DNA from: Minisyncoccota bacterium
GTDB taxonomy: Bacteria; Patescibacteriota; Minisyncoccia; Phycocordibacterales; UBA5272
NCBI GenBank assembly: GCA_018061825.1
Contig: JAGOTK010000001.1
Location: 57,800 to 109,242, forward strand
DNA: 51,443 nt
Reading direction: 5' to 3'
Shown here: positions 1-51,443 of the stretch, piece after piece
Numbering within the stretch: position 1 is the first letter of the stretch
Layout of the letters: each line of letters begins with the position of its first letter
Position numbers and translations under genes: made by a program
The notes under the pieces: model-generated
Told to the model about the DNA's origin: nothing
What the model saw: the letters and a program-made list of their open reading frames with translations, nothing else
Databases searched by the model: none

Positions 1-146
1 TGTTCCTGCTGGACATGAAGATGATGCAGAACTCACACAACTCCATCCATCTGCTGATGGTACTGTTCCTGCTGGACATGAAGATGATGCAGAACTCACA
101 CAACTCCATCCATCTGCTGATGGTACTGTTCCTGCTGGACATGAAG
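1..146. repeat. 63-bp perfect tandem repeat, 2.3 copies
   Basis: Bases 1-63 and 64-126 are identical, and 127-146 repeat the first 20 bases of the unit before diverging. The period is a multiple of three and encodes 21-residue repeats in the minus-strand gene at 1-291. The array runs into the window edge, so its true copy number is unknown. Confidence 0.95.
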
Positions 147-291
147 AATTATAAGTATCTCCACAGTCAGGCTCATATCCTGTTGAACAAGCAAAGCCTG
201 TTTGAATATTAGAAATAGAAATGAAAAAAATAAATATAAATAAAAGAGAGCTTAATAAATATTTAATTTTTCCATTGAATATGTTTTTCAT
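1..291 (-). CDS. Secreted Cys-rich tandem-repeat protein, N-terminal part (runs off left edge)
   Basis: An open frame starts with ATG at 291 and continues without a stop to base 1, so 97 codons of a longer gene are seen. The protein opens with a basic stretch (MKNIFNGKIKY) and a long hydrophobic segment ending near TGFA-C, a convincing signal peptide. A unique Cys-containing segment (GYEPDCGDTYNSSCPAGT) follows, then 21-residue repeats of the form VPSADGWSCVSSASSSCPAGT, each with two cysteines. The underlying 63-bp DNA unit is present twice without a mismatch (1-63 and 64-126), plus 20 bases of a third copy. A TATAAT -10 lies at 317-322 on the same strand. I infer an exported, disulfide-stabilised surface protein. 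The family is not recognised. The plus-strand frames over the repeat are shadows: they have no signal or start context. Confidence 0.72.
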   Translation of the reverse strand, partial: MKNIFNGKIKYLLSSLLFIFIFFISISNIQTGFACSTGYEPDCGDTYNSSCPAGTVPSADGWSCVSSASSSCPAGTVPSADGWSCVSSASSSCPAGT

Positions 292-334
292 AATTTTTTT
301 AATAAATAATAATATTATTATACATCAGAATAAT

Positions 335-1297
335 TTAATTCTCGTGAATAATTAAATTGTGCTCTCTAGCAAAAGCATTTCTTTCTTCTCTGGTATTAAA
401 AGTTTTTGTTTGTTTTCCATCTGGAGATGTTAGTTTCCATTCTATTTTTTTTTCTTGACTTTGCTCTTTATCATAATTATTTGAATCTTCGTGAACAATT
501 AAATTGTGTTCTCTAGCAAAAATATTTCTTTCTTCTCTGGTATTAAAAGTTTTCTTTTTAGTTCCATCTGGATTAGTTAACTCATATGTGATTTTTGGGC
601 CTTTTTTTACTGTTTCTTTATTTTTATTAGACTCATTTTTATCTGATAGGTCTTTTGAGTTTTTATTTTGGCCACCATCATAATAATAAGTATTATTATT
701 TACAGTATTATTATTTACAGTATTATTGTTCACTTCTTGATTTTTTGTTGTAGAATCTTTTTTAACCCCTGTCTGCTCTGTATTATTTTTACCTTTCTCT
801 TTACCATCTGAAGAATCATTTTTGCCTAACCTATATCCTCCGTATAAAATAGTTGATGCAAATACTCCTGCTAACGCATGTTTCCAATATTTTTTTGAAA
901 AATGAGCTACCCTTTCTGCTAAACTTTCCTTTTTAGCAGAAGACAGCTTAGGTTCAATAGTGTCTTTACTTTTCTTAAGCTTTTGAATTTTTGTATCGTA
1001 ATCCTCAACAATAGATATATATATAGGAATATCTCTGTCAATTTCTATTAATTCATTTTCTAATTGAGTTTTTTGTAGAATTAAAAGACTTTTATCTGCA
1101 TCAGGTTTTTTTTGATCTTGAATATTCTTAGTTATTTTTGTTTCAAGTTCAATCTTTTTCGATCTTTTAGTATTCAGTATTTTTTGATCTTCATTTCTTG
1201 ATTTTTGTAATTTAGAAATAGATGAATCAACATCATTCATATCTTTCTTTTGTTTTTCATGTTCTATTTTTGTGTTATGTAAAGCTTCATGTGACAT
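335..1297 (-). CDS. Membrane-anchored coiled-coil protein with two C-terminal TREER modules
   Basis: This is a 320-residue protein of unknown function. Residues 1-130 are highly charged and predicted by eye to be coiled coil. One membrane span lies at about 139-157 (ALAGVFASTILYGG). It is followed by an Asn/Thr-rich linker with a VNNNT triplet repeat near 190-205, then two copies of a roughly 35-residue module at about 237-275 and 285-320. The core of the module is W/Y-x-L-T-x-PDG-x(3)-K-TFNTREER-x-x-FAREHNL. The same module ends two neighbouring proteins (1307-1960 and 2080-2661). It starts 9 nt after the stop of the 1307-1960 gene and is probably cotranscribed with it. The topology suggests an internal coiled coil with the modules outside, or the reverse; the sequence does not decide. 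Confidence 0.8.
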   Translation of the reverse strand: MSHEALHNTKIEHEKQKKDMNDVDSSISKLQKSRNEDQKILNTKRSKKIELETKITKNIQDQKKPDADKSLLILQKTQLENELIEIDRDIPIYISIVEDYDTKIQKLKKSKDTIEPKLSSAKKESLAERVAHFSKKYWKHALAGVFASTILYGGYRLGKNDSSDGKEKGKNNTEQTGVKKDSTTKNQEVNNNTVNNNTVNNNTYYYDGGQNKNSKDLSDKNESNKNKETVKKGPKITYELTNPDGTKKKTFNTREERNIFAREHNLIVHEDSNNYDKEQSQEKKIEWKLTSPDGKQTKTFNTREERNAFAREHNLIIHEN

Positions 1298-1306
1298 ATA
1301 TTTATT

Positions 1307-1960
1307 TTATTCTTGTGTTCTTATAATTTTAACATCTCCTTTTTCTTTAATTTTTACTTTTTTTCCATCTTTTTTAACTTTATATATTTTACCATTATTA
1401 TTAGAGTCCACTGCTATAACTTCACTTTTTCCTTCTGGTGCACTATTAATGAAGTCTTTATAATTAACAGTGTTTGTATTGTTTTGCGTTGTTTTATTAT
1501 TTACTGTACCAGATCCTGGAACAATAATATTGTGAGCTTTTGCAAAAGCGTCTCTTTCTTCTCTAGTATTAAAAGTTTTTGTTTGTTTTCCATCTGGAGA
1601 TGTTAGTTTCCATTCTACTTTACCTCCTTGATTCTTTTCTTTTTCTGGACTTACTGTATTAGATCCTTGAATAACAATATTATGAGCTTTTGCAAAAGCG
1701 TCTCTTTCTTCTCTAGTATTAAAAGTTTTTGTTTGTTTTCCATCTGGAGATGTTAGTTTCCATTCTACTCCTGAGCTATGTTTAGGACTTTCTTGTGATT
1801 TTGAAACATTTGGTGCTGAGAGAAGTGCTGTCAGTGCAGCTATGTAAGGTATAGCTTTTTTACCCAAAGCTTTTAAGGCTTCTATTTTATTTTTGTGTTT
1901 TTCTATTTTCTCCTGCTTGTTTATAAACGTTGGAAAATTTTTTTCTAAATCAAAATTCAT
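1307..1960 (-). CDS. Membrane protein with two TREER modules
   Basis: This is a 217-residue protein of unknown function. A basic N-terminus precedes one hydrophobic segment at about 36-53 (AIPYIAALTALLSAP). Two near-identical modules follow at about 65-98 and 115-148, exactly 50 residues apart (WKLTSPDGKQTKTFNTREER is common to both). The C-terminus is Lys-rich and charged. The duplicated DNA (1533-1619 and 1683-1769) is identical over 87 bp, which implies recent duplication or gene conversion. It is the first gene of a likely two-gene unit with 335-1297. An extended -10 (TGATATAAT) lies at 1981-1989 on the minus strand, 20 nt before the ATG. Confidence 0.8.
   Translation of the reverse strand: MNFDLEKNFPTFINKQEKIEKHKNKIEALKALGKKAIPYIAALTALLSAPNVSKSQESPKHSSGVEWKLTSPDGKQTKTFNTREERDAFAKAHNIVIQGSNTVSPEKEKNQGGKVEWKLTSPDGKQTKTFNTREERDAFAKAHNIIVPGSGTVNNKTTQNNTNTVNYKDFINSAPEGKSEVIAVDSNNNGKIYKVKKDGKKVKIKEKGDVKIIRTQE
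1533..1769. repeat. 87-bp direct repeat inside the TREER-module gene
   Basis: 1533-1619 and 1683-1769 are identical, offset by 150 bp (50 codons). A third copy with one or a few changes lies at about 379-445 in the adjacent gene, and a more diverged fourth at about 500-590. All four encode the same protein module in the minus strand. Confidence 0.9.
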
Positions 1961-1980
1961 AATTTTATTTTAATGAATAA

Positions 1981-1989
1981 ATTATATCA
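1981..1989 (-). promoter_or_regulatory. Extended -10 promoter for the TREER-module pair
   Basis: The minus strand reads TGATATAAT, 20 nt upstream of the ATG at 1960. No convincing -35 is seen at 17 nt, consistent with an extended -10 promoter. Confidence 0.45.
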
Positions 1990-2030
1990 TAAATAATAAC
2001 AGCTTATTATCCAAACATAGATTTTTGCAA

Positions 2031-2061
2031 ATAAAAAACCCACGATATTTTTATCGTGGGC
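2031..2061 (-). terminator. Rho-independent terminator after the 193-residue TREER protein gene
   Basis: A 9-bp perfect stem (2039-2047 with 2052-2060; CCCACGATA arm) has a 4-nt loop. On the minus strand it is followed by a run of six U (2033-2038). It lies 19 nt beyond the stop codon at 2080. Confidence 0.85.
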
Positions 2062-2079
2062 TAGAAACATAAAAAGTTT

Positions 2080-2661
2080 CTATTTTTCTTCGTGGATTAT
2101 TAATCCATGCTCGTCTGCAAACTTCTTTCTCTCTTCAGCAGATCTAAAAATCTTTTTCTGTGTGTGCCCCACATTCCAAAGTATGTACTGACATTCAGGC
2201 TTTTGTGCTATCACAACTACAGGATCTGGTTTTTTAACCTTCACCGTATCACAAGGACAAGGCTTTCTAGATGGCTTTTTAGGGCTTGGTTTTAAAGTAG
2301 GTTTTTTAGGTGCCACCTTTGGACAAGGTGGAGTCTCTACACAGCATTTCTTTGCTGAAATAGAATCTGCAACCTTTTGAAAACCTTTTTTATTTTCTTC
2401 AGTATTTTTATCCACTTTATCACCAATCTTATTCCCAACTTCATCAAGCTTATTAATAATGTCTTTTGAATTATTATTAATAGCATTTACAATTGAAGTA
2501 TCTTTTTTTACATCATTAGAGAAAAAAGGGTTTCTTAATTCTAAATGACTAAAGAAAAAGAAAAGAATAATTAATGCAAATACTAACCAAACTAAAAGTG
2601 AATTTCTTTGAACGAATGTTTTTTGATTGTTGTTTTCGTTCTGACTGTTTTCTGTGTTCAT
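2080..2661 (-). CDS. Membrane protein with Pro/Cys-rich stalk and one C-terminal TREER-like module
   Basis: This is a 193-residue protein of unknown function. One strong membrane span lies at about 20-42 (SLLVWLVFALIILFFFFSHL). A probable coiled coil with repeated N/K-rich heptads follows at about 50-100. Next is a Pro/Lys-rich region with CC, PPC and PCPC cysteines (about 103-140). The final ~37 residues are a diverged copy of the neighbours' module (ILWNVGHTQKKIFRSAEER, then FADEHGLIIHEE). It has its own near-consensus promoter and terminator. The arrangement anchor-coil-stalk-module suggests the module is the working end, but its partner is unknown. Confidence 0.8.
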   Translation of the reverse strand: MNTENSQNENNNQKTFVQRNSLLVWLVFALIILFFFFSHLELRNPFFSNDVKKDTSIVNAINNNSKDIINKLDEVGNKIGDKVDKNTEENKKGFQKVADSISAKKCCVETPPCPKVAPKKPTLKPSPKKPSRKPCPCDTVKVKKPDPVVVIAQKPECQYILWNVGHTQKKIFRSAEERKKFADEHGLIIHEEK

Positions 2662-2761
2662 TTTTAAAAAATTTAAATGGTTTAATTAAAATTGTTTTTT
2701 GATTTATATAGAGTTACTATTTTAAAAGTTTATTTAAATTCCCTGTTTTTTAAGGAACTAA

Positions 2762-2803
2762 TTTAATCTGTGTATAGTATAGCAGATTAAAAATATTTGT
2801 CAA
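2762..2803 (-). promoter_or_regulatory. Near-consensus promoter overlapped by an inverted-repeat operator candidate
   Basis: On the minus strand TTGACA (2803-2798), a 16-nt spacer and TATACT (2781-2776) with an upstream TGC form a strong promoter for the gene at 2080-2661. This leaves a leader of about 107 nt. A perfect 9-bp inverted repeat (TTTAATCTG at 2762-2770 and CAGATTAAA at 2783-2791, 12-bp spacer) straddles the -10 and start site. That is the usual position for a repressor operator. No regulator gene is adjacent. Confidence 0.55.
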
Positions 2804-2822
2804 TACTTGTCTTAAAAAATAT

Positions 2823-2842
2823 AAAAACCACCTTTTGGGTGG
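2823..2842 (-). terminator. Rho-independent terminator after the 99-residue membrane protein
   Basis: A 5-bp stem CCACC/GGTGG (2828-2832 and 2838-2842) is followed on the minus strand by five U. It lies 27 nt past the stop at 2870. Confidence 0.7.
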
Positions 2843-2869
2843 AATTTTACTAGGTTTTTTATTTATTTA

Positions 2870-3169
2870 CTACTTTATCAAATTTCCAGTCTTACATTCA
2901 ACCAATATTCCTTTCGATGTCTGACAAACTGATCTGTAAGTCTTACAAGATACATGATTTATAGGATTGTTAAAATTTGTACCGACTTTATAGCAGATAC
3001 CTTTATCTGCATTTGGCACTTTCGCATAAGAAGCTTGCTCAGCTTTCACTTTACCAAGCCCATAGACTGCTAATATCATAACTATAGTAAATACTATCAA
3101 AGCTAAAACTTTGTGAGTAATCTTATGTGTATGATGAAGTTCATGAAGAGATTTTAAATGACGATGCAT
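2870..3169 (-). CDS. Small membrane-anchored or secreted protein with four cysteines
   Basis: This is a 99-residue protein of unknown function. A His/Lys-rich N-terminus (LHELHHTHKITHK) precedes one membrane span at about 22-42 (ALIVFTIVMILAVYGLG). An outside domain of about 55 residues contains four cysteines, likely paired (GICYKVG, VSCKTYRSVC, VECKTG). It is flanked by its own terminator and diverges from pilB across 118 bp. The ATG at 3169 was chosen as the only start before the span. Confidence 0.7.
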   Translation of the reverse strand: MHRHLKSLHELHHTHKITHKVLALIVFTIVMILAVYGLGKVKAEQASYAKVPNADKGICYKVGTNFNNPINHVSCKTYRSVCQTSKGILVECKTGNLIK

Positions 3170-3268
3170 AAAGTTTTTAGTTAAAATATTTTAATATATA
3201 AATTATAAAACAGAAAAAAAAATAAAGCAAATAAGTTATCAACTTATATCAAATTAATAATAAATAAA

Positions 3269-3277
3269 TGCTATAAT
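3269..3277 (+). promoter_or_regulatory. Extended -10 promoter of pilB
   Basis: TGCTATAAT lies 10 nt before the ATG at 3288. A start site about 7 nt downstream would leave a leader of only about 4 nt. Confidence 0.55.
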
Positions 3278-3287
3278 TAATTAAATT

Positions 3288-5051
3288 ATGGATGAAAATA
3301 AAAATAATACAGATGCAAATGAACTACATCATGGCTTAAAATTTCAAGATGATAACCAAGACAGAAAAAGTGATGACTTTCTTGATCTAATGCGCCAAAA
3401 AGAAGAGGAAGATTTTATAAAAGTAATGTCAGACAAATACGGATTACCATATATAGACTTAAAAGGTGTAGCTCCTGAGCCAGACGCTTTAAAACGAGTA
3501 AAAGAAGATGATGCAAAAAAAGCAGAGTTAGCAGCTTTTAAACAAATAGGAAATAAATTATACGTTGCTATGTTTAATCCTGAAAATGAAGCTACAGATC
3601 AAATTTTAAAAAATCTTGAAAGCCATGGTCTTGTGCTTATAAAATTTGTAGCTTCACACGCCTCTTTAAAACATGTATGGAGTAGATATATAGACATTAT
3701 AGAAGTAGTAGAGACTCAAGCTGGAGTGCTAGATCTAAATTCTGAAGTACTAAAAGAGCTTTTGACTCACATAAAAACTTTAGACGACTTGAGAAATACT
3801 ATAATATCAGTTGCAAACGAATCAAAAAACTATAGGATTTCTAGAATTATAGAACTTGTCATCTCAGGAGCTTTGCATTTTAAAGTATCCGATGTGCATA
3901 TAGAGCCTGAAAAAGAAAAAGTGAGATTTAGATATAGAATAGATGGTGAACTTACTGATATTTGTTTTGTAGATTTACCAACAATGCGTTTGATAAACTC
4001 TAGATTCAAATTGCTATCTGGAATAAAATTATCAATAACAAAAAATGCACAAGATGGAAGATACTCTATTGTAGACAATGGAATAGAAATAGAAGTTCGT
4101 GTATCTGTGGTACCTGGAAATTATGGCGAAAGCTTTGTTATGAGACTTCTTGATCCTAGAAATATAATGGCAAATATAGAATCTCTAGGAATGAGTAAAA
4201 GTCTATATGAAATAGTCCAAAGAGCAATAGAAAAACCAAATGGAATAATTTTAACCACAGGACCTACTGGATCTGGAAAGACAACCACACTTTATGCTTT
4301 TGTAAGTAAACTATATACTCCTGAAATAAAAATAATCACTATAGAAGATCCTGTCGAATATCATTTGGCTGGAATAATTCAAACCCAAGTAGAAGAAGAA
4401 AAAGGTTACACTTTTCTTGCTGGACTTAGAGCTGCTATGCGTCAAGATCCAGATATTATAATGGTTGGAGAAATTCGTGATCAAGATACTGCAAAAGTTG
4501 CTATAAATGCAGCACTCACAGGACACTTGGTATTTTCTACACTACACACAAATAATGCAGCAGGTACAATCCCTCGCCTTCTTGAGCTTGGTGCAAATCC
4601 AGGGATACTTGCTTCAGCACTTTCTTTATCTCTAGCTCAAAGATTAGTAAGAAAATTATGTCCACTTTGTAAAGAAAAAGTAGAAACAACAGAAAAACAA
4701 ACAAAACAAATAACAAATATTATAGGTTCAATAATTTCAAATCATAAAGAAGAAGCTCTTGGTGAAATAAAAGCAGCAAATAGCTACACAATATTTAAAG
4801 CAAATGATATAGGGTGCGAAAAGTGTAATGCTGGATATAAAGGCAGAATGGGTATATTTGAAGCAATTGTAATGGATAATGATATAGTTGATCTTCTTTC
4901 TGCACAAGGAATACTAAATGAAAGAAAAATAAAAGAAATAGCAATAAAGCAAGGAATCCCTACAATGAGAGAAGATGGTATAATTAAAATATTGAAAGGA
5001 GAAACTAGTTATGAAGAAGTTGCTAGTGTGGTTGATCTTTATGAAGAATAA
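3288..5051 (+). CDS. pilB: Type IV pilus assembly / type II secretion ATPase (PilB/GspE family)
   Basis: This 587-residue protein is a hexameric cytoplasmic ATPase that powers pilin polymerisation in this family. An N-terminal MshEN-like domain (YGLPYIDLKG onward) is followed by the catalytic core. The Walker A GPTGSGKTTT is at about residue 324, the Asp box is EDPVEY, and the Walker B-like segment is DPDIIMVGEIRD. A four-Cys zinc site follows (CPLC near 458, CEKC near 510), typical of PilB/GspE and absent from PilT. Length and domain order match the family. No pilC, pilin or pilM gene is next to it, so it is an orphan copy within this window. It has a short leader behind an extended -10. Confidence 0.93.
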   Translation: MDENKNNTDANELHHGLKFQDDNQDRKSDDFLDLMRQKEEEDFIKVMSDKYGLPYIDLKGVAPEPDALKRVKEDDAKKAELAAFKQIGNKLYVAMFNPENEATDQILKNLESHGLVLIKFVASHASLKHVWSRYIDIIEVVETQAGVLDLNSEVLKELLTHIKTLDDLRNTIISVANESKNYRISRIIELVISGALHFKVSDVHIEPEKEKVRFRYRIDGELTDICFVDLPTMRLINSRFKLLSGIKLSITKNAQDGRYSIVDNGIEIEVRVSVVPGNYGESFVMRLLDPRNIMANIESLGMSKSLYEIVQRAIEKPNGIILTTGPTGSGKTTTLYAFVSKLYTPEIKIITIEDPVEYHLAGIIQTQVEEEKGYTFLAGLRAAMRQDPDIIMVGEIRDQDTAKVAINAALTGHLVFSTLHTNNAAGTIPRLLELGANPGILASALSLSLAQRLVRKLCPLCKEKVETTEKQTKQITNIIGSIISNHKEEALGEIKAANSYTIFKANDIGCEKCNAGYKGRMGIFEAIVMDNDIVDLLSAQGILNERKIKEIAIKQGIPTMREDGIIKILKGETSYEEVASVVDLYEE

Positions 5052-5230
5052 AAAATAAAAACCATATAGACCTCTAAACAACCTCTTGGTGAAGAAAACT
5101 TTTACATAAGGATAGATGCAGTGTAAAATAAATTTAACTAAATCGTCCTCTGTGAATAAAGTGTGAGACCATGTCTCAATTGTTTAGAGATCTATATGGT
5201 TTTTTAAATAACTGACTATCTTTTTTAAGC
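5050..5230 (-). ncRNA. Candidate structured small RNA between pilB and ruvB
   Basis: A 24-bp arm at 5180-5203 pairs with 5058-5081. On the plus strand there is one C-A mismatch (5071/5190). On the minus strand that position becomes a G-U pair, so the helix is complete only in minus-strand RNA. Inside lie three more hairpins: 5164-5178 (6 bp, 3-nt loop), 5100-5128 (7 bp, 15-nt loop) and 5084-5095 (4 bp, 4-nt loop). A possible pairing of AGGA with UCCU connects the large loop and the junction. A minus-strand promoter lies at 5237-5266, and the closing helix runs into a U-rich tract. The transcript would be about 180 nt. Size and long closing helix recall 6S RNA, but no diagnostic 6S, SRP, tmRNA or RNase P sequence is seen. 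Class unknown. Confidence 0.6.
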
Positions 5231-5236
5231 TTTATT

Positions 5237-5266
5237 ATTCTAGCATAGGTTTGACATATTTGTCAA
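5237..5266 (-). promoter_or_regulatory. Strong minus-strand promoter for the candidate RNA
   Basis: The minus strand reads TTGACA (5266-5261), an 18-nt spacer ending in TATGC, then TAGAAT (5242-5237), giving a predicted start near 5230. No minus-strand protein gene follows until 3169, so it most plausibly drives the structured element. The palindrome TTGACA-TATT-TGTCAA (5251-5266) also gives a -35-like hexamer on the plus strand, but with no well-spaced -10. Confidence 0.6.
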
Positions 5267-5310
5267 GTGATGAGAGTCTATACTTTTAATACATCTTTTA
5301 AAGAATATCG

Positions 5311-5319
5311 TGATAAAAT
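5311..5319 (+). promoter_or_regulatory. Leaderless-type extended -10 of ruvB
   Basis: TGATAAAAT lies exactly 6 nt before the ATG at 5326, so transcription would begin at or next to the start codon. Confidence 0.55.
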
Positions 5320-5325
5320 AATTTA

Positions 5326-6333
5326 ATGAAAGAAGATGAAAAACAAACTGAAACAGAAAATATTGTAAAAAATGAAGAAAGCTATTTAGATCAAGCATTG
5401 AGACCAAGCTTATGGAATGATTATATCGGACAAAAAACAATAAAAGATAATTTAGAAATACTAATTAAAGCTGCAAAAGAAAGAAATTCTACACCTGAGC
5501 ATATTCTTTTTTATGGACCCCCTGGTCTTGGAAAAACTACAATTGCTAATCTTGTAGCAAAAGAATTAAATACAAATATAAGAATAACTTCTGGTCCAGC
5601 TATAATGAAAGTTGGAGATCTTGCTGCGATACTTACAAATCTTGGAGATGGAGATATCTTATTTATAGATGAAATACATAGATTAAATAAATTAATAGAA
5701 GAAGTTTTGTATCCAGCAATGGAATCTGGAAAACTTGATATCATAATAGGAAAAGGACCTAGTGCTAGGACAATACAATTAGACCTTCCAAATTTTACTT
5801 TGATAGGTGCCACTACTAGAATATCTCTATTGTCATCTCCTCTTCGTTCAAGATTTTCTGGTGGAGTACATAGACTTCAATATTATTCTGAAGAAGAAAT
5901 AGCAGAAATAGTAAGAAATTCTGCAAAAATTTTAAATACAGAAATTACAAATGAAGGCGCTTTTGAAATTGCAAAAAGATCAAGATTTACTCCTCGTACA
6001 GCAAATTATTTACTAAAAAGATGTCGTGATTATGCACAAATAAATAAAGCTATTATAGATTTAGACATTGTAAATAAAACTTTACAATTATTAGAAATGG
6101 ATGAGCTTGGTCTTGGTATAGCAGAAAGAATGATTTTAAAGGTTTTAATTAAAACTTTTGAAGGAAAAGCAGTAGGACTAAACACTCTCGCGGCATCTAT
6201 AGGAGAAGAAGAAAATACTATCGAAGATGTGATAGAGCCGTACTTAATTCAAATAGGATTTATAGAAAGGACAACAAAAGGAAGAGTGGCTACAGAAAAA
6301 GCAAAAGAGCATTTTAATAAAAATGTTAAATAA
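5326..6333 (+). CDS. ruvB: Holliday junction branch-migration helicase RuvB
   Basis: This 335-residue AAA+ motor drives branch migration of Holliday junctions together with RuvA. It shows [12 protein letters not shown] at the start, Walker [10 protein letters not shown] near residue 64, Walker [12 protein letters not shown], the sensor region GATTR, the arginine-finger region LRSRF and a C-terminal winged helix ending in [11 protein letters not shown]. Length matches the family. The stop overlaps the ruvC start by 11 nt, indicating translational coupling. No ruvA is present in the window. Confidence 0.97.
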
Positions 6334-6814
6334 TAATACAAAAAAAATTATAGGCATAGATCCAGGCTATGACAGACTTGGTGTTTCTATTTTAGAAAAA
6401 AAAAATAATGAATATACTATTTGTTTTTCAACTTGTCTAACGTCTGATAAAAAAGATGGTGTGAATGAAAGAATATTTAAACTAACAAAAGAAGTAAAAA
6501 AAATAATTAATATTTATGAGCCAAAAGAAATGTCTATAGAAAAATTATTTTTTACTAATAATCAAAAAACTGCCATGGGTGTAGCTGAAACAAGAGGTGC
6601 TTTAATATTTTTAGCAAAAGATTTAGATTTAAAAATCTTTGAATATACCCCACTTCAAATAAAAAGTGCTTTGACTGGATATGGAAAAGCGGATAAAAAT
6701 CAAGTAAATTTTATGCTTAATCAGATATTTAAATTTAAAGATAAGACCAAGAAATTGGATGATGAGTACGATGCTATCGCTGTAGGATATACCCATTTAA
6801 TAAGCACTAAATAA
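6323..6814 (+). CDS. ruvC: Holliday junction resolvase RuvC
   Basis: This 163-residue endonuclease cleaves Holliday junctions symmetrically. The catalytic acids are visible: Asp in [11 protein letters not shown], Glu in SIEKLFF and the Asp pair in DDEYDAIAV near the end. [20 protein letters not shown] is the family's DNA-contacting segment. The start overlaps ruvB by 11 nt, and no later ATG would keep the first catalytic Asp strand. It forms an operon with ruvB. A TTATTCACA 9-mer (6816-6824), a perfect DnaA-box match, sits immediately after the stop. Confidence 0.96.
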
Positions 6815-6841
6815 GTTATTCACAGAAAAATAGAAAAGGAC

Positions 6842-6869
6842 TTGAATTTTTTTTATATTTATTTATAAT
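6842..6869 (+). promoter_or_regulatory. Promoter of the acidic-protein gene
   Basis: TTGAAT (6842-6847), a 16-nt spacer and TATAAT (6864-6869) lie upstream of the ATG at 6887, giving a leader of about 10 nt. Confidence 0.5.
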
Positions 6870-6886
6870 AGTCTAAAATAAATTAT

Positions 6887-7123
6887 ATGAAGAATAAAAA
6901 TAATTCAAGCGATTCTTTTGATAAAAGAGATGACGATGATATGGAAGAAGTAAGTGAAGGTGAAAATGAAAAAGATTTTAATCCTGATGTTTTAGACGAT
7001 GCTTTGACCGAAGAAGAAGAAAGTGAAGATGACACAGAGGAAGATTTTAGCCTAGAAAGCCAAACTGAAGAAGAGGAAGCTGTTTTTAATAATGAAGAAG
7101 AAAATCCTATTTGGAAATTATAA
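6887..7123 (+). CDS. Small, extremely acidic protein
   Basis: This is a 78-residue protein with no recognised family. More than a third of its residues are Asp or Glu, in runs (DDDDMEE, EEEESEDDTEED), with hardly any basic residues after the first 14. It ends in a hydrophobic NPIWKL tail. It has its own promoter, and its last 6 bases overlap the convergent end of tyrS. The composition suggests an intrinsically disordered protein that binds basic partners or metal ions; this is inference only. Confidence 0.65.
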   Translation: MKNKNNSSDSFDKRDDDDMEEVSEGENEKDFNPDVLDDALTEEEESEDDTEEDFSLESQTEEEEAVFNNEEENPIWKL

Positions 7124-8353
7124 TACTAGTCTGACAAATCTTTTTTTACCTATTTTAAATATACCTTTATAGACTTTTTCTCTGAAATCTAGAATATTTT
7201 TTTCTTCAAAAGATCCATTATTCTCTATCAACTCTTTGATACTTTTTGTATCTATCAATCTTTTCCATTCAGATTTAGAAGCTACTATTTTTTTAGAAAC
7301 AAAAAAATCTCCAAGTGTCTCTTCTTCTGATAAATCATTTATTGATATTTTTTCTATATCGTCAGATATGCCTCCTTTTTGAAATGTTTTAATAAAATTA
7401 TTTTCTGCTTTTGAAGCATCTTGTTCTCCATGATAAATGGCTACTATATTTTTTGCTATACCAATTTTTAGGTCTCTAGGATTGTTTTCTTTATTAGATA
7501 AGAATTTTTCAGCATCTTTAATTTCTTCTTTTGTGGCGTCAGTACAAAGTCTCATATATTTAATAATAAGACTATCTTTCATAGACATTATCTTTCCAAA
7601 CATATCATTTGGTTCATCTACGATATTTATCACATTACCTTGTGAAGTACTCATCTTTTCACCATTTGTCCCTTCTAGCATCTCACAAGTCATAATGTGC
7701 TGTTTTTTCATACCATAGTAGTCTTGCATTATTCTACCTGCTTTTAGATTAAACAGTTGATCAAAACCTCCAATTTCAACATCTGCTTTAAGAAATACAG
7801 AATCATATCCTTGCATTATAGGGTATAAAAATTCACGCAAAGAAATTTCTTTTTGAGTCTCAAATCTTTCTTTAAAATTTCTTCTTGCCAACATTTGTTG
7901 GACAGTAAAGCATTCAGATAATTTTACAAGCTCTCCGAATGTTAACTTAGCTAGCCAGTCGTTATTATAAACAAATTCTATTTTTGTTAGGTCTAAAATT
8001 TTACCAATCTGACTTTTGTAATCTTTTAAATTCTCATCTATCTCGGCTCTTGTTAGCATTGGTCTCTTGTCACCCTTATCAGAAGCATCACCTATTTGAG
8101 CTGTAAAATCACCTATTATTAGCACAATATGATGTCCTAATTTTTGAAACTCTCTCAATTTACGAAGAGGGACAGCTCTACCTAAATGTATCTTTGGACC
8201 AGTAGGGTCTATACCAAATTTAATTCTCATCTGTATACCACTTTCAAGATCTTTTTTAAGTGTATTTTTGTCGATAACATCTTCTACTGTTTTAGATAAA
8301 ATTTCCTCTATTTTCTCTTCATCTACTATTGTTTTCTTACTCTTTATAGCCAT
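7118..8353 (-). CDS. tyrS: Tyrosyl-tRNA synthetase
   Basis: This 411-residue class I synthetase attaches tyrosine to tRNA-Tyr. The catalytic fold shows FGIDPTGPKIHLGRAVPLRK, with HLGR replacing the HIGH signature, and the KMSTS loop (GEKMSTSQGN, near residue 232). A C-terminal S4-like RNA-binding segment ends in KIGKKRFVRLVL. The sequence resembles the longer TyrZ-type enzymes. The minus-strand extended -10 TGATATAAT (8369-8377) lies 15 nt before the ATG. The gene is convergent with the acidic-protein gene and divergent from the PBP gene. Confidence 0.95.
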   Translation of the reverse strand: MAIKSKKTIVDEEKIEEILSKTVEDVIDKNTLKKDLESGIQMRIKFGIDPTGPKIHLGRAVPLRKLREFQKLGHHIVLIIGDFTAQIGDASDKGDKRPMLTRAEIDENLKDYKSQIGKILDLTKIEFVYNNDWLAKLTFGELVKLSECFTVQQMLARRNFKERFETQKEISLREFLYPIMQGYDSVFLKADVEIGGFDQLFNLKAGRIMQDYYGMKKQHIMTCEMLEGTNGEKMSTSQGNVINIVDEPNDMFGKIMSMKDSLIIKYMRLCTDATKEEIKDAEKFLSNKENNPRDLKIGIAKNIVAIYHGEQDASKAENNFIKTFQKGGISDDIEKISINDLSEEETLGDFFVSKKIVASKSEWKRLIDTKSIKELIENNGSFEEKNILDFREKVYKGIFKIGKKRFVRLVL

Positions 8354-8368
8354 ATTTTACTTTTGATG

Positions 8369-8398
8369 ATTATATCATAAACTTAATCGTGTTAAAAT
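8369..8398. promoter_or_regulatory. Divergent promoters of tyrS and the PBP gene
   Basis: Minus strand: TGATATAAT at 8377-8369 for tyrS. Plus strand: TGTTAAAAT at 8390-8398 for the PBP gene, leaving a leader of about 20 nt. Confidence 0.45.
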
Positions 8399-8425
8399 AC
8401 AATAAAATAAACAAAAATTAAAAGT

Positions 8426-10597
8426 ATGAAAGAAATGATGGAAAAATCAAACAAAGAAAAAGATAAAAAAAATAGCACAATAAAAACTATTCATCACAAA
8501 AACAATAGAAAACATCCTAAAAAAAGACTTATAGGCTTTTTAATTAAAGTTTTTATATTTATATTTTCTTGTTTTTTGGTTCTTGCTACTATTATAACCA
8601 TTTACATCTCTACCTTAACTATTCCAGATTTTTCTAATTTTGTTAATAGAAAAATAGATAATTCAAGCAGAATTTATGATCGTACAGGAAAAGTACTTTT
8701 ATATGATGTGCATAACAATATCAAAAGAGAACAAGTCAATGGAGACTCTATATCTTATTATGTAAAAAATGCCACAATAGCTATTGAGGACAAGCATTTT
8801 TATGATCATTATGGTATTCGTCCTACATCTATATTAAGAGCTTTGTTTGTAAATATAAAAGCTGGAGCTATAGTACAAGGAGGATCTACCATTGATCAAC
8901 AAATAATAAAAAACGCTTTACTTACACAAGATAAAAATATTATTAGAAAAATAAAAGAGTGGGCAATGGCTATAAAATTTGATTCTCAAGTTTCTAAAGA
9001 TGATATTTTAACTATTTATTTAAATGATGCTTCATATGGTGGAGAAACTTACGGTATAGAGACTGCTTCACAATACTTTTTTGGCAAACATGCTAAAGAT
9101 TTAACACTTACAGAATCTGTTTATTTAGCATCTTTACCAAACGCACCTTCATATTATTCACCTTATGGAAATCACTTAAACGATTTAGAAATTAGAAAAA
9201 ATCTAGTACTAAAAGCTATGTATGATCAAAAAATGATCACCCAAGAAGAATACAGTAAAGCAAAAACTGAAAAGGTAGTGTGGCAAAAAAATAACGCATC
9301 CGGAAAAGCTTTACATTTTGTTTTCTATGTTAGAGATTATTTAGAAAATAAATATGGAAAAGATGTAGTAGACACAGGTGGGTTAAAAATAATAACAACA
9401 CTTGATTATGATTTACAATCAAAAGCTGAAAGTATTATAAAAACCCATGTTTTAGAAAATGCTAAAAAATATCATGCGACAAATGGTAGTTTGATTACAA
9501 TAGATGTAAAAACTGGACAAATATTAACAATGGTAGGATCTAGAGATTATTTTGATACAGAAATACCTGGAAATTTTAATACAGCAACATCTTTAAGACA
9601 GCCAGGATCATCTTTTAAACCAATAGTTTATGCTACAGCTTTTATGAAAGGATATACTCCAAATACTGTACTCTTTGATGTGCCTACAGAATTTAATACA
9701 AAATGTTCGCCAAAAAGTGAACCTTTAACAAATAATCCAGAAATAAAATGCTACTCTCCAGAAAATTATGATGGAAAATTTAGAGGCCCAGTATCAATAA
9801 GAAATTCTTTAGCTCAATCTTTAAATATTCCTGCTGTTAAATCTTTATATTTGGCTGGGGTTAAAGACTCTATCACTACAGCACAAAAAATGGGAATAAC
9901 TAGTTTAGATATTAATAATAATTATGGACTATCTTTAGTCTTAGGATCTGGAGAAGTGTCATTACTTGAAATAACCAATGCTTATGCTGTATTTGCAAAT
10001 GAGGGAACATATAACAAATCCTCATTTATTTTATCAGTACTTGATAAAAATGGAAATATTTTAGAATCTTATAGTAATAATAGTAGTAGTGCTATACCTA
10101 AAAATGTAGCTAATCAAATAAACGACATTCTTTCTGACAATACAGCAAGAACACCTTTATACGGCCCAAACTCTGGACTCTATTTTAACAATAGGCCTGT
10201 AGCAGACAAAACTGGTACCACAAACAACTATAGAGATACTTGGACAATAGGATACACTCCGTCTTATGCTGTTGGTGTGTGGGCAGGAAACAATGATAAC
10301 ACTCCTATCAATAAACAACTCTCAGGGTTGATAGCTGTGCCTATGTGGAATGAGTTTATGACCTATTTATTAAAAGATAAACCTATAGAATATTTTAATA
10401 AACCTGTAAATTTATATGAAAATTCATCTACAACTCTACCATTAGAAGTCTTGCCTCCTGTAAAAGGATTGTATTGTTATACTGACGGTATAGATTCGTT
10501 TAGTTACTCTATTTTAGATAAAAAAGATTCTCAATATTTATTATGGAAAATACCGGAAGATGCCTGGGTAAAAAATAACAGATGTCCTTTTTATTAA
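8426..10597 (+). CDS. Bifunctional class A penicillin-binding protein (PBP1A-like)
   Basis: This 723-residue enzyme polymerises and cross-links peptidoglycan outside the membrane. A Lys-rich cytoplasmic tail precedes one span at about 34-62. The glycosyltransferase 51 domain has its catalytic motif EDKHFYDHYGI near residue 121 and GGSTIDQQIIKN. The transpeptidase domain has the active-site Ser in PGSSFKP, the SxN motif as SLN in AQSLNIPAVKS, and KTG in DKTGTTNNYRDTW. All three transpeptidase motifs are intact, so both activities are expected. It ends 3 nt before the convergent end of the next gene, with no terminator seen between them. Confidence 0.95.
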   Translation: MKEMMEKSNKEKDKKNSTIKTIHHKNNRKHPKKRLIGFLIKVFIFIFSCFLVLATIITIYISTLTIPDFSNFVNRKIDNSSRIYDRTGKVLLYDVHNNIKREQVNGDSISYYVKNATIAIEDKHFYDHYGIRPTSILRALFVNIKAGAIVQGGSTIDQQIIKNALLTQDKNIIRKIKEWAMAIKFDSQVSKDDILTIYLNDASYGGETYGIETASQYFFGKHAKDLTLTESVYLASLPNAPSYYSPYGNHLNDLEIRKNLVLKAMYDQKMITQEEYSKAKTEKVVWQKNNASGKALHFVFYVRDYLENKYGKDVVDTGGLKIITTLDYDLQSKAESIIKTHVLENAKKYHATNGSLITIDVKTGQILTMVGSRDYFDTEIPGNFNTATSLRQPGSSFKPIVYATAFMKGYTPNTVLFDVPTEFNTKCSPKSEPLTNNPEIKCYSPENYDGKFRGPVSIRNSLAQSLNIPAVKSLYLAGVKDSITTAQKMGITSLDINNNYGLSLVLGSGEVSLLEITNAYAVFANEGTYNKSSFILSVLDKNGNILESYSNNSSSAIPKNVANQINDILSDNTARTPLYGPNSGLYFNNRPVADKTGTTNNYRDTWTIGYTPSYAVGVWAGNNDNTPINKQLSGLIAVPMWNEFMTYLLKDKPIEYFNKPVNLYENSSTTLPLEVLPPVKGLYCYTDGIDSFSYSILDKKDSQYLLWKIPEDAWVKNNRCPFY

Positions 10598-10600
10598 GAT

Positions 10601-10864
10601 TTATAAATAAATTTTATAATCTAATTCTTTTTCTAAAAAAGAGACATTTTCTTCTGTTAATTTAGAATTTATTAAGAATTTTATACTAGAACTATTTTTA
10701 TTTAAATATATAGTCTTTTTCTTAAAGTCTATTTTAAAATTTTCTTTATTAATTTTAATATCTAACTCTTTTTCTAAAAAAAGAAGCAGTGTATTTATTG
10801 CTTCTTTTTTATAATTTTTATTGTTTTTATATTTAATAAATAAATTTTGAATATTATTTATCAT
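10601..10864 (-). CDS. Small protein downstream of dnaN, possibly DUF721/DciA-like
   Basis: This 87-residue Lys/Asn-rich protein starts 5 nt after dnaN and is probably cotranscribed with it. Its layout is an N-terminal helix, a central beta segment (KKKTIYLNKNSSSIKFLI) and a C-terminal helix. This, and its position next to dnaN, loosely recall DUF721/DciA-type proteins, which promote loading of the replicative helicase. Sequence identity is too weak for a firm call; a profile search would decide. Confidence 0.6.
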   Translation of the reverse strand: MINNIQNLFIKYKNNKNYKKEAINTLLLFLEKELDIKINKENFKIDFKKKTIYLNKNSSSIKFLINSKLTEENVSFLEKELDYKIYL

Positions 10865-10869
10865 AATTT

Positions 10870-11985
10870 TTATTTATTAAGAGGCATTAATAAATAAGTA
10901 AAACTTTCATTATTTGAATCTCTTATAAACATAGGTTTATTATTTTGTGTAAATAAAAGCTCTATAGTTTCTCCATTTATATGAGATATGCCATCTAGAA
11001 AATAATTACTATTATAACTAGATAATATTTCTTCTCCTTCTAAAAAGGAAAGTTTTGTTTCTTTTTCTAAAGAACCAATTTTATCATTTTTAGTCTTTGT
11101 TTTTATAATATTTTCTTTAGAATCTATTTCTAAATCTATATAAGAATAATTATTTATAAAAACAGTAGATAAATTAAGTATATTTTTCAACTCATTTTTA
11201 TTTACAATTACTTTTGTGTCCCATTTTTTTGGAAAAAGTTGTTTATAGTCAGGAAAATTACCATTTATAGATCTTACAGATAAAGACATGTTAGAATTTT
11301 GTAATGTTAGTATGTTTTCATTATTATAAATTTCTATCATATTGTCTCCATCTTCTAAAGAAGACTCTAAAATAGACATTAGTTCACTTATGTTTTTTTG
11401 AGATATTAAAATATTTATATCTCCTATTTCTGATTCTAATATTATTTTCTTCTCAGCTAATCTAAAAGAATCTGTAGCTACTGAATAAAGACTGTTAGCG
11501 TTAGTATAAATATAAATAGAAGATATTTCTGGTTTAATTTCAGTAGAAGCTGCACAAAAATATACAGATTTTATTAAATCTATCAACATTTTAGTGTCTA
11601 TATTTGATATCTTATCTCCCAGATTAGGAAATGATGGAAAATTTTCAAAAGGATATGTTTTTAGCTGTAATTTAACTTTTAAATAAGATATATAAAAAAT
11701 ATCATTATCAATCTCACAAGTAATATTCGTGTCTATATTTGTAAAATGGTTAGAAATTTTGACTAAAACATCTCCATTTATAAGACATTCTCCATTTGTA
11801 AGACTTTTAACACTTATAGACTTTTCACAGGTCATTTCCAGATTTGTAGCTCTTACTGTGAGACTGTTGTCTTCTATTTTAATATGAATATTACTGAGAA
11901 GAGGGTTTAGATTATTTTTATTTCTAGCTTTTCCTACTTGATTAATAATCTTAACAAACTTAATAGAGTTAATTTCAAATTTCAT
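10870..11985 (-). CDS. dnaN: DNA polymerase III beta subunit (sliding clamp)
   Basis: This 371-residue protein forms a dimeric ring that tethers DNA polymerase to DNA. Three repeated clamp domains are recognisable: the start MKFEINSIKFVKIINQVGKA, the middle SVATDSFRLAEKKI, and the C-terminal NSNYFLDGISHINGETIELL followed by YLLMPLNK, matching the family's VMPMRL ending. The protein is unusually Asn/Lys/Ile-rich, like its neighbours. It follows dnaA across a 330-bp gap, with a -10 (TATAAT, minus 12002-11997) 11 nt before the ATG. Confidence 0.95.
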   Translation of the reverse strand: MKFEINSIKFVKIINQVGKARNKNNLNPLLSNIHIKIEDNSLTVRATNLEMTCEKSISVKSLTNGECLINGDVLVKISNHFTNIDTNITCEIDNDIFYISYLKVKLQLKTYPFENFPSFPNLGDKISNIDTKMLIDLIKSVYFCAASTEIKPEISSIYIYTNANSLYSVATDSFRLAEKKIILESEIGDINILISQKNISELMSILESSLEDGDNMIEIYNNENILTLQNSNMSLSVRSINGNFPDYKQLFPKKWDTKVIVNKNELKNILNLSTVFINNYSYIDLEIDSKENIIKTKTKNDKIGSLEKETKLSFLEGEEILSSYNSNYFLDGISHINGETIELLFTQNNKPMFIRDSNNESFTYLLMPLNK

Positions 11986-12315
11986 AAATATATTAAATTA
12001 TATATGATATAAGCTGTTTTTACAACTATTAGAATTTGAAAAGAATGTCTTTAAATACTATTTTAAAAAATATTTATAAATAATATAGCTATGTTAATAA
12101 TGTTAATAAGTATTTTATCTTATAAATAAAGGGTTTTATTTGAGATTTATTTTTTAGTATATCTTATAAAGACGATTAATAAATGAATAGCGTTTGACTG
12201 TATTTTAGATTTATTTCACTATAATGAGTATTCTAAAAAGTAATTAACAGTTAAGATAAAGTTTTGTACTGATAATCAAGTACTTATCAACAAGATATTA
12301 ACTGGATACAAACAA
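11986..12315. other. dnaA-dnaN intergenic region, candidate origin of replication
   Basis: This 330-bp AT-rich gap has no ORF. It holds two tandem 9-mers TGTTAATAA (12092-12100 and 12101-12109) and one TTATCAACA (12284-12292). All fit TTATNAACA on one strand or the other, one base away from the classical DnaA box TTATNCACA. Location between dnaA and dnaN, with rpmH-rnpA-yidC next door, is the classical oriC setting. The dnaN -10 is at its left end. Evidence for an origin is suggestive only. Confidence 0.4.
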
Positions 12316-13662
12316 TTATTTCAAAGTATTGTATATATCTTCTATTTCTTTATTTAAATAAGGGTCATCTTTTCTTTCTTTTTTTATTTTTTCATAAGAG
12401 TGAATTACGGTAGTGTGATCTTTTCCACCAAGCTTTTCACCTATTGTGGGATAAGAAACATCAAAATACTCTCTTAAAATATACATTATTATTTGTCTAG
12501 GTTTAACAATATCTTTTCTTCTTGTCTTATTATAAACAAAAGATGGTTGAATATTATAATATTCACAGACTGTTTTCACTACTTCTGATATAGATACAGA
12601 TTTTTTGTTTCTAGTATTGTTTTTTATAAGATTTTTAATACTAAGTAAAGTGACTTTTTGATCAAAAAGCTCTATTTGTGCTTGTATGAAATTAATAATC
12701 CCTTCTAATTCTCTTATATTTCCACTTATATTTTCAGCCACATACTCTATTACTCCACTTTCCACCTTTTCTTGATTTTTTATTTTAGTTTGAAGAATAT
12801 TGATCCTAGATTCATAGTCTGGACTAGCGACATCTACTATCATACCTTGATTAAATCTAGACCTTAATCTATCTTCAAGTCCAACTATAAAATTTGGATG
12901 TTTATCAGAAGAAAATACTATTTGTTTATTATCATTTTGTAAGCTGTTAAATAAATGAAATAGTTCATCCTGTGTTTTTTCTTTTCCATTGATAAACTGT
13001 ATATCATCCATTATAAAAACATCATATTTCTTATACTTTTCTTTAAAATTGTTAAGTTTTTGATTATGCGTGGCAGAGACAAATTCTATATAATATTTCT
13101 CTAGAGAAGTATAAAAAACCTTTTTGTCTGGATGTGAATTTTTAATAGTATTTCCTACCGCTTGTATTAAATGAGTCTTACCCAACCCTGTATTTCCATA
13201 TATAAATAAAGGATTATAGACAATTCCAGGACTTTTAATAATAGCTTGAGAAGCTGCGTGTGCTAATTCATTAAAAGTACCAACAACAAAGTTATTAAAA
13301 GTATATTTTTGATTTAACCCATCATCTTTGTTTACATATAAATCTTGTAAAGGTAGAGAATTTGTAGGCTCTATTATCTTATTTTTAGTCTGAGCAGCCT
13401 TTTTTTGTAATGTTTCTAGTTTTACTGTATGAAATTCAACCCCTCTCACATCTTCATGTATTTCTCTTAATACTCTGAGTACAAATTTGTGATGTTTTTG
13501 TAAAAGCCATTCTTTGACAAACTCATTTGGCACACCGACAATAATAATGCCGTCTTTATAGTTGATAATCTGAGTGTTTCTAAACCAAGTGTTAAAATTA
13601 ACTCTAGATAATTCTAATTCTATTCTCGATAAGGTCATATCCCAAATTTGTTTATAGTCCAT
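12316..13662 (-). CDS. dnaA: Chromosomal replication initiator DnaA
   Basis: This 448-residue AAA+ protein binds DnaA boxes and opens the origin. Domain I is at about 1-85 (WFRNTQIINYKDG). The linker is short. The ATPase domain carries Walker A GNTGLGKTHL near 155, Walker B VFIMDDIQFI and the box VII arginine in LRSRFNQG. The domain IV helix-turn-helix carries the signature GGKDHTTVIHSYEKI. Length is normal. It is divergent from rpmH. A minus-strand TTGTATAAT near 13706-13714 could be its -10, with a leader of about 40 nt. Confidence 0.97.
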   Translation of the reverse strand: MDYKQIWDMTLSRIELELSRVNFNTWFRNTQIINYKDGIIIVGVPNEFVKEWLLQKHHKFVLRVLREIHEDVRGVEFHTVKLETLQKKAAQTKNKIIEPTNSLPLQDLYVNKDDGLNQKYTFNNFVVGTFNELAHAASQAIIKSPGIVYNPLFIYGNTGLGKTHLIQAVGNTIKNSHPDKKVFYTSLEKYYIEFVSATHNQKLNNFKEKYKKYDVFIMDDIQFINGKEKTQDELFHLFNSLQNDNKQIVFSSDKHPNFIVGLEDRLRSRFNQGMIVDVASPDYESRINILQTKIKNQEKVESGVIEYVAENISGNIRELEGIINFIQAQIELFDQKVTLLSIKNLIKNNTRNKKSVSISEVVKTVCEYYNIQPSFVYNKTRRKDIVKPRQIIMYILREYFDVSYPTIGEKLGGKDHTTVIHSYEKIKKERKDDPYLNKEIEDIYNTLK

Positions 13663-13809
13663 AAGATTTCAAAATAGAGTTAATTTAAAAACAATATTGT
13701 TTAACATTATACAAAAGAATAAAAAAATACACAAATTATAAAAATAAAAGCTCTTGTTTTTTAATTAATTTTGTTATATATTATATAAAATTAATCAATA
13801 AATAAATTT

Positions 13810-13992
13810 ATGGCATCAGGAGGAGTAACTTATAAACCAAAAAACAAAAAGAGATATACTACACACGGATTTCTAGCAAGAATGAGTACAGCTAGTGGTA
13901 GAAGTATTATCAGAAATAGAAGAGCTAAAGGTAGAACAAGATTGTCTGTATCAGAAGAAAAGAAATCACTAGTTAAAAGACCAGCTAAGTAA
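13810..13992 (+). CDS. rpmH: Ribosomal protein bL34
   Basis: This 60-residue basic protein of the large ribosomal subunit has the family core [20 protein letters not shown] followed by [10 protein letters not shown]. It is longer than the usual 44-46 residues. The start [15 protein letters not shown] extends the usual MKRTYQPS opening, and a Lys-rich tail follows the core. It is the first gene of rpmH-rnpA-yidC, divergent from dnaA. A TATAAAAT element lies about 25 nt before the ATG. Confidence 0.95.
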
Positions 13993-13996
13993 TTAA

Positions 13997-14380
13997 ATGT
14001 TAAAAAGAAACCTAAAATTAAAGACTTTTGAAATAAAAAATATTTTTTCAAAAAATGAAACAAAAAAGTCTTTGATTAAGGTTGAAAGAACATTTAATTT
14101 TGATATTAAATTCTTCTTTAATCAAGAAGAAAAAGAAAATTTAAAGCATGACAAGATCAGATTCTCTGTTATAGCTTCTATTAAGACTTTTAAAACAGCT
14201 ATAAATAGAAATAAAGTAAGAAGAATATTTTACACCATATCTGAGAATTATTTAAAAAATAAAGATCAGAAAAAGATTCAAGATATTAAGATAATATTTT
14301 ATCCAAAAAAAGATTCTTTAAAACAAGAATATGATATTTTAGAGAAAGATGTAATAATGTTATTAAATAAAAATATATAA
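13997..14380 (+). CDS. rnpA: Ribonuclease P protein component
   Basis: This 127-residue basic protein binds RNase P RNA and helps to remove tRNA 5' leaders. The signature appears as NRNKVRRIFYTISENYL, the family's RNxxKRRxR helix, preceded by the beta-sheet segment IRFSVIASIKTFKTA. It starts 4 nt after rpmH and ends 4 nt before yidC, so one operon. The RNA partner gene is not in the window. Confidence 0.93.
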   Translation: MLKRNLKLKTFEIKNIFSKNETKKSLIKVERTFNFDIKFFFNQEEKENLKHDKIRFSVIASIKTFKTAINRNKVRRIFYTISENYLKNKDQKKIQDIKIIFYPKKDSLKQEYDILEKDVIMLLNKNI

Positions 14381-14384
14381 ATTT

Positions 14385-15134
14385 ATGTTTGACACATTTT
14401 TTTTAAAACCTATATACAATATTGTTTTGTTTTTTATTAATACTATTCCAAATCATGATATCGGAATAGCTATAATACTGACAACTTTTACTGTAAAACT
14501 AATCCTTTTACCATTAAATTTAACCTCACAAAGAAGTACCTATTTAATGAAGGAAGCACAGATAGATTTGGAAGAGATAAAAGCAAAAAATAAAGGTGAT
14601 AATAAAAAAATAGCAGAAGAAACAATGAAGATTTATAAAGAAAAAAAAATAAATCCATTTTCAAGTATCTTAACTTTAATTATTCAAATACCTTTATTTT
14701 TTGCACTCTATTTTGTTTTTAGAGATGGTGTAAAATATAAAGAAAATTTAATTTATTCATTTATACATTTTCCTGAAAGTTTAAAACATTTAGCATTTGG
14801 TTTTATTGACCTTACAAAGCCTTATTGGTTTCTAGGTCTTTTGACTGGAATCTCTATGTATATCTTTTCTAAAAGACAGGCAGATGCATTTAAAAATATT
14901 AAACCAAGTAAAGGTACGGAGTCAGACTTTAAGACGGTATTTGCAAAAAACATGCAAATGCAAATGACTTATTTTTTACCAATAGTATCAGGAATATCAG
15001 CTGCAGTATTGCCTGCTGTCATCGGAGTTTATTGGATAACAACTAATATTTTAAATATTATTCAGGATATTTATATAAAAAGAAAATTAAATATAGAAAA
15101 ATTTGTTAAGAATCACAATAAAAATATTAGTTAA
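14385..15134 (+). CDS. yidC: Membrane protein insertase YidC/Oxa1
   Basis: This 249-residue inner-membrane insertase is the short Gram-positive/CPR type without the large periplasmic domain. Membrane spans lie near 8-20, 26-45, 95-115, 140-162 and 200-225. The cytoplasmic loop is charged (EAQIDLEEIKAKNKGDNKK), as in the family. IYWITTNILNIIQDIYIKRKL is the typical last span and exit. It is third in the rpmH-rnpA-yidC operon and convergent with the secretion locus 10 bp away. Confidence 0.94.
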   Translation: MFDTFFLKPIYNIVLFFINTIPNHDIGIAIILTTFTVKLILLPLNLTSQRSTYLMKEAQIDLEEIKAKNKGDNKKIAEETMKIYKEKKINPFSSILTLIIQIPLFFALYFVFRDGVKYKENLIYSFIHFPESLKHLAFGFIDLTKPYWFLGLLTGISMYIFSKRQADAFKNIKPSKGTESDFKTVFAKNMQMQMTYFLPIVSGISAAVLPAVIGVYWITTNILNIIQDIYIKRKLNIEKFVKNHNKNIS

Positions 15135-15144
15135 TAAATATTAC

Positions 15145-16455
15145 CTAATCCCCCGATTCTAATATATTTCCTATATTTATAGACCAAAGAGAACCGTCAT
15201 TTTTGTTTATAAACAATAAATGATCTTCATTTTTATTTACCTTTAAATCTTTTATATCAAATTTATTATCAACTCCACCATCTATATTTAAATCAAAAAA
15301 TAGCTGACCTTTAGGATAATCTTTATTAACTATAAAAATATCGTCTTGCCAAGATGTTAAACCTTGATACCAAGCATCAGGTAATCTTATATCATAATTT
15401 TTTATCTCTTTTGGAGCACCACAAAATATAACATTAGAAAGAAAACATTTGTTAGATAAAGAATTAAAATTTAATTCAGAAAGACTACTATCTTCAAAAT
15501 AATTCCCACCGAAATTCTCATTTTTATATAATCTTAGTCCATTGTTAGTCAAAATTGAAGTCATTATAGAACTATTATTGACTAAATAAGATGATCCTAT
15601 ATGACCATAATAGATTTGCTTTAATGATTCTGTGTCAGTGTTAAATTTATACAAAGGACTCTTTTCTAAAGAGGTGTCATTGTTGTAAACATAGATTTTT
15701 CCAGAATCTGTAATCTGTGATTTCCATGTTGAGATTTCAGAAGAATATATTTTAGTGTTACTAGTACCATCAATCAAATACCAGTCACTAAATAAGTCCT
15801 TTTTATTTCCTGTTGTTTTATTTTTAGTTACTATATATAAAGCTTTAGTAGAGTCTAAAGAAATAGAAATATTTGTAATATTATTATCTAAAGTTTTTAT
15901 GTTTTTTAATTCATTTGGTAGTGAAAAATAGTCTGGAATACTTGCTATCAAAGATTTTATAGTATTGTTGGCTGAATATTGTAAAATTACTTTTTTTTCT
16001 CCATATATATCTAAAAAATAAGCTTTTCTAATATTTGGAAAGGACGAATTTGTTATTTGTATAGGAGTAGAAGTAGGTTCGTTTAAATTTTTCTGATACA
16101 AAAATCCTGTATCACTATCTACGAATATTAAGACAGGATTATTATTTTTATAATAAAAGCCATAGCCTGCTACAGGTCTATCCCATACATTTATTAAGCC
16201 TTCACTATAATAATTGCCATCATAATTATCATTTGTTTGATTTTGATTCTCATCATCACTATTGTCACTATTATTTCCTCTTGAGTATAGACTAGTACCT
16301 TCCCCTTTTGCTACTATTTTTCCAGGAGTATTTGTTGTTTGTTTTTTATTATTTAAAAAAAATAAGATTCCAACAACTATTAAAAAAATTACAACAATAC
16401 TTATTATAATTACTTCCTTTTTATTTTTTTGTAAAAATGATTGATTTTCTTCCAT
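15145..16455 (-). CDS. Membrane-anchored extracytoplasmic protein, possible beta-propeller; last gene of the secretion locus
   Basis: This is a 436-residue protein of unknown function. A charged N-terminus (MEENQSFLQKNKKE) precedes one span (VIIISIVVIFLIVVGILFFL). The outer domain is Asn/Asp/Ser-rich. Segments such as SLDSTKALYIVTKN, GSLWSINIGN and DSDTGFLYQKNL look like the strand-turn repeats of TolB-type propellers; that is only a resemblance. I chose the ATG at 16455, 10 nt after the upstream stop. A TTG 39 bases further upstream would overlap the neighbouring coding region. Confidence 0.75.
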   Translation of the reverse strand: MEENQSFLQKNKKEVIIISIVVIFLIVVGILFFLNNKKQTTNTPGKIVAKGEGTSLYSRGNNSDNSDDENQNQTNDNYDGNYYSEGLINVWDRPVAGYGFYYKNNNPVLIFVDSDTGFLYQKNLNEPTSTPIQITNSSFPNIRKAYFLDIYGEKKVILQYSANNTIKSLIASIPDYFSLPNELKNIKTLDNNITNISISLDSTKALYIVTKNKTTGNKKDLFSDWYLIDGTSNTKIYSSEISTWKSQITDSGKIYVYNNDTSLEKSPLYKFNTDTESLKQIYYGHIGSSYLVNNSSIMTSILTNNGLRLYKNENFGGNYFEDSSLSELNFNSLSNKCFLSNVIFCGAPKEIKNYDIRLPDAWYQGLTSWQDDIFIVNKDYPKGQLFFDLNIDGGVDNKFDIKDLKVNKNEDHLLFINKNDGSLWSINIGNILESGD

Positions 16456-16465
16456 AAAATATTGT

Positions 16466-18016
16466 TTATTGTCCAGTATCTGATAAATGCCCAAATTCTT
16501 TTTCTTTATATTTATTAGTAAGACCTATTTTTAGACCTTCTTGCATTATAGTTTTCCATTTATCATCGTCACAACTAGACGCTCCTTTTTTGCAACCAAC
16601 ATTTAGTCCTGTATTAAGATCTACAGCATTGCCTAGTGAATGATTACTTCCTGTAGCTCCTCCATTTTTACAGGCTGTAAAACATTTATTTCCCTCTTTT
16701 GTATAACCGTTGTCACATATTTTACCTTGATACTCATCTGACCGATATGCTGAAATCACATCTAGATGAACATTAAATTTTGCACTATATAAATCATCTA
16801 ATTTTTTTAATTTATCAGCAATATCAACATTTACCATACATTTGTCTGGATTTCCTCCATTTTCAGAGCATGTCACAGAACCTTTAAGATAAGTTTTTAT
16901 ATTGACCATTTTAGCAGGATCTACAGAAGCAAGCTTTTTACAAACACTTGTGTTTGACCCTGTTTGAGCCGCTAATGAAGTAGTATTTATAGATTTTATA
17001 GAAGCTGGACATTGTCCTTCGTATATCATTCCTATCACACGACCACATCTACTTTTAGTTTGCTTGCACCATTCTGAGTCTTGGACTTCATAAGCTATTT
17101 TGTCTTTATCTAGAGTTGGTAAAACAGTTTTAAGTTTAGTAAACTTATTTAAAGTACCATCTCCAGCGTAAGCTATGTTTTTTATAACATTTTGATATTT
17201 TATTGGAAGTTTATTAAAAGCAGCTTCTCCACCAGCAAAAGCATGTACTGCTGGTAAATGTGCTTTTAATTCTATTGTTAAAAGATCGTCTGCTTGCTTT
17301 TTTGTTATTGTCTCACCTCCACAGTTTCCTATAAGATCTTTACTTCCTTCCGCACCCCTTTTACAACTTGTGAGATTTGTTAACTGTGTATCTTTTATTC
17401 CAATTTGTGATAGATATTTTTTTGGCTCATTTGAAGCGTCTAGATTAAATCCCCATCCTATAGTTGGATAACCTTTAGAGTCCATATAGGCTTTATCTGC
17501 AAATTTGTCATCCTCTTCGTCTTGTTTTATTTGATCTTCAAATGATTTTGCATTATAGGCTAAATTTGCAACACATACAGAGCTCACAGCATTATCGTTA
17601 TTATCTTTTGAAGCTACCAACTCTGCTTTAGTATTAAAAATCCAAGATCCATAATCTGGATTTATATATGTAAATAAAAGATTTACAAAGATAAAAATTA
17701 AAAAAGAAGTGATAGCATTTTTTATGATTTTATTTCCTTTTTGTTGATCGTAAATATTATCAAAAGTGCCTTTTAATACAGCGCCTTCTATTAATTTAAA
17801 TATGACTAAAGTTATTATGGCTGCTGCTGCCATTGTACCTACATATCCCGCTATATCTGATAAACCTCCACTTTCTGTGTTTGATATTTCTGTGACAGTA
17901 GCATTATCTAATCCTCCTGATATGTTTCTATAAATATCTGTATTAGAATTTTGAGCAAAAACAAAATTTAAGCTTAATGCAATATAGAAAAAGAGTATAA
18001 ATATTTTTTTATTCAT
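16466..18016 (-). CDS. Secretion-locus wall hydrolase: membrane domain + T4-type lysozyme + M15 peptidase
   Basis: This 516-residue protein carries two wall-degrading domains. A signal peptide ends at FVFAQ. Two spans follow at about 55-85 and 98-118 (VirB2-like hydrophobic layout). A GH24 lysozyme domain begins near 165: EEDDKFADKAYMDSKGYPT then IGWGF, matching T4 lysozyme's catalytic Glu, Asp and Thr spacing. Near 395-510 lies an M15/VanY-type D,D-peptidase domain, with AYRSDEYQG, the zinc motif SNHSLGNAVD near 458 and EFGH as probable third ligand. It would cut both glycan and peptide bonds, presumably to let the secretion apparatus through the wall. Its own leaderless-type promoter is 6 nt upstream. 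Zinc and catalytic residues appear intact. Confidence 0.85.
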   Translation of the reverse strand: MNKKIFILFFYIALSLNFVFAQNSNTDIYRNISGGLDNATVTEISNTESGGLSDIAGYVGTMAAAAIITLVIFKLIEGAVLKGTFDNIYDQQKGNKIIKNAITSFLIFIFVNLLFTYINPDYGSWIFNTKAELVASKDNNDNAVSSVCVANLAYNAKSFEDQIKQDEEDDKFADKAYMDSKGYPTIGWGFNLDASNEPKKYLSQIGIKDTQLTNLTSCKRGAEGSKDLIGNCGGETITKKQADDLLTIELKAHLPAVHAFAGGEAAFNKLPIKYQNVIKNIAYAGDGTLNKFTKLKTVLPTLDKDKIAYEVQDSEWCKQTKSRCGRVIGMIYEGQCPASIKSINTTSLAAQTGSNTSVCKKLASVDPAKMVNIKTYLKGSVTCSENGGNPDKCMVNVDIADKLKKLDDLYSAKFNVHLDVISAYRSDEYQGKICDNGYTKEGNKCFTACKNGGATGSNHSLGNAVDLNTGLNVGCKKGASSCDDDKWKTIMQEGLKIGLTNKYKEKEFGHLSDTGQ

Positions 18017-18022
18017 AATCTA

Positions 18023-18031
18023 ATTTTATCA
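18023..18031 (-). promoter_or_regulatory. Leaderless-type extended -10 of the wall hydrolase gene
   Basis: The minus strand reads TGATAAAAT, exactly 6 nt before the ATG at 18016. Confidence 0.5.
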
Positions 18032-18043
18032 CAAATATCTCAG

Positions 18044-18790
18044 CTACTTATTTATTGAAAAGTTTACAAAAGTCTCACCTTCTTGCAATATTTTTTGATT
18101 ATTTTTTATTTTTAAATTTAATTTATTTACAGCCCCAGTAAAATATTTGAATATATTACTATTATTTTCTCCTGAGAAGACATTGTCTTCTGTCCAAGAA
18201 TAATTTAAAGAAGGATCAAGAGTATTTTTTGCTGAGAAAAAATAAGGCTCAGCTATAATAGTAAAAGAACCATCTTCATTTACTTTCAAATCCTCATATT
18301 TTTTATTTAAAGCATTTGAATAGGTCAATATACTGTTAGAATTCTTTTTATAAAGAATAGGAAACCCAGAAAAAGGTCTTATTTCAATACTTTTTTTACC
18401 TAACAATGTGTTTTTTGTTTCGTCAGTATAAATTTCTAGAATTAATGTATTTACAGGTAATAACTTATCTAAAGTAAAATAAATAGTTTTTGATCCAATT
18501 CCTGAATAATTATATAAATAATAATCATTGTATTTCCAAGCATAATATAAAGCATTAGTGTTTATTTTATTTACATAATTAGTATCGATTATAGCTATGG
18601 CTTTGATATAAGATTCTTCTCCAGCTAAAGCTCTTCCCTCATAAAAATTTGGAGTATAGCTGTCTATAGATTGCCACTCTATATTTACATTTAAGTCATA
18701 AGAACTATTTTGTGAAAAAGATATTCTAGAAATAGTGATAGAAAATATTATAGTAAGTATTATTATTTTAATAATATTATTTTTTTTCAT
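18044..18790 (-). CDS. Exported protein of the secretion locus, unknown family
   Basis: This 248-residue protein has a clear signal peptide (MKKNNIIKIIILTIIFSITISRISFSQ). The mature part is rich in Tyr, Asn and Ser and looks all-beta. LNYSWTEDN in the second half resembles the YxW cores of Ig/PKD-like domains. It sits 11 nt after the VirB4 gene, so it is in the same unit. Its position suggests an extracytoplasmic component of the apparatus; no function can be assigned from sequence. Confidence 0.78.
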   Translation of the reverse strand: MKKNNIIKIIILTIIFSITISRISFSQNSSYDLNVNIEWQSIDSYTPNFYEGRALAGEESYIKAIAIIDTNYVNKINTNALYYAWKYNDYYLYNYSGIGSKTIYFTLDKLLPVNTLILEIYTDETKNTLLGKKSIEIRPFSGFPILYKKNSNSILTYSNALNKKYEDLKVNEDGSFTIIAEPYFFSAKNTLDPSLNYSWTEDNVFSGENNSNIFKYFTGAVNKLNLKIKNNQKILQEGETFVNFSINK

Positions 18791-18801
18791 AGTTAAGATT
18801 T

Positions 18802-20607
18802 TTATTTATTCGCTTCTTGTTTTTTCTTTTTTGCTTCGAGCAACTGTGCTGGATTTGTAGTCACTATCTGATCTTCAACATAAGAAGAAATGACTTTTAT
18901 TGCGACATGTTTTTGTCCTGCAAAAAATATACCTTCTCCTACACCAGATTCTAATAGTAAATATTTTTCTTCATCTGTGAGATTAAATGTCTTTTGTACC
19001 AAGTCTATACTTGAAGGAGATTGTTTTAATAAAAGCTGCATACTAGAGTTTGTAATAATTGGAAGTCCATATGGAGATCTTAAAAAGTCTCCAACGTCTT
19101 GAGAAATAGTAGCTAAACCTAAAAAGTATTTTCTACCTCTTTTTGCAAGTCCAAATAAAAAGGATGCAGTATCTTCATTTTTCATCATTATCCAAGCCTC
19201 GTCTATAATTAAGAGCCTCTTTTTTAATTCTTTTCTAACTTCATTCCAAATAAAATGAGTGATAATATACATTGCCACAGGTTTTAATTCATCCTCCATG
19301 TCACGAATAGAAAAACAGATTAATTTTTTATTTATGTCTACGTTTGACGGTTTACCAATAAAGCCAGACCATACACCGTCAATATATTTTGATAATCTTT
19401 GTTGTAGACTTTGAGACCCTTCTATTCCAGAAAGTACATCAGCAAAATCTGATAATAATGGAAAATCAAGCCCTTCTAAAGTCTCAGTTTCTTCTGTGAT
19501 ATCTTTTATTGCATAAGTCTCTGTCAAAGCTCTATCTATGATAGCGTCTTCTTCAGGAGAGAGTCCACCAAGCATCACTCTCAAAAGACCTACTAGACTT
19601 ATAATATTGCTTCTCAAAACTTCACCAACAGACTCAGTATCATTTATGGATGGTAAGTCAAAAGGATTTATATGATGATTTGAATTTAATGATATATCAA
19701 AATATCTACCACCTACAGATTCAGCTAAATACTCATATTCTTTTTCTGGATCTATGATAATCACATTGGTATCAAACATCAAAGTTCTTAATATTTCTAA
19801 TTTTGTATAATAAGATTTACCTGATCCTGAAGTGGCAAAAACCATACTGTTATAATTCTCGAGAGAGAATCTGTCAAAAAGGACAAGAGACCCGTTGTGT
19901 CTATTTAGACCATACAAAATTCCCCTATCACTAGAAAGATCAAAAGACAAAAATGGAAAGAATGAAGATAATGGAGAAGTGTTTATTTGATTTGTAATTT
20001 TTAACTCATCTGTTCCAAAAGGAAATACTGTTTTCAATGCTTCAGCTTCTTGAAATAATGCAGGTCTCAAATAAATAAGTTTACTTTCTAAAATGTTTTT
20101 TATCTCAGTCTCTGTTTTTCTTATTTCTTCTGGATCATCTCCGTATATTGATATATAAAGTCCTACTTCAAACATTTTCTCACTTGCCTGCTGTAAAGAA
20201 TCTCTTAAATCTTCAAGATCTGTAAGAGCTGTCTCAAGTTTTGGATCACGAACCTCTCCTTTTTCTTGCTTTGTAAAAATCTGACTTTCGACTTCTGCTA
20301 CTTTTTTTTGAAATTTCTTCATCATTTCTGTAGTAGCTAAAGGAGTTATATGTAAAGATACATTAAAAATTTTATCTAGATTTATAAGAGGTGCAAGCCA
20401 AGAATCGTCTAAATATCTAGGATAGGAAATAACAAAAAAGCTTTTAACAGTTTTTCCTGATAAATTTATACTTTGAGATTCTATTTTTAAGCCTGCTGGA
20501 GCAATTAAGTCTTTTAATTCTTGACTAGCTTTATCATAAATCTGATCACTTGTAAGAGTGTTATTATTTTCTTTATTTGTTGTTCCAAAAATATCTAATA
20601 ATCCCAT
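18802..20607 (-). CDS. virB4: VirB4/TraC-type secretion ATPase
   Basis: This 601-residue cytoplasmic ATPase energises type IV secretion or conjugation. The N-terminal region (about 1-235) includes a helical segment. The motor domain has Walker A FATSGSGKSYYTK near 260, IIIDPEKEYEYLA, Walker B RLLIIDEAWIMMK near 468 and the downstream GLATISQDVGDFL motif typical of VirB4. The family is usually longer (about 800 residues). The missing N-terminal part is probably supplied by the separate gene at 20617-21204. It starts 9 nt after that gene. Confidence 0.93.
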   Translation of the reverse strand: MGLLDIFGTTNKENNNTLTSDQIYDKASQELKDLIAPAGLKIESQSINLSGKTVKSFFVISYPRYLDDSWLAPLINLDKIFNVSLHITPLATTEMMKKFQKKVAEVESQIFTKQEKGEVRDPKLETALTDLEDLRDSLQQASEKMFEVGLYISIYGDDPEEIRKTETEIKNILESKLIYLRPALFQEAEALKTVFPFGTDELKITNQINTSPLSSFFPFLSFDLSSDRGILYGLNRHNGSLVLFDRFSLENYNSMVFATSGSGKSYYTKLEILRTLMFDTNVIIIDPEKEYEYLAESVGGRYFDISLNSNHHINPFDLPSINDTESVGEVLRSNIISLVGLLRVMLGGLSPEEDAIIDRALTETYAIKDITEETETLEGLDFPLLSDFADVLSGIEGSQSLQQRLSKYIDGVWSGFIGKPSNVDINKKLICFSIRDMEDELKPVAMYIITHFIWNEVRKELKKRLLIIDEAWIMMKNEDTASFLFGLAKRGRKYFLGLATISQDVGDFLRSPYGLPIITNSSMQLLLKQSPSSIDLVQKTFNLTDEEKYLLLESGVGEGIFFAGQKHVAIKVISSYVEDQIVTTNPAQLLEAKKKKQEANK

Positions 20608-20616
20608 ATTTTTAAT

Positions 20617-21204
20617 TTAGTTGTTGCCTTTTGGCGTATCAAGCTCATTAGGATTAAATAATTTATAAAATAAATTTACAAGCTCCTCGGTTTCGGCCAT
20701 TTTTACAGATAATCCTAAAGATGATAATCCTGAAGATACGATACTTACTCTTTGCATAATTTGATTTCTATTTTTTACAAAGTCTTCTTGAGACATTCTT
20801 TTAGTATTTGATACTACATTTATCACATCATAAGGTATAACGACATAGAAAATTTTTGTCATGATACTTTGCTCTTCTGTAAACTTTTGTATAAAGTCTA
20901 TATACTCTTTTATTTGTATTTTTAAGAGGTCTTCTTCCACTTCATTTTGCCTTTCTCTTAAAAGTGATAAATAACTTCTAATATCCAACTTTTTTGATTG
21001 TAAAAATATCTCAATACTAAAATCTAAAGAATTTAAAAAAGTCTGAAAGCCAGTTATGATACCAATCTGTTCATCTTCACTCTTGAGAGATAGATTCAAT
21101 GAAGTTGTTGAAAGTAAAACTCTCATATTCCCATTATTTAATATCAAAATACCTTCTTTGACTTCTTTTATTGGTACAAAATTTTGACTAGCATTCTTTA
21201 TCAT
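20617..21204 (-). CDS. TraC-like N-terminal domain protein paired with VirB4
   Basis: This 195-residue protein begins TASQNFVPIKEVKEG-like (NASQNFVPIKEVKEGILIL) and continues through LNLSLKSEDEQIG and a central helical region. This pattern occurs at the front of conjugative VirB4/TraC ATPases and, in CPR genomes, often as a stand-alone protein. It carries no Walker motifs. It directly precedes VirB4 (9 nt), so the two probably act as one split ATPase. A leaderless-type promoter (TGTTATACT) lies exactly 6 nt before the ATG at 21204. Confidence 0.8.
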   Translation of the reverse strand: MIKNASQNFVPIKEVKEGILILNNGNMRVLLSTTSLNLSLKSEDEQIGIITGFQTFLNSLDFSIEIFLQSKKLDIRSYLSLLRERQNEVEEDLLKIQIKEYIDFIQKFTEEQSIMTKIFYVVIPYDVINVVSNTKRMSQEDFVKNRNQIMQRVSIVSSGLSSLGLSVKMAETEELVNLFYKLFNPNELDTPKGNN

Positions 21205-21210
21205 TTTTAT

Positions 21211-21219
21211 AGTATAACA
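21211..21219 (-). promoter_or_regulatory. Leaderless-type extended -10 of the TraC-N-like gene
   Basis: The minus strand reads TGTTATACT, exactly 6 nt before the ATG at 21204. Confidence 0.5.
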
Positions 21220-21249
21220 TTTTATTTAATTTAGAATTAAATTTTTTAA

Positions 21250-21756
21250 TTATGATTTAAATAAGTGTTCTCTGAGATTTACGGTTTCTTTTTTATTTTC
21301 TGATACGGGTATTTCTTTTTTGATCTGATTGTTTTGACTAAAAATATCTAGATTTTTAGAAAGCTCTCTAATCTTTTCAGGAGAAATTACTTTTAATTGT
21401 ATATTTTTATTTAAATTTACTTTATTTTCTTCTGCTATTCTTATTTTTTTTGTTTCAAAATCTTCTTTTTTAAATTCACTTTTATGCCAAATCATAGTCT
21501 TGTCGCCTATTATAAATTTGTAAGCAGATTCAAGTACATCAGCAAAAGGTCTATCATTTATTTTTACAAAAGCTAAAGCTATAAATGTACCAGAAAATAA
21601 TAGTATTAAAGGAAAGGCTATCAACATGCTAGGTATAAGCTTCCAGAAAATATAAGCAAATCCTCCGGCCCCAAGTATGTATCCAAATTGCTTAAAAGTA
21701 AAAGGCCCAAATACTTTATCTTCTATATCTAAGAATTGAGGGACTCTAAATTGCAT
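21250..21756 (-). CDS. PrgI-family membrane protein of type IV secretion
   Basis: This 168-residue protein matches the PrgI layout. The opening is QFRVPQFLDIEDKVFGPFTFKQFGYI, two adjacent spans follow at about 25-42 and 45-65, then NDRPFADVLESAYKFIIGDKTMIWHK. A cytoplasmic tail of about 60 charged residues follows. PrgI proteins are inner-membrane VirB3-like partners of VirB4, and here it lies just upstream of the VirB4 pair. An inverted repeat overlaps its -10 (21762-21780). Confidence 0.88.
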   Translation of the reverse strand: MQFRVPQFLDIEDKVFGPFTFKQFGYILGAGGFAYIFWKLIPSMLIAFPLILLFSGTFIALAFVKINDRPFADVLESAYKFIIGDKTMIWHKSEFKKEDFETKKIRIAEENKVNLNKNIQLKVISPEKIRELSKNLDIFSQNNQIKKEIPVSENKKETVNLREHLFKS

Positions 21757-21761
21757 AATCG

Positions 21762-21780
21762 TGTTAAATATATTTTAACA
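21762..21780 (-). promoter_or_regulatory. Promoter of the PrgI gene overlapped by a short palindrome
   Basis: The minus strand carries the extended -10 TGTTAAAAT, 15 nt before the ATG at 21756. It lies inside TGTTAAA-TATAT-TTTAACA (21762-21780), a perfect 7-bp inverted repeat that could be a protein-binding site. Confidence 0.35.
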
Positions 21781-21798
21781 TGATAAAAAGAATTAATT

Positions 21799-22884
21799 TC
21801 AAAGATCCTCTCTATAAGGGTCGAAAGTTTCAAGTGTGGCATCAGTAATATCTTTATTTGTTGACATTTCTCTTGAATAAGCTGAAGATGAATTTTTTTG
21901 CATGTTTTTTTCTTCTTGAGCTCTTTTTTCTCTTAATACATTTAAATCTACATCTTCATTTGCTTTATTTCCTATTTTTTCCATTAGCTCATGGGCCAAC
22001 AATTTACTAAGATCTTCACTTTCTTCTTCTTTAGCTTTTATTTCAATCGAAGCTATTTCATTTTCTTTATTAAAAGATTCAAGCTCTATTTTTCTTTTTT
22101 CTTCAAGCTCTTTCCTTTTTTGTCTCAACGCTTCTTTAGCTTTTTCTTCTTCTTGAAGCTTTGCAAGTCTAGAGTCTTCTTCCATTTTTATTTGTAGCAT
22201 TCTTTCTTTTATTTTGTCTGCATCATCAAGATTTTTTATGTTAACTTTTGCAAGGAGAGATTCTCTATTTACGATAGTATCTTTTAAAGACTTTACCTCT
22301 TTCGCTTTTTCTTCCTTTTCTAATTTTTCCTGACTTATCTCATCTCTATTTTTATATTGTATCAAAGTTTCTCCTGTGCCTGTCAAAACACCTGTCCTTT
22401 CTAAAAGTATTTTTCTCAACTCTTCTTTTTCTTTTTCAAAATTCTTTTCTTTTAAAGTTAAATGTTTTATTTCACTTTTATGATTTTCGATTCTCTCTTG
22501 GCTTATTTTTTTTTGTATATTTGAAAGTATATAAGTATTTATATTTTTCAATATATTTTCAATAGACTCTTTTTCTACAGCTATGTCAGCCATTTTAAAG
22601 CTCTCACTCAATACAATATCAGCTCTTTCTAGCGGTAATAGATTTACAAGTATTGATACAGCCACATTTTCTATTATTGTATTTGTCTTTTCATTATCCA
22701 TCTTTACTATTTGAGATATTAGCTTTATGTTCTCTTCAAATTTATTACTTAAGATATAATCTTGAATAACAGGAGATGAATTAGTAAAAGCTTCATCAAA
22801 TTTATCAGTCTCAGTAGATGAGGTGTCAGTGTCTTTATTTAAGACATCTTCTTTTGTATTTTTTTGTATATTGTCTTGAGGCAT
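21799..22884 (-). CDS. Coiled-coil cytoplasmic protein of the secretion locus
   Basis: This is a 361-residue protein of unknown function. The first 150 residues are mixed helical (PVIQDYILSNKFEENIKLIS). Residues 150-310 are a long Glu/Lys coiled coil (LREKRAQEEKNMQKN and similar), followed by a polar tail. No signal or span is seen. I prefer the ATG at 22884 (MPQDNIQ). The ATG seven codons upstream lies only 2 nt from a TATAAT (22913-22908), so it would precede the expected transcription start. It lies between VirB6-like and PrgI genes. A scaffold role is possible but unproven. Confidence 0.75.
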   Translation of the reverse strand: MPQDNIQKNTKEDVLNKDTDTSSTETDKFDEAFTNSSPVIQDYILSNKFEENIKLISQIVKMDNEKTNTIIENVAVSILVNLLPLERADIVLSESFKMADIAVEKESIENILKNINTYILSNIQKKISQERIENHKSEIKHLTLKEKNFEKEKEELRKILLERTGVLTGTGETLIQYKNRDEISQEKLEKEEKAKEVKSLKDTIVNRESLLAKVNIKNLDDADKIKERMLQIKMEEDSRLAKLQEEEKAKEALRQKRKELEEKRKIELESFNKENEIASIEIKAKEEESEDLSKLLAHELMEKIGNKANEDVDLNVLREKRAQEEKNMQKNSSSAYSREMSTNKDITDATLETFDPYREDL

Positions 22885-22939
22885 AAAATTAAAAACTTGA
22901 TACATATATTATATATCAAGTTTCTGATTATTTTTAATT

Positions 22940-25900
22940 TTATGCCGCTTTATTATCTGCCTCTTCTCTATTATTTCTATTTTTATTTAACACTGATAGT
23001 TCTTCAGAGGTATACATTTGTTTTAATTTTCCAGTTTGATCTACTGATACAGAGCTTTTATCATTATCTCCCTCTCCTAAAGGAGAGTTAAAAGGTTTAT
23101 CATCTGTAGGGTCATTATTATCTTTTTTTGGCAACGCTTCATTCAAAACCTTATCTTGATACTGATTTTCTTTCATGTCTTTATGTTCTTGTATTTTGCG
23201 ATCAAGTTGCTCTTGACTAAATTCTTTTTCTATCTTTCCATTTACCATTTTTTCTACACCTCCATATTTTTCTTGCAGTCTGGTCTTTAATGAATTTTGA
23301 GTATTTAAATCTTGAGCAGAAGGTATAAATCCACTATTTTCTGCTTTTTTTATTTCGTTTTCTGCTTCTTGTCTTAATTTTACTTCACTTAAAGATTTAT
23401 CTTGATACAGAGTTTCTCTTTTTGCTTTATAGTTAGACACATCTTGTTTACTATATTTTGCTTGTAGCCTGTCTCTCAATGAGTTTATATTTTCTTGATT
23501 TTTTACATTTGATTTTGGCTCAGATTTTTGTTCTATTTTTTGTAATGATTCTGTCAAAGAGGCTGTCGAAGATTCTTCAGAGTCTTCTTTGTTTGATTTT
23601 TTATCAAGGTCAGATATGATTTTTGTTAGAGTTATTTTTCTTTTTACTGGATCTTTTTCACTTATAGCATTTTTAAATTCATTTTTAATTTTATTATTTT
23701 CTGGTTTATTTATTTCTTTAGAAAAATGCTCTGAACCCTCCCCGTTTTCTTTAAAGTGCTTATCTATCACAGCTGTGATACTTTTTTCTCTTTTGGTCTC
23801 ATCTGTCTCATTGTGCGCTTTGTCAAATTCTTCATTATAAGCAGAGTCATTGTTGAGTCTTTCTTTTATAGAAGGCTTCCAATTTTCTTCACCAATACTT
23901 TTAGCTATTTGTTTTCCATCTACACCACCAAAAGCTCCATTTAATCTTTTAATATTTCTTTCTTTACCTCCACTATCTAAAGAGTTGTGGTATTTACTTG
24001 CATTAAATAGCTTTTTTTGATATCTCTTTTCAGCACTTTTCTGTGTTCCTTGTCCAAAAGATGAGGCGTTGGATCCTGAAAAATTTGCAGCATTTTGAAA
24101 TCCTTTAATATTTCTAGTGTCAAAAGTTGCTTTTGATGCTCCATTATATAATCCAGTCATAAGTCTATGTTGAGTTGATCCTTTTTTACCCATCATCCAT
24201 CCATTATTTTTTGCAGCTAAAGCTCCTGCACCTACAGTGTTTCTTAAAATTTTTGCACCTCCACCAAATGCGGCTCCTCCTGTATATTTTGATATTTGTC
24301 CTCCAATTTTTTCACCAAGACTTCCACTCAAGCTCTTTGACACACTTATCGCAAGTTGAAGAACTGTTATCACAATTACAGAAGACAATATTCCTGCCAT
24401 AAATCCTGTGGTATTTGCTGGAGCAGAACTATCGAGAACTGGACCATTCGTAACCATTTCTGTAGCTTTTGTACCAATTTTTACAGCTAAAACAACTAAA
24501 AACATAAATATTGGACCAAGCATCACATTTCCTGTAAAATTATCTATAATTACTTTTCTGTATTTATCTGTAAATTCTGTGAGTCCTTCAGGTATTAGCA
24601 TGATAGGAGAAAAAATCATACATAGTAAAAGTACTATTGCTCTAGTAAGTATAAGTATTGCCCCTTCAAATAACACAAACACTCCTACTACACTCACCAG
24701 CACTTGGCCTGCTGTATAAGGAATAGCGTCCCAACTTCCTAGTGATATGCCATAGTTGTCATTTACATAATTACTATTAGCTCCACCATTATTTAAACTT
24801 AATATATTTTTAAATACTGTAGATATTGGCTGAACTGCTATCTCGCTATGGGTTAGACTTCTATATAAATAGATCGTGATTATATTTGATTGATCTATTA
24901 TCCAACCTGTCACTGTAAAAGAAAAATACACAAATAAAGCAGTTATTATTATTTTAGGCAAAAGCTTATTCATGTTTTCTCCATCATCATCTATCAGTCT
25001 TCTTATTATTAAATAAAAAACTATAAAAGTCATCACAGATACGAGTAAAGAAAGTATTACGGTCTTATATATAATGTATGCTCCAGAACTATTGACTAAA
25101 TCTTTAAAATTTATAATCCCTTCATTATAAATCCAGTCAAATAGAGATCCTGCCAAGTTAACAAATATTACAGTAAGTGCATTTATGCCTAATAATATAT
25201 TATTTATAAGAAAAGCAACTATACTACATTTAGAATTTGATGTGTTGGTGACTATTCCCCAAAGACCTATATCCTTCTTACAAGGAATAGGTTCAGCTTT
25301 ATTTATGTCCATATCTTTAGGGTCTGATATGGTAGTCTGCGGATTAGTCGAAGAAGCTGCTTGTCCTATAGAAAAAGTAATACCATTTATTACAGCAGCA
25401 GCATAAGCATTTCTAGGATTTATTTCACCAGATTTTAATTCATTTTCAGAGTAAGAAAAATTAAAAAATCCTCCATCATAAGCTAGCATTTTTTGTGTTT
25501 TTGCTACTAATAGTATTTTTGGGTTAACTTTTGTTATATCTATAGTCGTAGAGCCTGTCAAAAATCTATCTAGTTCTTTATAAAGATAAACTCTCCTCCA
25601 AATTCTGACAACATTAGAGATTTGGTCTCTCTTCAGCAGATCTATCGAGTATATTATGGCATTTTGAAAAAAGATTTCTGTATCAGAGCTCATTTTGTCA
25701 TATACTGGTAATAGCTTTTCGTCTAATATGCTAGATGCGTTATCAATAATCGTCTTGATCAGAGCTATAGCTTTTTTGTCTTCTGCTGTCTGATCAGATA
25801 TGGCTACACTATTCTCTATTGTATTTTTTTTATCAATAGTAATTGAGTTGTACTCTTCTGTCAAGTCTTCTTTCAATTTCAATAAGTATTCCTGAATACC

Positions 25901-26188
25901 TTTCTCTGCTAGTATTATTTCATTACTGGTTAATTTTCTATTATCACCCACATTTTTGTGTAAGGTGTATTCTTGAATTACACTATTAACACGAATTTCA
26001 CATTCAGTTGATAAAGAAATTTCTGAAAATAAAGTAGTACATTCATTGGTTTCCAAAAAAGAGCTAATTTTGCCAGGGTTTATGTAGATAACAGCTTCTG
26101 TCTTTTTTATATTTGAATTACTAAAAAGTATTAAGAAAAGAAAAATAGCTATTAGGTTCTTACTTTTTTTATTTAGATTCCATTTCAT
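22940..26188 (-). CDS. VirB6/TrbL-like polytopic membrane protein with long charged tail
   Basis: This 1082-residue protein is probably the inner-membrane channel component. A signal-like segment (IAIFLFLILFSNS) is followed by an extracytoplasmic region of about 300 residues. Six or more spans then lie between about 320 and 650 (for example ILLGINALTVIFVNLAGSLF, KTVILSLLVSVMTFIVFYLI, GPIFMFLVVLAVKIG). The conserved-looking segment FSPIMLIPEGL lies between spans, as in VirB6/TrbL. The last 430 residues are cytoplasmic-looking and charged, with a duplicated NSL-x(2)-RLQ-x-KY ... YQDK unit near 885 and 975. Its own leaderless-type promoter follows the terminator at 26277-26313. Confidence 0.85.
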   Translation of the reverse strand: MKWNLNKKSKNLIAIFLFLILFSNSNIKKTEAVIYINPGKISSFLETNECTTLFSEISLSTECEIRVNSVIQEYTLHKNVGDNRKLTSNEIILAEKGIQEYLLKLKEDLTEEYNSITIDKKNTIENSVAISDQTAEDKKAIALIKTIIDNASSILDEKLLPVYDKMSSDTEIFFQNAIIYSIDLLKRDQISNVVRIWRRVYLYKELDRFLTGSTTIDITKVNPKILLVAKTQKMLAYDGGFFNFSYSENELKSGEINPRNAYAAAVINGITFSIGQAASSTNPQTTISDPKDMDINKAEPIPCKKDIGLWGIVTNTSNSKCSIVAFLINNILLGINALTVIFVNLAGSLFDWIYNEGIINFKDLVNSSGAYIIYKTVILSLLVSVMTFIVFYLIIRRLIDDDGENMNKLLPKIIITALFVYFSFTVTGWIIDQSNIITIYLYRSLTHSEIAVQPISTVFKNILSLNNGGANSNYVNDNYGISLGSWDAIPYTAGQVLVSVVGVFVLFEGAILILTRAIVLLLCMIFSPIMLIPEGLTEFTDKYRKVIIDNFTGNVMLGPIFMFLVVLAVKIGTKATEMVTNGPVLDSSAPANTTGFMAGILSSVIVITVLQLAISVSKSLSGSLGEKIGGQISKYTGGAAFGGGAKILRNTVGAGALAAKNNGWMMGKKGSTQHRLMTGLYNGASKATFDTRNIKGFQNAANFSGSNASSFGQGTQKSAEKRYQKKLFNASKYHNSLDSGGKERNIKRLNGAFGGVDGKQIAKSIGEENWKPSIKERLNNDSAYNEEFDKAHNETDETKREKSITAVIDKHFKENGEGSEHFSKEINKPENNKIKNEFKNAISEKDPVKRKITLTKIISDLDKKSNKEDSEESSTASLTESLQKIEQKSEPKSNVKNQENINSLRDRLQAKYSKQDVSNYKAKRETLYQDKSLSEVKLRQEAENEIKKAENSGFIPSAQDLNTQNSLKTRLQEKYGGVEKMVNGKIEKEFSQEQLDRKIQEHKDMKENQYQDKVLNEALPKKDNNDPTDDKPFNSPLGEGDNDKSSVSVDQTGKLKQMYTSEELSVLNKNRNNREEADNKAA

Positions 26189-26194
26189 TCTCTA

Positions 26195-26203
26195 ATTTTA
26201 GCA
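26195..26203 (-). promoter_or_regulatory. Leaderless-type extended -10 of the VirB6-like gene
   Basis: The minus strand reads TGCTAAAAT, exactly 6 nt before the ATG at 26188. Confidence 0.55.
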
Positions 26204-26276
26204 TGGAAAATAAGATATTGTATTAAGATGTATAAATTATAAACCTTTTTATAATAAGAATTTATCTGAAATTAAT

Positions 26277-26313
26277 AAACATAAAAACCAGCTTTTTGCT
26301 GGTTTTTATGTTT
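26277..26313 (-). terminator. Strong Rho-independent terminator within the secretion locus
   Basis: A perfect 16-bp stem (26277-26292 with 26298-26313) has a 5-nt loop and T-rich arms on both strands. It lies 23 nt after the stop of the 833-residue gene, so it separates the first two genes of the locus from the VirB6-like unit. Confidence 0.88.
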
Positions 26314-26335
26314 ATTAAAAATAGACTAAAGAGTC

Positions 26336-28837
26336 TTATCTATAATTTTCACACATGTTTATAGTATCATTGGTGAGCTTCTCTCTATCTGCACACACTG
26401 AAGTAGAAGTAGAACTTCCTGAAGCGCAAAAATCATTCACAGCTTTTGGTATGTCTTTACATATGTTTTCAATTTCTAGATCAGTTGAGCTTATTTCTAT
26501 AGTTTCTGGGTCTGACAAATTACCACAAATACTGTTGCCAATTTTGTTACATAAAGCAGATTCAGAATATGTACCACTGTCATTAGGGCTTACAAGGTAT
26601 GTGAATTTTTTTGGAACATTAGGAGTGTAATCTCCCAAGGAGGACAGATTTAAATTTTTTCCTAATTTATAGGTTTTAATCCTAAGTGAAAGTAAATTAT
26701 CTTTTGTTTCTATATTTTTAATTTGCTCATTTGTCGGTATCATATATAAAAGGCTGTCTTGATCCATTTCAGCGTCGTCTCTATATTCGTTTATATAGTT
26801 GTAATCTAATTCAACGTCAAGAAGATCTTGATCAGTGATAGTATCTTTAAGTAAGCTGGCAGTAAAAGTATCTGGGATATCTGCTGTCTTAGCGTCTTTT
26901 AATTGAGCAACCAATGATACAAGTTGCTTCTTTTTAGCATTATTTTTAATCATACTTTTTACTAATGCTTGGATTTTTTTCTGTAGCTCTTGTGAGGCTA
27001 TGTTTATTTTTGAAAGAGCTTTCTTTCTAGTAAATAAATCAGCAGCATTTTTCATAATTTTATTAGCAGATCCAAGTATTCCGATATGTAAGTTAATATT
27101 GGAGGTCATACTCATGGTGGCTAATTTAAGATTAGCGGCACTTCTATTTTTTGTAATTAAGAAATAAGTATAGACCATATCATTTAATTTTTGAACATTT
27201 AAACCATTAAGCGTGTCGTATCTTAATATCGCGTCATTTATTTTTGCGGAATTTCCTGTATTTGAATTGTAATCTAATTTTGATTTTGTTGCTTGATCTG
27301 CTATGTCTTCAGATTTTTTATCAAAGCTCATTAAAGAATCTATTGAGCTAGAAAGTTGAATATATTGAGCATTGCTTGTATTTGTCACATCTCCTAAGCC
27401 TAGTATTCCATTTAAAATAGCTGCATATTTTCCAACTTTTTCAACTTTTCCGACTATATTACATACAGTCTTGTCTCCAGTACATTCTTTTTTATCCTTT
27501 TCTGTATTTTGAGCACTTGTCAAAATACTCAAATAAGGAGATTGTCTCGCAGCTTCAATATCTGCTTTTATTTTAGCTGCACTGTTTAAAGTGTCTGTGA
27601 CTATATTGTCACAAAAAGCAGAAGATGGATCTGTAGGGTCAAGTTTTTTTTCTTTTCCCTCTTTGTCTAAACATTTTTCATTTCCTATAATTCCCCCATT
27701 GGCATTGAATTTACTTACAGCTGAAGATTGAGAATCTGTAATTTTTTTATTTATTTCAGATTGCATAGCTGCTTGTATTCCAGAAGGTGAATTTGTAGGA
27801 TCTACTAAAGCTGCTCTAGTCAAAGGGCCACCATATCCTGCATTTGCTATAGAAATAAAAGCAGCTTGTGATGATTTTCCAGATATAGGTTCTTTCTTTT
27901 TTTGAAATGAAAGCATTGCAGTCTGTGTCAGATCATCTATCTCTCCTGTAGCATCTAGACCTTGATCTTTTTGAAAGTTTTTTATAGCAAGAGATACAGA
28001 TTCGTTAAATGTAGAACTTATCGCATTTACAGTATAACCATTTGCCATTAGAAAGTTTTTTAGATTTTCTATATCAGCACTAGAAGAATTTTCATTTATA
28101 GGTATATTCCAAGAAGATATATCATACTGATCATTTTGATTTGAAGATGAGTTTTTTTCTGTAAGACTGGAATCGCAAAGCTCATCAATATCTACATTTT
28201 TTAGAGCTGCTTTTGGCTTAATCCATCCTTTAGGTTCTCCATTTTTTATAACATCTTTTAATTTGCTATCATTACATATTTCCTTTTTAGCAATATCTGC
28301 AAGTTCTACAACTTTTAATTTATTTACAGTCCCTTGTGCTTCACTTCTTATACTTTTTACAATATCAGAAAGAGCTGTAGATTGATAAGGATTGCTATCT
28401 GTATCTTTAAGATCATCTAGTGTTTTCTTTATAGCATTTGTAGAAGATTTACTTAGGTATCCATTTAAGTCTGTGATTATTTGTTGACCATTTGTAAAAA
28501 TATTTGTAGAAGCATCTTTTGTTGTCCCTAAATTTTTTGTGACTATATCACCTATTTGACTTATAGCTAATCCAGAAGCGCCTGCGGCTGCTTGAGTTAA
28601 ATCAAAATTTTTAAGTGCCTGAGAAGTATTTTTGACAGTATCATAAGTATTTTTAACTTGTTGAGCAGTTTTTAGTCCTTCTTTCATTTGATTTACGACT
28701 TGAGATATATTTACTTTTAAATTTGTGGCGTCTATCACAGGACCAATAGCAGAAGCTTTATTTAAAGACATTGAGCAAATAAACAAGACAATTAAAGTTG
28801 CAGCTATTTCTTTTTTAAAGATGTTTTTGTTTTTCAT
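26336..28837 (-). CDS. TrbJ/VirB5-like secreted protein with an inserted peptidoglycan-binding domain
   Basis: This 833-residue protein has a signal peptide (ending NKASA). It then shows PVIDATNLKVNISQVVNQMKEG-type helices, the hallmark of VirB5/TrbJ pilus-tip proteins. Near residues 242-315 is a PG_binding_1-like unit (NLKNFLMANGYTVNAISSTF ... AIKNFQKDQGLDATGEIDDLT). The rest is helical with scattered cysteines (EKCLDKEGKEK, CTGDKTVCN), suggesting disulfides outside the membrane. It is second in the locus, 11 nt after the 284-residue membrane protein. It could anchor the apparatus to the wall. The VirB5/TrbJ assignment rests on the N-terminal pattern only. Confidence 0.78.
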   Translation of the reverse strand: MKNKNIFKKEIAATLIVLFICSMSLNKASAIGPVIDATNLKVNISQVVNQMKEGLKTAQQVKNTYDTVKNTSQALKNFDLTQAAAGASGLAISQIGDIVTKNLGTTKDASTNIFTNGQQIITDLNGYLSKSSTNAIKKTLDDLKDTDSNPYQSTALSDIVKSIRSEAQGTVNKLKVVELADIAKKEICNDSKLKDVIKNGEPKGWIKPKAALKNVDIDELCDSSLTEKNSSSNQNDQYDISSWNIPINENSSSADIENLKNFLMANGYTVNAISSTFNESVSLAIKNFQKDQGLDATGEIDDLTQTAMLSFQKKKEPISGKSSQAAFISIANAGYGGPLTRAALVDPTNSPSGIQAAMQSEINKKITDSQSSAVSKFNANGGIIGNEKCLDKEGKEKKLDPTDPSSAFCDNIVTDTLNSAAKIKADIEAARQSPYLSILTSAQNTEKDKKECTGDKTVCNIVGKVEKVGKYAAILNGILGLGDVTNTSNAQYIQLSSSIDSLMSFDKKSEDIADQATKSKLDYNSNTGNSAKINDAILRYDTLNGLNVQKLNDMVYTYFLITKNRSAANLKLATMSMTSNINLHIGILGSANKIMKNAADLFTRKKALSKINIASQELQKKIQALVKSMIKNNAKKKQLVSLVAQLKDAKTADIPDTFTASLLKDTITDQDLLDVELDYNYINEYRDDAEMDQDSLLYMIPTNEQIKNIETKDNLLSLRIKTYKLGKNLNLSSLGDYTPNVPKKFTYLVSPNDSGTYSESALCNKIGNSICGNLSDPETIEISSTDLEIENICKDIPKAVNDFCASGSSTSTSVCADREKLTNDTINMCENYR

Positions 28838-28848
28838 ATAATTGATAA

Positions 28849-29703
28849 TTATTGTTTTATTCCTACACTACTAAAGTATTTTTTAATATTTGAATTTACA
28901 GCTTCTATTTTTTTACTAAAAGTATCTGTATAACCTTCCCCTCCTAATACTAAAAACTTATTAGGGTCAGTATCGATATTTTTTAAAGAACTTAGATATT
29001 TATTTTGATTTGCTATTAAGTTTATCAATTCAATTTGATATTTTCCACCTACTGAGGTAGCTTGTACTGCTAAAAGATCTTGAATAAAAGAATCGTTTAT
29101 TTTTGTAAGTTCTTCAAGATTATTATTTTCAGAGGATTTGATCTTATTATTGTAATCGTCACATACTTTTGTAAAAGCATCATAATATTCTTTGTATGAT
29201 TTAGCATTTTCTGGTCTTTTTGTATTTAAATTATCCAGTGTATAAGTGTCACTAGTTATCTGATTTTTATAATCAGTTATAATTTTAGCAAACACTTTTC
29301 CTTTTTCTACTGGATCAGTAACATTATTTTGTTCTAAGTAAAGATTAGTCAATACTATGTCTTTAGAAAGATCAAAAGTATTAGTGTTGATGCTATTTGC
29401 ATTTTCAGTGATACTATTATCTTGATTTATATAGCTCAAATCAATACCATAGTCTTTTGCAGCTCCAAATATATTTACACAAGCTTCGCCATTACTTGGG
29501 TCTATTTCTATAATTCTTCCATGTGGATCTTTACATTCAGTGCTTGAATTTTTGTTTACCACATAAGTCTTATTGGTAAGTCTGGCATTTGAGACTATTA
29601 AAATTATTGCCCCAATTGCTAAGATTGCATAAAAGTAAGTTTGAAGACTAACCTGTTCTAATAAATGTCTTATTTTATCTTTAAAGCTATTATTTTCTTG
29701 CAT
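28849..29703 (-). CDS. Single-span membrane protein, first gene of the secretion locus
   Basis: This is a 284-residue protein of unknown function. A charged cytoplasmic N-terminus precedes one span at about 23-43 (TYFYAILAIGAIILIVSNA). A short Cys-containing segment follows (STECKDPHGR, GEACVNIFG), then a long helical outer domain. Topology resembles VirB8/VirB10-like linkers, but no sequence signature supports that. Its promoter is the extended -10 at 29716-29724. The two genes 28849-29703 and 26336-28837 end at the strong terminator. Confidence 0.75.
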   Translation of the reverse strand: MQENNSFKDKIRHLLEQVSLQTYFYAILAIGAIILIVSNARLTNKTYVVNKNSSTECKDPHGRIIEIDPSNGEACVNIFGAAKDYGIDLSYINQDNSITENANSINTNTFDLSKDIVLTNLYLEQNNVTDPVEKGKVFAKIITDYKNQITSDTYTLDNLNTKRPENAKSYKEYYDAFTKVCDDYNNKIKSSENNNLEELTKINDSFIQDLLAVQATSVGGKYQIELINLIANQNKYLSSLKNIDTDPNKFLVLGGEGYTDTFSKKIEAVNSNIKKYFSSVGIKQ

Positions 29704-29715
29704 ATTATTAAAAAT

Positions 29716-29724
29716 ATTATATCA
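29716..29724 (-). promoter_or_regulatory. Extended -10 promoter at the head of the secretion locus
   Basis: The minus strand reads TGATATAAT, 12 nt before the ATG at 29703, giving a very short leader. It lies between the rsmA stop and the first secretion gene, so the locus is not purely a read-through from rsmA. Confidence 0.5.
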
Positions 29725-29740
29725 TGCAAAAATTTTAATT

Positions 29741-30526
29741 TTATTTTACTAGTTTTGAGATGTTTATAAAATCTTGCTCTGACAAATCTTCTGCTCTGAC
29801 TTTATTTTGTATATTTAGCTTTTCAAAAATACTTTCCCATTCTACATTTAACATTTCCTTTTTTAAATTACCAAGCATCATTTTTCTTTTATGAGCAAAA
29901 GATTTTTTAACTATATTTAGATAGGTTTTTTCTAAAGACTTTCTTTCTTTATCTGTATCTAATAAAGTTATTTTTAATACAGCACTATCAACTTTTGGCT
30001 TTGGGAAAAATGATCCAGCAGACACTTTATAGATTATTTTTGGAATACTATAAAATTTTGTAGCAAGTGAGAGTATTGATTCTTTCTTATCTTTCGCTAC
30101 TATTCTTTCTGCTACTTCTTTTTGCACCAAAAGGACCATTTTTGTAGGTTTTTTATCAATTGATAGAAACTTTTCTATTATCGCACCTGTAATATAATAG
30201 GGTATATTTGCTATTATTTTGTAGCTTTCGTTCTTTTTTATGATTTCTTCTATATTTATATTTAAAATATCCCCTTCTATTATTCTTAAATTGCCTTCTT
30301 TTATAACGTTTTCGAATTTATTTTCAAGAAAAGAGATTAATTCTCTATCTTTTTCTATTGCTATTAACTTTGCTCCAGATTTTAAAATATCTTCTGTCAA
30401 AATGCCTTTTCCAGGACCTATTTCAAGGATTATCTCTCCTTTTTTGATTTCACCAGCATTGATTATCTCAAATACAGCTTTTTTACTAGTTAGAAAATTT
30501 TGTCCTAAAGATTTTTTTGGTTTCAT
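29741..30526 (-). CDS. rsmA: 16S rRNA dimethyladenosine transferase RsmA (KsgA)
   Basis: This 261-residue SAM-dependent enzyme dimethylates two adjacent adenines near the 3' end of 16S rRNA. Motifs are KPKKSLGQNFLTSK at the start, the SAM site ILEIGPGKGILTEDIL, IEKDRELISFLE, the catalytic NIPYYITG and the C-terminal SFAHKRKMMLGNLK. Length is typical. It starts 3 nt after the helicase gene upstream, so the two form an operon. Confidence 0.96.
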   Translation of the reverse strand: MKPKKSLGQNFLTSKKAVFEIINAGEIKKGEIILEIGPGKGILTEDILKSGAKLIAIEKDRELISFLENKFENVIKEGNLRIIEGDILNINIEEIIKKNESYKIIANIPYYITGAIIEKFLSIDKKPTKMVLLVQKEVAERIVAKDKKESILSLATKFYSIPKIIYKVSAGSFFPKPKVDSAVLKITLLDTDKERKSLEKTYLNIVKKSFAHKRKMMLGNLKKEMLNVEWESIFEKLNIQNKVRAEDLSEQDFINISKLVK

Positions 30527-30529
30527 TAC

Positions 30530-32563
30530 TTAGAATGATACCACATCTTCATCTTCCCAGTCATCATCAGCAAAATCCCAAGCTTTTCTTTTATTTTTAA
30601 AACTATTTTCTATATCATTTGAATAATATAATTCTCTGTATTCTACTTGAGATTCTTTAAGTTCATTTACGTCTTCTAAAAATTCACTAGGTAGATTTAT
30701 TTTCTTTTCTCCATAGATAGTACGCATTTCTGCATAACATAAAAATAATTTCCTTTTTGCACGAGTGACTGCTACATAAAAAAGCCTCCTTTCTTCTTCT
30801 GACTCTTCTAGAGTTTTCTTTCTATTACCAATATCAATATGAGGAAAAAGGTCTTGTTCAAGACCCACAAGAAAGACATGCTCAAATTCAAGACCTTTTG
30901 AAGCATGTATAGTCATCAATCTCACACCATTTTTTTCTTTATCCTCATCATCTTGATCGCTCCTGAGTGATGTATCTTCTAAAAATATATCTAAAGCTTC
31001 AAGTGTTTTTATTTCATCAAATTTTTTAGTGATACTTACAAGCTCTCTTATATTTTCAAGTCTTTCTTTTTCCTCACTACCGCCATTCAGTAGTTCTTCT
31101 TCTATTCCAGAATCTATAATTATCATTTGTAAGATTTCAGAAAGTCTTTTCTCTCCTAATATCAAGTCAGATTGTATTTTGTCTAAAAAATTATAGACAT
31201 TTTGTATTTTTAATATAGCAGAAGCTGGTAAAGACTTTTCATCATTTGCAAATATTTTTGCAATTGTAGTTTTTCCTATTCCTTTTTTTGGAGTTTCAAA
31301 TACTCTTTTTAAATCGGCAAGATTATTTCTATTTTGACTAGATCTCAAATAGCTAAGCACATCTTTTATTTCTCTTCTGTCAAAAAATTTTGTACCTAAA
31401 AGATTATAAGAGATAGTATTTTTTATCATAGCTTCTTCTAATATTCTAGATTGAAAATTCGTCCTAAATAATATAGCAATATCTTTATATTCAACACCTT
31501 TTTTATTCAATTCTTTTATCTTATATGATATAAATTCTGATTCTGCTTTTTCATCAAATGTAGGGCAGACTTCTATTTTTTCCTCGCCCACTTTATTTGT
31601 AAAAAGATTTTTTGGAAATCTTGCTTTATTTTTCTGTATAGAAATATTTGCAAGCTTAAGTATATTTTGAGTTGATCTGTAATTTTCTTCTAAAAGAATC
31701 ACTTTTGCTCCTTCAAAATCTTTTTCAAAGTGTAAAATATTTTTTAGATTTGCACCTCTCCAAGAATAAATATTCTGATCTATATCTCCTACTACACATA
31801 TATTTTGTGTGTTTTCATTTACAAGCTCTCTTATAAATTCGTATTGAGAATTATTTGTATCTTGATATTCATCTACATGTATATATTTCCATTTATTTTT
31901 AAGAAATTCTTTTACATTTTTATTTCCTTTTAATAATTCTACAGACTTTATTATAAGATCATCAAAATCCGCTGATCCTTGTTTTCTCAATTCTAATTCG
32001 TAAAGTTTCCAGACTTTCTCTATTATTTCCATGTTGTAGCTGACTATTCTTTTTCCATAATCCTCTACGCTTTGCCAATTTGATTTTTCTCTACTTATAG
32101 CATTTTTTATCTTACTAGGATCATGTACCTTTGGGTCAAGTCCTATACTGACTATTATACTTTTTACCATTTGATTTGTATCAGATGGGTCAAGTACTAC
32201 CATATTTTTATGAAAGCCTAGATCTTTTCCAAATTCTTTCAATATTAAAAGACCCAAAGAGTGAAAAGTTTTTATTGTGGGAAGTTTTTTATTTCTAAAG
32301 AAATTATTTTTTTCTAGGTCATATTTTTCTATGAGTCCTTCTTCTTCCATTCTTTTAATTATTCTTTCAAGCATTTCTTTTGCAGCTTTATTTGTAAAAG
32401 TCACACATAATATATTTTCTGGCTCTACACCACTTTTTATTATATTTATGACTCTCTCTGTGATAGTCTTTGTCTTGCCTGCACCTGCTCCAGCCAAAAT
32501 TAAAAGCGGTCCATTTATTAATTGTACCGCTTCCAATTGTTTTTCATTTAACTCATTTTTCAT
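30530..32563 (-). CDS. pcrA: UvrD/PcrA-type superfamily 1 DNA helicase
   Basis: This 677-residue 3'-5' helicase acts in repair and in clearing proteins from DNA. Motif I is GAGAGKTKTITERV near 23, Ia is CVTFTNKAAKEM, II is VDEYQDTNNSQYEF, III is VVGDIDQNIYSWRGA, IV is LEENYRSTQNIL, V is RLMTIHASKGLEFEHVFLVG and VI is RRLFYVAVTRAKRKLFL. All are intact. The ATG at 32563 is preceded by a leaderless-type promoter (TGATAAAAT, 6 nt). UvrD, PcrA and Rep cannot be separated with confidence by eye. Confidence 0.95.
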   Translation of the reverse strand: MKNELNEKQLEAVQLINGPLLILAGAGAGKTKTITERVINIIKSGVEPENILCVTFTNKAAKEMLERIIKRMEEEGLIEKYDLEKNNFFRNKKLPTIKTFHSLGLLILKEFGKDLGFHKNMVVLDPSDTNQMVKSIIVSIGLDPKVHDPSKIKNAISREKSNWQSVEDYGKRIVSYNMEIIEKVWKLYELELRKQGSADFDDLIIKSVELLKGNKNVKEFLKNKWKYIHVDEYQDTNNSQYEFIRELVNENTQNICVVGDIDQNIYSWRGANLKNILHFEKDFEGAKVILLEENYRSTQNILKLANISIQKNKARFPKNLFTNKVGEEKIEVCPTFDEKAESEFISYKIKELNKKGVEYKDIAILFRTNFQSRILEEAMIKNTISYNLLGTKFFDRREIKDVLSYLRSSQNRNNLADLKRVFETPKKGIGKTTIAKIFANDEKSLPASAILKIQNVYNFLDKIQSDLILGEKRLSEILQMIIIDSGIEEELLNGGSEEKERLENIRELVSITKKFDEIKTLEALDIFLEDTSLRSDQDDEDKEKNGVRLMTIHASKGLEFEHVFLVGLEQDLFPHIDIGNRKKTLEESEEERRLFYVAVTRAKRKLFLCYAEMRTIYGEKKINLPSEFLEDVNELKESQVEYRELYYSNDIENSFKNKRKAWDFADDDWEDEDVVSF

Positions 32564-32569
32564 TCGATA

Positions 32570-32578
32570 ATTTTATCA
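32570..32578 (-). promoter_or_regulatory. Leaderless-type extended -10 of the helicase gene
   Basis: The minus strand reads TGATAAAAT, exactly 6 nt before the ATG at 32563. It overlaps the stop codon of the upstream gene. Confidence 0.5.
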
Positions 32579-33502
32579 CACTTTGTTTAATTTTTTATTT
32601 TGAAAATCAGTTCTGTGTATTCTCTTCAAAAATTCTTCTATTTTTTCATCTTCTTTAGGGTCTATTTCAAGAGTATCCATAAAGTCTGTAATGATTTTAG
32701 ATATTTTTTCTTTGTCATTAGAATCTATATTTTTGTAATCACTACTATCTCTATTATTTAAAAATTCTTCAACATTTAAATCTCTAATTTTGGATACATA
32801 TGAATTTTTTCTAAATAATAATCCTGTTTTTTCAAAAAGGCTTGAAATTTCTTTTAGTCTCTCATTTATATATTTATCTTCTTCTTCTCTGAGAGCCACT
32901 GAAGTGTAATATGTTTTTACGTCGTTATTTCCTTTTTCCTGTTTCTCATTTATTATTTTTTTCTCTAAATCATTTTCTATTAAATCTTTATCTGATTTTA
33001 TATTATTAGAATTTTCTACATGTTTTGTCTTCTTCTCTTCAAATGATTTTGGACTTATGCCTATAGAGAGTATTTCTAGATCTCTTACTCTACTTTCTAA
33101 ATCTTTAATATTATAATTAAACTTTTCAATCTTTTTGTCTATTTCATTTTGAAGATTATTTATATCTGATTTTAAATTTGCTTCTATTCTTGCTTCTATT
33201 TCTTCAAGCTCTTTTGCTATTTCTCTACTTGCTATCTCTGCGAATTTCTTTATTTCTTCCCCTACTACTCTTTTGCTGACACTTGATATTTTTTGTTTTA
33301 AAACATCATCACTTTCAATTTTACAGCTTTCATTTTTTAAAGATAAGACTTTTCCTTTATGTTCATGCTCATCTTTATGTAAAGCTCTCTTGGATATTCT
33401 TTTTCGAACCTCGTCTATACTGTCAGTACCGTTTTTTATGTACGGACTTTGTATATCCATTTTATTTTCTTCTTTTTTTAGATTTATTTCTAGCAAGTCC
33501 AT
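32576..33502 (-). CDS. Cytoplasmic coiled-coil protein of unknown family
   Basis: This 308-residue protein is highly charged throughout. Two long helical regions lie at about 60-160 and 180-250 (EIASREIAKELEEIEARIEA). No span or signal is visible. The ATG at 33502 (MDLLEINLKK) is chosen: a TTG four codons upstream is the only way to lengthen it, and the extended -10 TGCTATAAT (33519-33527, minus) lies 16 nt before the ATG. It ends 12 nt before the helicase start. No function is assigned. Confidence 0.72.
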   Translation of the reverse strand: MDLLEINLKKEENKMDIQSPYIKNGTDSIDEVRKRISKRALHKDEHEHKGKVLSLKNESCKIESDDVLKQKISSVSKRVVGEEIKKFAEIASREIAKELEEIEARIEANLKSDINNLQNEIDKKIEKFNYNIKDLESRVRDLEILSIGISPKSFEEKKTKHVENSNNIKSDKDLIENDLEKKIINEKQEKGNNDVKTYYTSVALREEEDKYINERLKEISSLFEKTGLLFRKNSYVSKIRDLNVEEFLNNRDSSDYKNIDSNDKEKISKIITDFMDTLEIDPKEDEKIEEFLKRIHRTDFQNKKLNKV

Positions 33503-33518
33503 AATTTTATTCAAATAA

Positions 33519-33527
33519 ATTATAGCA
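33519..33527 (-). promoter_or_regulatory. Extended -10 promoter of the coiled-coil protein gene
   Basis: The minus strand reads TGCTATAAT preceded by TTA, an ideal extended -10, 16 nt before the ATG at 33502. Confidence 0.5.
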
Positions 33528-33660
33528 TAAAAACTTTTCCTTTATTTTTTTATACACTTTTTATTTTCTTTATTTTTGTTATAATTATATTTATAAATAA
33601 AACATCTTATTTGATAAAGAATTCTGCCTATTTTCTAGACTATTTCTTAATCTGAAATTT

Positions 33661-34698
33661 ATGAAAACAAAAATTAAAAGTTATCTATTGTTTTTGTTCC
33701 CTGTACTTATATTGTTTATAGTATTCTTTAAATATACTAGTGCTAGCTTTTTTTCAGAGGCTTATAAATTATTTTATAAAGAATCTTCCACCACTACACA
33801 AAAAGAAAGTCTAGACAATACTAGTCTTCTCAAGCCTACAAAAGCATCGAATCTTCTTAAAGAATCATCTTCTACTGAGGTTGATATAAATGAAAATGGT
33901 AGCTTAGTCGTAAATTCAGGACCAATGAGAGTATCAACAGAAAAGGAAAAGCCGACAGAAGACTCTATCATACTTTATGAAGTCAAAAAAGGAGATACTC
34001 TTGATACTGTCGCAGGGCTTTTTAATATTTCTAAAAATACTATCATCTGGGCGAATGATCTTAAAGATAAAAAAATAATAGCAGGATCTTCTTTGATCAT
34101 TCTTCCTATAACAGGGATAACATATACAGCTACAAAATCTATAACACTTGAACAAATCGCAAAGAAATATAATGCAGACGTTTCTGAAATTGCTGAATTT
34201 AACGGTATTTCTCCTTCTACAAAGCTATCTAAAGGGCAAAGTGTTATCATTCCTGATGCTGAAGGAGAATTGGCTTCTACAAACTCTACAAATAAAAATA
34301 CAAAAGTAGTAGCATCTAAAAAAATTGTCTATAAAAATAATGCAATACTTGGATATTTTATGAAGCCTGTATCTTGTACAAAGTCTCAAGGATTGCACGG
34401 TCCTTATCATACAGGTGTAGATTTTAGTTGTCATGTAGGCACTTCTGTCATAGCGGCAGCAGATGGAGTCGTGATCCGTGCTTCATCTGTTGGATACAAT
34501 GGAGGATATGGGGAAGTTATTATTATTTCACATTCAAATGGTACTCAGTCTATATATGCTCACCTTTCAGGATTAAATGTAGTAGTTGGACAAAGAGTTT
34601 CTCAAGGTCAAATAATAGGAGCAACAGGAAATACAGGAAGAAGTACAGGTCCACATCTACACTTTGAGACTCGTGGTACAGCAAATCCATTTGGGTAA
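33661..34698 (+). CDS. Secreted LysM-M23 peptidoglycan endopeptidase
   Basis: This 345-residue protein has a membrane anchor or signal at about 8-25. A Ser/Thr-rich linker is followed by two LysM repeats (YEVKKGDTLDTVAGLFNISK near 108 and TATKSITLEQIAKKYNADV near 160) that bind glycan. A C-terminal M23 metallopeptidase follows, with HTGVDF near 249, SIYAHLSGL and the zinc motif HLHFE near 330. The Zn ligands (H, D, H) are all present, so it should cleave peptide cross-links. It is transcribed alone, with TATAAT near 33580. Confidence 0.92.
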   Translation: MKTKIKSYLLFLFPVLILFIVFFKYTSASFFSEAYKLFYKESSTTTQKESLDNTSLLKPTKASNLLKESSSTEVDINENGSLVVNSGPMRVSTEKEKPTEDSIILYEVKKGDTLDTVAGLFNISKNTIIWANDLKDKKIIAGSSLIILPITGITYTATKSITLEQIAKKYNADVSEIAEFNGISPSTKLSKGQSVIIPDAEGELASTNSTNKNTKVVASKKIVYKNNAILGYFMKPVSCTKSQGLHGPYHTGVDFSCHVGTSVIAAADGVVIRASSVGYNGGYGEVIIISHSNGTQSIYAHLSGLNVVVGQRVSQGQIIGATGNTGRSTGPHLHFETRGTANPFG

Positions 34699-34755
34699 AA
34701 TATAAGAATATATGTTATATTCTTATAAATTACTAAATTTTTAAAATTAAAAAAT

Positions 34756-34881
34756 ATGGCAAAAAGATCAACAAGTGTAGGAAATAATAAAAAATCCCAT
34801 TCACACAAAACAGTAAAAAGACTTGCAATCAAAAAGGAAACTCTTGCAACTTTAGCAAATAAAAGAAGAGTTAAAAAATAA
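34756..34881 (+). CDS. 41-residue strongly basic protein
   Basis: An ATG at 34756 opens 41 codons ending in TAA at 34879-34881. The product is MAKRSTSVGNNKKSHSHKTV followed by a further Lys/Arg-rich half ending NKRRVKK. Nearly a third of residues are Lys or Arg and there are no acidic residues except one Glu. It lies between the M23 peptidase gene and a good terminator, with an A-rich leader. It resembles small ribosome- or nucleic-acid-binding proteins in composition only. No family is recognised. Confidence 0.6.
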   Translation: MAKRSTSVGNNKKSHSHKTVKRLAIKKETLATLANKRRVKK

Positions 34882-34887
34882 TAAAAT

Positions 34888-34920
34888 AAAACCACCAAAA
34901 ATTTGGTGGTTTTATTTTTT
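34888..34920. terminator. Bidirectional terminator between the small basic gene and comM
   Basis: ACCACC/GGTGGT (34891-34896 and 34905-34910) is flanked by A- and T-runs and works on either strand. The comM stop codon (34919-34921) lies in its right flank. Confidence 0.8.
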
Positions 34921-36475
34921 AACTATTCACTTTTGGTCTATACTGAAGAGCTTCTAAAATATGTGACAGCTCTATATTTTCTTTTTCATCTAGATCTGCT
35001 ATGGTGCGAGCTACTCTTAAAAGTCTATGATAAGCACGAGGTGAGAGATTTAATTTTGTAGCATATACATTTAATTCCCTTCTTGTATTGTCATCAAGAT
35101 TTGCAAATAGTGAAATGTCTTTTGAAGACATATCTCTATTCATTTCTATTTTTCCATTTGTATTTTGAAATCTTTCTTTCATTTTTTCTCTTGCTTTTAT
35201 AATTTTCTTTTTAAAGATTTCACTACTATCTGCTTTATCATCTTTTAGTCCAAGTTCATCATAAGAAATATTTGAAACATTTACCCATATATCAATACGA
35301 TCCATGATTGGGCCTGAGAGCTTTCTCTCATATCTCGCTATATCATTTTGAGTGCAGATACATTTTTTATCTTTATTTCCCTTATTGCCACAAGGGCATG
35401 GATTCATTGCTCCAATTAGCATAAATTTAGCAGGAAATCTCTCTGTACCCTTTGCTCTAGATATAGAGACATGTCCTTCTTCGAGTGGCTCACGCAAAGC
35501 TTCTATGGTTTTTATTTCAAATTCTGGAAACTCATCTAAAAAAAGAATTCCTCCATGTGCTAGAGTCACTTCTCCTGGCTTTGGAGTAGACCCTCCACCG
35601 ACAAGTGATACATAGCTTGATGTGTGATGTGGGGATCTGAATGGTGGTTTTAGAATTAAATTATTTTTTCCAATTTCATTTGATCCTACTATAGAGTGTA
35701 TCCTTGTCACTTCTAAAATATTTTTATAATCAAGATCTGGAAGTAAATCTCTCGAAGCTCTCGCGAGCATTGTCTTACCAGTTCCTGGAGGACCATACAT
35801 AATAATATTATGACCCCCTGATGTCGCTATAAGTAATGCCCTCTTTGCAGCTGTCTGACCTTTTATGTCTCTCATATCTGTAAAAGATATTTCTTCTTTA
35901 TTTAAAAACTCTTTTGGATTTGTTTCTTGTGTTTTTTCTAATTTTCTTTTTCCTGTGATATGCTCAATCACTTCTTTTAGTGTATCAACTCCATATACAT
36001 TTATATTTTTTATCAAAGCAGCCTCTTCTTCATTTTCTTTTGGTAAGAATAAATTTTTTATTCCATTTTTTTCTGCAAGTTCAGAGATAGCAAGAGCTCC
36101 TTTTAGTTTAGTTATATTCCCTTTTAAAGATAATTCTCCAACAAACATAGATTCTTCTATTTCTTTTTCTGAAATAGATATTTCACTATTTGCTATCAAG
36201 TATGCAAGAGCAATCGGCAAATCAAAATTTGTACCTTCTTTTCTCAAATCTCCTGGAGCTAAAGATATAGTAGTCTTATGATTGGTTTGTTTTGGATTTG
36301 TAAAATTAGCATTACGAAGTGCAGAGCATACTCTGTCTTTACTTTCTTCTATAGCCTTATCCCCTAATCCTATAAGAGAAAAAGAACTCATTCCTCTACC
36401 TATATCACATTCAACTTTTATCATGTGAGCTTTTAAACCAATAATCATTCCAGATTTTAATCCTGCAAAAGACAT
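34919..36475 (-). CDS. comM: ComM/YifB family Mg-chelatase-like AAA+ ATPase
   Basis: This 518-residue protein belongs to a hexameric family that promotes branch migration during integration of transforming DNA in other bacteria. It has the N-terminal ChlI-like domain (FSLIGLGDKAIEESKDRV ... SLAPGDLRKEGTNFDLPIAL), Walker A GPPGTGKTMLARA, Walker B GGILFLDEFPEF, a Cys cluster NPCPCGNKG...CIC, and the C-terminal domain ALQYRPKV. It is complete and of normal length. It follows a 306-residue membrane protein by 2 nt (operon). Confidence 0.94.
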   Translation of the reverse strand: MSFAGLKSGMIIGLKAHMIKVECDIGRGMSSFSLIGLGDKAIEESKDRVCSALRNANFTNPKQTNHKTTISLAPGDLRKEGTNFDLPIALAYLIANSEISISEKEIEESMFVGELSLKGNITKLKGALAISELAEKNGIKNLFLPKENEEEAALIKNINVYGVDTLKEVIEHITGKRKLEKTQETNPKEFLNKEEISFTDMRDIKGQTAAKRALLIATSGGHNIIMYGPPGTGKTMLARASRDLLPDLDYKNILEVTRIHSIVGSNEIGKNNLILKPPFRSPHHTSSYVSLVGGGSTPKPGEVTLAHGGILFLDEFPEFEIKTIEALREPLEEGHVSISRAKGTERFPAKFMLIGAMNPCPCGNKGNKDKKCICTQNDIARYERKLSGPIMDRIDIWVNVSNISYDELGLKDDKADSSEIFKKKIIKAREKMKERFQNTNGKIEMNRDMSSKDISLFANLDDNTRRELNVYATKLNLSPRAYHRLLRVARTIADLDEKENIELSHILEALQYRPKVNS

Positions 36476-36477
36476 AT

Positions 36478-37398
36478 TTATTTTAAGCTTTTTATAGCGT
36501 CAAAGAAATCTTTTAATGATAAAGAGAATACTAAATAATTTTGTTTTGCATATCCGTAGATTAGAGTCACGACTCCTGCATTTGCTATTTGAAAGTCTTG
36601 ATTATTTAAAGTTTTACTTTCCCATACCAAGTCTTCACCTGAGATCGGAGTAGGTGTCGTCATGTTTGTGATCAAAGTATTAAAATTATCTTGTAGGCTT
36701 GTAGGGTCAAAAAGATTTATTACACTAGATAAAGTATTTGTTGCTACTTTAGACGTCTTGTCTTTTTCTTTTATTTTTGTATCACTAGAAGAAGCTGCAG
36801 AATCTGAAGATTCATCGTCAGTATTGTTTGAATAGTTTTTATTAGTATCTTCATATACGGCCATATTTTCAGATAATTCATTTAAATTAAAAGTGTCTAT
36901 CAAATCCCTACTCATTTCTTTTTGATGTGCAAGTATATAAGCATAAAGTTGACTGTAATTGTCTACACCATTATTTGTATTTTCTTTTATCGTTATTATA
37001 ATTACTCCATCTTTTTTGATTGTAGAATTTGTATATTGTCCTATGTCATTTGCAAGGCTTGGAAGTATAGCTTTTAAATTGTTTACAACAGTTGCTTGTT
37101 CTCTTGCTATCTCTTCTTGTTTTTTAGCTAAAGATTCTGCATTTAAGGCTTCTTCTGCTTGTTTGTTTTGATAATTTGTATAGTAATAATAGCCAACTAC
37201 AGATATACCACCTATTAAAAATAATACTGAAAATAAAATAAAAATCTTTTTACCAATAGAGCTTCCTTCTTTTTCTGGGATTAGGATATTTTCTTTTGAA
37301 ATCACAGGCTCAACTCCTAAAGTATTTTGAACTTCTCCGTAGCCTTTATTTTCATTTAAATCATCTTCAAATGTATGTATTGTTGGAATGTATGCCAT
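36478..37398 (-). CDS. Single-span membrane protein cotranscribed with comM
   Basis: This 306-residue protein has an N-terminal cytoplasmic segment of about 48 residues and one span at about 50-72 (IFILFSVLFLIGGISVVGYYYY). A helical region follows, then a folded domain with a Ser/Asp-rich linker near 195-215, ending LVFSLSLKDFFDAIKSL. No known family is recognised. The 2-nt spacing to comM indicates cotranscription and possibly coupling. The promoter is TGATATAAT at 37439-37447 (minus). Confidence 0.75.
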   Translation of the reverse strand: MAYIPTIHTFEDDLNENKGYGEVQNTLGVEPVISKENILIPEKEGSSIGKKIFILFSVLFLIGGISVVGYYYYTNYQNKQAEEALNAESLAKKQEEIAREQATVVNNLKAILPSLANDIGQYTNSTIKKDGVIIITIKENTNNGVDNYSQLYAYILAHQKEMSRDLIDTFNLNELSENMAVYEDTNKNYSNNTDDESSDSAASSSDTKIKEKDKTSKVATNTLSSVINLFDPTSLQDNFNTLITNMTTPTPISGEDLVWESKTLNNQDFQIANAGVVTLIYGYAKQNYLVFSLSLKDFFDAIKSLK

Positions 37399-37438
37399 AA
37401 ATCAATTAGAGAAAATAAAATTGTCTCTTAATTTAAAA

Positions 37439-37447
37439 ATTATATCA
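37439..37447 (-). promoter_or_regulatory. Extended -10 promoter of the comM operon
   Basis: The minus strand reads TGATATAAT, about 40 nt before the ATG at 37398 and just after the terminator of the NYN gene. Confidence 0.4.
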
Positions 37448-37459
37448 TGAAAGAAAATA

Positions 37460-37488
37460 AAAAAGCCAAAGTTTTTCTTTGGCTTTTT
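37460..37488 (-). terminator. Rho-independent terminator after the NYN gene
   Basis: A 12-bp stem (37460-37471 with 37477-37488, GCCAAAG core) has a 5-nt loop and T-rich flanks, directly after the stop at 37491. Confidence 0.85.
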
Positions 37489-37490
37489 TA

Positions 37491-38063
37491 TTATTCTCCT
37501 AAAAGTTTTTTATTTTTTTGTGGAAATTTTTTATTTCTTCTTCCTACATTTCTAGCACCTCTATGCTCTATGATGAATTTTTCTGGACGATCGCACATAT
37601 CTACAAAATCTTCACATACTTCTCTTAACTTCGATGAAGTAGATTTACCAAAAGAGATGACCTCTACTTGTGTGGATGTTTTTAGATACTCTACTAAAGG
37701 TTCAAAATCCCCATCTCCTGTAGCTAAGATTATAGCATCTACTTTATTTGAAAGACGTATAGCATCTACCGCAAGACCAACATCCCAATCTCCTTTTTTG
37801 TTTCCACCGTAAAATATCTGCAAATCTTTTGTCTTTGTTTCTATTCCTATTTTTGTAAGAGCGTTAAAAAAGTCATTTTCATCGCCAGCTTCTGTGGCTA
37901 TCACATAAGCTATGGCTCTTATTAAATGTCTTCCAGCTACCGCTTCATCTAACACACTTTTAAAATTTACTTTTGCATTGTATAGATTTTTTGCGCTGTG
38001 ATATAAATTTTGTGCATCAATGAGCACAGCGACTCTCTGATCTTTTTGTTTTACTATAGACAT
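37491..38063 (-). CDS. NYN-domain (LabA/DUF88-like) protein, putative ribonuclease
   Basis: This 190-residue protein has a PIN-like NYN fold. The opening VAVLIDAQNLYHSAKNLY supplies the first acidic residue. DAIILATGDGDFEPLVEYLK supplies the central acidic pair, and SSKLREVCEDFVDM is the last conserved helix. These acids form the metal-binding site in the family, which includes RNA nucleases and LabA-type regulators. A Lys/Arg-rich tail follows. It is a single gene with its own terminator. Confidence 0.9.
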   Translation of the reverse strand: MSIVKQKDQRVAVLIDAQNLYHSAKNLYNAKVNFKSVLDEAVAGRHLIRAIAYVIATEAGDENDFFNALTKIGIETKTKDLQIFYGGNKKGDWDVGLAVDAIRLSNKVDAIILATGDGDFEPLVEYLKTSTQVEVISFGKSTSSKLREVCEDFVDMCDRPEKFIIEHRGARNVGRRNKKFPQKNKKLLGE

Positions 38064-38220
38064 ATTTTTTCTTTTATAATAGTATTTTATAATTTTATAT
38101 TAGCTCTTTTGATAAAGAGTTTTTAAAATACTTATATTGTTTTGTTTATTAAAAATTATTTCTGCACTTTTACTAATATTAAAAATTTCTTATTCAAGCT
38201 CCAATATGATTATATCAATA

Positions 38221-38250
38221 AAAATACCTTCGGTTTTTCGAAGGTATTTT
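38221..38250 (-). terminator. Rho-independent terminator after rpsO
   Basis: A 12-bp stem (38221-38232 with 38239-38250, ACCTTCG core), 6-nt loop and T-rich ends lie immediately after the stop at 38253. Confidence 0.87.
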
Positions 38251-38252
38251 TA

Positions 38253-38519
38253 TTATCCACGAAGACCTAATTTTTTGATAACGGTCTTATGTGTTGTTGG
38301 TTGATTTTTTTCAAGATATTTCAAATGTGACCTTCTGTCTGCCACCATCTGAATAAGACCTCTTCTTGAGTGATTATCTTTCTTATGAGTCTTAAGATGA
38401 CTTGTTACTTCTTCGATTCTACGAGTCAAAATAGCAATTTGACTTCCTGCAGATCCAGTATCTGTGTCATGCATCTGTACTTCCTTTATAGCGTTAGCCT
38501 TTTTTCTTTTTGTAAGCAT
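38253..38519 (-). CDS. rpsO: Ribosomal protein uS15
   Basis: This 88-residue small-subunit protein contacts helix 20-22 of 16S rRNA. The family signature is clear: DTGSAGSQIAILTRRIEEVT, HLKTHKKDNHSRRGLIQMVA and RRSHLKYL. Length is standard. It is transcribed alone; pnp, its common neighbour elsewhere, is not adjacent. Confidence 0.97.
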   Translation of the reverse strand: MLTKRKKANAIKEVQMHDTDTGSAGSQIAILTRRIEEVTSHLKTHKKDNHSRRGLIQMVADRRSHLKYLEKNQPTTHKTVIKKLGLRG

Positions 38520-38610
38520 AAAAATTATAATTAATCTTGACTTGATTAAGTTTCCATATCATATCACACTTTACTAGACAATGCAAGTATAAATATATGG
38601 CATTTATACA

Positions 38611-38619
38611 TGATAAAAT
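38611..38619 (+). promoter_or_regulatory. Leaderless-type extended -10 of the xerC-like gene
   Basis: TGATAAAAT lies exactly 6 nt before the ATG at 38626. Confidence 0.55.
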
Positions 38620-38625
38620 ATAAGC

Positions 38626-39648
38626 ATGTCGCAAAATATCAACTCAAAAGAGCTAATGGATTTAAAGTTTTCTTTCTTAGAATATGTAGAAATAGAAAAA
38701 GGAAGAAGTCTTTTGACTGTCCGCAATTATGATCACTATCTCAATAGATTTATAAAGTTCCTAGAAAGTAATAAATACAAATTTATAGACGATAAAATCA
38801 TGAGAGAATATAGACTTTTTCTCAATCGTCTTCCATCAAGTACGAAAAAGAATTCTAAAAATAAATTGTCTGAAACTTTAGATAAAAAGACTCAAAATTA
38901 TCATCTGATAGCGTTAAGAGCATTTTTAAAATACTCTAGAAAGAAAGGAATCTTAATCTATGATCCAGAAAAGATAGAGCTAGCAAAGACTTCACAAAGA
39001 GAGCTTGATTTGATATCTGAAAGTGATCTTGAAAATCTTTTGAATGCTCCAGAGAAATTTTATAAATTAAAATTAACTGATATCAAAGGAAAAAAAATAG
39101 AAGCAATAAAGAAAAGTTTGTATTTAGTGATGCTTCGCGATAAAGCCATACTCGAGACATTTTTTTCTACAGGTCTGCGTGTGTCAGAACTTTGCTCTCT
39201 TGATAGAGATGAAGATCTTTCAAATGGTGAATTATCTGTCCGTGGAAAAGGAGGAAAAATAAGAGTTGTATTTTTATCTATGACATCAATAGAATCTATT
39301 AAGAAATTTTTAAAAGAAAGAATAGATGTGGATGATGCAATGTTTATAGACTTGTCTTTCACAGCGTCTGGAAGAATCAAAGAAGGAAAAGATTTGAGAC
39401 TCACTTCAAGATCTATAGAAAGGGCGATAAAAAAATATGCAGAATTTGCTGGTATTTCAAAAAAGTGTACTCCTCATGTACTTCGTCACTCTTTTGCTAC
39501 TGATTTACTCAGAAATGGTGCAGACTTGCGTACTGTGCAGATGATGCTTGGCCATGCGAGCATAGCTACTACTCAGATTTATACCAATGTGACAAATAAA
39601 TTCTTGAAAGATCAATTTGAGAAATTTCATGCAAAAAGTAGAAAGTGA
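38626..39648 (+). CDS. xerC: Tyrosine recombinase of the XerC/XerD family
   Basis: This 340-residue site-specific recombinase probably resolves chromosome dimers. It has an N-terminal SAM-like core-binding domain (LEYVEIEKGRSLLTVRNYDH). The catalytic domain carries Arg in STGLRVSELCSL, Lys in VRGKGGKIRVV, His-x-x-Arg in HVLRHSFATDLL, His in MMLGHASIATTQ and the nucleophile Tyr in IYTNV. All catalytic residues are present. It is longer than E. coli XerC (298), mainly through extra residues in the linker and around 145-165. XerC versus XerD cannot be settled by eye. It ends in TGA, showing that TGA is a stop here. Confidence 0.93.
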   Translation: MSQNINSKELMDLKFSFLEYVEIEKGRSLLTVRNYDHYLNRFIKFLESNKYKFIDDKIMREYRLFLNRLPSSTKKNSKNKLSETLDKKTQNYHLIALRAFLKYSRKKGILIYDPEKIELAKTSQRELDLISESDLENLLNAPEKFYKLKLTDIKGKKIEAIKKSLYLVMLRDKAILETFFSTGLRVSELCSLDRDEDLSNGELSVRGKGGKIRVVFLSMTSIESIKKFLKERIDVDDAMFIDLSFTASGRIKEGKDLRLTSRSIERAIKKYAEFAGISKKCTPHVLRHSFATDLLRNGADLRTVQMMLGHASIATTQIYTNVTNKFLKDQFEKFHAKSRK

Positions 39649-39654
39649 TTTGTA

Positions 39655-39728
39655 AATAAAAGTAAAATTATTTTTTTAAGAGGCATTTCGCTTTGCGAAA
39701 AACTTTCAAAGACAGTTTTACTTTTATT
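39655..39728. other. 74-nt inverted-repeat element between xerC and xth
   Basis: A perfect 13-bp pair (39655-39667 with 39716-39728; AATAAAAGTAAAA arm) encloses a second perfect hairpin, TTTCGC-TTT-GCGAAA (39686-39700). It follows the xerC stop and ends 1 nt before the xth -10. It may terminate xerC transcription or fold in a small RNA. No family is recognised. Confidence 0.5.
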
Positions 39729-39729
39729 A

Positions 39730-39738
39730 TGCTAAAAT
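39730..39738 (+). promoter_or_regulatory. Leaderless-type extended -10 of xth
   Basis: TGCTAAAAT lies exactly 6 nt before the ATG at 39745. Confidence 0.55.
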
Positions 39739-39744
39739 ACTTTT

Positions 39745-40509
39745 ATGAAAATAATCACTTGGAATGTAAATGGGTTGAGAGCTGTAGAGAAAAAAGGAGA
39801 GCTTGATAGCTTTATTAAAAAGTATTCTCCAGATATTTTTTGCTTACAAGAGACAAAGTCAGAAGTGGGGCAACTCCATAATGATTTAAAAAATAAGAAA
39901 GGATACTTTTCTTTTTTTGAGTCATCACAAATAAGAAAAGGATATTCTGGTGTAGCGACTTATACAAAAATAAATCCAGAAAAAGTGACACGATCCCCTC
40001 TTTCTAAAATTACTGATAATGAAGGAAGAACTTTAATGACAGAATTTAAAGATTTTTATTTATTAAATATTTATTTTCCAAATGGTGGTAAAAGTGAAGA
40101 GCATTTTGCATATAAATTAGAATATTATAAAGAAATACTTTCCTTGTGTAGAAGATTGGAGAAAAAAAAGCCAGTGATCTTTTGTGGAGATGTGAACGCT
40201 ACAGTGAATGATATAGATCTTGCTCGCCCAAAAGAAAATCAAGGACATATAGGATGTACTCCAGAAGAAAGAGATTTACTTTCAGAATTTAAAAAATATT
40301 TTACAGATATTTGGAGAGAGAAAAACAAAGACAAACAAGAATATACTTGGTGGGATATGAAGACTAGAGCAAGAGATAGAAATATAGGCTGGAGAATTGA
40401 TTACTTTTTCATTTCTAAATCTCTTGAAAAAAAAGTAAAGAAAATTAAAATATTGGGAGATCAATTTGGATCTGATCATTGTCCTGTATTATTAGAAATA
40501 GATCTATAA
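39745..40509 (+). CDS. xth: Exodeoxyribonuclease III / AP endonuclease
   Basis: This 254-residue enzyme cuts DNA at abasic sites in base excision repair. Family motifs are MKIITWNVNGLRAVEKKG, the metal-binding Glu in FCLQETKSE, YSGVATYTK, the Asp/Asn pair in FCGDVNA, WWDMKTRARDRNIGWRIDYF and the catalytic His in GSDHCPVLLEID. Length matches the ExoA/Xth class. It is transcribed alone from a leaderless-type promoter and is followed by a bidirectional terminator. Confidence 0.96.
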   Translation: MKIITWNVNGLRAVEKKGELDSFIKKYSPDIFCLQETKSEVGQLHNDLKNKKGYFSFFESSQIRKGYSGVATYTKINPEKVTRSPLSKITDNEGRTLMTEFKDFYLLNIYFPNGGKSEEHFAYKLEYYKEILSLCRRLEKKKPVIFCGDVNATVNDIDLARPKENQGHIGCTPEERDLLSEFKKYFTDIWREKNKDKQEYTWWDMKTRARDRNIGWRIDYFFISKSLEKKVKKIKILGDQFGSDHCPVLLEIDL

Positions 40510-40520
40510 AGAAAAAATAA

Positions 40521-40554
40521 TATAAAAACCACTGATTTTTCAGTGGTTTTTATA
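40521..40554. terminator. Bidirectional terminator between xth and the exported-protein pair
   Basis: A 15-bp perfect stem (40521-40535 with 40540-40554; ACCACTGA core) with a 4-nt loop and T-rich flanks on both strands separates convergent genes. Confidence 0.87.
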
Positions 40555-40566
40555 TTTAAAAAATAT

Positions 40567-41217
40567 TTATTTAGAAAATATTTTAGGAGATGATTCAGTG
40601 ACGGTGAAAGTCGTACTTACTATAGGCACTCCAGAACCTGAACCTGTAGAACCTATGCCAGTTCCTCCATGTGGATGACAGACAAAGATCATTTCATTTT
40701 CACAAATCTCACCAACATTACAAGAATATACAGAATTTAAACAAGCGCTAGCTTTTTTTATGAAAAAATCACTAACAAAGCTAAGCATATCAAATTTATT
40801 ATTCAGTGAGCTTGCTTGTAGCTGTGAAGCTGACTGACTTCTAAAATTGGAAGGTAATGTCATATACATTGAATATACACCTGGCGTAAAGTCGTTACCA
40901 ATTCTAAATCTTCTAATATCTGCAAATCCAAATTGATAATCTCCAGTGCTTAATAAAAATATGTTCATATTTGAAGCAGTGTCTATAGAAGTAGAAGGTG
41001 TAGTAGCAGAGCTGTAGGATAAGTAAGTGGTCACTAGTTCTCCTGCATTATATATTTGCTTGTCTGTCTGGACAGTGACAGTATATGGATAACTATGGGC
41101 TGTAGTCCCACCATTTGTAATTATTCCAATATTTTGATAAGTATCCGCTTTAGCAATAGTTGATACAAATAGAAATATAAAAGATATTGATATTATATTT
41201 AGGATTATTTTTTTCAT
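40567..41217 (-). CDS. Exported protein of unknown family with C-terminal cysteines
   Basis: This 216-residue protein has a signal peptide (ending AKADT). A beta-rich middle (TVQTDKQIYNAGELVTTYLS) resembles an Ig-like or carbohydrate-binding start. Near 157-181 a Cys-rich segment (ACLNSVYSCNVGEICENE ... VCHPHGG) precedes a Gly/Ser-rich stretch. It starts 11 nt after the 441-residue surface protein, so probably the same operon. Function unknown. Confidence 0.75.
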   Translation of the reverse strand: MKKIILNIISISFIFLFVSTIAKADTYQNIGIITNGGTTAHSYPYTVTVQTDKQIYNAGELVTTYLSYSSATTPSTSIDTASNMNIFLLSTGDYQFGFADIRRFRIGNDFTPGVYSMYMTLPSNFRSQSASQLQASSLNNKFDMLSFVSDFFIKKASACLNSVYSCNVGEICENEMIFVCHPHGGTGIGSTGSGSGVPIVSTTFTVTESSPKIFSK

Positions 41218-41228
41218 ATTTTTTTTAA

Positions 41229-42554
41229 TTATTTGTTATTTATATCTGTATGCTCTTTCTTTAATTTTAATATACCATAGCCTAATAACACAAGTACTAC
41301 TATAAATATTACTAAATAGTATTTATTTACAGAATTTATAGAAAGAATCGATGATTCTGGAGTATTTTCATCTATATTCACAGTGCTTTTTTGATTGGTA
41401 AGATCAGTAGCTGAGCTATCTAGTATAGATCCTTTGTTGTCTAATACAGATACTAATATTGTGGAATTTTCACAGTCTATTTTATTTACTATTTCAAGAG
41501 TAGTTTTTATAACATTGTTTGATGGAAGTATTGATTTTGTGACAGATCCACATTCAGTGCCATTAGCATCTTTTGATACAGCCATTATTGTATATGATTT
41601 TGGAGAAAAGTTACCAAAATAATTCCATAAAGCCTTTACTGTAGTTTTGCCACCTTTTTTGACGCTGAGGCTTTCTACTACGACATTTGTCAAAGTTATA
41701 GAATCTCCTTTTACTGTGTAGTATATGTTTGTAGATTGAGAAAGTTTGCTACCATTTGAATCTACTAAAAACATATCTACATAATAAAGCTGAGGAGAAG
41801 CTGCGGTAGAAATAGAAAAATCAATTGTATTTGATGATCCACTTTTTATATCTATAGAGTTATCCAATATTTTAGAATCAAGTATATCTCCAAAGATATC
41901 TCTTTTATGGGTTATTAATTTTATTTTTACACCAGAATAATTTAAATTATTAGTACTTTTTATATTACAAGTAGCATTTATATTTTCTCCTATATTGACA
42001 CCAATATTTTGTGTATTAGAAAATTTATCTGTACCAGTCGCTATGGTCAAAGAACAATTATCTATTATAGGAGCTTCAGACTTACCACTGACAGATATGA
42101 TTTTTTCTGGAAATCCGGCAGGTACATAAGCTAAAGTTAGACCATTTTGATTTTTAACTGTAATTGATAGTTTGTAGTTACCATTTGGTATAAATGTCGG
42201 TATCTTGTATTCATTTCTAATCTCCATTGTCTGATTCTCTTTTAAGGTTAAAGACTCATTTGCAAGCTTAGAATCATAGACTTTACCATCTATAGTACTT
42301 GTTAATTCAAGACCATATCTGATATTTGATTGTGTGCCTACTCTGTTGAAGATTTGAAAATAAACAGAATAATTTGAATCGTCTATTTTTGTAGTACTAG
42401 CACTGTATACATTCACAGTAGCTGCTAATAATAGCTCTTGTTTGACTGGGGCACTTTTTTTGACAGGCTCCGCTTTCACACTCTTTGCAGCATGAGTGGA
42501 AGAAAGAGTCGCAATCATAAATCCTGTTAATAGGATTGTGATTATTTTTTTCAT
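41229..42554 (-). CDS. Surface-anchored protein with Ig-like repeats
   Basis: This 441-residue protein has a signal peptide ending at STHAA. Several beta-rich segments with Ig/CARDB-like rhythm follow (YSVYFQIFNRVGTQSNIRYG, SITLTNVVVESLSVKKGGKT), then a Ser/Thr/Asn-rich stretch. A C-terminal membrane span (YYLVIFIVVLVLLGYGIL) is followed by a Lys-rich tail. This is the layout of a protein held in the membrane and displayed outside. Only two Cys are in the central part. The ligand is unknown. Confidence 0.78.
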   Translation of the reverse strand: MKKIITILLTGFMIATLSSTHAAKSVKAEPVKKSAPVKQELLLAATVNVYSASTTKIDDSNYSVYFQIFNRVGTQSNIRYGLELTSTIDGKVYDSKLANESLTLKENQTMEIRNEYKIPTFIPNGNYKLSITVKNQNGLTLAYVPAGFPEKIISVSGKSEAPIIDNCSLTIATGTDKFSNTQNIGVNIGENINATCNIKSTNNLNYSGVKIKLITHKRDIFGDILDSKILDNSIDIKSGSSNTIDFSISTAASPQLYYVDMFLVDSNGSKLSQSTNIYYTVKGDSITLTNVVVESLSVKKGGKTTVKALWNYFGNFSPKSYTIMAVSKDANGTECGSVTKSILPSNNVIKTTLEIVNKIDCENSTILVSVLDNKGSILDSSATDLTNQKSTVNIDENTPESSILSINSVNKYYLVIFIVVLVLLGYGILKLKKEHTDINNK

Positions 42555-42662
42555 ATTATTGATAATATTTTTGTAATTTTAAAAAGAGTTAATAAATAAA
42601 TTGGCTTAATTTAGCAATTCATATTTAAATTATACCAAAGTAAAAGATTAGATTATTAAAAG

Positions 42663-42671
42663 TTATACACA
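42663..42671 (+). other. Isolated DnaA-box match
   Basis: TTATACACA matches the classical DnaA box TTATNCACA exactly. It stands alone next to a terminator stem, so it may be chance. Confidence 0.2.
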
Positions 42672-42673
42672 TA

Positions 42674-42717
42674 AAAAATAAAAACACTTAATATTTTAAT
42701 TAAGTGTTTTTATTTTT
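42674..42717 (-). terminator. Rho-independent terminator after the 82-residue gene
   Basis: A 19-bp perfect AT-rich stem (42674-42692 with 42699-42717; ACACTTAAT core) has a 6-nt loop. It includes the last base of the stop codon region of the minus-strand gene. Confidence 0.75.
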
Positions 42718-42965
42718 TATAAATTATTTTCTAATTTCTTTTTGACATTTTTTCTTCTTTGGCTATGTTTTTGTTCTTTTGTTGCCTTTTTTGCTTTGTG
42801 AAGTTGAGAAACTATTTTAGTTGTATAGTAATTGTTACTTCTTTTTTGTAAATTACCAAGATTACCTATATTTTGAGCTGAGCTAAACATCATTGTAGAT
42901 GCTAACGCTGCCCCAGATAAAGCTATTAAAGTTTTTTGTATTCTTTGTGATCTATATTTTCTCAT
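42717..42965 (-). CDS. Small exported basic protein
   Basis: This 82-residue protein has a probable signal peptide (MRKYRSQRIQKTLIALSGAA ... MFSSAQ). The mature half is very basic (HKAKKATKEQKHSQRRKNVK). No family is recognised. It is a single gene with a strong terminator. The extreme positive charge outside the membrane suggests binding to wall polymers or nucleic acid, but this is conjecture. Confidence 0.6.
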   Translation of the reverse strand: MRKYRSQRIQKTLIALSGAALASTMMFSSAQNIGNLGNLQKRSNNYYTTKIVSQLHKAKKATKEQKHSQRRKNVKKKLENNL

Positions 42966-43102
42966 ATTTTATTCTTTTATATATTATTTTTAATTCTAAT
43001 AAAATTTTTACGGGATATTCACCTATTATCAGTATCTCTGTATGTATCTTATTACAATATAATATTTAGAAAATTACAAAAATATAATTTTGTTAAGAAA
43101 TA

Positions 43103-44203
43103 TTATTTTAAAGCTAAAATGCCAGGTAATTTTCCATCATTTACAAGAAAATCAAGCATCGCTCCTCCTCCAGTTGATATAAATATGTTTTTACCTGATT
43201 TCATCTTCAATTTTTTTGTCAAAACTAATGTGTCTCCACCACCTATCACTATATTTATAGTGCTTTTTGATAAGTCTTTTAATAAAGATGTGGTACTTTC
43301 TACAAAACCTTTCTCATAAATACCAAGCGGTCCATTCATGATTATATTTTTAGAATCTTTTATATTATTTTTTAATAGAGCTAGACTAGCAGGTCCTATA
43401 TCTGAGATAACATTCTTTTCTTTGATATTTTGTAAAGTTTCAACCTTCTTGTCTTCTAATAGTATGTCTATAGGTAATAAAAGATTTCCTTTTTCTATTT
43501 CCTTTTTTAGATAACTTTTCAATTTAAGATTTAATTTAAAGTCTTTTTCTATAAATGAGCTACCAATATTTATACCTAATATATCTTTAAATATTTGATT
43601 TGCTATACCACCTCCTACAAATACTTTAGCTTCTTTTTTTAAGAATTTTTCTATTAAAGGAAGTTTTGTAGAGATTTTTGCTCCAGAAAGTATGAGTAAT
43701 GTCTTATTTTTCTTGTTATTTGATAAAGTTAAAGACTTGTTTAGATTTTTGATCTCTAATTTGGCTAATTCTCCTATAGATATTTTCTTTCCAGCTTTTT
43801 TAAAAAGCTTAGGCACTCCTACGATAGAAGCGTGAGATCTGTGCATACTAGCAAAAGCATCATCTATATACTCATCACCCATGTCTGCAAAATATTTTGA
43901 AGTAAGATTGAATTCTTTACTATTTACTTTGTCAGTCTCCCCTTTTTGCCATCTTGTATTTTCTAAGATGGTTATGTTTTTATTTTCCTCTTTACTTAAT
44001 TTTCTTCTTATGTATTTTTCTACTATTTCTAAAGAGTCTTCCTTACTTCCTTTTCCTAAATGTGACAATATTGTCACATTATTTTTCTTGGAAAGCCTTT
44101 TTATTTCTTCTAATACAGCATCTATTCTCTCGGTTTCTACTATTTTATTTTTCTCTCTATCTATTGGAACATTTAAATCTAGCCTTAAAAGTGTTTTTTT
44201 CAT
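43103..44203 (-). CDS. pgk: Phosphoglycerate kinase
   Basis: This 366-residue glycolytic enzyme makes ATP from 1,3-bisphosphoglycerate. It shows RLDLNVPI with RIDAVLEEIKRL, ILSHLGKGSKED (family SHLGRP), the substrate Arg in ENTRW, DDAFASMHRSHAS, SGAKISTKLPLIEKF, the ATP-site NGPLGIYEKGF, VIGGGDT and the C-terminal ISTGGGAMLDFLVNDGKLPG. It is slightly short for the family (about 390) because of small loop deletions. The promoter is TGCTAGAAT at 44227-44235 (minus). It diverges from the export operon. Confidence 0.95.
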   Translation of the reverse strand: MKKTLLRLDLNVPIDREKNKIVETERIDAVLEEIKRLSKKNNVTILSHLGKGSKEDSLEIVEKYIRRKLSKEENKNITILENTRWQKGETDKVNSKEFNLTSKYFADMGDEYIDDAFASMHRSHASIVGVPKLFKKAGKKISIGELAKLEIKNLNKSLTLSNNKKNKTLLILSGAKISTKLPLIEKFLKKEAKVFVGGGIANQIFKDILGINIGSSFIEKDFKLNLKLKSYLKKEIEKGNLLLPIDILLEDKKVETLQNIKEKNVISDIGPASLALLKNNIKDSKNIIMNGPLGIYEKGFVESTTSLLKDLSKSTINIVIGGGDTLVLTKKLKMKSGKNIFISTGGGAMLDFLVNDGKLPGILALK

Positions 44204-44226
44204 ATATTAAATTATTTTATGAATAA

Positions 44227-44235
44227 ATTCTAGCA
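44227..44235 (-). promoter_or_regulatory. Extended -10 promoter of pgk
   Basis: The minus strand reads TGCTAGAAT preceded by TA, 23 nt before the ATG at 44203. It is the same hexamer as that of the candidate RNA at 5237-5242. Confidence 0.45.
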
Positions 44236-44266
44236 TATTTTTTCTAAAATATTTTTATTAGATTAT

Positions 44267-44301
44267 ATTTTTATAAAATGATACAATCATTTTATAAAAA
44301 T
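44267..44301. promoter_or_regulatory. 35-bp perfect palindrome upstream of the export operon
   Basis: ATTTTTATAAAATGAT (44267-44282) and its exact reverse complement (44286-44301) flank ACA. The possible -10 TACAAT (44282-44287) of the export operon sits at the centre, 24 nt before the ATG at 44312. A terminator is unlikely, since the genes on either side diverge. A repressor operator is the likely meaning. Confidence 0.55.
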
Positions 44302-44311
44302 AATTAAATAC

Positions 44312-45970
44312 ATGAATATAAAATCAGTAAAAGAAAAAATATTTAATTTTATTAAAAATAATAAAATTAAATCAGTATTTTTAATCCTATTTATCATAAT
44401 AGTAATATATTTTATCTTAAATAAAGAAGCGAAAAATATTTTAGTTGGAAAATTAGAGACTGGAAATATAGATGAAATAGTCACAGTGTCTGGACAAGTA
44501 GAGTCAAGTGAAGATTCTTCTTTAGCTTTTGAAAAAATAGGTAAAATAAATGCTGTAAATGTAAAAGTCGGAGATAAAGTATATGTTGGTCAAAATTTAG
44601 CATCAATTGATAGCTCAAATGAGTATGCAGCGACTTTGTCAGCAAATGCAAATGTGTCTATAGCCGAAGCCAATCTAAATGATGCCTTAAAAGGCCCAAG
44701 TGATTTTGATATCAAAGTAAAAGAGGATGCATTGTATTCTGCTAAAAATAATTTAGATAATGCAAATAATTCTGTAAATGATACTGTGAGATCTGTTAAT
44801 AGTAGTCTTTCAGATGTTGTTCAAAATAAATTAGGAAATTTATTTTCAAACTCTTCTGGCTATTTTAAATTAAATTATAATTCTTGCTCTCAAGCATTAT
44901 CTTCAAAAATAGAAACTTCAAGAGGAAATATTGAAAATAATTTAAAAGAATTATCAAATCTCTCTTTAAATTTTTCTTTAACTGGAGATTCTGATATAGA
45001 CACAAAAAATGTAGATAATATCGCTTCTTTAGTATCTGTATACACAAAAAATGTATCCAATTTATTAAATGATTTAAATACTTTATTCACAGATAGTTGC
45101 TCGTTAGCAGATGGTAGTCTAGATTCACAAAGATTGATAATATCTACTTCTATAGCTTCAATTTCTAATACTAGCAATAGTATAAACAGTATAAAGTCAC
45201 AAATATTATCTTACAGAAATGCTTATTCAGCAGCAAAATATTCACTTGAACAAGTAAAATCTGGATCTTCAGAAGATAGAATAAAGTCATTGAGAGCTTC
45301 TCTCGATTCAGCAAAGGCTGGACTCGTATTAGCTAATGCAAACTATAAAAAAGATTTTATAGTTGCTCCATTTAATGGAATAGTAAAAGAAGTTAGTCTA
45401 AATCTGGGTGAAATATCATCATCAAATTCTCCAGCAATAAAAATAATGAGTGATAGCAATTATCAAATAAAAGCAAAGCTGACAGAGATAGATATTGTCA
45501 AAGTAAAAGTCGGAGATAAAGTAAAAATCAATTTAGACACTTATGGTGACGGGGTCGTGTTTGAAGGGGTAGTATCAGAAGTCTATCCTGCTGCTATAAA
45601 TGAAGGAGGAGTATCTACATATTATATAAAAATCTCTTTTGTAAATAAAGATGAAAGAATAAGATCTGGTATGAATGCTACAGCAGAGATAGTCACAGAT
45701 AGAAAAGAAAATACAAATTATATTTCAAATAAATTTGTCTTAATAAAAAAAGGAGAAGCTTTTGTAAAAGTTGTTAAAGATTTAGACAAATTAAATAACA
45801 CTTCTACTGATGATAATGATTCAAATATAGAAGTCAAAAATATAACTATAGGTATCAGAGGTCGTAATGGGGAAATAGAAATTCTTTCTGGGTTGAGTAA
45901 AGAAGATAGCCTTTTTCCTATTGGGACAGAAGTGTTAACAGAAGAAAATAATTCCCCTACTAAAAAATAA
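44312..45970 (+). CDS. Membrane fusion (adaptor) protein of an ABC exporter, HlyD/MacA-like
   Basis: This 552-residue protein has a basic N-terminus and one span at about 22-40 (SVFLILFIIIVIYFIL). The first lipoyl half follows (GQVESSEDSSLAFEKIGKIN ... VKVGDKVYVGQNLASID), then a long helical hairpin at about 115-345. The second lipoyl half is VAPFNGIVKEVSLNLGE and a beta-barrel domain follows (AKLTEIDIVKVKVGDKVKI). It is longer than typical MacA because of an extended Asn/Ser-rich hairpin. It forms an operon with the permease (3 nt) and ATPase (4 nt). Confidence 0.9.
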   Translation: MNIKSVKEKIFNFIKNNKIKSVFLILFIIIVIYFILNKEAKNILVGKLETGNIDEIVTVSGQVESSEDSSLAFEKIGKINAVNVKVGDKVYVGQNLASIDSSNEYAATLSANANVSIAEANLNDALKGPSDFDIKVKEDALYSAKNNLDNANNSVNDTVRSVNSSLSDVVQNKLGNLFSNSSGYFKLNYNSCSQALSSKIETSRGNIENNLKELSNLSLNFSLTGDSDIDTKNVDNIASLVSVYTKNVSNLLNDLNTLFTDSCSLADGSLDSQRLIISTSIASISNTSNSINSIKSQILSYRNAYSAAKYSLEQVKSGSSEDRIKSLRASLDSAKAGLVLANANYKKDFIVAPFNGIVKEVSLNLGEISSSNSPAIKIMSDSNYQIKAKLTEIDIVKVKVGDKVKINLDTYGDGVVFEGVVSEVYPAAINEGGVSTYYIKISFVNKDERIRSGMNATAEIVTDRKENTNYISNKFVLIKKGEAFVKVVKDLDKLNNTSTDDNDSNIEVKNITIGIRGRNGEIEILSGLSKEDSLFPIGTEVLTEENNSPTKK

Positions 45971-45973
45971 GAT

Positions 45974-47245
45974 ATGTTTAGAAAAAAAACTTATACATTT
46001 TGGAACTCTATAAGAGTTGGTACTTTTTTAGCTATTTCTGCTATCAAGAGAAGCAACAAATGGATGACTTCACTCATAATATTTATTATGGTGATAACAT
46101 TTTTGAATCTGGTAGTGGTCTCAGGAGTGATGAGTGGTCTTATTGAAGGATCTATAAAGACTTTCAGAGAAAAATCTCTTGGAGATGTCATCATTTCTCC
46201 ACTTGATAATAAAAAGTATGTCTTAAACTCAGATGATATTATAAATATTCTTAAAAATGATACTAGAATAAAAGATTATTCATATAGATATGAAGCAAAC
46301 GGTACAGTAGAGGCAAATTGGCAAACTTTGTCATCAAATGATATTGCAAATAAAAGAAATGTAGGATTTACTGGGATTGATCCTGATAGAGAAGAAGGTA
46401 CAACAAATCTATCTGCTAATATCAAAGAAGGAGAATTTTTAACAAAAGAAGACGCTTCAAAATATGTATTACTTGGAAAAGATATAGTACAGAAATATTC
46501 TGTAGTGTCAGATGTAGATCCTACATTGCTTCGTGATACTGAGCCTGGAGCAAAAGTTAAAATAAAAATAGGATCAAGTACAAATGAATATATAGTAAAA
46601 GGTATCATTGTAGTTAAAAATCAAGATGTTGGAGCAAAAGTTTTTATGGTCGACTCAGAGCTTCGCAAGCTTTCAAATCTTCTTCCACAAAATATCTCAA
46701 ACATAGCAATAAGATTAAACACAGGGATAGAGCCAAAAGAAATAAAAGCTATTTTTTACGCAAATGGATTTCAAGATTATGCAAAGATACAAACTTTTGA
46801 AGAAGCTACTCCTGCTTTTGTTATTCAAATGAAAGATTTGTTTGGTCTTCTTGGTACAATGTTTGGATCTATTGGAATATTTGTAGCTGCAATCACTCTT
46901 TTTATAGTAATTTTTATAAATGCTATAACAAGAAGAAAGCAAATTGGAATATTAAAAGGTATAGGTATAAGTAGCTTTGCTATTGAATTTTCTTATATAT
47001 TTCAAGCAGTTTTGTATTCTTTAGTGGGTTGTGCAATAGGAAGTTTTTTTGCATTTCTTATTATCAAGCCATATTTCGACGCCAATCCTATAGACTTCCC
47101 CTTTTCTGATGGTATTATGGTTATTGATTTTTATACAACTATTATAAGAATAACCTATCTCACTGTTATCTCTATGCTAGCAGGATATATACCAGCAAGA
47201 ATGATAGTAAAAAGAAATACTTTAGATGCAATTTTAGGAAGATAA
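45974..47245 (+). CDS. ABC exporter permease, MacB/FtsX-like
   Basis: This 423-residue protein has one N-terminal span (about 32-58, SLIIFIMVITFLNLVVVSG), a large extracytoplasmic MacB_PCD-like domain (about 60-285) and three C-terminal spans (about 288-320, 335-365, 385-405). The stretch ITRRKQIGILKGIGIS is the family's coupling region. It is the middle gene of the export operon. The substrate is unknown; lipoprotein release is less likely than peptide or drug export in an organism without an evident outer membrane, but this is not proven. Confidence 0.92.
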   Translation: MFRKKTYTFWNSIRVGTFLAISAIKRSNKWMTSLIIFIMVITFLNLVVVSGVMSGLIEGSIKTFREKSLGDVIISPLDNKKYVLNSDDIINILKNDTRIKDYSYRYEANGTVEANWQTLSSNDIANKRNVGFTGIDPDREEGTTNLSANIKEGEFLTKEDASKYVLLGKDIVQKYSVVSDVDPTLLRDTEPGAKVKIKIGSSTNEYIVKGIIVVKNQDVGAKVFMVDSELRKLSNLLPQNISNIAIRLNTGIEPKEIKAIFYANGFQDYAKIQTFEEATPAFVIQMKDLFGLLGTMFGSIGIFVAAITLFIVIFINAITRRKQIGILKGIGISSFAIEFSYIFQAVLYSLVGCAIGSFFAFLIIKPYFDANPIDFPFSDGIMVIDFYTTIIRITYLTVISMLAGYIPARMIVKRNTLDAILGR

Positions 47246-47249
47246 AAAT

Positions 47250-47930
47250 ATGAAAGATAAAAAAATAATTATAGCTAAAAATTTAATAAAAAGATTTAAA
47301 GATGGAGATAAGATCACAGAAGTGTTGAAATCTATAAGTCTTGAAATAGTAGATGGTGAATTTGTCGCTATCATGGGTAGATCTGGCGCTGGTAAAAGTA
47401 CTACTTTGTATCAACTTTCTTTACTTGATGAGCCAACAGAAGGAGAGATAATCTTAGATGGGATAGATACTCATAATATGTCTCAAGATGACAGGACAGA
47501 ATTCAGATTAAATAATCTCGGGTATGTATTTCAAGATTATTCATTGATGACAGATTTAAATGCTGTAGAAAATGTAGCTTTACCTTTACTTATGCAAGGT
47601 ATCGAGACTAGTCTAGCTTTTGAAAAAGCTAGACAGTCATTAGGGTCTGTAGGTCTGTCAGATAAATTGGAAAATATCCCAGCAAAGCTATCAGGAGGAG
47701 AGCAACAAAGAGTATCAATAGCAAGAGCGATAGTACATAATCCAAAAATTCTTTTTGCAGATGAGCCTACAGCTAATCTTGATCATACAAATTCAAATAT
47801 TATAATAGATATTTTCAAAAAATTAAATAAAGAAAAAGGTCTGACTATAGTGATGGTCACTCATGAAAATGAATATATGAATACTGTAGATAGAGTTATA
47901 CAATTAGAAGATGGAAAAATATTAAATTAA
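47250..47930 (+). CDS. ABC exporter ATPase, MacB/LolD-like
   Basis: This 226-residue cytoplasmic nucleotide-binding subunit has Walker A GRSGAGKSTT near 42 and the Q-loop in YVFQDYSLM. The signature LSGGEQQRVSIARA, Walker B ILFADEPTANLD and the switch His in VMVTHENEYM complete the set. All ATPase motifs are intact. It starts 4 nt after the permease, ending the operon, and is followed by a terminator. Confidence 0.96.
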   Translation: MKDKKIIIAKNLIKRFKDGDKITEVLKSISLEIVDGEFVAIMGRSGAGKSTTLYQLSLLDEPTEGEIILDGIDTHNMSQDDRTEFRLNNLGYVFQDYSLMTDLNAVENVALPLLMQGIETSLAFEKARQSLGSVGLSDKLENIPAKLSGGEQQRVSIARAIVHNPKILFADEPTANLDHTNSNIIIDIFKKLNKEKGLTIVMVTHENEYMNTVDRVIQLEDGKILN

Positions 47931-47967
47931 AAAATATCTCAACTTTAAAAGTTGGGATATTTTTTTG
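47931..47967 (+). terminator. Terminator of the ABC export operon
   Basis: An imperfect 15-bp stem (left arm from 47931, right arm to about 47964, one G-U pair) with a 3-nt loop runs into a T-rich tract. It overlaps the -35 of the nusA promoter. Confidence 0.75.
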
Positions 47968-47993
47968 ACTTTTTTATTTTTATTTGATAATAT
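47965..47993 (+). promoter_or_regulatory. nusA promoter
   Basis: TTGACT (47965-47970), a 17-nt spacer and TAATAT (47988-47993) form a promoter that would start near 48000. TATAAT at 47991-47996 is an alternative -10. Confidence 0.5.
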
Positions 47994-48026
47994 AATAATA
48001 TTATTAGATAAGTTTGAATTTGAAGG

Positions 48027-48050
48027 TCGAGCAGAAGTGCTCGAATTTTT
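48027..48050 (+). terminator. Terminator-like hairpin in the nusA leader
   Basis: A perfect 7-bp stem TCGAGCA-GAAG-TGCTCGA (48027-48044) is followed by ATTTTTT. It lies about 25 nt after the predicted start site and 25 nt before the nusA ATG. The previous operon already has a terminator, so this one may act as an attenuator. Confidence 0.55.
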
Positions 48051-48075
48051 TATTAAAAAATTTTAAAATAAATTT

Positions 48076-49374
48076 ATGTTAGATGTAAAAGCTTTAAACA
48101 TTGCACTTGCTACAATAGAGCAAGAAAAGAAAATCTCTAGAGAGAGAATAATTGACGCTGTAGAAAAATCTCTAGCAGCAGCTTATCAGAAAGAATACGG
48201 AAAAAAAGGACAACTTATAAGATGTGTCATAAATTTTGATACAGGAGAAACTGCTTTTGAGCAGGTCAAAATCGTAGCAGATGAATCCACTGTTCGTATG
48301 ATCACAGAAGAAGAAGAAAATGAAGAATCAAAAGAAGATTTTAACGAATCAGAAATTGTATTACCAAGATACAATGAAGAAAAACATATTTTGATTTCAA
48401 CAGCAAAGCTCTTGAAAAAGAATGCTGAGCTTGGAGAAGAAATTTTGTTTTCTTTAGAAAATAAAATAGATTTTGGAAGAATTGCTGCACAGACTGCAAA
48501 ACAAGTAATAGTACAAAAGATACGCGAGGCAGAAAATGAATCTATCTCAAGTGAATTTGGAGATAAAGAAGGCAGTGTAGTCTCAGGAATAGTACAAAGA
48601 ATGGAAAGAGGAAATGTATTTATTGATCTTGGAAGAACAACAGCGATACTTTCTTTTGAAGAACAGATTCATGGAGAAAAATTTCATGCAGGACAAAGAG
48701 TGAAAGCTTATTTGTTTTCTATGGAAGAAGGAGTGAGAGGTCTTTCAGTTCGCTTATCTAGATCACATCCTAAGTTTTTGATTGAGTTATTTAAAATAGA
48801 ATCTTCTGAAATTGCAGAAGGTATTGTCGAGATAGTGTCAGTAGCAAGAGAGCCAGGAAGTAGAAGTAAAATAGCAGTAAAAAGTAATGACGACAGAGTA
48901 GATCCTATCGGAGCTTGTGTTGGTCAAAGAGGTGTAAGAGTAAATGCAATATCTTCTGAGCTTGGAGGAGAAAAATTGGATATTATAGAATGGGGTGACG
49001 ATATAAGAAAAAATATATCAGCATCACTTTCACCTGCAAAAGTAATTGATATAGAAATAAATGAAGAAGAAAAGAAAGCAAAAGTAAAAGTCAGTATGGA
49101 AGAGCAATCTCTTGCCATTGGAAGAGGAGGACAAAATGTACGTCTAGCTGCAAAATTAACAGGTTGGAAAATAGATGTAGTAGCAGAGACAGGAGACTTG
49201 ATAGTAGAGGCAGACAATGATGGATTGCTAGATGCTGATGTGCTCGAAGATATGCCACTTGCAAAAGCAGAATCAATACAAGAAGAAATAGATGAAGTAT
49301 TATCTGAAAACGAGAATAAAAAAATTGAAGATGTTGTACATACAGCAGAAGGTCAAAAAATTATAGAAGAATAA
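48076..49374 (+). CDS. nusA: Transcription termination/antitermination factor NusA
   Basis: This 432-residue protein binds RNA polymerase and nascent RNA. It has an N-terminal polymerase-binding domain (IEQEKKISRERIIDAVEKSL) and an S1 domain from about 165 (GSVVSGIVQRMERGNVFIDLG). Two KH domains follow, including SRSKIAVKSNDDRVDPIGAC with VGQRGVRVNAISSEL, and SLAIGRGGQNVRLAAKLTGW. A short acidic tail follows without the C-terminal repeats of E. coli NusA. An acidic insertion lies at about 78-95. Confidence 0.95.
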   Translation: MLDVKALNIALATIEQEKKISRERIIDAVEKSLAAAYQKEYGKKGQLIRCVINFDTGETAFEQVKIVADESTVRMITEEEENEESKEDFNESEIVLPRYNEEKHILISTAKLLKKNAELGEEILFSLENKIDFGRIAAQTAKQVIVQKIREAENESISSEFGDKEGSVVSGIVQRMERGNVFIDLGRTTAILSFEEQIHGEKFHAGQRVKAYLFSMEEGVRGLSVRLSRSHPKFLIELFKIESSEIAEGIVEIVSVAREPGSRSKIAVKSNDDRVDPIGACVGQRGVRVNAISSELGGEKLDIIEWGDDIRKNISASLSPAKVIDIEINEEEKKAKVKVSMEEQSLAIGRGGQNVRLAAKLTGWKIDVVAETGDLIVEADNDGLLDADVLEDMPLAKAESIQEEIDEVLSENENKKIEDVVHTAEGQKIIEE

Positions 49375-49459
49375 AAAACCCCATCCCGAAAATTTATTAA
49401 AATTTTCTTCCCCTCTCTAAATTTATGGAGGGGCTAGATAAGGATTATAAAATAAAATT
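49375..49459. other. nusA-tig spacer with C/G-rich stems
   Basis: The spacer contains an AT-rich inverted repeat (GAAAATTT/AAATTTTC around 49388-49407) and a GC stem CCCCTC/GAGGGG (49410-49415 with 49428-49433), unusual for this AT-rich DNA. No T-run follows the GC stem, so a simple terminator is not supported. Confidence 0.35.
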
Positions 49460-50608
49460 ATGAAAGCAATATTTGAAAAATTAGAAAAGAGTGAAGCAAA
49501 AGTCTTGGTCTCCTTATCAAAAGATGAATTTGATAAATATCATGATCAAGCTTTAAAAAGTGTACAAGAAGTAGTGGTCGTAGATGGATTTAGAAAAGGA
49601 AATGCTCCAGAAAATATGATTATAGAAAAATATGGAGAAATGATTGTCTTAGAAGAAATGGCACATATAGCAATAAGTAAGACTTTCTACGAGACAGTGA
49701 TAAATGAAAATAAGGACAAAAAAGAAGAAGATAAGATCATTCCTATATCAGAGCCAAAAATATCTATAACTAAAATTGGAAAAGATTCAGACTTTGAATA
49801 CTCTGCCCTATTTCCAATCCTTCCAGAAGTAAAAATAGGAGATTATAAAAAGTTTGCAAAGGAGGAAAAATTAAAAACAGAAGAATCATTTTTAGAAGAA
49901 TTAAAAAAGATAAATACTAATGCCAAAGCTTCAGAAATTTTTGATATTCAAGATCAAGAAATTGCTGATGTCATGGAAAATTTGAGAAAAGCAAGAAATG
50001 TAGGAGCTCATGTGCATGATGATGGAGTAGTACACGAGCATTCTCATTCTGAAGAAAATCTAGATATAGAAAATAAATTAGAAGAATCTACATTGCCAGA
50101 ATTGAATGATGAATTTGCTCAAAGCTTTGGAGATAGCTTTAAAACTTTGCAAGATCTAAAAGATAAAATAAAAGAAAATCTAACTTTAGAAAAGAAGGCA
50201 AAAATAATAGACAAAGAAAGAAATAATATTTTAGAAAGACTTGTAAAAGAATCAAAAGCAAATCTCCCAGAAGTTTTAATCCTAGATGAGCTATCAAGAA
50301 TGAAATCTCAAATGACTGCTGATGTAGAAAAATTTGGAGGTAAATGGGAAGAGTATCTAATTCAAATAAAAAAGACAGAAGAAGATTTACAAAAAGATTG
50401 GAGAGATACTGCAGAAAAAAGAGTGCTCTCTCAATTAATTTTAAATGAAATTTCAAAGAAAGAAAAAATAGAAGTCAATAAAGAAGAAGTCGATGTCGAA
50501 TCTTTGAGAATCTTGACTGAGATGCCAGAAGCAAATGAAAATCATGTAAATAGCTATGTTCATCAAATGCTACTTAATGATAAAGTGATGAAATTTTTGA
50601 CAGATTAA
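49460..50608 (+). CDS. tig: Trigger factor, apparently without the PPIase domain
   Basis: This 382-residue protein is the ribosome-bound chaperone for nascent chains. The N-terminal domain includes the ribosome-docking signature DGFRKGNAPENM, and EYSALFPILPEVKIGDYK closes it. A typical trigger factor then has an FKBP-type PPIase domain of about 85-100 residues. Here a charged helix leads to a short His-rich loop (GAHVHDDGVVHEHSHSEE, about 193-210), followed directly by LPELNDEFAQSFG, the start of the C-terminal chaperone arm. The deletion looks in-frame and the rest is intact. It is preceded by an 85-bp spacer and followed by a terminator. Confidence 0.9.
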   Translation: MKAIFEKLEKSEAKVLVSLSKDEFDKYHDQALKSVQEVVVVDGFRKGNAPENMIIEKYGEMIVLEEMAHIAISKTFYETVINENKDKKEEDKIIPISEPKISITKIGKDSDFEYSALFPILPEVKIGDYKKFAKEEKLKTEESFLEELKKINTNAKASEIFDIQDQEIADVMENLRKARNVGAHVHDDGVVHEHSHSEENLDIENKLEESTLPELNDEFAQSFGDSFKTLQDLKDKIKENLTLEKKAKIIDKERNNILERLVKESKANLPEVLILDELSRMKSQMTADVEKFGGKWEEYLIQIKKTEEDLQKDWRDTAEKRVLSQLILNEISKKEKIEVNKEEVDVESLRILTEMPEANENHVNSYVHQMLLNDKVMKFLTD

Positions 50609-50630
50609 AATTTTATAATAGATTTTAAAA

Positions 50631-50667
50631 TAAAACACTCTACAATTTTATGTAGAGTGTTTTATTT
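50631..50667. terminator. Bidirectional terminator between tig and the S74 protein gene
   Basis: A 14-bp perfect stem (50631-50644 with 50651-50664; CACTCTACA core) has a 6-nt loop and A/T-rich flanks on both sides. Confidence 0.87.
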
Positions 50668-50679
50668 TGTTTATAAAAT

Positions 50680-51443
50680 TTAAGGAGTGAGAGGTGTATC
50701 AGTATTTGTATTTTCTGTATCATCTGAAGGTGTTGTTGTGATATCAGTTGTACTATCAGTAGTAGAAGTGCCATCTATTATATCTGTAGAAGTGCTAGTA
50801 TCCTCTATTATTGTAGATGTAGATGTAGATGTCGTAGTATCTTGTGTACTACTTGCATCATTATTATCAGAACTTTGATCTGTATTTGAAGAAGAATTAT
50901 TTGAATTGTTGCTACTATTATTATTTGAATTATTTTGTGAGCCCAATATTTCTTGTAATTTATCTCCATTGATACATACACTTTTCCCAGTAGAATCCTT
51001 TAGACATATTTCATCGGTACTAATTTTTGGCAATCCATTTGTACTATCTCCAAGCCACGCTATAAGTCTATTTTTAAATTCTCCCATTATTTGTACTATA
51101 TCTTTTATTGCATTTACTACTGCCGCTAGTATTGGTCTATCTTGCAATGATAAGAATCCATTTGAGCTAGTAGCTACCGCTTCTGGTATTGCAAGTTGTA
51201 TATTTTGTGCGGAGAATCCAGAATATTCTGTATTCATATCAAGTCCAGATGTGGCATTCCAATGATAGCTGATTGGATTTATTTTTAATATATCTGAGAT
51301 AGATCTAGTATATGATCCACTTACATTTTTTAGTCTTTCATCAGAGGATACAGTCAGATTACCAAGAGAGTCAGTCTGAAGCGTACCAGCTCCAAATCCT
51401 GAAAATCTCACAGTACCAGTGACATGAAGCAATGCAGATGGTG
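50680..51443 (-). CDS. Surface protein with S74 endosialidase-chaperone domain, C-terminal part (5' end beyond window)
   Basis: The frame is open to the right edge: codons above 51432 read PSA, so a TTG at 51430-51432 is not the real start. The visible part begins LHVTGTVRFSGFGAGTLQTD. The S74 intramolecular chaperone domain follows: SSDERLKNVSGSYTRSISDI, INPISYHWN, YSGFSAQNIQLAIPEAV. After it come about 60 residues with two Cys, then a tail of about 90 residues made almost only of Ser, Thr, Asn and Asp. S74 domains normally self-cleave after helping a fibre trimer fold; here a long extra tail follows, which is unusual. The upstream part is probably a beta-helical fibre or adhesin. Confidence 0.85.
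   Translation of the reverse strand, partial: PSALLHVTGTVRFSGFGAGTLQTDSLGNLTVSSDERLKNVSGSYTRSISDILKINPISYHWNATSGLDMNTEYSGFSAQNIQLAIPEAVATSSNGFLSLQDRPILAAVVNAIKDIVQIMGEFKNRLIAWLGDSTNGLPKISTDEICLKDSTGKSVCINGDKLQEILGSQNNSNNNSSNNSNNSSSNTDQSSDNNDASSTQDTTTSTSTSTIIEDTSTSTDIIDGTSTTDSTTDITTTPSDDTENTNTDTPLTP

Follow-up and report, generated by a model that had tools for sequence, protein, structure and literature searches.

A predicted structured RNA gene of Ca. Paceibacterota, with a promoter of its own, between pilB and ruvB

Introduction

Orphan structured RNAs such as OLE, GOLLD and raiA came out of comparative genomics, and their functions are unknown or were found late. The RNA described here shares with them a deeply conserved structure, but unlike them it has neither a sequence nor a structural match in Rfam 15. 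6S RNA (SsrS, RF00013) is of similar size and likewise has a closing helix, its own strong promoter and a single-copy gene. It folds, however, into a rod with a large, mostly open central bubble, whereas the new RNA has a four-way junction with the hairpins P2 and P4; nor was a counterpart to the conserved P3 core of the new RNA recognised in 6S RNA. 6S RNA binds the RNA polymerase-sigma70 holoenzyme and serves as template for pRNA, and Ms1 binds core RNA polymerase. Ms1, the lineage-specific RNA-polymerase RNA of Actinobacteria, was traced by synteny (PMC9130861). The new RNA is comparable in being lineage-specific, in being traced via its gene neighbourhood and in belonging to a clade where 6S RNA is not found, as 6S RNA long went undetected in the clade of Ms1 (PMC9130861). 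Ms1 is, however, about 300 nt long and has terminal hairpins besides its central bubble (PMC9130861), and fold, size and lineage differ here. Bacterial SRP RNA (RF00169, RF01854) is also a near-universal structured RNA and has a core role, but the new RNA shows no SRP motif and matches no SRP model; nor did the relatives searched for the Ffh M domain yield one. Loss of SRP in Parcubacteria has already been published (PMC4508563), and many CPR bacteria are reported to be without SRP subunits (PMC8080830). The literature searched on small and structured RNAs of CPR bacteria held nothing relevant, mentions of annotation being judged by title and abstract.

Results

The locus, its neighbours and its promoter

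The window analysed is a stretch of 51,443 nucleotides, and one copy of the RNA was found in the 537-kb genome that it comes from. The original prediction was an unrecognised structured RNA with its own promoter between pilB and ruvB, and both neighbours were identified by Pfam (Table 1). The overlap of the RNA with neighbouring coding sequence in the window is limited to the pilB stop codon. The predicted start was placed about 7 nt past the -10 element and the predicted end in the U-run; the biological core of the RNA is 5055-5205.

Table 1. Features of the RNA locus in the window (positions of the whole stretch)
Feature	Position	Strand	Basis or remark
pilB (T2SSE ATPase), convergent neighbour	3288-5051	plus	Pfam PF00437
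Predicted transcript, ~180 nt	5048-5230	minus	promoter and fold; both ends inferred
U-run after P1	5048-5061	minus (A-run on plus)	overlaps pilB stop codon
P1 3′ strand (closing helix)	5059-5083	minus	fold and covariation
Linker UCUUCACCAAGA at P4 position	5084-5095	minus	P4 full length in most relatives
Long arm P3	5096-5162	minus	alignments; conserved AGGAC (5145-5149), UAUCC (5109-5114)
Hairpin P2	5163-5177	minus	both-sided changes in 4/5 pairs
P1 5′ strand (closing helix)	5178-5202	minus	fold and covariation
-10 element TAGAAT, extended (TGC preceding)	5237-5242	minus	TGn extended -10 in 82/98 scored promoters
-35 element TTGACA	5261-5266	minus	kept upstream of RNA in 98/110 loci
ruvB, divergent neighbour	5326-6333	plus	Pfam PF05496/PF05491

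The proposed promoter TTGACA-18-TAGAAT was present at 5266-5237 of the minus strand, matching the consensus at 11 of 12 positions with TG ahead of the -10 element. Such a match by itself is not unusual (2 in the scan vs 2.9 expected from shuffles); its significance lies in its conservation across related loci rather than in the consensus score alone. When 200 nt upstream of P1 were scanned, a promoter of at least 10/12 was found in 98 of 110 related loci, compared with 7% of shuffles and 3.6% of opposite strands. As predicted, it serves no protein gene, since none lies downstream and pilB is convergent. The median distance from the -10 element to P1 was about 42 nt in the related loci, and therefore most predicted transcripts carry a short leader. 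In many copies from genus g4 (L011-L025), TTTGTCA stands directly ahead of P1; it is the inverse complement of TGACAAA in the -35 region and could serve in processing or regulation. In genome G002 (L009:1073-1168), the RNA directly adjoins what appears to be the end of a protein gene and lacks the usual promoter, which may reflect rearrangement or misassembly.

The expected U-rich end was also present, as an A-run on the plus strand, and is probably a Rho-independent end of the RNA. T was enriched at the 3′ end of P1 (5.6 vs 4.1 per 12 nt). A T-run also follows the same helix on the plus strand, so it may terminate pilB too.

Among 169 fetched stretches, some of them redundant, ruvB lay divergently upstream in 166 and pilB convergently downstream in 148; in the three without ruvB upstream, the RNA was near the end of the available sequence. 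The RNA was kept where pilB had been replaced (L125, L156, L245, L256 and L261) and where ruvB had been replaced (L276, L283 and L288). L125 and L156 carry other genes in the place of pilB, with a DapB-like protein, named by eye, nearby. This persistence indicates a gene of its own that serves neither neighbour alone.

Fold and anatomy of the RNA

The minus strand of 5040-5240 was predicted to fold at -54.8 kcal/mol (z = -7.05), which was equalled by 0 of 200 shuffles. The plus strand folds too (z = -6.06), but there the closing helix is interrupted at a C-A mismatch. P1, the 24-bp helix that closes the whole particle, is unbroken on the minus strand, in agreement with the claim that it is complete only when read in this direction. 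P2 is a short hairpin on the 5′ side of P1. The upper half of P3 is the most conserved sequence outside P1 and reads GGR-YA-..-UGG, loop, CUG-..-UA-UCC, with an almost invariant tandem U-G/G-U adjoining a G-C pair that never varies. On the 3′ side most relatives carry a fourth helix, the hairpin P4, which in the family of the window has shrunk to UCUUCACCAAGR. Of the internal hairpins predicted originally, the 3′ one (5084-5095) is a degenerate form of the larger P4. A four-way junction P1-P2-P3-P4 is supported by the covariation described below.

Two further features were observed at class level. In many class members outside the order (L093-L112, L238-L264) the P4 loop reads CCCA, for which a UGGG in another part of the RNA might be the pairing partner. 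In the class-level loci L097 and L098 the 3′ part is larger, with an extra hairpin beside P4.

Compensatory changes and the RNA strand

Full or partial homologues were detected by blastn in 3 of 3 sampled genomes of the genus of the window and in 15 of 16 of genus g4 of the same family, and 18 genomes of this family have the same RNA, flanked by pilB and ruvB. Three alignments were used: A1 (18 family copies), A3 (wider, 26) and A5 (class-wide, 29). In A1, 95.3% of cells were paired and both-sided changes occurred in 23/53 pairs (shuffled mean 14.6), with a covariation score of 0.375 vs 0.160 for shuffled and at most 0.114 for slid controls. Both-sided changes rose to 43/63 pairs in A3 (score 0.412 vs 0.176 shuffled and at most 0.14 slid) and 47/54 in A5 (0.460 vs 0.205 and at most 0.191). 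The slid controls somewhat favour these structures, because the structures were partly derived from the same alignments; weight was placed on the size of the gap to the controls and on its persistence over the three alignments. All 24 pairs of the closing helix varied in A5 and 93.5% of cells were still paired; class-wide covariation was seen in 23 of the 24. Pairing in A5 was weaker in P2 (48% of cells) and lower P3 (58%), in our reading because a sequence alignment loses register across orders.

The ratio of G-U to A-C cells was 145:11 in A1, 205:51 in A3 and 217:73 in A5. This large excess of G-U indicates that the minus strand is the paired, functional RNA; together with the conserved promoter, it marks the minus strand as the predicted RNA strand. 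Compensatory base changes, which had been proposed as a check, were thus abundant and beyond controls in A1, A3 and A5, as is the mark of a structured non-coding RNA gene. A conserved promoter of its own, a further such mark, was also found.

Distribution

A covariance model built from the A1 sequences (R1) gave full-length matches in 134 of 297 genomes of the order, and the models R2 and R3 were used for wider searches. R2 matched 35 of 41 genomes sampled from the order and 42 of 343 from elsewhere in the class. Of the six negative order members, four carry a diverged copy, and the contig with ruvB is probably missing from the other two. Thirty genomes without a model match were checked via ruvB, which was found in 28, all but these two order members. 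Upstream of ruvB, 24 of 27 readable model-negative cases had a long closing helix scoring 39 or more (108 shuffles gave a mean of 25.6, sd 3.7, maximum 41), and the P3 core was visible by eye in most of these 24. The three readable exceptions also had no pilB there. Such a near-complete presence among the sampled order members would be expected of a housekeeping RNA.

At E 0.001, R3 matched 26 of 32 genomes of the class and 1 of 348 from the rest of the phylum, with filters so strict that the window's own copy was missed, and absence beyond the class is thus not proven. The single weak match from another class of the phylum (L292:1500-1610, E 9e-4) has CUGCAGGCA/GUCUGCAG ends, a P3-like GGAAAAUCCGGUUUCGACUCGAUUUUUCC arm and a similar core, and is without pilB and ruvB. 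It is possibly a distant homologue, but with about 0.35 false matches expected it is only a lead. The class-level match L096, with an odd fold and without pilB or ruvB, was taken as false.

A pattern scan hit at least 119 contigs, whose titles include Nomurabacteria, Taylorbacteria, Zambryskibacteria, Kaiserbacteria, Vogelbacteria and others, organisms named as Ca. Paceibacterota or Parcubacteria. In our preferred reading, the RNA gene is inherited vertically across one class of Patescibacteria (Ca. Paceibacterota), the GTDB name of which we take to be Paceibacteria.

Comparison with known RNA families

The RNA had been described as unrecognised, and no Rfam match was obtained at the gathering score in the window, or at or above it in 36 related loci searched at relaxed E-values. 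Relaxing the E-value brought up no meaningful match in the window or in these loci. A match to rliE was a chance one (18.6 bits vs a gathering score of 90), as were weak matches to SdsR and SraC/RyeA, below the cut-off. A resemblance to 6S RNA had also been pointed out. RF00013 exceeded its cut-off in 0 of 61 related genomes, with controls positive in 5 of 14, and no 6S model match was among the matches listed for the RNA loci at relaxed E-values. Given this and the four-way junction, which differs from the rod and large open bubble of 6S RNA, membership in the 6S family is not supported; a functional analogy may still hold.

SRP RNA was rejected as a hidden identity. RF00169 was matched in 0 of 21 relatives and large SRP RNA (RF01854) in 0 of 13, and the Ffh M domain (PF02978) was found in 0 of 13 relatives compared with 14 of 14 controls. 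By the same methods, RNase P RNA was detected in 18 of 21 relatives, with the copy in the window's genome lying elsewhere (G000:C6), and tmRNA exceeded its cut-off in 18 of 21, away from the RNA locus, which indicates that the search tools work on these genomes. The RNA is thus not a hidden RNase P RNA or tmRNA, as both are located elsewhere, tmRNA below the cut-off in the genome of the window. There its best score was 29.6 bits, whereas most relatives have a clear one; it is probably missing from the assembly or diverged. A small ORF was excluded because the window copy and several others have stops in all three frames and no frame is kept; no conserved ORF was found in the RNA.

Discussion

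These comparisons support the reading as an unrecognised structured RNA that has a promoter of its own, and the locus is almost certainly a real, uncatalogued RNA gene. Its strand, fold, promoter, distribution and independence from the neighbours are established by comparison of sequences. In the model that we favour, a strong extended -10 promoter of the sigma-70 type would drive a stand-alone structured RNA, about 180 nt long. The RNA would form a four-helix particle of the closing P1, the hairpins P2 and P4 and the long P3 with its conserved core, and transcription would be ended by P1 and the U-run. Near-universality across the order, a strong promoter, a single copy, independence from the neighbours and a conserved fold suggest an RNA that acts in trans as part of a ribonucleoprotein and would presumably be abundant. 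By analogy, its partner would be a general machine, most likely RNA polymerase, this being the least certain step, and in this lineage, where 6S RNA was not found, the RNA may fill the niche of 6S RNA and Ms1, the global tuning of transcription. Among known niches this one fits best by elimination and by the precedent of Ms1 (PMC9130861). As no 6S RNA was found in the lineage, the niche would be open; however, an absence of 6S RNA requires no replacement, and the four-way junction without a large open central bubble, unlike 6S RNA, argues against a true 6S RNA. We put the probability of this whole chain, up to a trans-acting RNA in the 6S/Ms1 niche, at roughly 30%.

Several other explanations were weighed. 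That the region is a long bidirectional terminator or 3′-UTR hairpin of pilB, with no RNA gene, is suggested by the helix and T-run that can be read on the plus strand, but this is very improbable: the minus-strand promoter is conserved, G-U exceeds A-C in all three alignments (145:11, 205:51, 217:73), the conserved internal arms would be superfluous for a terminator, and the RNA is present without pilB. Promoter, G-U excess and persistence without pilB led us to reject it. A MITE-like mobile element, which the long inverted repeat with internal structure might bring to mind, is scarcely credible given the compensatory evolution, and is contradicted by the single copy and the orthologous site in nearly all relatives. 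The synteny, with ruvB divergent in 166/169 and pilB convergent in 148/169 stretches, some redundant, would agree with a regulator tied to type IV pili or DNA uptake through pilB, or to recombination through ruvB. Yet the RNA survives the loss of pilB or ruvB and overlaps no coding sequence in the window past the pilB stop codon, and conserved synteny may merely reflect an old gene order, so we consider such a link improbable.

Slightly less improbable, though still unlikely, is a regulatory sRNA that pairs with mRNAs and is folded for stability. Its own strong promoter, the probable terminator and unpaired stretches that are conserved in the window family, UCUUCACCAAG among them, are in line with this, but the structure is kept at full length while the possible seed stretches differ between families, and conservation across a class is rare for sRNAs. 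The most serious competitor, to which we give a minor but real share, is a trans-acting ribonucleoprotein RNA whose general partner would be a different one, such as the ribosome or a factor for protein targeting or quality control. The loss of SRP leaves a niche for such an RNA (SRP RNA went undetected in 21/21, large SRP RNA in 13/13 and the Ffh M domain in 13/13 relatives), and near-universality in the order with a single copy resembles a core ribonucleoprotein. On the other side, the RNA has no SRP-like motif and is essentially confined to the class, whereas reports of missing SRP subunits extend to many CPR bacteria (PMC8080830).

More broadly, it is somewhat short of an even bet that the RNA is an undescribed, near-universal and class-wide housekeeping RNA of CPR bacteria, the core of a ribonucleoprotein with a new function or one replacing lost 6S RNA or SRP. 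What is new is the RNA family itself, without a claim to a new function, and its broad spread suggests a basic role. It is rare for a new RNA family to turn up in almost all sampled members of a large order and to be widespread in its class too. The host bacteria are among those with the smallest genomes and have lost SRP, yet they have kept this RNA under strong selection on its fold. With covariance models, promoter and locus at hand, the question of its role becomes testable, and the RNA points to a core process that is absent from current descriptions of the biology of Paceibacterota.

Follow-up and report, generated by a model that had tools for sequence, protein, structure and literature searches.

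A gene in the T4SS cluster of a patescibacterial genome encodes a VirB2-like pilin hairpin, a T4-type (GH24) lysozyme domain and an M15 (VanY-type) peptidase domain in a single polypeptide. The protein is probably (about 0.72) a T4SS-dedicated peptidoglycan hydrolase that does the work of VirB1, with activity, location and docking predicted. The gene lies in a stretch of 51,443 nts, hereafter the window, from a tiny Minisyncoccota bacterium of parasitic type with a genome of 0.54 Mb (G000; 17 contigs, 93% complete). A sequence-only reading had described a triple fusion of a membrane domain, a T4-type lysozyme and an M15 peptidase; all three parts are supported and the gene was found to sit inside a T4SS cluster (Table 1). 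Of its "two membrane spans", the two-helix hairpin stands, but the protein has three hydrophobic stretches in all, the N-terminal one being a signal peptide. Both elements were read from the orthologues, and the helices also appear in a low-confidence model. The survey of relatives that had been proposed recovered the intact fusion in two other genomes of the genus (G001 and G002; 517 and 483 aa, identity 46-47% and 31-35%), flanked in both by the same neighbours. Hence, an assembly artefact was rejected as the origin of the fusion. All 14 cysteines of the protein lie within its exported part.

Table 1. Features of the fusion gene and of its T4SS neighbourhood (positions of the window).
Feature	Position	Strand	Basis
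Conserved neighbour with N-terminal TM, other side	15145..16455	(-)	Iterated profile; in 86/92 loci
Pilin-hairpin / GH24 lysozyme / M15 peptidase fusion, 516 aa	16466..18016	(-)	ATG start; ORF, Pfam, orthologues in two further genomes
Signal peptide, aa 1-22	17951..18016	(-)	Hydrophobic N-terminus then A-Q, kept in 3 orthologues; boundary by eye
T4SS_pilin/VirB2-like hairpin, aa 51-120	17657..17866	(-)	Pfam, hhalign, leave-genus-out HMM; ends with N-P motif common to bare pilins
GH24 (T4-type) lysozyme domain, aa 157-336	17009..17548	(-)	Profile vs PDB, model pLDDT, structural alignment
E167, catalytic Glu (T4 lysozyme E11)	17516..17518	(-)	Alignments, residue check
D179, catalytic Asp (T4 lysozyme D20)	17480..17482	(-)	Alignments, residue check
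T185 (T4 lysozyme T26; Ser in L118)	17462..17464	(-)	Alignments, residue check
M15 (VanY-type) zinc peptidase domain, aa 395-513	16478..16834	(-)	Pfam, profile vs PDB YodJ
H459, zinc ligand of SxHxxGxAxD	16640..16642	(-)	Invariant in 3 orthologues
D466, zinc ligand	16619..16621	(-)	Invariant in 3 orthologues
E507, catalytic base in the ExxH motif (L118 Glu, L119 Asp)	16496..16498	(-)	Alignments
H510, third zinc ligand	16487..16489	(-)	Invariant in 3 orthologues
Conserved secreted neighbour, virB4 side	18044..18790	(-)	Iterated profile; no Pfam match; in 87/92 loci with ORFs
virB4, C-terminal ATPase part (TraG P-loop)	18802..20607	(-)	Pfam 2e-23
Probable N-terminal VirB4 part as separate ORF (candidate)	20617..21204	(-)	Weak TraC_F_IV, E 0.033; position
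PrgI (VirB3-like)	21250..21756	(-)	Pfam 1.7e-10
Large polytopic protein, VirB6-like	22940..26188	(-)	By position and by eye

Membership of the lysozyme domain in GH24 is strongly supported by fold and profile, and muramidase activity is predicted. On its own, the window protein matches Phage_lysozyme of Pfam below the cut-off (aa 172-257, E 0.019), while the orthologue L118 alone matches at 2.3e-8. A profile of the lysozyme region from the three orthologues found T4 lysozyme in the PDB at 9e-21, with the catalytic motif aligned. In a model of aa 140-516, pLDDT is about 80-97 over most of the domain, which superimposes on T4 lysozyme with a Z of 14.4 (2.7 Å over 149 residues). Foldseek placed the T4 gp5 tail lysozyme and T4 lysozyme first for this model, in a list made up of lysozyme chains alone, as one domain fills the list. 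Furthermore, an alignment of 24 sequences, of which 21 are viral, shows no substitution of E167 or D179. Structure prediction, which had been suggested as a check, thus bears out the lysozyme, whereas confidence is low where the model covers M15: the full-length model built from three sequences had a mean pLDDT of 51, and a deeper alignment improved the lysozyme but not the M15 part.

The assignment of the C-terminal domain as an M15 VanY-type peptidase is supported by profiles, catalysis again being predicted. VanY (PF02557) matches aa 395-504 above the curated cut-off (E 6.2e-7), and an M15 profile of the three orthologues retrieved YodJ (7.8e-8), D,D-carboxypeptidases and LdcB from the PDB. 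Profile searches, named beforehand as the test of the two enzyme domains, therefore found both, and the active-site residues, noted as intact, are in place in the sequence of each. The domain shares SxHxxGxAxD, ExxH and the zinc ligands with VanY, YodJ and LdcB, from which it differs in being fused behind a lysozyme. Similarly, the GH24 domain shares its fold and its catalytic Glu/Asp/Thr with T4 lysozyme and gp5, but at about 30% identity or less, and it is part of a predicted exported, membrane-anchored protein encoded in a cellular T4SS locus.

The hairpin is probably a divergent member of the pilin type. T4SS_pilin matches aa 51-118 with an E-value of 0.0016 and 18.9 bits, below the Pfam cut-off of 26.6. 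Comparison by hhalign of the N-terminal region of the fusion with a profile of 14 bare pilins encoded at this locus gave a probability of 96.4% (E 1.3e-9). A hairpin profile of our own was built from 53 seeds of the surveyed loci, including the window and its two orthologues; when the genus and the genome G003 were left out, it still matched the window at 0.0019 and L118 at 8e-6 (712 ORFs). In the reverse direction, the triple-fusion profile matches the hairpin of a pilin ORF of another genome (G107) at 8.6e-14. VirB2 has a topology in which both hairpin ends are outside. The loop of the window hairpin is basic, and both of its ends would likewise face out. Like the T4SS_pilin (PF18895)/VirB2-like pilins known from Patescibacteria, the protein is encoded in a T4SS locus and has a signal peptide and a homologous two-helix hairpin. 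However, the window protein is not a small pilin free of enzymatic cargo: its 516 aa include two enzyme domains, about 390 aa added to a type of protein described as small in the cited passages of PMC12102498.

The place of the gene is conserved across the order, where 123 of 138 genomes yielded a VirB4. The 6 kb downstream of virB4 were surveyed in 89 of the other 122 genomes (those omitted being mainly contig-end or low-listed), to which the window and three loci chosen by hand (G001-G003) were added, giving 93 loci. A pilin ORF is present in 86 of these loci (92 ORFs in total), or in 82 of 89 without the four chosen ones. Where the pilin ORF and both conserved neighbours occur, the pilin ORF lies between the two in 78 of 83 loci; the five exceptions are L038, L041, L048 and L081, with two pilin ORFs each, and L071, with the order reversed. 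Outside the order, a pilin ORF was found within 6 kb of virB4 in 11 of 60 loci (three less than 700 bases long). The TTG start called at 16494 for the neighbour downstream of the fusion gene is probably too early. When the window genome was searched for a coupling protein, a single match turned up, on a contig other than that of the window (E 4.4e-6).

Other features of these loci were observed in passing. An 833-aa protein at 26336-28837 adjoins the T4SS genes and has a stretch that resembles, by eye, a peptidoglycan-binding repeat, and three adjoining ORFs at 335-2661 have in common a repeat motif some 25 residues long (K.TFNTREER..FA..HN or a variant). In G134, an intein with a LAGLIDADG domain lies near the Walker A motif of VirB4 (L247:156-3959; Pfam Intein_splicing 6.8e-19). 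The same may hold for G063, G066, G119 and G147, which have frame lengths equal to that of G134, as judged from split matches only.

What follows the hairpin is variable. Tails of the 92 pilin ORFs measure less than 40 aa in 17, 40-99 aa in 10, 100-149 aa in nine, 150-210 aa in 38 and more than 210 aa in 18. The 72 ORFs with tails of at least 60 aa were scanned with Pfam, which matched T4SS_pilin in 67 and, at E <= 0.01, a wall hydrolase in 15 (11 of 88 ORFs without the four chosen loci): SLT in five, VanY in four, SLT_3 in two, and M15_4, NlpC/P60, Transglycosylas and SLT_2 in one each, with weak matches for Transglycosylas, SLT_2 and one SLT (L081, L109, L125). Since 17 tails are shorter than 40 aa and most of the others in the order lack a hydrolase recognised by Pfam, a hydrolase at this slot is not obligatory. 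Since the wall-cutting modules found at this place differ between relatives, the cargo appears exchangeable while the hairpin is kept. As judged from these comparisons, the slot predates the window fusion, and this fusion exemplifies a pattern seen across the order, a pilin hairpin whose cargo varies.

A second pair of glycan- and peptide-cutting domains in one protein occurs in G003 (L120), where SLT is combined with a Hedgehog/M15-like domain, termed A7. In L041, such a pair is split over two tandem pilin ORFs, one with SLT_3 and one with a putative metallopeptidase-like tail, termed A8. L081 holds a similar pair of cutters, with a weak glycan-cutting match, and L196, outside the order, combines a pilin with Amidase_2 (2.1e-15). 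The A7 tails (L053, L062, L065, L091, L115 and L120) share an EAWPPT...H...C...D motif and match the Sonic hedgehog N-terminal domain (E 0.0042), a domain related to M15 peptidases; they appear to be bacterial hedgehog-like domains on T4SS pilin hairpins. Thirteen A8 tails share a His/Asp/HWH motif ('TGGTE...HWH'). Their assignment to M15 remains a guess at motif level and is unsupported, the profile comparison giving a probability of 1.2% and the PDB search no match.

Among the remaining, unassigned tails, some look coiled-coil by eye, and the second tail of L038 looks CHAP-like by eye with no match in Pfam. Those of L058, L060 and L083 share P..G.P.GTPVLI.D followed by VGD.G, which recalls chitosanase-like or 3D domains; scanned singly, the L060 and L083 tails gave no match to either in Pfam. 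A second cluster of pilin hairpins was seen away from the T4SS on contig 17 (L137:9970-15212), with ORFs of 86, 198, 331, 373 and 472 aa, of which the 331-aa ORF has PG_binding_1 (1.6e-6) and the 373-aa ORF looks similar by eye. Some inactive homologues of VirB1 have been proposed to be adhesins (PMC12857230, cited passages), and pilin tails with no clear active site could likewise act as such.

The combination found in the window is confined to its genus in all searches. It is present in three of 60 near genomes, all of one genus, and a pattern search of 84,980 species, limited by the pattern, found two loci, those of the same two relatives. Within the class, one of 383 genomes has it, namely the window genome, G001 and G002 evidently not having been drawn; the other class matches to the triple-fusion profile are limited to one region, be it the hairpin, GH24 or M15. 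Outside the genus, the triple fusion was not found in the 60 near genomes, the 383 class genomes or, by pattern, the 84,980 species. One of the class matches, in G771, is to a protein that combines a signal peptide, a hairpin and M15 within 303 aa. Literature searches found no paper on a pilin-hydrolase fusion; the supplements of PMC12102498, outside the search, may list such proteins.

As a T4SS-dedicated hydrolase, the protein would be exported by its signal peptide, after which the hairpin, from its hydrophobicity and charge, would insert as VirB2 does, its basic loop facing inwards and its two ends facing out. The hairpin, a homologue of the bare pilins encoded at this locus, would then dock the protein on the T4SS platform. 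Outside the membrane, GH24 would cut the glycan while M15 would trim or cut stem peptides, so that the machine could pass locally through the wall of the cell itself and perhaps also through that of the host. This reading is favoured by the domains and their catalytic residues, the intact orthologues, the conserved place beside virB4, the variable wall-cutting cargo, the recurrent pairing of glycan and peptide cutters, and the position of all 14 cysteines in the exported part. Against it stand the divergence of the window hairpin, the Asp that replaces the M15 base in one orthologue, the poor M15 part of the model, the many tails in which Pfam recognises no hydrolase, and the low number of pilin ORFs near virB4 outside the order.

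Two other readings give the hairpin a part in a pilus. In the broader one, the VirB2 pilin gene of Patescibacteria has become an exchangeable tool holder: a pilin-type subunit of the T4SS pilus or channel bears muralytic cargo that is swapped between lineages (GH24+M15, SLT, SLT_3, NlpC/P60, amidase or M15) and, placed in the pilus or at its tip, reaches the host at contact; we consider this unlikely. In the narrower one, which is also unlikely, the hairpin polymerises, and the fusion, as a minor pilin or one at the tip, acts as a contact drill that shows its hydrolases to the host wall. The homology of the hairpin to bare pilins at the same place fits a pilin role, as do the clustered pilin-like ORFs with PG_binding_1 on contig 17. 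In addition, T4SS pilin genes are among the highly expressed genes of archaea-parasitising Paceibacteria (PMC10936435, cited passages), and a pilin array is described as essential in S. epibionticum. However, a folded cargo of 390 aa per subunit is hard to fit in a VirB2-type helix, the window hairpin has drifted from the pilin consensus, and no pilus was seen in the analysis or in the cited passages.

The two complementary lytic domains are also consistent with secretion of an enzyme that kills bacteria or lyses the host and thereby obtains nutrients from the host wall, the hairpin being an anchor only and the protein having no role in T4SS assembly, and patescibacterial lytic transglycosylases have been proposed to damage host envelopes (PMC11665869, cited passages). 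This is quite improbable, as the gene keeps its position next to virB4, flanked by two conserved genes linked to the T4SS, and its cargo is exchangeable while the pilin hairpin that bears it is conserved.

GH24 is rare in the order (four of 148 genomes, window genome included), which makes recruitment of the domain from phage likely. Among annotated phage proteins, tail lysozymes of the T4-like kind come closest, with 29-31% identity, in a phage search that returned distant relatives only. In the other three genomes, our hairpin profile found no pilin hairpin in the fetched loci (about 3.3 kb each). That the whole gene is a phage remnant, a holin-like hairpin with an endolysin, is scarcely credible despite this phage affinity and rarity, given a pilin-like hairpin, a conserved T4SS place and flanks of T4SS and housekeeping genes. 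The synteny (78 of 83 loci) disfavours a whole phage cassette, while the GH24 domain by itself probably came from a phage.

The preferred reading, a T4SS-dedicated hydrolase, has close counterparts. VirB1-type enzymes open the wall for the T4SS, and those of Gram-positive bacteria are membrane-anchored with at least one enzymatic domain (PMC12857230, cited passages). According to the same passages, TraG (pIP501), PrgK (pCF10) and Orf14 (Tn916) are T4SS-encoded and membrane-anchored and act on the wall with extracellular domains, of which TraG and PrgK have at least two. The window protein has, by predicted topology, the T4SS-cluster gene, membrane anchor and extracellular wall domains of VirB1 (MPF_FATA). 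However, the domains of TraG, PrgK and Orf14 are SLT/muramidase, CHAP and LytM, while the SLT/muramidase plus CHAP/LytM architecture was not found in the window protein, which instead has a signal peptide and a VirB2-like hairpin that carries GH24 and M15. It would therefore work like VirB1 without being a VirB1 homologue. The sequence-only reading knew of no parallel for a GH24 and M15 pair on a VirB2-like hydrophobic region; a glycan cutter and a peptide cutter on a membrane anchor are already known from TraG and PrgK, and what differs here is the pilin-type anchor and the choice of GH24 with M15. A further parallel is found in Southlakia epibionticum, where peptidase and lysozyme homologues encoded just downstream of virB4 are essential (cited by PMC12102498). 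The neighbourhood and, by annotation, the pair of activities are the same, but the passages of PMC12102498 describe virB4-downstream homologues with no mention of a pilin fusion.

These observations bear on the distribution of VirB1. According to the cited passages of PMC12102498, VirB1 is absent from the majority of genomes that have VirB2, its high association with virB4 is limited to Paceibacteria, and other glycosidases may replace it. Since VirB1-like activity would reside on proteins that a PF18895 search counts as VirB2, the "missing" enzyme could hide in pilins. A pilin-borne hydrolase could thus explain patescibacterial genomes that seem to have VirB2 without VirB1. The role of the T4SS in Saccharibacteria has been termed completely unknown (PMC11665869, cited passages), although the T4SS is essential in S. 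epibionticum. A tethered, swappable wall-cutting cargo would offer a direct experimental handle on the patescibacterial T4SS.
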